Below are positions 1 to 12,790 of a DNA stretch of 12,790 bases, piece by piece. A program made the translations under genes and the position numbers. Under the pieces are notes generated by a model, which was not told where the DNA came from, searched no databases, and saw only the letters and a program-made list of their open reading frames with translations. Position 1 is the first letter of the stretch. Each line of letters starts with the position of its first letter. The DNA comes from Brachyspira pilosicoli (GTDB taxonomy: Bacteria > Spirochaetota > Brachyspiria > Brachyspirales > Brachyspiraceae), in contig NZ_SRZM01000395.1 of the NCBI RefSeq assembly GCF_019402445.1, forward strand, positions 1 to 12,790. Direction: 5' to 3'.

Positions 1-73
1 ACCAAGTAGGTGCCTATCGGCAAAAGAACTTGGGTTTTACCCTACAGGCACGCTTCGCAGGGGGCAAAGCCCC
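1..73 (+). repeat. GC-rich hairpin repeat, copy A (cut by window start)
   Basis: A GC-rich patch in otherwise very AT-rich DNA, downstream of the lipoprotein gene. Nested inverted repeats are visible: GTGCCT (10-15) pairs with AGGCAC (46-51), TGCC/GGCA (11-14 and 18-21) forms a small hairpin, GGGT/ACCC (32-35 and 39-42) another, and GGGGC-AAA-GCCCC (61-73) a third. It shares AAAAGAAC (22-29) with copy C near 4923 and ACGCTTCGC (50-58) with copy F near 11532, so it belongs to the same dispersed family. No T run follows the last hairpin, so it is not a canonical intrinsic terminator. The left end is outside the window. Confidence 0.7.
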
Positions 74-157
74 AACTATAAATTTAAAACACTAAAAATT
101 TAATCACTATCAATATTTATTAATTTAGTTTTGAAACAAGTATATTATTTATAACTC

Positions 158-976
158 TTATTTATAATATTCAATCGCTTCTATATATTGATTTCTTAAT
201 TCATCATTTGTTATGCTGTTAGTAAAGTTTTTTAGATAGTTTATTCCTTCTTCTTTGTTTCCCATAATTATTTTATAAATGCCGTTAAAATATATAGCTT
301 CATATAGTTTTTGAGAATTACTATGATTGTTTAATACTTCATTAAAATATTTAATACCTTCATCAAACTGTTCATTATAAAATAAAAGTGTTCCTATATC
401 TACTAAATATGTTGGTATGTCTTCTTTTTCTATTTTGTTTTCTTTTAGTAATATGTCATACATTTCCATTGCTTCTTTATAATACTCGGAGTCTATATAT
501 ATTTTTAATTTTTCTACTGTTGGATTATCATTTGAAAACTCCTTATTAATGTTTTCTTTTTTTTCTTCTATATTTTTTATCTCTTCAAGTAAATCATTTG
601 TATCAATATAGCCTAATATCTTTTTTATAATAAAGTTATTTGTATTTATAAAAACTGTAGTAGGGAAGGCACTAATATTATATTGGTTTGTAAGAAGTTT
701 TATATTTTTATCATTGTATTCAGCATTAATTTTTAAAGGCACAAAATTGTAATTAATATTAGAAACTATGTCTTTATCCAAATAAACATTCGTCTCCATT
801 ATCTTACAAATTGTACACCAATCTGTATAAAAGTCTATCATTATGGTTTTATTTTCTTTTATAGCTTTTTCTAATGCAGTATTATAATTAGTTTCCCAAT
901 TTATTAATTGTGTATTTTGATTATTATTACAAGACAATAATAATATACTAAATGCTATAGTAAAAATATTTTTCAT
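158..976 (-). CDS. Thioredoxin-fold lipoprotein with C-terminal TPR-like helices
   Basis: A 272-residue protein with a lipoprotein signal: positive start (MKN), hydrophobic stretch, lipobox LLSC with the lipidated Cys at residue 16, then an Asn-rich linker. Residues about 25-135 resemble the thioredoxin-like domain found in DsbD C-terminal and Thioredoxin_7 proteins. The redox motif is W53-C54-T-I-C57 and the cis-proline lies in AFPTT (P105). Residues about 150-270 are helix-rich with TPR-like spacing (YYKEAMEMY, YNEQFDEGIKYF). The likely role is thiol-disulfide exchange outside the cytoplasmic membrane, as reductase or partner-specific redox protein; the substrate is unknown. The start at 976 is supported by AGGA about 8 nt upstream. 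It is transcribed separately from the ribosomal operon, being beyond that operon's terminator. A TATACT (1004-1009, minus) could be its -10 box, but no clear -35 is seen. Confidence 0.88.
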   Translation of the reverse strand: MKNIFTIAFSILLLSCNNNQNTQLINWETNYNTALEKAIKENKTIMIDFYTDWCTICKIMETNVYLDKDIVSNINYNFVPLKINAEYNDKNIKLLTNQYNISAFPTTVFINTNNFIIKKILGYIDTNDLLEEIKNIEEKKENINKEFSNDNPTVEKLKIYIDSEYYKEAMEMYDILLKENKIEKEDIPTYLVDIGTLLFYNEQFDEGIKYFNEVLNNHSNSQKLYEAIYFNGIYKIIMGNKEEGINYLKNFTNSITNDELRNQYIEAIEYYK

Positions 977-1008
977 TTATATATCCTAATTTATTTTTTA
1001 TTCAGTAT

Positions 1009-1046
1009 AAAAAAACAGCCATCATATATAAAATATAATGACTGTT
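1009..1046 (-). terminator. Rho-independent terminator of rpsF-ssb-rpsR
   Basis: Read on the minus strand, a 14-bp stem (arms 1033-1046 and 1014-1027, with two G-U wobbles) closes a 5-nt loop and is followed directly by seven T (1015-1009). It begins 33 nt after the rpsR stop and lies upstream of the lipoprotein gene, so it should end the ribosomal operon there. Confidence 0.9.
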
Positions 1047-1079
1047 ATTTATTATCAAGTATTTATATAAAACTAATTA

Positions 1080-1421
1080 TTAATATTTAGTTTCATAAGG
1101 AAGAAGAGCAATATTTCTAGCTCTCTTTATAGCTTTAGTAACTAATCTTTGATGTTTAGAGCAAGTACCATTTAAGCGTTTAGGTATGATTTTTCCACTT
1201 TCTTTAACATATTTTTTTAATAATTTTATGTCTTTATAATCTAATACATCAATATTGTTTTTGCAGAAATAGCATATTTTTTTCTTAAAGAATTTTTTTC
1301 TGCTAGCTGCATCTTTTTCATTTACTTCTTTGTTAAAATGCTGTTTTTTATCAGCTTTAACTTTATTTTCTTCTTCATTAGTAGAAGTATTTTCTATATT
1401 TTCTGTGTTTTCTAATTCCAT
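1080..1421 (-). CDS. rpsR: 30S ribosomal protein S18 with acidic N-terminal extension
   Basis: S18 is a small-subunit protein that pairs with S6 on the 16S rRNA platform. The conserved core (about residues 44-113) is unmistakable, with DYKDIKLLKKYV, ESGKIIPKR, NGTCSKHQR and AIKRARNIALLPY. It has Cys50-x2-Cys53 and Cys87-x2-His90, the arrangement of zinc-binding (C+) S18 proteins. The first 40 or so residues are a Glu/Asn/Lys-rich extension absent from the 75-residue E. coli protein. The start at 1421 is supported by GAGGAG 8 nt upstream. It is the last gene of the rpsF-ssb-rpsR operon. rplI, which often follows in other bacteria, is not here; the strong terminator comes instead. Confidence 0.97.
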   Translation of the reverse strand: MELENTENIENTSTNEEENKVKADKKQHFNKEVNEKDAASRKKFFKKKICYFCKNNIDVLDYKDIKLLKKYVKESGKIIPKRLNGTCSKHQRLVTKAIKRARNIALLPYETKY

Positions 1422-1445
1422 TATTTTATCTCCTCAAATATTTAA

Positions 1446-1883
1446 TTAAAATGGTACATCATCATCGTCAGAAAAACTACCTATATCAATACCATCAGAC
1501 ATACCGCCTCCAACAGAAGCAGAAGGAGTATATGTTGTATCCATTCCGCTAGATGGAGTGTTAGCACCTAGCATTTGCATACTATTAACTATGATTCTAA
1601 TTCTTGATTTTGTAGTATTTGTATCTTTATCTTGCCATCTATCCTGTCTTAAAGAACCATTAATAGCTATTTGTTTGCCTTTAGTTAAATATTTGCTTAT
1701 AGTTTCTGCTGTTTTACCAAAAGCAACTACATCAAAATAGTTAACCTCATTAGCATTTTTAGTGCTTACATAATAATTATTTGCTATAGAAAATTCTACA
1801 ACAGCACTTCCGCTTGGCAAATATTTTAGCATTGGGTCAGCAGTAAGTCTGCCTATTAAAGTTACATTATTTACATCTGACAT
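1446..1883 (-). CDS. ssb: Single-stranded DNA-binding protein
   Basis: A 145-residue SSB. The N-terminal OB fold (about 1-108) starts with NNVTLIGRLTADPML and includes VNYFDVVAFGKTAETISKYLTKGKQIAINGSL, typical of bacterial SSB. A short Gly/Ser linker leads to the acidic tip DDDDVPF, which binds partner proteins such as RecG and other repair factors. It sits between rpsF and rpsR in the usual order, with 31 nt to rpsF and 24 nt to rpsR, so all three are probably co-transcribed. A GAGG lies 11 nt before the ATG, a rather long spacing. Confidence 0.97.
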   Translation of the reverse strand: MSDVNNVTLIGRLTADPMLKYLPSGSAVVEFSIANNYYVSTKNANEVNYFDVVAFGKTAETISKYLTKGKQIAINGSLRQDRWQDKDTNTTKSRIRIIVNSMQMLGANTPSSGMDTTYTPSASVGGGMSDGIDIGSFSDDDDVPF

Positions 1884-1914
1884 AATAATTTAAGCCTCTT
1901 AGATTGATGAATAA

Positions 1915-2247
1915 TTATGCTTCTTGACTATTAGATTCTTCTTTTTTAACTTCTTTTTTTTGCATAATTTCATCTAAACGAACTATTATAAATCTTAATA
2001 TACTAAGCTCATATCTTAATTCTTTTTCAATTGTTTGTAAGCTTTTACCATCACATTTGAAATGATAGAAATAGAATTTACCCTCATTTACTTTACGAAT
2101 AGGGTAGCTTAGCTTGTGAATGCCATAATCTGATTCATTGAAGATTTCGCAATGATAATTTTGTAGGATTGATTTGACATGTTCTTTTGCTTTTTGATGT
2201 ACAGAGTCATTTATCTCTGTAACGAAAAGAATTTCATATTCTCTCAT
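1915..2247 (-). CDS. rpsF: 30S ribosomal protein S6
   Basis: S6 begins MREYEILFVTEIND and contains the family blocks YPIRKVNEGKFYFYHFKC and ELSILRFIIVRLDE, followed by a short Lys/Glu-rich tail; 110 residues. An upstream in-frame TTG at 2268 would add seven residues, but the Shine-Dalgarno AAGGAG (minus, 2262-2257) lies inside that extension, 9 nt before the ATG at 2247. The ATG is therefore the start. First gene of the rpsF-ssb-rpsR operon, driven by the promoter at 2320-2347. Confidence 0.96.
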   Translation of the reverse strand: MREYEILFVTEINDSVHQKAKEHVKSILQNYHCEIFNESDYGIHKLSYPIRKVNEGKFYFYHFKCDGKSLQTIEKELRYELSILRFIIVRLDEIMQKKEVKKEESNSQEA

Positions 2248-2256
2248 TTTTGTAAA

Positions 2257-2289
2257 CTCCTTGGACAAGGCTTCATATTTTTACGAAGC
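2257..2289 (-). promoter_or_regulatory. rpsF leader hairpins covering the ribosome binding site
   Basis: In the rpsF 5' leader (minus strand) CCTT-GTCC-AAGG (2270-2259) forms a small hairpin whose 3' arm is the first four bases of the AAGGAG ribosome binding site. Just upstream GCTTC (2289-2285) can pair with GAAGC (2274-2270). The two stems share base 2270, so they compete at the junction. S6:S18 is known to bind rpsF leaders in several bacteria. The CCG bulge described for that motif is not seen here, so this is only a candidate site for feedback. Confidence 0.4.
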
Positions 2290-2319
2290 GAAGTATTTAA
2301 TATTATTTTTATTCTAGCG

Positions 2320-2347
2320 ATTATATATTTTTTTGCTAAAAAGTCAA
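2320..2347 (-). promoter_or_regulatory. Promoter of the rpsF-ssb-rpsR operon
   Basis: On the minus strand, -35 TTGACT (2347-2342) and a perfect -10 TATAAT (2325-2320) are separated by 16 nt. Transcription would start near 2313, leaving a leader of about 65 nt before the rpsF ATG. Confidence 0.82.
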
Positions 2348-2421
2348 TGAATTTTATTATATAAATTTGGGTATAGAATTTTATGCTGAAATAATATATA
2401 TTAATATAAAATGGTTGTTAT

Positions 2422-4494
2422 ATGAAAGACTATAATAAAGAGATTTTTACTACAGATATAAAATATGTAAAAGGCGTAGGTCCAAAATACGCAGAAACAC
2501 TCGCTAAAAAAAATATATTCACACTTTATGATTTAATAACATTTTTCCCAAGAACATATGATGACAGAAGAAACACATTAAAGATAAATGAAGCATTAAA
2601 AAATCCAGATAAAAACTCTGTGGTGTATGTTGAAGTTATAGATGTTGGCAGTTTTACTTTTCAGTTTAGAAAGAAGCCATTAATAATAGTAACAGACGGC
2701 ATCACATTATGCGAAGTTCCTATATATGGCGGACGTGTTCCTGCTGGAGCAACTAAAGGAGCAAAATTATATCTTACAGGGAAGTTTGTACGCAATATGA
2801 GAGGGAAGGTGCAATGCAGGTTTGTGGAGTTTGAAAAGCCTTCTTCTAATTCTTTATCCTATGGAAAAATAGTGCCTATATATCCGCTTACAGAAGGGCT
2901 ATCTCAAAAAAAATTAAGAACTTTAATTGTAAGTGAGTTAGAAAAATTTGAAAAGAACATGCAATATGATATACCAAAGGTTATCAAGAAAAAATACAGA
3001 TTAAAAAGTTTTGTAAGCTCTATAATGGAGATGCATTTTCCTACATCTTTTGAGGCATTGGAAGAGGCAAGAGAGAGTTTAGTTTTTGAAGAGTTTTTAA
3101 CTTTTCAGTATATACATTTAAGCGAGAGAAGGCCAAATATACTTATAAAAGAAGAAAGGTATAATAGCAGTAATTTATTAGATAGGGTGAAATTAAGTTT
3201 AGGATTTAATCTTACAGATGACCAAAATAATGCTATAGAAGAGATAAAAAAAGATATGTTTTCTAATAGGCAATTATTTAGGCTTCTTCAGGGAGATGTT
3301 GGTGCTGGAAAAACTATTGTGGCATTTTTAACTGCATTAATACCAACAGAATCTAATTTTCAAACAGCCTTTTTAGCTCCCACAGAAATATTAGCACTTC
3401 AGCATTATTATACTTTTAAAAAAATAATAAAAAATGCCAACTTAGAAGATGTTATAAAAATAGATATACTTACTTCATCTGTTAGTCAGAATGAAAGAGC
3501 ATATACATTAAAAAGACTTAGAGAAGGCAAAACTCATATATTAGTAGGAACGCACTCTATACTATATGATGAAGTTGTATTTAAAAATCTTGCTTATGCT
3601 ATAGTAGATGAACAGCAGAGATTTGGAGTTAATCAGAGAAATAAATTATTATCAAAAGGAAATAATGTTGATTATCTATTAATGACAGCAACTCCAATAC
3701 CTCAGTCTTTGGCTTTAACTTTATTTGGAGAGTTGGATTTATCTATTATTAAGAGCATGCCGAAAGGAAGAAAGGGCGTGCTTACCAAATATAAAGAGTT
3801 ATACGAAAGAGACCATTGTTATAAGTTTTTAAAAAGCAGAATAGCAAAAGGTGAGCAGGGTTATGTGGTTTTTCCTTTTATAGAGAATGATGACAGCAGT
3901 ATAATTACTTTATCGAGCGAGTTTGAGAGGGCTAAGCAAACCTATTTTGAAAACATTAACATAGAAATAATACATGGTAAGATGAAAGATGAAGAGAAAG
4001 AATATATTATGAATAGGTTTTCAAATGGTGAGATAAAGGTGCTTTTTTCAACAACGGTAATTGAAGTAGGTATAGACAACCCCAACGCCACGACAATATT
4101 AATAGAAGGTGCAGAGCGTTTTGGATTATCGCAGCTTCATCAGCTTAGAGGAAGAGTTGGGCGTGGCGATAAACTTGGCTATTGTTACTTAATACTTCAT
4201 AGCGAGCTTAATGATATAATAAAAGAGAGAATTAATGTAATATGCGAAACTACTGATGGTTTTAAGATAGCTGAAAAAGATTTAGAGCTTAGGGGTGCTG
4301 GAGAGTTTTTGGGAGATAAGCAAAGCGGCATAGCAGATTTTAAGCTTGGAAATATTGTAAAAGATGCTGAGATTATGCGTAAGGCAAAAGATGAGATGCG
4401 AGAATTATTGAAGCTTGATAGAGAAGAGTTTTTTAGAGAGAATGAAGACTTTGTTATTAAAGCGAATTATTTAAAGAAAGAAATGAATATTTAG
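2422..4494 (+). CDS. recG: ATP-dependent DNA helicase RecG
   Basis: RecG remodels stalled replication forks and Holliday junctions. The 690-residue length and domain order fit: N-terminal wedge region with the start motif KGVGPKYAETLAKKNIFTLYDLITFFPR (split here as KGVGPKYAETL and LYDLITFFPR), an OB-fold wedge near residues 60-150, then the two helicase lobes. Visible motifs are Walker A GDVGAGKT (291-298), motif II DEQQRFG (396-402), motif III MTATPIP, and motif VI QLRGRVGRG, followed by the RecG tail with LRGAGEFLGDKQSG. Motif II is DEQH in the RecG proteins I know; the second Gln (Q399, codon CAG) replaces that His. The gene is divergent from rpsF. The ribosome binding site is weak (GGTTG). 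A poor promoter candidate is TTGGGT (2367-2372) with AATAAT (2390-2395), 17 nt apart. Confidence 0.96.
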   Translation: MKDYNKEIFTTDIKYVKGVGPKYAETLAKKNIFTLYDLITFFPRTYDDRRNTLKINEALKNPDKNSVVYVEVIDVGSFTFQFRKKPLIIVTDGITLCEVPIYGGRVPAGATKGAKLYLTGKFVRNMRGKVQCRFVEFEKPSSNSLSYGKIVPIYPLTEGLSQKKLRTLIVSELEKFEKNMQYDIPKVIKKKYRLKSFVSSIMEMHFPTSFEALEEARESLVFEEFLTFQYIHLSERRPNILIKEERYNSSNLLDRVKLSLGFNLTDDQNNAIEEIKKDMFSNRQLFRLLQGDVGAGKTIVAFLTALIPTESNFQTAFLAPTEILALQHYYTFKKIIKNANLEDVIKIDILTSSVSQNERAYTLKRLREGKTHILVGTHSILYDEVVFKNLAYAIVDEQQRFGVNQRNKLLSKGNNVDYLLMTATPIPQSLALTLFGELDLSIIKSMPKGRKGVLTKYKELYERDHCYKFLKSRIAKGEQGYVVFPFIENDDSSIITLSSEFERAKQTYFENINIEIIHGKMKDEEKEYIMNRFSNGEIKVLFSTTVIEVGIDNPNATTILIEGAERFGLSQLHQLRGRVGRGDKLGYCYLILHSELNDIIKERINVICETTDGFKIAEKDLELRGAGEFLGDKQSGIADFKLGNIVKDAEIMRKAKDEMRELLKLDREEFFRENEDFVIKANYLKKEMNI

Positions 4495-4570
4495 TTTTTT
4501 TATTGAACTCAAAACTTGTTTATATAAATTGTTTTAAAACTTTTATGTTTAATTATATAAGTTTTTATTT

Positions 4571-4610
4571 TATTCAACTTTTTCCCGAAAGTTGCAAAAA
4601 GTGCAAATAC
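4571..4610 (+). repeat. Repeat module X, minimal copy B1
   Basis: CAACTTT (4575-4581) and AAAGTTG (4588-4594) form a perfect 7-bp stem with loop TTCCCG, followed by the family tail AAAAAGTGCAAATA. It has the same left end (TATTCAACTTTTTCCCG) and tail as copy F at 11470-11556 but lacks the GC-rich interior, so it looks like the empty form of the element. Confidence 0.65.
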
Positions 4611-4668
4611 TACAACTTTATATTTTACAATATATCTTAGATGTAATATAACATCTAAAATTTAACAT

Positions 4669-4750
4669 ATACCTAAAGGTAGATTTTATAAAATGCAGTT
4701 CTTTTGGTTCTTTTATACCAATACCAAATTCGGGGGCTAGTCCCCGAAAT
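4669..4750 (+). repeat. Repeat module Y, copy B2, with near-perfect palindrome
   Basis: Starts with ATACCTAAAGGTA (4669-4681, also in copies C and D), then ATAAAATGCAGT (4688-4699, identical at 6173-6184), a stem TTGGT...ACCAA, and the palindrome TTCGGGGGCTAGTCCCCGAA (4729-4748; one G-T wobble). The second copy at 6171-6241 has the same order and orientation. No T run follows, so a terminator role is doubtful. Confidence 0.65.
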
Positions 4751-4836
4751 AAGTAAAAACATAAAAAATAAATTTTAATGAGTTTAAAAAATATTTATAA
4801 TACATTGAAACAATTATTTTTTATCAATTTTTTGTT

Positions 4837-4951
4837 GTTCTTTTTCCCGCAGCTCGCACCAATACCTAAAGGTACTTCCTACGGTCGTAGGCACTTCCTT
4901 CGGTCGCGGTGCGGACTTCGTCAAAAGAACCAAAAAGTGCAAATATTTTAG
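4837..4951 (+). repeat. Repeat module X, full copy C with GC-rich hairpin interior
   Basis: The outer stem is GTTCTTTT (4837-4844) with AAAAGAAC (4923-4930). Inside, CGCACC (4855-4860) pairs with GGTGCG (4908-4913), enclosing ACCT-AA-AGGT (4864-4873) and CCTAC-GGTC-GTAGG (4878-4891). The tail AAAAAGTGCAAATATTTT follows. The 17-mer GTGCGGACTTCGTCAAA (4909-4925) recurs exactly in copy F (11498-11514). It lies 135 nt upstream of the cysteine hydrolase gene. Confidence 0.75.
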
Positions 4952-5086
4952 TTTTATTAAAATTAAATATAAGAGTTATAGCTTAGCCATATACTAAAAT
5001 AATTAATTATAAAACAAAAATGCTTTACAAAAATTATTATTATATTATCATGTATATAAAATAAGCTTGTATAAGGGGATTTATTT

Positions 5087-5977
5087 ATGGAATATAAACA
5101 AATAGTTAACGAAGATTATATAGCTAAAGAAGAAAACCCAATCAAACAAAGCGATATATATAAATTGGCAGAAGAGTTTGCTAGTAGTAGCGATAATAAA
5201 AAATCTGAAAATAATTATGCAATGCTTATAGTTGATGCACAGAGAGATTTTGTAGATACAGAAAAAGGGGCATTGCCTGTACGCGGAGCTAAACAAGATA
5301 TTTCAAGAATAACTAAATTTATTTTTGAAAATATAAACTCAATTTCAGCAATATACACTACAATAGACACTCATAGATATGATGCTATATTTCATCCTTG
5401 TTTATGGAAAGATAAAGAAGGTAATGATGTTAATCCTTTTACAGAAATTACAATAGAAAAAATAGAAAATAAAGAAGTAATACCTGTTTTTGAAGATATT
5501 CAAATTGATTATGTAAGAACATTAAAATCACAAGGTAGTCAAAACCTAATTGTTTGGCCTTATCATTGTATATATGCTACAGACGGCTGGCTTATAGAAA
5601 AACAATTATCTAATATGCTTCTTTTTTATGAGAGAGCAAAAAATACTTCAGTTAATAGAATAGTTAAAGGCACAGATAAATTCAGCGAAATGTATGGAGC
5701 TATAAAACAAGAAGTTGTAAGCAAATATACTTCTAATAATTCTCATACTTGGATTTATACAATGAAAGATTATGATAAAATATATATATGCGGAGAGGCA
5801 AAAGATTATTGCGTTTATGAAACTGTTAAGCAATTATGCGAAGAGTATGACAGCAGTGTTAGAAGTAAGCTTTATGTGATGATGAATTGCTGCAGTTCAA
5901 TAGGCGATGAAATAAAATGCAATTTGAAGTATAAAGAGTTGTCGAAGAAATACGGCATAAACTTGATAGAGATATAA
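5087..5977 (+). CDS. Nicotinamidase/isochorismatase-type cysteine hydrolase
   Basis: A 296-residue protein of the isochorismatase-like superfamily with all active-site positions of nicotinamidase (PncA). The triad is Asp50 (LIVDAQRDF), Lys194 (IVKGTDKFSEMYGA) and Cys242 (GEAKDYCVYETV). Metal ligands are Asp94 and His96 (TIDTHRYDAIFHP), with His103 and His160 (VWPYHC) also placed as in PncA. The likely reaction is nicotinamide to nicotinate plus ammonia, feeding NAD salvage; another amide or an isochorismate-type substrate cannot be excluded. It is longer than typical PncA (213 residues in E. coli): a 43-residue polar N-terminal extension and an insert near 108-150 account for this. The start is backed by AAGGGGA 7 nt upstream. 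It stands alone between two sets of repeat modules, with no operon partner, and no terminator of standard form follows. Confidence 0.88.
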   Translation: MEYKQIVNEDYIAKEENPIKQSDIYKLAEEFASSSDNKKSENNYAMLIVDAQRDFVDTEKGALPVRGAKQDISRITKFIFENINSISAIYTTIDTHRYDAIFHPCLWKDKEGNDVNPFTEITIEKIENKEVIPVFEDIQIDYVRTLKSQGSQNLIVWPYHCIYATDGWLIEKQLSNMLLFYERAKNTSVNRIVKGTDKFSEMYGAIKQEVVSKYTSNNSHTWIYTMKDYDKIYICGEAKDYCVYETVKQLCEEYDSSVRSKLYVMMNCCSSIGDEIKCNLKYKELSKKYGINLIEI

Positions 5978-6003
5978 TTATTAGTTTATCAATTTTTTTT
6001 ATT

Positions 6004-6112
6004 GTTCTTTTTCCCGCCGCTCGCACCCATACCTAAAGGTACTTCTTTCAGTCGCAGGCACTCCCTTCGGTCGCGGTGCGGAGTTATTCAAAGTTTAAAA
6101 AATGCAAATATT
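6004..6112 (+). repeat. Repeat module X, copy D, with mismatched outer arms
   Basis: Closely matches copy C: GTTCTTTTTCCCGC at the left, CGCACC (6022-6027) pairing with GGTGCG (6075-6080), ATACCTAAAGGTA (6029-6041), CTTCGGTCGCGGTGCGGA, and the tail ATGCAAATATTT. The left arm is of the GTTCTTTT type, while the right side reads CAAAGTTTAAAA, which is the partner of the CAACTTT type in copies B1 and F. The outer stem therefore no longer pairs well. Confidence 0.72.
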
Positions 6113-6170
6113 TAAATTTCATATATAATAAAAATATATATAAATAATAAAATATGTTTTGGGTGATATT

Positions 6171-6241
6171 TCATAAAATGCAGTCTTTTTGCTTCTTTGG
6201 GTCACCAAAAGAAGTAGGGGTTTGGGGACTAGTCCCCAAAA
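6171..6241 (+). repeat. Repeat module Y, copy E, with perfect 20-nt palindrome
   Basis: Contains ATAAAATGCAGT (6173-6184), a stem CTTCTTTGG (6192-6200) with CCAAAAGAAG (6205-6214), and the perfect palindrome TTTGGGGACTAGTCCCCAAA (6221-6240). Compared with copy B2 the palindrome differs at symmetric positions so that pairing is kept (T-A replaced by C-G). It could be an RNA hairpin or a DNA protein-binding site; a run of A, not T, follows on the plus strand. Confidence 0.72.
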
Positions 6242-6387
6242 ATAATGCAAAAATAAAAATTAAACAAATATTTTCACAAACTACCAAATATTCACTATAC
6301 ACAAAAAATAATATTTAACTTAAAAAATAAACATACTTTTTCCGAGAATTAATGCAGTAAAATTAATTTTTATTATGATGAGTAAAT

Positions 6388-7539
6388 ATGGCTATAATAG
6401 AGTTTAAATTACCAACTAGAATAAAATTCGGAATTGATTCTATAGAATGTCTTCATGACACAATTAAACAATACGGCGGAAGAGTTGTTGTTGTAACAGA
6501 TGGAAACTCTTTCAATCAAATAGGCGTAATAGATAGAATAGTAAGCAAATTAGAAGATAATCTAATGAATGTTATGGTTTATTCTAAAGTAGGTTCAAGT
6601 TCTAATAGTGATGCTTCAGATGTTATAGCTAATTTAGTAAGATATAGTAAAGCAGAATGTATAGTTGCTATAGGAGGATTTAAAGTTCAAAATATAGCTA
6701 AAGGTGCTTCTGTTGTAGTTACTAATAGCGGAGAAGCTTCAGATTATGTTGGTGGTCAAACTGTATATCATAAGCCATTCCCATTAATAAGCGTGCCTAC
6801 TATACTTGGTTCTTTATCAGAAATTACTACTGGAATGTATTTGGTAGATAAATATGATGGAATATGCAAAGAATCTACTGATAAAAATATATATGCAAGT
6901 GATTGTATAATAGACCCTGCATTATATACAACAGTACCTGTAAAATATTCTATAAGCAGTGCTTTAAGTGTATTTGCTATGGCTTTTGACTTGTATATGA
7001 GCACTACTCTAAATGAAATTAATGCTCCTATTATTAAAAATGCTATGAGATTAAGCATAAAAGGATTAAGTAAACTTATATTAGACAGCTCAAATGTAGA
7101 CAATATATCAAATATAGCTATGGCTAATATGATGTGTGCTATGGCTAGTTCTAATGCTAGTCTTGGGGCTTCAAGGGCTTTATCTATTGCTATTAATAAT
7201 ATGTATAATGTTAATAAATCCATTATCTCTTCAATGCTTCTTCCGCATATTATGGAATATTATATACCTGTTGTACCTGATAAATATACAATACTTGCAG
7301 ATTTCATTAACGGAGTTGACCCTGAAATGACTCCTTTTGAAATAGCAAGCCAAAGCGGTGAATATATTAAAAAACTTCTTCATGACCTCAACTTACCTAG
7401 AAGACTTAATGAAATAAATATGGATAGAAGCAAATTTAATAATGTTGCTAGTATAGCTTTAACTTACAGCGGTATGGACAAACTTCCTAAAGCTATGACG
7501 TATGATGCTATCACTACAATATTAGACCAAGCTTATTAA
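6388..7539 (+). CDS. Iron-ADH/glycerol dehydrogenase-fold protein lacking metal ligands
   Basis: A 383-residue protein aligning end to end with group III iron-containing alcohol dehydrogenases (FucO/GldA fold): ADKA-like opening PTRIKFGIDSIECL, Rossmann-like half with VVVVTDGNSF and CIVAIGG, then a helical half ending LLPHIMEY. Key motifs are degraded. The nucleotide motif GGGS is GGFK (96-99), with the following Asp replaced by Asn102. PTTAGTGSE-like is PTILGSLSE (137-145). By alignment from memory to E. coli FucO, ligands D196, H200, H263 and H277 correspond to Ser194, Met198, Ile267 and Lys277. The frame is long and intact with normal codon use, so it is probably expressed. A dehydrogenase activity is unlikely; a structural, binding or regulatory role is possible but unknown. 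Its stop is 2 nt from the stop of the converging exonuclease gene. Confidence 0.85.
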   Translation: MAIIEFKLPTRIKFGIDSIECLHDTIKQYGGRVVVVTDGNSFNQIGVIDRIVSKLEDNLMNVMVYSKVGSSSNSDASDVIANLVRYSKAECIVAIGGFKVQNIAKGASVVVTNSGEASDYVGGQTVYHKPFPLISVPTILGSLSEITTGMYLVDKYDGICKESTDKNIYASDCIIDPALYTTVPVKYSISSALSVFAMAFDLYMSTTLNEINAPIIKNAMRLSIKGLSKLILDSSNVDNISNIAMANMMCAMASSNASLGASRALSIAINNMYNVNKSIISSMLLPHIMEYYIPVVPDKYTILADFINGVDPEMTPFEIASQSGEYIKKLLHDLNLPRRLNEINMDRSKFNNVASIALTYSGMDKLPKAMTYDAITTILDQAY

Positions 7540-7541
7540 TT

Positions 7542-8438
7542 TTAATCATCATTTTTAGGTGAATATTTATGAGGGTGTTTGTGAAGATAGTCTATTAATT
7601 TTTTATTAGGCTTATATTTACTCACAGAAGGAAGCTTTTTATATTCTAAAAGAGTAGTATTATATTTTTCAGCATATTTATTGTATGCAAGACATAATAA
7701 ATATTCTAAATCAATAGTATCAAGCAAATTATAATGTATGAGAGAATCTATTGCTGTTTCATCTTTAGTATCTAAATAATAATTCCAAAGCAAAACGGCG
7801 GTGTATCCATTCACACCAAGCATATCGTCTCCCCTATCAATGCCAACATCTTTCTCTATTTTTTTTAATCCGCCGGTATAACCCAAGTCCTTTAATACAA
7901 AACGCAAATCTATCTGAGCACATTTTATTTTTGTATTAAAATATCTCTCTAAAAATGGTATATCAAAACAAGAACCATTAAAAGTAACAACAATAGAATA
8001 ATTTTTTATATAATCTAGAAAATCTCTCTCATTTTTTCCATGAATAAACACCTGCATATCTTTACCGTCATAACAGCCTATCACTGTAACATAAGACTTT
8101 GCAGGCTTCATACCTGTAGTTTCTATATCCAAAAACACAGTTTTATCCATAAACATAGGATAAAGTCTATATAATACTTGATTAGGAAACTTCTTTAAAA
8201 AATAATCATAATTTTTTGAGTTCAAATTATATATAGATTTGGGAAGTTCATCTTTTAAGGCTTCTCTTATAGAATTAGGCATTGCATAATAATTAATATT
8301 TTTTAATGCACTTTGCCAATCTTTTAAACCTTCTTCCCAAAGTAGGGCTTCTTTTTTAGGACCAATACCGCTTATATGCTGATAAGTATTAGTAATTAAA
8401 TCTATTATATTATTATTTTCTTTTCCATCTAACGCCAT
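7542..8438 (-). CDS. RNase H-fold 3'-5' exonuclease (YprB-like)
   Basis: A 298-residue protein with a DEDD-type exonuclease domain. Exo I is DIETTG (D104, E106), Exo II FNGSCFDIPFLE (N154, D159), and Exo III HYNLLDTIDLE (Y236, D240). This pattern is typical of the YprB/RNase_H_2 group, predicted to cut nucleic acids with two metal ions. Residues 20-38 (QHISGIGPKKEALLWEEGL) look like a helix-hairpin-helix, suggesting DNA or RNA binding. The ATG at 8438 lies inside the end of cysS, a 26-nt overlap in another frame, with no clear ribosome binding site, so translation is probably coupled to cysS. No other start occurs in the first 50 codons. Substrate not known. Confidence 0.88.
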   Translation of the reverse strand: MALDGKENNNIIDLITNTYQHISGIGPKKEALLWEEGLKDWQSALKNINYYAMPNSIREALKDELPKSIYNLNSKNYDYFLKKFPNQVLYRLYPMFMDKTVFLDIETTGMKPAKSYVTVIGCYDGKDMQVFIHGKNERDFLDYIKNYSIVVTFNGSCFDIPFLERYFNTKIKCAQIDLRFVLKDLGYTGGLKKIEKDVGIDRGDDMLGVNGYTAVLLWNYYLDTKDETAIDSLIHYNLLDTIDLEYLLCLAYNKYAEKYNTTLLEYKKLPSVSKYKPNKKLIDYLHKHPHKYSPKNDD

Positions 8439-9822
8439 TTGGTGTATCCATTATCTCTATTCCCATACTGTTAAGTTCATCTCTTATCTCATCTGCTCTT
8501 TTATAATTTTTCTCTTTTTTAGCTAAAGTACGTTCTTCTATGAGTTTATTAATTTTTTCTTCTTCTGAGCTTTCTATTTCTTTTTCACCATTCATATTAA
8601 AACAGTTTATTATATTATTTACTCTCTCTATAAACTTTATTATAGCATCTCTTGAACTAACATTAATAGAATCAAAAGAAATATTTATACTCTTTATAAA
8701 ACTAAAAAATACTCCCAAAGCCTCAGAAACATTTAAATCATCATAAATAGATTCAAAGAAGTTTTTATTAGCCTCTTCAAGTTCTTTCATTACAGCATTA
8801 TCATCAGCATCAGTTTTATTAACATCTTTAAGTCTAAATATAAGATCATTAACTCTGTCTATTGCACTTTGAGATTGATTGATTCCTTCTATAGTAAAGT
8901 TTAATTGCTTTCTATAATGAGAGTTCATAAGCGAATATCTTATAGCCTCAGCAGATAAACCTTTATTAAGCAAATCTCTAAGAGTATAAAAATTGCCTTT
9001 AGACTTTGACATCTTCTCTCCATCAACAATTAAATGCTCGCAGTGAAGCCAATAGTTAACAAACTTCTCATTAAAAGCAGCCTCATTTTGTGCTATTTCG
9101 TTTTCATGATGAGGAAATTTATTATCAACCCCTCCAGTATGTATATCAAAATGCTTGCCCAAATATTTGCAGCTCATAGCAGAGCATTCTATATGCCAAC
9201 CAGGTCTGCCCTTTCCAAAAGGAGAATCCCAATAAACATCTCCGTCTTCTTCTGTGTATGCTTTCCAAAGTACAAAGTCGCTTGCATTTTCTTTATCATA
9301 TTCATCGCTTGAAACTCTTCCAGAAGCTCCCTCTTTTAATTCCTGCTTATCAAGGTTAGCTAATTCACCATACTCTGGAAATGTGCTTATCTTAAAATAT
9401 ATAGAACCGTCTGCCTCATAAGTATGACCGTTTTTTTCTAGAAGTTTTATTATATCTATCATCTCTTTTATATGTTCTGTAGCAGAAGGGTTTACTGTTG
9501 CGGGCTTTATTCTTAAAGTTTTTATATCTTCAAAAAAAGCCTCTTTATATTTTTTTGTATATTCACTTAATGATATATGATTTTCTTTTGAGTTTCTTAT
9601 AGTTTTATCATCAACATCTGTTAAGTTCATTACTAGCTTTACATTATATCCATAATCTTCTAAAACTCTTCTCACCAAATCACTAAATATATAAGCCCTA
9701 AAATTACCAATATGAGCATAATTATAAACCGTAGGTCCGCAAGAATACATTCCAACCTCTTTTTCATTCATCGGTTTAAACTCTTCTTTTTGCCTAGTTA
9801 ATGAATTATAAAACTTAATCAT
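8413..9822 (-). CDS. cysS: Cysteinyl-tRNA synthetase
   Basis: Class I synthetase joining cysteine to tRNA-Cys in the cytoplasm; 469 residues, normal length. The signature HIGN is at 37-40 and KMSKS at 270-274. Zinc ligands include Cys28 (SCGPTVYNY) and the WHIECSAM Cys, with HHENEIAQ supplying the usual His/Glu. The C-terminal end DTPNGVRWKRK is the family's usual closing motif, so the overlap with the downstream exonuclease gene is real rather than a frameshift artefact. The start is supported by AAGGAA 8 nt upstream and by the promoter at 9871-9898. Confidence 0.97.
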   Translation of the reverse strand: MIKFYNSLTRQKEEFKPMNEKEVGMYSCGPTVYNYAHIGNFRAYIFSDLVRRVLEDYGYNVKLVMNLTDVDDKTIRNSKENHISLSEYTKKYKEAFFEDIKTLRIKPATVNPSATEHIKEMIDIIKLLEKNGHTYEADGSIYFKISTFPEYGELANLDKQELKEGASGRVSSDEYDKENASDFVLWKAYTEEDGDVYWDSPFGKGRPGWHIECSAMSCKYLGKHFDIHTGGVDNKFPHHENEIAQNEAAFNEKFVNYWLHCEHLIVDGEKMSKSKGNFYTLRDLLNKGLSAEAIRYSLMNSHYRKQLNFTIEGINQSQSAIDRVNDLIFRLKDVNKTDADDNAVMKELEEANKNFFESIYDDLNVSEALGVFFSFIKSINISFDSINVSSRDAIIKFIERVNNIINCFNMNGEKEIESSEEEKINKLIEERTLAKKEKNYKRADEIRDELNSMGIEIMDTPNGVRWKRK

Positions 9823-9870
9823 AAAACTATTTCCTTAATAATAACTCTATTCAATAAAAATATTTCTACC

Positions 9871-9898
9871 ATTTTACTTAAAAGGCTTTATTTGTCAA
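9871..9898 (-). promoter_or_regulatory. Promoter of cysS-exonuclease operon
   Basis: Minus strand -35 TTGACA (9898-9893, perfect) and -10 TAAAAT (9876-9871) with a 16-nt spacer. Expected transcription start near 9864, about 40 nt before the cysS ATG. Confidence 0.75.
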
Positions 9899-10014
9899 GG
9901 TTTTTAAGGGCTCTTTTTGCAAACTAAAATTACATATTATCAATTAAAATAACACAATTAATACAATTACAAATTATATTATTAAATTAAACAAAAAAAA
10001 TACTGCTTTTACTC

Positions 10015-10043
10015 TTGACTTTTTTAATAGTCTGCTATAGAAT
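10015..10043 (+). promoter_or_regulatory. tRNA promoter
   Basis: -35 TTGACT (10015-10020) and -10 TAGAAT (10038-10043) with a 17-nt spacer; a TG dinucleotide lies just upstream of the -10. The start would be near 10050, about 20 nt before the mature tRNA. Confidence 0.75.
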
Positions 10044-10071
10044 AGCAAAATCAAAACAAACAAAATAATAG

Positions 10072-10145
10072 GGGCCAGTAGCTCAGTCGGTTAGAGCAGA
10101 TGACTCATAATCATCGGGTCCGGGGTTCAAGTCCCTGCTGGCCCA
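10072..10145 (+). tRNA. tRNA with anticodon CAT (Ile2-type or elongator Met)
   Basis: Full cloverleaf: acceptor stem GGGCCAG/CTGGCCC, D arm GCTC...GAGC, anticodon stem GATGA/TCATC with loop CTCATAA (anticodon CAT), T arm CGGGG-TTCAAGT-CCCTG, discriminator A at 10145. CCA is not encoded. The first pair is G1-C72, so it is not the initiator, which has a mismatch at this position. C4-G69 and C5-G68, plus GACTCATAATC, match E. coli tRNA-Ile2 (lysidine-modified, reads AUA) better than E. coli elongator tRNA-Met. Which of the two it is cannot be settled without the other CAT tRNAs of this genome. No terminator is visible behind it. Confidence 0.95.
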
Positions 10146-10179
10146 CTTATTTCCCCTTAAAAATCTTAATTAATCAATC

Positions 10180-11394
10180 TCACATGCTAGCAAAGAAAAA
10201 CGGTAGAACAAAGCATATAATCAAAAACCATACTAAATAAATATAAATAAATATCATATGCTTAGTATTGTCTATACATATATCTTTCATTACAATGCAC
10301 TCTTCAAATGAAGTCTTAAATGTTTTTACAACGTTAATCGCAATATAAATAAGATGTGCTAAAAACAATATACAATTTATTAAAAGTATAAGTTTACTCA
10401 TAGAAAAGCCATAATTTATAATTCTATATATTATAGTGCTGAATATAATTAAATCCAATAATGATATAGAAATTACAACCAAACAATATATTATCTTAGT
10501 TAATATAGTAGCCTTTTTATCTAGCCTTGTAAACAAAAGATTAATCATCATAAGAGAAAGTGCTATATTATAAACCACAAAACTAACTGTATTTGCATAA
10601 GGTCTAAACTCTGCAGATAATAATGCGATAAAAAGTATAAATATAATTATCAAGCTAAATATCATAATCATTCTTGATAAATATATTGATATAATAGACT
10701 TAGTTTTTCTATATAAAAAATAAGATACAAATAAAGCTAAACTATATAAAAATATTATTAAAGAAATAGCAATTTTTGCAAATATAAATCCCGCCTCATC
10801 ATAAGAATAAACTAACGAAGCTAAAGAAGCACCTACTATAAAAATTAAAAAATATGCTATTGAAACTAAAACACTGCTTGCTGTATTAATAATAAAAAGC
10901 CAAGAGAAAGTCTCTCCGACCATAGTAAAAAACTCAGATATATTTTTTGTGTCTTTTAAATCAAAATTTATATAAGAAATAATCATTATAATAAAAAATA
11001 TACAAGGCACAAATACCAAATTATTTATAATAACATAAAAATCTTCAGAATCATACGGAGGCATTGTAACATAATTAAACATAAAATGAAAAGAAAATAA
11101 CAGTAAACTTATTAGCAAAAAAGACAAAAAAGTCATTACTATTGTTTTAATTTTTAATACGTCTGTATGAAAAAATATAGTAAAACAAAATAAATAAAAA
11201 AATGAAAAAGGATAGCTTTTTACAACAAATAAAATCAATGTATTTGCTTCTATTATATCAATACTAAATAAATATATATATAAAGGCACATTTGAAAATA
11301 GTATTGCAAATATACTAAGTAATATTTTCAAGTTTTTATTTAAAGTGATGTCCGTATTTATGATATTTAAAAATTTATTATACATTGTTTCCAT
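10180..11394 (-). CDS. Multi-pass membrane protein, DUF4153-like
   Basis: A protein of about 404 residues (421 if started at 11445) made of around ten to twelve hydrophobic segments with short charged loops. The pieces EFRPYANTVSF and YRIINYGFSMSKL resemble conserved blocks of the DUF4153 membrane family (PYD-like and R-x-x-YG motifs), so I assign it there with moderate confidence; the family's function is not established. The start is uncertain. The longest frame begins at 11445 without a ribosome binding site, and its first 17 codons cover two overlapping TATAAT boxes (11405-11415, minus). I prefer the ATG at 11394 or the one at 11385, but neither has a good ribosome binding site. It points away from the S-component gene, with repeat F between them, and converges on the tRNA. 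Confidence 0.8.
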   Translation of the reverse strand: METMYNKFLNIINTDITLNKNLKILLSIFAILFSNVPLYIYLFSIDIIEANTLILFVVKSYPFSFFYLFCFTIFFHTDVLKIKTIVMTFLSFLLISLLLFSFHFMFNYVTMPPYDSEDFYVIINNLVFVPCIFFIIMIISYINFDLKDTKNISEFFTMVGETFSWLFIINTASSVLVSIAYFLIFIVGASLASLVYSYDEAGFIFAKIAISLIIFLYSLALFVSYFLYRKTKSIISIYLSRMIMIFSLIIIFILFIALLSAEFRPYANTVSFVVYNIALSLMMINLLFTRLDKKATILTKIIYCLVVISISLLDLIIFSTIIYRIINYGFSMSKLILLINCILFLAHLIYIAINVVKTFKTSFEECIVMKDICIDNTKHMIFIYIYLVWFLIICFVLPFFFASM

Positions 11395-11469
11395 AGACAA
11401 ATATATTATATTATAAACAAAAAAATTCAATTGATAATAGTACATACATAAAATTTTGTTATATAAGTT

Positions 11470-11556
11470 TTTTATTCAACTTTTTCCCGCCTTCGCTGTG
11501 CGGACTTCGTCAAAGTTTTCGCCTTTCGGGTACGCTTCGCGAAAAGTGCAGATATT
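11470..11556 (+). repeat. Repeat module X, copy F, two hairpins
   Basis: Left end TTTATTCAACTTTTTCCCG as in B1. CAACTTT (11477-11483) pairs with AAAGTT (11512-11517). The interior carries GTGCGGACTTCGTCAAA (11498-11514), identical to copy C. A second hairpin TTTCGC (11517-11522) with GCGAAA (11539-11544) follows, then the tail AAAAGTGCAGATATTTTTT. It sits in the divergent gap between the DUF4153-like gene and the S-component gene. The plus-strand T6 at the end comes too far from the stem for a standard terminator. Confidence 0.7.
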
Positions 11557-11634
11557 TTTTCACTATATTTAAAAAAACTCTATATTATGATATATTATTT
11601 ATAACTTTAAATAAATAACATAAGGAATAAGACT

Positions 11635-12138
11635 ATGATTAGTAGTTTGGCTATAAAAAAAATAAAATCAGAAAGTTTAATTCTTATATCTTTAATAGCA
11701 GTAAGTATAATATCTCCTATTGCTGTACACTTTGTAGGACTTAAAGGCACAGAGTTTCTTCCTATATTTTTTGCTTTATCTATAGGCACTTTTATTCTAA
11801 GCCCAATTTATTTAATAGCTCTTTCAATATTATCCCCACTTGTAAACTATTTAATATTTCAAATGCCTAATGTACCTATTTTGTATTTTTTAATATTTGA
11901 AGGAATAGTTTATTCTTTATTAATATCAGTTATTAAGCATTTTTTTAAAAACAGTAATTACATCATTATTTTATCTATTTTATCTTTTATAGCAGCAAGG
12001 TTTTCATCTATTTTATTACTAAATATATTTAATTATGATATGTGGTTTAATTCTTTAATTAATGGATATAAAGGAATAATTCTAAACTCTATTTATATAG
12101 CTTTAACATATATTATAATAAACAAAAAAAGGCAATAA
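11635..12138 (+). CDS. ECF-transporter S-component-like membrane protein
   Basis: A 167-residue, strongly hydrophobic protein with about five to six membrane spans. The central part, PIFFALSIGTFILSPIY through ILSPLVNYLIFQMPNVP to FEGIVYSLLISVI, follows the pattern of substrate-binding (S) components of energy-coupling-factor vitamin or metal transporters: a loop with SP and MP, then a helix carrying an acidic residue and small residues. The substrate cannot be told. No EcfA or EcfT genes are in the window, which fits group II systems where S components are scattered. The start is supported by AAGGA 8 nt upstream. The gene ends in an A7 run and TAA (12136-12138) right at the beginning of the comF frame, so the two are probably translated together. 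Function call is moderate; hypothetical membrane protein is the fallback. Confidence 0.72.
   Translation: MISSLAIKKIKSESLILISLIAVSIISPIAVHFVGLKGTEFLPIFFALSIGTFILSPIYLIALSILSPLVNYLIFQMPNVPILYFLIFEGIVYSLLISVIKHFFKNSNYIIILSILSFIAARFSSILLLNIFNYDMWFNSLINGYKGIILNSIYIALTYIIINKKRQ
12124..12130 (+). other. A7 homopolymer at the S-component/comF junction
   Basis: The last codons of the S-component gene read AAC AAA AAA AGG CAA TAA. The comF frame is -1 relative to this gene and is already open here. One extra A, a -1 ribosomal slip or transcript slippage on this run would fuse the two frames. It also provides an AAGG (12129-12132) placed 8 nt before an ATT in the comF frame. Confidence 0.5.
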
Positions 12139-12140
12139 AC

Positions 12141-12662
12141 ATTTTTAAACCATACAAAACTTTTTATTTAGATAATAATATAAGAGTATCTGCTCTTGGT
12201 GATTTGGATTTAGAGCTTGGAGATGAACTTAGAGCTTTTAAAAAAGAAAATATAAATAATACTCCTTTAATATTTGAAAGTTTTTTTAATTGCTATAAAT
12301 ATTTAAATACTAATTTTGATTTGCTTTTATATGTGCCATCAAATAAAAATAATAATGTTATGAGTTTTTTTGCTGATGTAATATCAAAAACGCTTAATAT
12401 AAAAAAATCTGATGATATCCTATTAAACAATAATATAAAAGAGCAAAAAGTATTGGAAACATTAAAAGAAAGAGAAGACAATATAAAAAATGCTTTTACA
12501 ATTAAAAATATAGAAAACATTAAAAATAAAAAACTTCTTATTATAGATGATGTTTATGCATCTGGTGCCACATTAAAAGAGCTTATAAAATTATTAAAAG
12601 AAAATAATATTACAGATATAGAAGTGATAGTATTTTGCTATAGAAATTATAATTTTGAGTAA
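12141..12662 (+). CDS. comF: ComF-type phosphoribosyltransferase, non-canonical start
   Basis: The type I PRTase signature LLIIDDVYASGATLKEL (about residues 132-148, Asp136-Asp137) with the preceding REDNIKNAF block (ComF R-x-x-N-x-x-x-AF) identifies a ComF-family protein. ComF aids handling of incoming single-stranded DNA in transformable bacteria, but in non-competent species its role is unclear. No zinc-ribbon N-terminus is present. The frame is open from 12072 yet contains no ATG, GTG or TTG until TTG at 12204. The codons before that TTG read YKTFYLDNNIRVSALGDLDLELGDEL, which looks like the normal ComF N-terminus. I therefore place the start at ATT 12141 (AAGG 8 nt upstream), giving 173 residues; ATA 12135 overlapping the previous stop, a frameshift from the upstream gene, or TTG 12204 (152 residues) are alternatives. 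Stop TAA at 12660-12662. Confidence 0.78.
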   Translation: MFKPYKTFYLDNNIRVSALGDLDLELGDELRAFKKENINNTPLIFESFFNCYKYLNTNFDLLLYVPSNKNNNVMSFFADVISKTLNIKKSDDILLNNNIKEQKVLETLKEREDNIKNAFTIKNIENIKNKKLLIIDDVYASGATLKELIKLLKENNITDIEVIVFCYRNYNFE

Positions 12663-12680
12663 TAAATAATTAATAATTAT

Positions 12681-12709
12681 TTGACAAAAATAAATTTCTC
12701 TATTACTAT
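12681..12709 (+). promoter_or_regulatory. Promoter of the gene starting at 12754
   Basis: Perfect -35 TTGACA (12681-12686), 17-nt spacer and -10 TACTAT (12704-12709). It lies just behind comF, overlapping an AT-only inverted repeat AATAATT/AATTATT (12665-12681). Confidence 0.65.
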
Positions 12710-12753
12710 TAGTTAATTGCTGTTTTTACTATATCAGCAAAAAGGAATCGTTT

Positions 12754-12790
12754 ATGATAGACCATAAAATCAATTTATTAGAAAAAAAAA
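12754..12790 (+). CDS. 5' end of a new gene, cut by window end
   Basis: ATG at 12754 opens a frame reading MIDHKINLLEKKK to the window end. AAGGAA (12742-12747) is about 6 nt before the ATG and the promoter at 12681-12709 is well placed. The last nine visible bases are all A (12782-12790), giving a lysine run. Too short to identify. Confidence 0.6.
   Translation, partial: MIDHKINLLEKK

Follow-up and report, generated by a model that had tools for sequence, protein, structure and literature searches.

Architecture of the repeat copies in the window

The window, that is, the whole stretch of DNA analysed here, comprises 12,790 nt of Brachyspira pilosicoli (assembly GCF_019402445.1, contig NZ_SRZM01000395.1). 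Four copies of a GC-rich repeat reported by an earlier sequence-only reading (B1, 4571-4610; C, 4837-4951; D, 6004-6112; F, 11470-11556) were verified in the sequence, all on the + strand, and no open reading frame of at least 80 aa spans any of them. The limits given there proved too narrow, as B1 and D run on into right-hand modules (4693-4749 and 6178-6240), and a fifth repeat lies at the contig start (Table 1). The outer arms do pair in the three copies for which this had been described, namely B1 (CAACTTT/AAAGTTG), F (CAACTTT/AAAGTT(T)) and C (GTTCTTTT/AAAAGAAC); in D the arms GTTCTTT and AAAGTTT are unpaired. The copies carry the tails GTGCAAATACTAC (B1), GTGCAAATATTTT (C), ATGCAAATATTT (D) and GTGCAGATATTTT (F). 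When each sequence was folded singly against its shuffles, only C was unusual (z = −3.2), with values of −1.4 for B1, 0.07 for D and 0.33 for F.

Table 1. Repeat features of the window, with positions counted from its first nucleotide
Feature	Position	Strand	Basis or remark
Fifth repeat: right-hand module, 5' part lost at contig start; retains the interior of hairpin III, a 3' arm and hairpin IV GGGGGCAAAGCCCC	1..85	+	Motifs as in other right modules; parts read from sequence
B1 left flank, AT-rich, TATATAAGTTTTTATTTTATT	4554..4574	+	Many copies show the longer flank on inspection by eye
Left hairpin of B1, CAACTTT..AAAGTTG, with tail CAAAAAGTGCAAATA	4575..4609	+	Sequence, fold
B1 spacer, AT-rich	4610..4692	+	Common to G012 and G013
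B1 right module, ending with GC hairpin TTCGGGGGCTAGTCCCCGAA	4693..4749	+	
Copy C: GTT/AAC arms, large branched interior	4837..4951	+	
Left hairpin of copy D, with a large interior and outer arms now unpaired	6004..6112	+	
Breakpoint: D switches between parental copies	6080..6260		Identity profile and synteny breaks
Right module of copy D, comprising ATGCAGTCTTTTTGCTTCTTTGGGTCACCAAAAGAAG and the GC hairpin TTTGGGGACTAGTCCCCAAA	6178..6240	+	
Copy F, with CAA/TTT arms, TTCGCTGTGCGGACTTCGT as its interior and CGCCTTTCGGGTACGCTTCGCG inserted in slot 2	11470..11556	+	

Full elements of the family consist, in order, of a left hairpin, an AT-rich spacer, a right hairpin and a third GC-rich hairpin between AT-rich flanks, and 23 full copies are 163-284 nt long when counted from left arm to third hairpin, the flanks being extra. 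Across 68 copies, the T-rich flank is conserved at positions −12 to −4, except −6. Candidate element ends resemble AGTATATACTAAAA, and a 25-base end motif is present on both strands at 18 places in the genome of origin and at 35 in G011 (control, 0). The right hairpin appears in part to be an inversion of the left, so that the two half-units would face each other; half-versus-half alignment of the 23 elements gave a median of 21 and did not exceed the shuffle level (mean 18.6, maximum 38), so the inverted-repeat reading rests on a core aligned by eye. A promoter-like TTGACA-17-TATAAT was also spotted by eye in the right flank; such sites are no commoner between 4480 and 6400 of the window (9) than in shuffles (13.1), and for this reason no promoter is claimed there.

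A dispersed repeat family of Brachyspira

A count of the left edge CTTTTTCCCG over the 2.47 Mb of the same genome gives 75 occurrences, compared with 0 and 1 for reversed-pattern controls, which rules out chance and bears out the earlier view of a dispersed structured family rather than random intergenic DNA. All but one of these occurrences, which falls inside a gene, are repeat copies, and 5 of the 74 copies overlap a called open reading frame. The minimal hairpin was found in 22 of 26 Brachyspira genomes and in 0 of 221 other Spirochaetota genomes, so that within the genomes sampled the family is restricted to Brachyspira. Searches of a phage collection and a plasmid collection, and of viral contigs with the exact minimal-hairpin pattern, found no relatives of the repeat. 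The observation is thus real, and larger than first described. We read this palindromic repeat family as new; in the portions of the open-licence Brachyspira literature available to us no such family was found, and it may be in print elsewhere.

Several known repeats offer partial parallels. BOX of Streptococcus pneumoniae is likewise a composite intergenic repeat with fixed ends, a variable interior, stem-loops and an excess between convergent genes, as described in the accessible text of PMC3049150; it varies in boxB copy number, whereas the Brachyspira family carries different GC-rich micro-modules in two hairpins and arm haplotypes that change in pairs, a comparison of architecture. Correia/NEMIS, ERIC and RUP, bacterial MITEs ending in TA, resemble it in small size, high copy number and long stem-loops; the part of PMC2229807 consulted credits them with terminal inverted repeats, TA termini and duplicated targets. 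The Brachyspira interiors are far more variable and no helper was found in the two enzyme families searched. The Caulobacter CIR repeats, for which the same excerpt describes a linker joining two long hairpin arms, belong to a different phylum, and GANTC in the loop is a feature of CIR.

The family has the MITE traits of being short and non-coding with many dispersed intergenic copies (74 in the genome of origin). The sequence-only reading had proposed a structured mobile or RNA element; dispersal and structure stand, and mobility is inferred, with no plausible helper in the two transposase families searched. PF13358, sought as an IS630-like helper, was found in 1 of 26 genomes (G015) as a broken fragment with stops, and inspection of the G011 places by eye revealed no facing end-motif pairs 1-3 kb apart. 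One clean allele pair, at L024, comprises a short allele in G011 and an element-bearing one in G013, with AATATA, or only part of this hexamer, at the flanks; the short allele may reflect loss, as G013 and G016 carry the element.

Arm covariation and interior exchange

Minimal hairpins were matched 541 times across the genus. Among the matches listed, 150 hairpins from nine genomes were tallied by hand, and the arm triplets match in 146 of them (one G-T wobble counted), with three arm haplotypes covering 144 of these 150 listed hairpins. At the loci of the genome of origin and its relatives, the right arm is TT or AA in a ratio of 41:2 with CAA and 4:19 with GTT (P = 9e-11), the mismatched hybrids being 4 GTT/TT and 2 CAA/AA among 66; nine CAA/GTT copies in the genome of origin and seven in relatives have no recognised right arm. 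In 34 minimal hairpins, 29 two-sided changes were counted against 10.0 in shuffles (0/500), in a test in which copy selection fixes six inner pairs and only three pairs are free to vary; in these three, 93 of 96 cells pair. The arms therefore do change together, as the sequence-only reading had noticed, but its further step, that this points to selection for pairing, is not shown, given the three prevailing haplotypes, the mismatched hybrids and the alternative of template switching in hairpins, by which arm complementarity can be kept according to the available text of PMC8794818.

The proposed interchangeability of interiors is supported. Six interiors were found with more than one arm pair, five of them with different left arms, and at one orthologous site a long interior and a minimal one distinguish G011 from G016. 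At site F, the G016 copy is the same but has a short interior where that of the window is long, G011 also has a copy, and G013 lacks the hairpins. In both G012 and G013, an orthologue of the B1 left hairpin adjoins the gene at 5087, the 3' arm that the B1 right-module hairpin lacks in the window is present, and no copy C lies between B1 and the downstream gene. Sites L060 and L089 are in opposite orientation in some relatives, and at L031 of G016 a reversed right module is joined to a left loop via the shared arm.

Copies at rearrangement breakpoints

Copy D is 87-100% identical to one parental copy up to about 6080 and 87-100% identical to others from about 6260, and in both G011 and G016 an element orthologous to its left hairpin follows the same gene. 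Judged from this identity profile and the synteny breaks, D is chimeric, two repeats being joined in it at a rearrangement breakpoint. Synteny also breaks at places that have no element: near 2368 in G013 and G012, at an IS-like insert near 9919 in G012, and, again in G012, where DNA free of repeat motifs precedes the gene at 6388. The 8 gaps available as breakpoint controls, some of them with repeats, were too few for a comparison. In the same genome as the window, the end of a retrieved stretch is at most 60 nt away from 28 of the 74 copies, so the repeat may explain fragmented assemblies.

Interpretation

The wide dispersal, the restriction to Brachyspira in our sample, the arm covariation, the interior differences at orthologous sites and the copies at breakpoints are probably best explained by a composite, MITE-like palindromic family that has been remodelled in place by hairpin template switching and recombination and serves as a substrate for rearrangement. 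Copies would have spread early as non-autonomous elements; template switching within hairpins and recombination among copies and halves would then expand, delete, flip and exchange interiors, with the arms staying complementary throughout. Dispersed copies would offer substrates for homologous recombination, by which at least the D junction of the window may have been made.

In BIME/REP elements, hairpin units occur between genes as inverted pairs, an arrangement that the Brachyspira family shares. The reading of the copies as REP-like and moved by a transposase of the RAYT/Y1 kind (IS200/IS605 kin) is nevertheless rejected as highly improbable, since Y1_Tnp (PF01797) was found in 0 of 26 Brachyspira genomes, with the control positive in 5 of 14, unless the enzyme was lost from every genome examined. 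Rather less doubtful, although we still consider it unlikely, is a function in cis, as an RNA or transcription-end element that would be transcribed from the preceding gene, with hairpins that end or protect messages and arms that selection for pairing holds complementary. The arm covariation would agree with this, and a gene 3' end faces the copy at 40 of 63 upstream and 25 of 36 downstream neighbours (65 of 99; P = 0.0024 if even odds are expected, a copy's two neighbours being non-independent); 2 of 23 full elements, chosen after the energies were known, outdo their shuffles in folding (z = −2.69 and −2.77), and at L043, by eye, G016 has a hairpin and T run between convergent genes where others have the element. 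Yet a gene 5' end precedes 23 of 63 copies, F sits in a divergent region, D and F fold no better than shuffles, and Rfam gives no match to the window elements, its scan of the window returning only a tRNA (10072-10145) and, overlying it, two matches below threshold. Terminator-like sites between 4480 and 6400 number 1 against 0.7 expected, the sole site lying on the complement strand at the B1 GC hairpin. The 3'-end bias needs no function, since a preference for convergent regions is also described for BOX, RUP and SPRITE (PMC3049150, in the section available); on the simplest view, and this is the least certain step of our account, selection would remove copies from promoters.

The covariation could also reflect two or three old subfamilies that spread with fixed arms, requiring neither selection nor template switching, a possibility to which we give minor weight. 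The predominance of three haplotypes among the matches listed speaks for it, as does the GTA/TAC pair at L053, which is one orthologous copy in the genome of origin, G011, G013 and G016. It accords poorly with a further arm pair, CAG/CTG in G010, and with the presence of the same interiors in different arm pairs, which indicates that exchange within the hairpin happens, yet with few mismatched hybrids (6 of 66). Extending the composite, remodelled family further, we tentatively suggest, with more doubt than conviction, a genus-wide natural case in which template switching, not selection, yields textbook-like stem covariation, with loop cassettes swapped from locus to locus and from one half to the other, arms repeatedly re-copied into complementarity and halves flipped.

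If so, hundreds of copies would preserve a record of template switches, and they would drive rearrangement of the chromosome as well. B. pilosicoli genomes are rearranged, with mobile elements near rearrangement sites in one comparison (PMC3532143, as far as its accessible text goes), and an apparently undescribed repeat at breakpoints may be an extra substrate for this process. The family supplies numerous natural alleles on which template switching can be tested, and it cautions that two-sided stem changes alone do not prove RNA function.

Distribution and genomic context of the repeat family

The window is contig C329 of a 2.47-Mb genome assembled in 463 contigs (the own genome), which is that of a B. 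pilosicoli-like organism, judging from the 98% identity (best segment) of a window protein to its counterpart in Brachyspira pilosicoli PC5538III-hc and the 88-96% DNA identity between the main window blocks and the relatives G011, G012, G013 and G016. Inspection of the sequence located four repeat copies (B1, C, D and F) where the sequence-only reading had placed them. Genome-wide, the motif CTTTTTCCCG occurred at 75 places (40 and 35 on the two strands), compared to 0 and 1 for the reversed-pattern control; on inspection, 74 were repeat copies and one reads through a gene. Since many copies are cut off at contig ends (28 of the 74 lay ≤60 nt from the end of the fetched stretch), the real copy number is probably above 74, and the single-contig relative G011 exhibited 109 matches to the left edge. 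Many contig ends of the own assembly fall inside repeat copies.

Left-edge matches were observed in 25 of 26 Brachyspira genomes (6 to 203 each), the minimal hairpin was detected in none of 221 sampled Spirochaetota genomes outside Brachyspira, and phage, plasmid and viral collections yielded no repeat relatives. The left edge was absent altogether from the 2.0-Mb Brachyspira genome G019, while G001 and G003 each displayed 18 left-edge matches and no minimal-hairpin match. The family is real and undescribed in the literature searched. Its copies are dispersed, and past transposition may have spread them; Y1 transposases were found in none of the 26 Brachyspira genomes and DDE_3 occurred once among them, in broken form, and a helper enzyme may have been lost or may come from a family outside these two.

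Mapping of the copies against gene ends revealed that 3′ ends are favoured, being presented by 65 of 99 neighbours (P = 0.0024 versus even odds, with the two neighbours of one copy not independent). Upstream neighbours were found for 63 of the 74 copies (40 presenting the 3′ end, 23 the 5′ end) and downstream neighbours for 36 (25 and 11, respectively), and 5 copies overlapped a called ORF. Pneumococcal repeats have the same bias (PMC3049150). At locus L077, a called reading frame of 372 aa runs at its 3′ end into a copy, and the end of its protein may thus come from the repeat.

Coordinates of the features discussed (window unless another sequence is named)
Feature	Position	Strand	Remark
Fifth copy	1-85		right module only, cut by contig start
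G011-matching block	143-4544
Break in relatives	near 2368		G013, G012
Protein with PC5538III-hc counterpart	2422-4494
Copy B1	4575-4609 (left hairpin and tail)	+
Copy C	4837-4951	+
G011-matching block	5005-6072
Gene 5087	5087-5977
Copy D	6004-6112 (left hairpin)	+
Switch of parent in D	~6080 to ~6260
G011-matching block	6245-12790
Gene 6388	6388
Continuous in window	near 9919-9988		insert in G012
Copy F	11470-11556	+
L077	~1100-1140	-	copy at end of reading frame
L024	1096-1245		subfamily copy
G012 C63 (L114)	near 33423		transposase-like insert
G012 C84 (L117)	near 91332		transposase-like insert

Architecture of the full element

The limits originally assigned to the copies were too narrow, as the element extends past the left hairpin and tail into a right module. 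The left hairpin and the tail CAAAAAGTGCAAATA are followed by an AT-rich spacer, ATGCAGTYYTTTTG, a second hairpin (CTTCTTTGGGTCACCAAAAGAAG is one example), a third, GC-rich one (GGGGCAAAGCCCC or GGGGCTAGTCCCC) and an AT-rich flank. In the fetched own loci, 24 of 32 right-module matches had a left edge ≤500 nt upstream, and among the other 8 at least one (the third match at L065) resembles a chance match. The 23 full-length copies, drawn from both own and relative loci, measured 306-427 nt including flanks, with 163-284 nt from the left arm to the third hairpin. The left tail (GCAAAAAG-TGCA) is complementary to the right head (TGCA-gt-CTTTTTGC) and a core alignment was obtained, therefore the two halves are partly inverted relatives; half-against-half alignment of the 23 elements was not above shuffles (median 21 versus shuffle mean 18.6, maximum 38), so that the inverted symmetry is observed for the core alone. 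Two full elements, chosen for individual folding once the energies of the 23 were known, were stable (z values of -2.69 and -2.77), but among the four window copies only C clearly was.

Arms change together and interiors are exchanged

The outer stem arms vary in concert and fall into a few haplotypes. The minimal-hairpin pattern, of fixed length with free arm triplets and ≤3 mismatches, matched 541 places in 22 of 26 Brachyspira genomes (control matches, 0). Triplets scored among the matches listed (150 of 541, from nine genomes between G002 and G012) comprised 80 CAA/TTG, 59 GTT/AAC, 5 GTA/TAC, 1 CAG/CTG and 1 TAA/TTG (wobble), with 4 mismatched pairs (1 CAA/AAC, 2 GTT/TTG and 1 ATT/AAC). 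In the arm-pair table of fetched own and relative loci, which leaves out contig-end-cut copies and 23 rows (14 own, 9 relative) without a recognised right arm (9 own and 7 relative rows of this kind have the left triplet CAA or GTT), CAA accompanied TT 41 times and AA twice, GTT accompanied TT 4 times and AA 19 times (P = 9e-11), and the 71 copies with both arms recognised displayed 185 of 213 paired positions, compared to 112 on average and at most 149 in shuffles. Among 34 minimal hairpins, in which information comes from the three outer pairs, the selection of copies having fixed the six inner ones, 99.0% of cells pair (93 of 96 in the outer pairs), and 29 cells changed on both sides versus 10.0 in shuffles (0 of 500 reaching 29), a kind of result that relatedness can also yield. 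The covariation claimed by the sequence-only reading was thereby borne out. The arm is lost in a subfamily with the interior GTACGAG.... Copies at L024, L030, L052, L028, L063 and L070 form a subfamily with the usual left edge and the interior GTACGAGCTGTACC..GTGCGGGG, or its start at a contig end; where readable through, they have no matching right arm, and a GC hairpin of their own takes its place.

Interiors, which the same reading had taken as interchangeable, are exchanged independently of arms. Six interiors were each combined with at least two arm pairs, in five cases with left arms that differ, and orthologous sites differ: downstream of gene 5087, G011 and G016 have the same GTT/AAC arms and a near-identical downstream spacer, but the interior is minimal in G016 and long and branched in G011, and site F carries TTCGCTGTGCGGACTTCGT in the window versus a short form in G016. 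Interiors taken from 36 left and 12 right hairpins had thirteen 14-mers in common, each on the same strand and never inverted; one of the 12 right captures (L062 at 1285) extends into the next element. In the own genome, micro-modules such as GGCACTTCCTTCGGTCGC lie on the same strand in both hairpins, though the hairpins are inverted relatives, and inserts between arm and tail look inverted.

Locus plasticity and rearrangement at repeat copies

We sought the flanks of 23 own copies in G011, G013 and G016, with counts covering the matches listed. Both flanks lay ≤2 kb apart at 17 loci in every relative with both among the matches listed, and at four (L033, L034, L054, L080) they were apart in all such relatives (3, 2, 3 and 1, respectively); L065 was mixed among the matches listed, and L067 was uninformative because its flank is itself a repeat. 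Comparison of occupied and empty sites, suggested earlier from the sequence, gave short alleles at four loci: L024 in G011 (60 versus 419 nt), L043 in G016 (94 versus 271), L085 in G013 (25 versus 317) and L089 in G016 (flanks abut, in a weak 77% match). Only L024 is clean, the longer G013 allele having AATATA, or part of it such as TATA or TA, on both sides, and its short allele may represent precise loss, because the own genome is nearer to G011 than to G013 and G016, which bear the element at this site. Static loci were also observed, L043 being near-identical in three genomes and the GTA/TAC hairpin of L053 being kept in four. Orientation differed at two loci: L060 is reversed in G011 and G016 but retained in G013, and L089 is reversed in G011 as well as G013. 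At L031 in G016, a reversed GC hairpin passes via the shared arm GTTCTTTT to a loop of the left type, the joint expected from polymerase or recombination switching at the arm.

The window maps to three separate places in G011, and the joints between the matching blocks coincide with B1/C and with D. In G011, G013 and G016, gene 6388 follows a different gene, with another repeat copy between the two, and in G012 it follows DNA without repeat motifs. Copy D is chimeric, being 87-100% like the G011 element downstream of gene 5087 on its left, 87-100% like the flanks upstream of gene 6388 in G011, G013 and G016 on its right, and 20-87% like the same four sequences in between; because identity switches parent there, D is best read from these alignments as having arisen by recombination between two copies. 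B1 retains the spacer that accompanies gene 5087 in G012 and G013, but lies behind recG here. Breaks without a repeat also occur: near 2368, G013 has none on either side and G012 none on the readable side, with a contig start on the other. Two G012 contigs carry a transposase-like reading frame with long matching ends (GGAGTATGAGATATTGGACATTTTTTAGTATA..) where the window is continuous, which by eye resembles an insertion sequence at a rearrangement.

Proposed mechanism and relation to other composite repeats

Template switching, proposed in PMC8794818 to create and mend perfect stems, would be the agent of both interior change and arm repair. BOX and CIR are likewise composite bacterial repeats and close in kind to the Brachyspira family, which differs from them in that loop cassettes are swapped inside hairpins with matched arm haplotypes.
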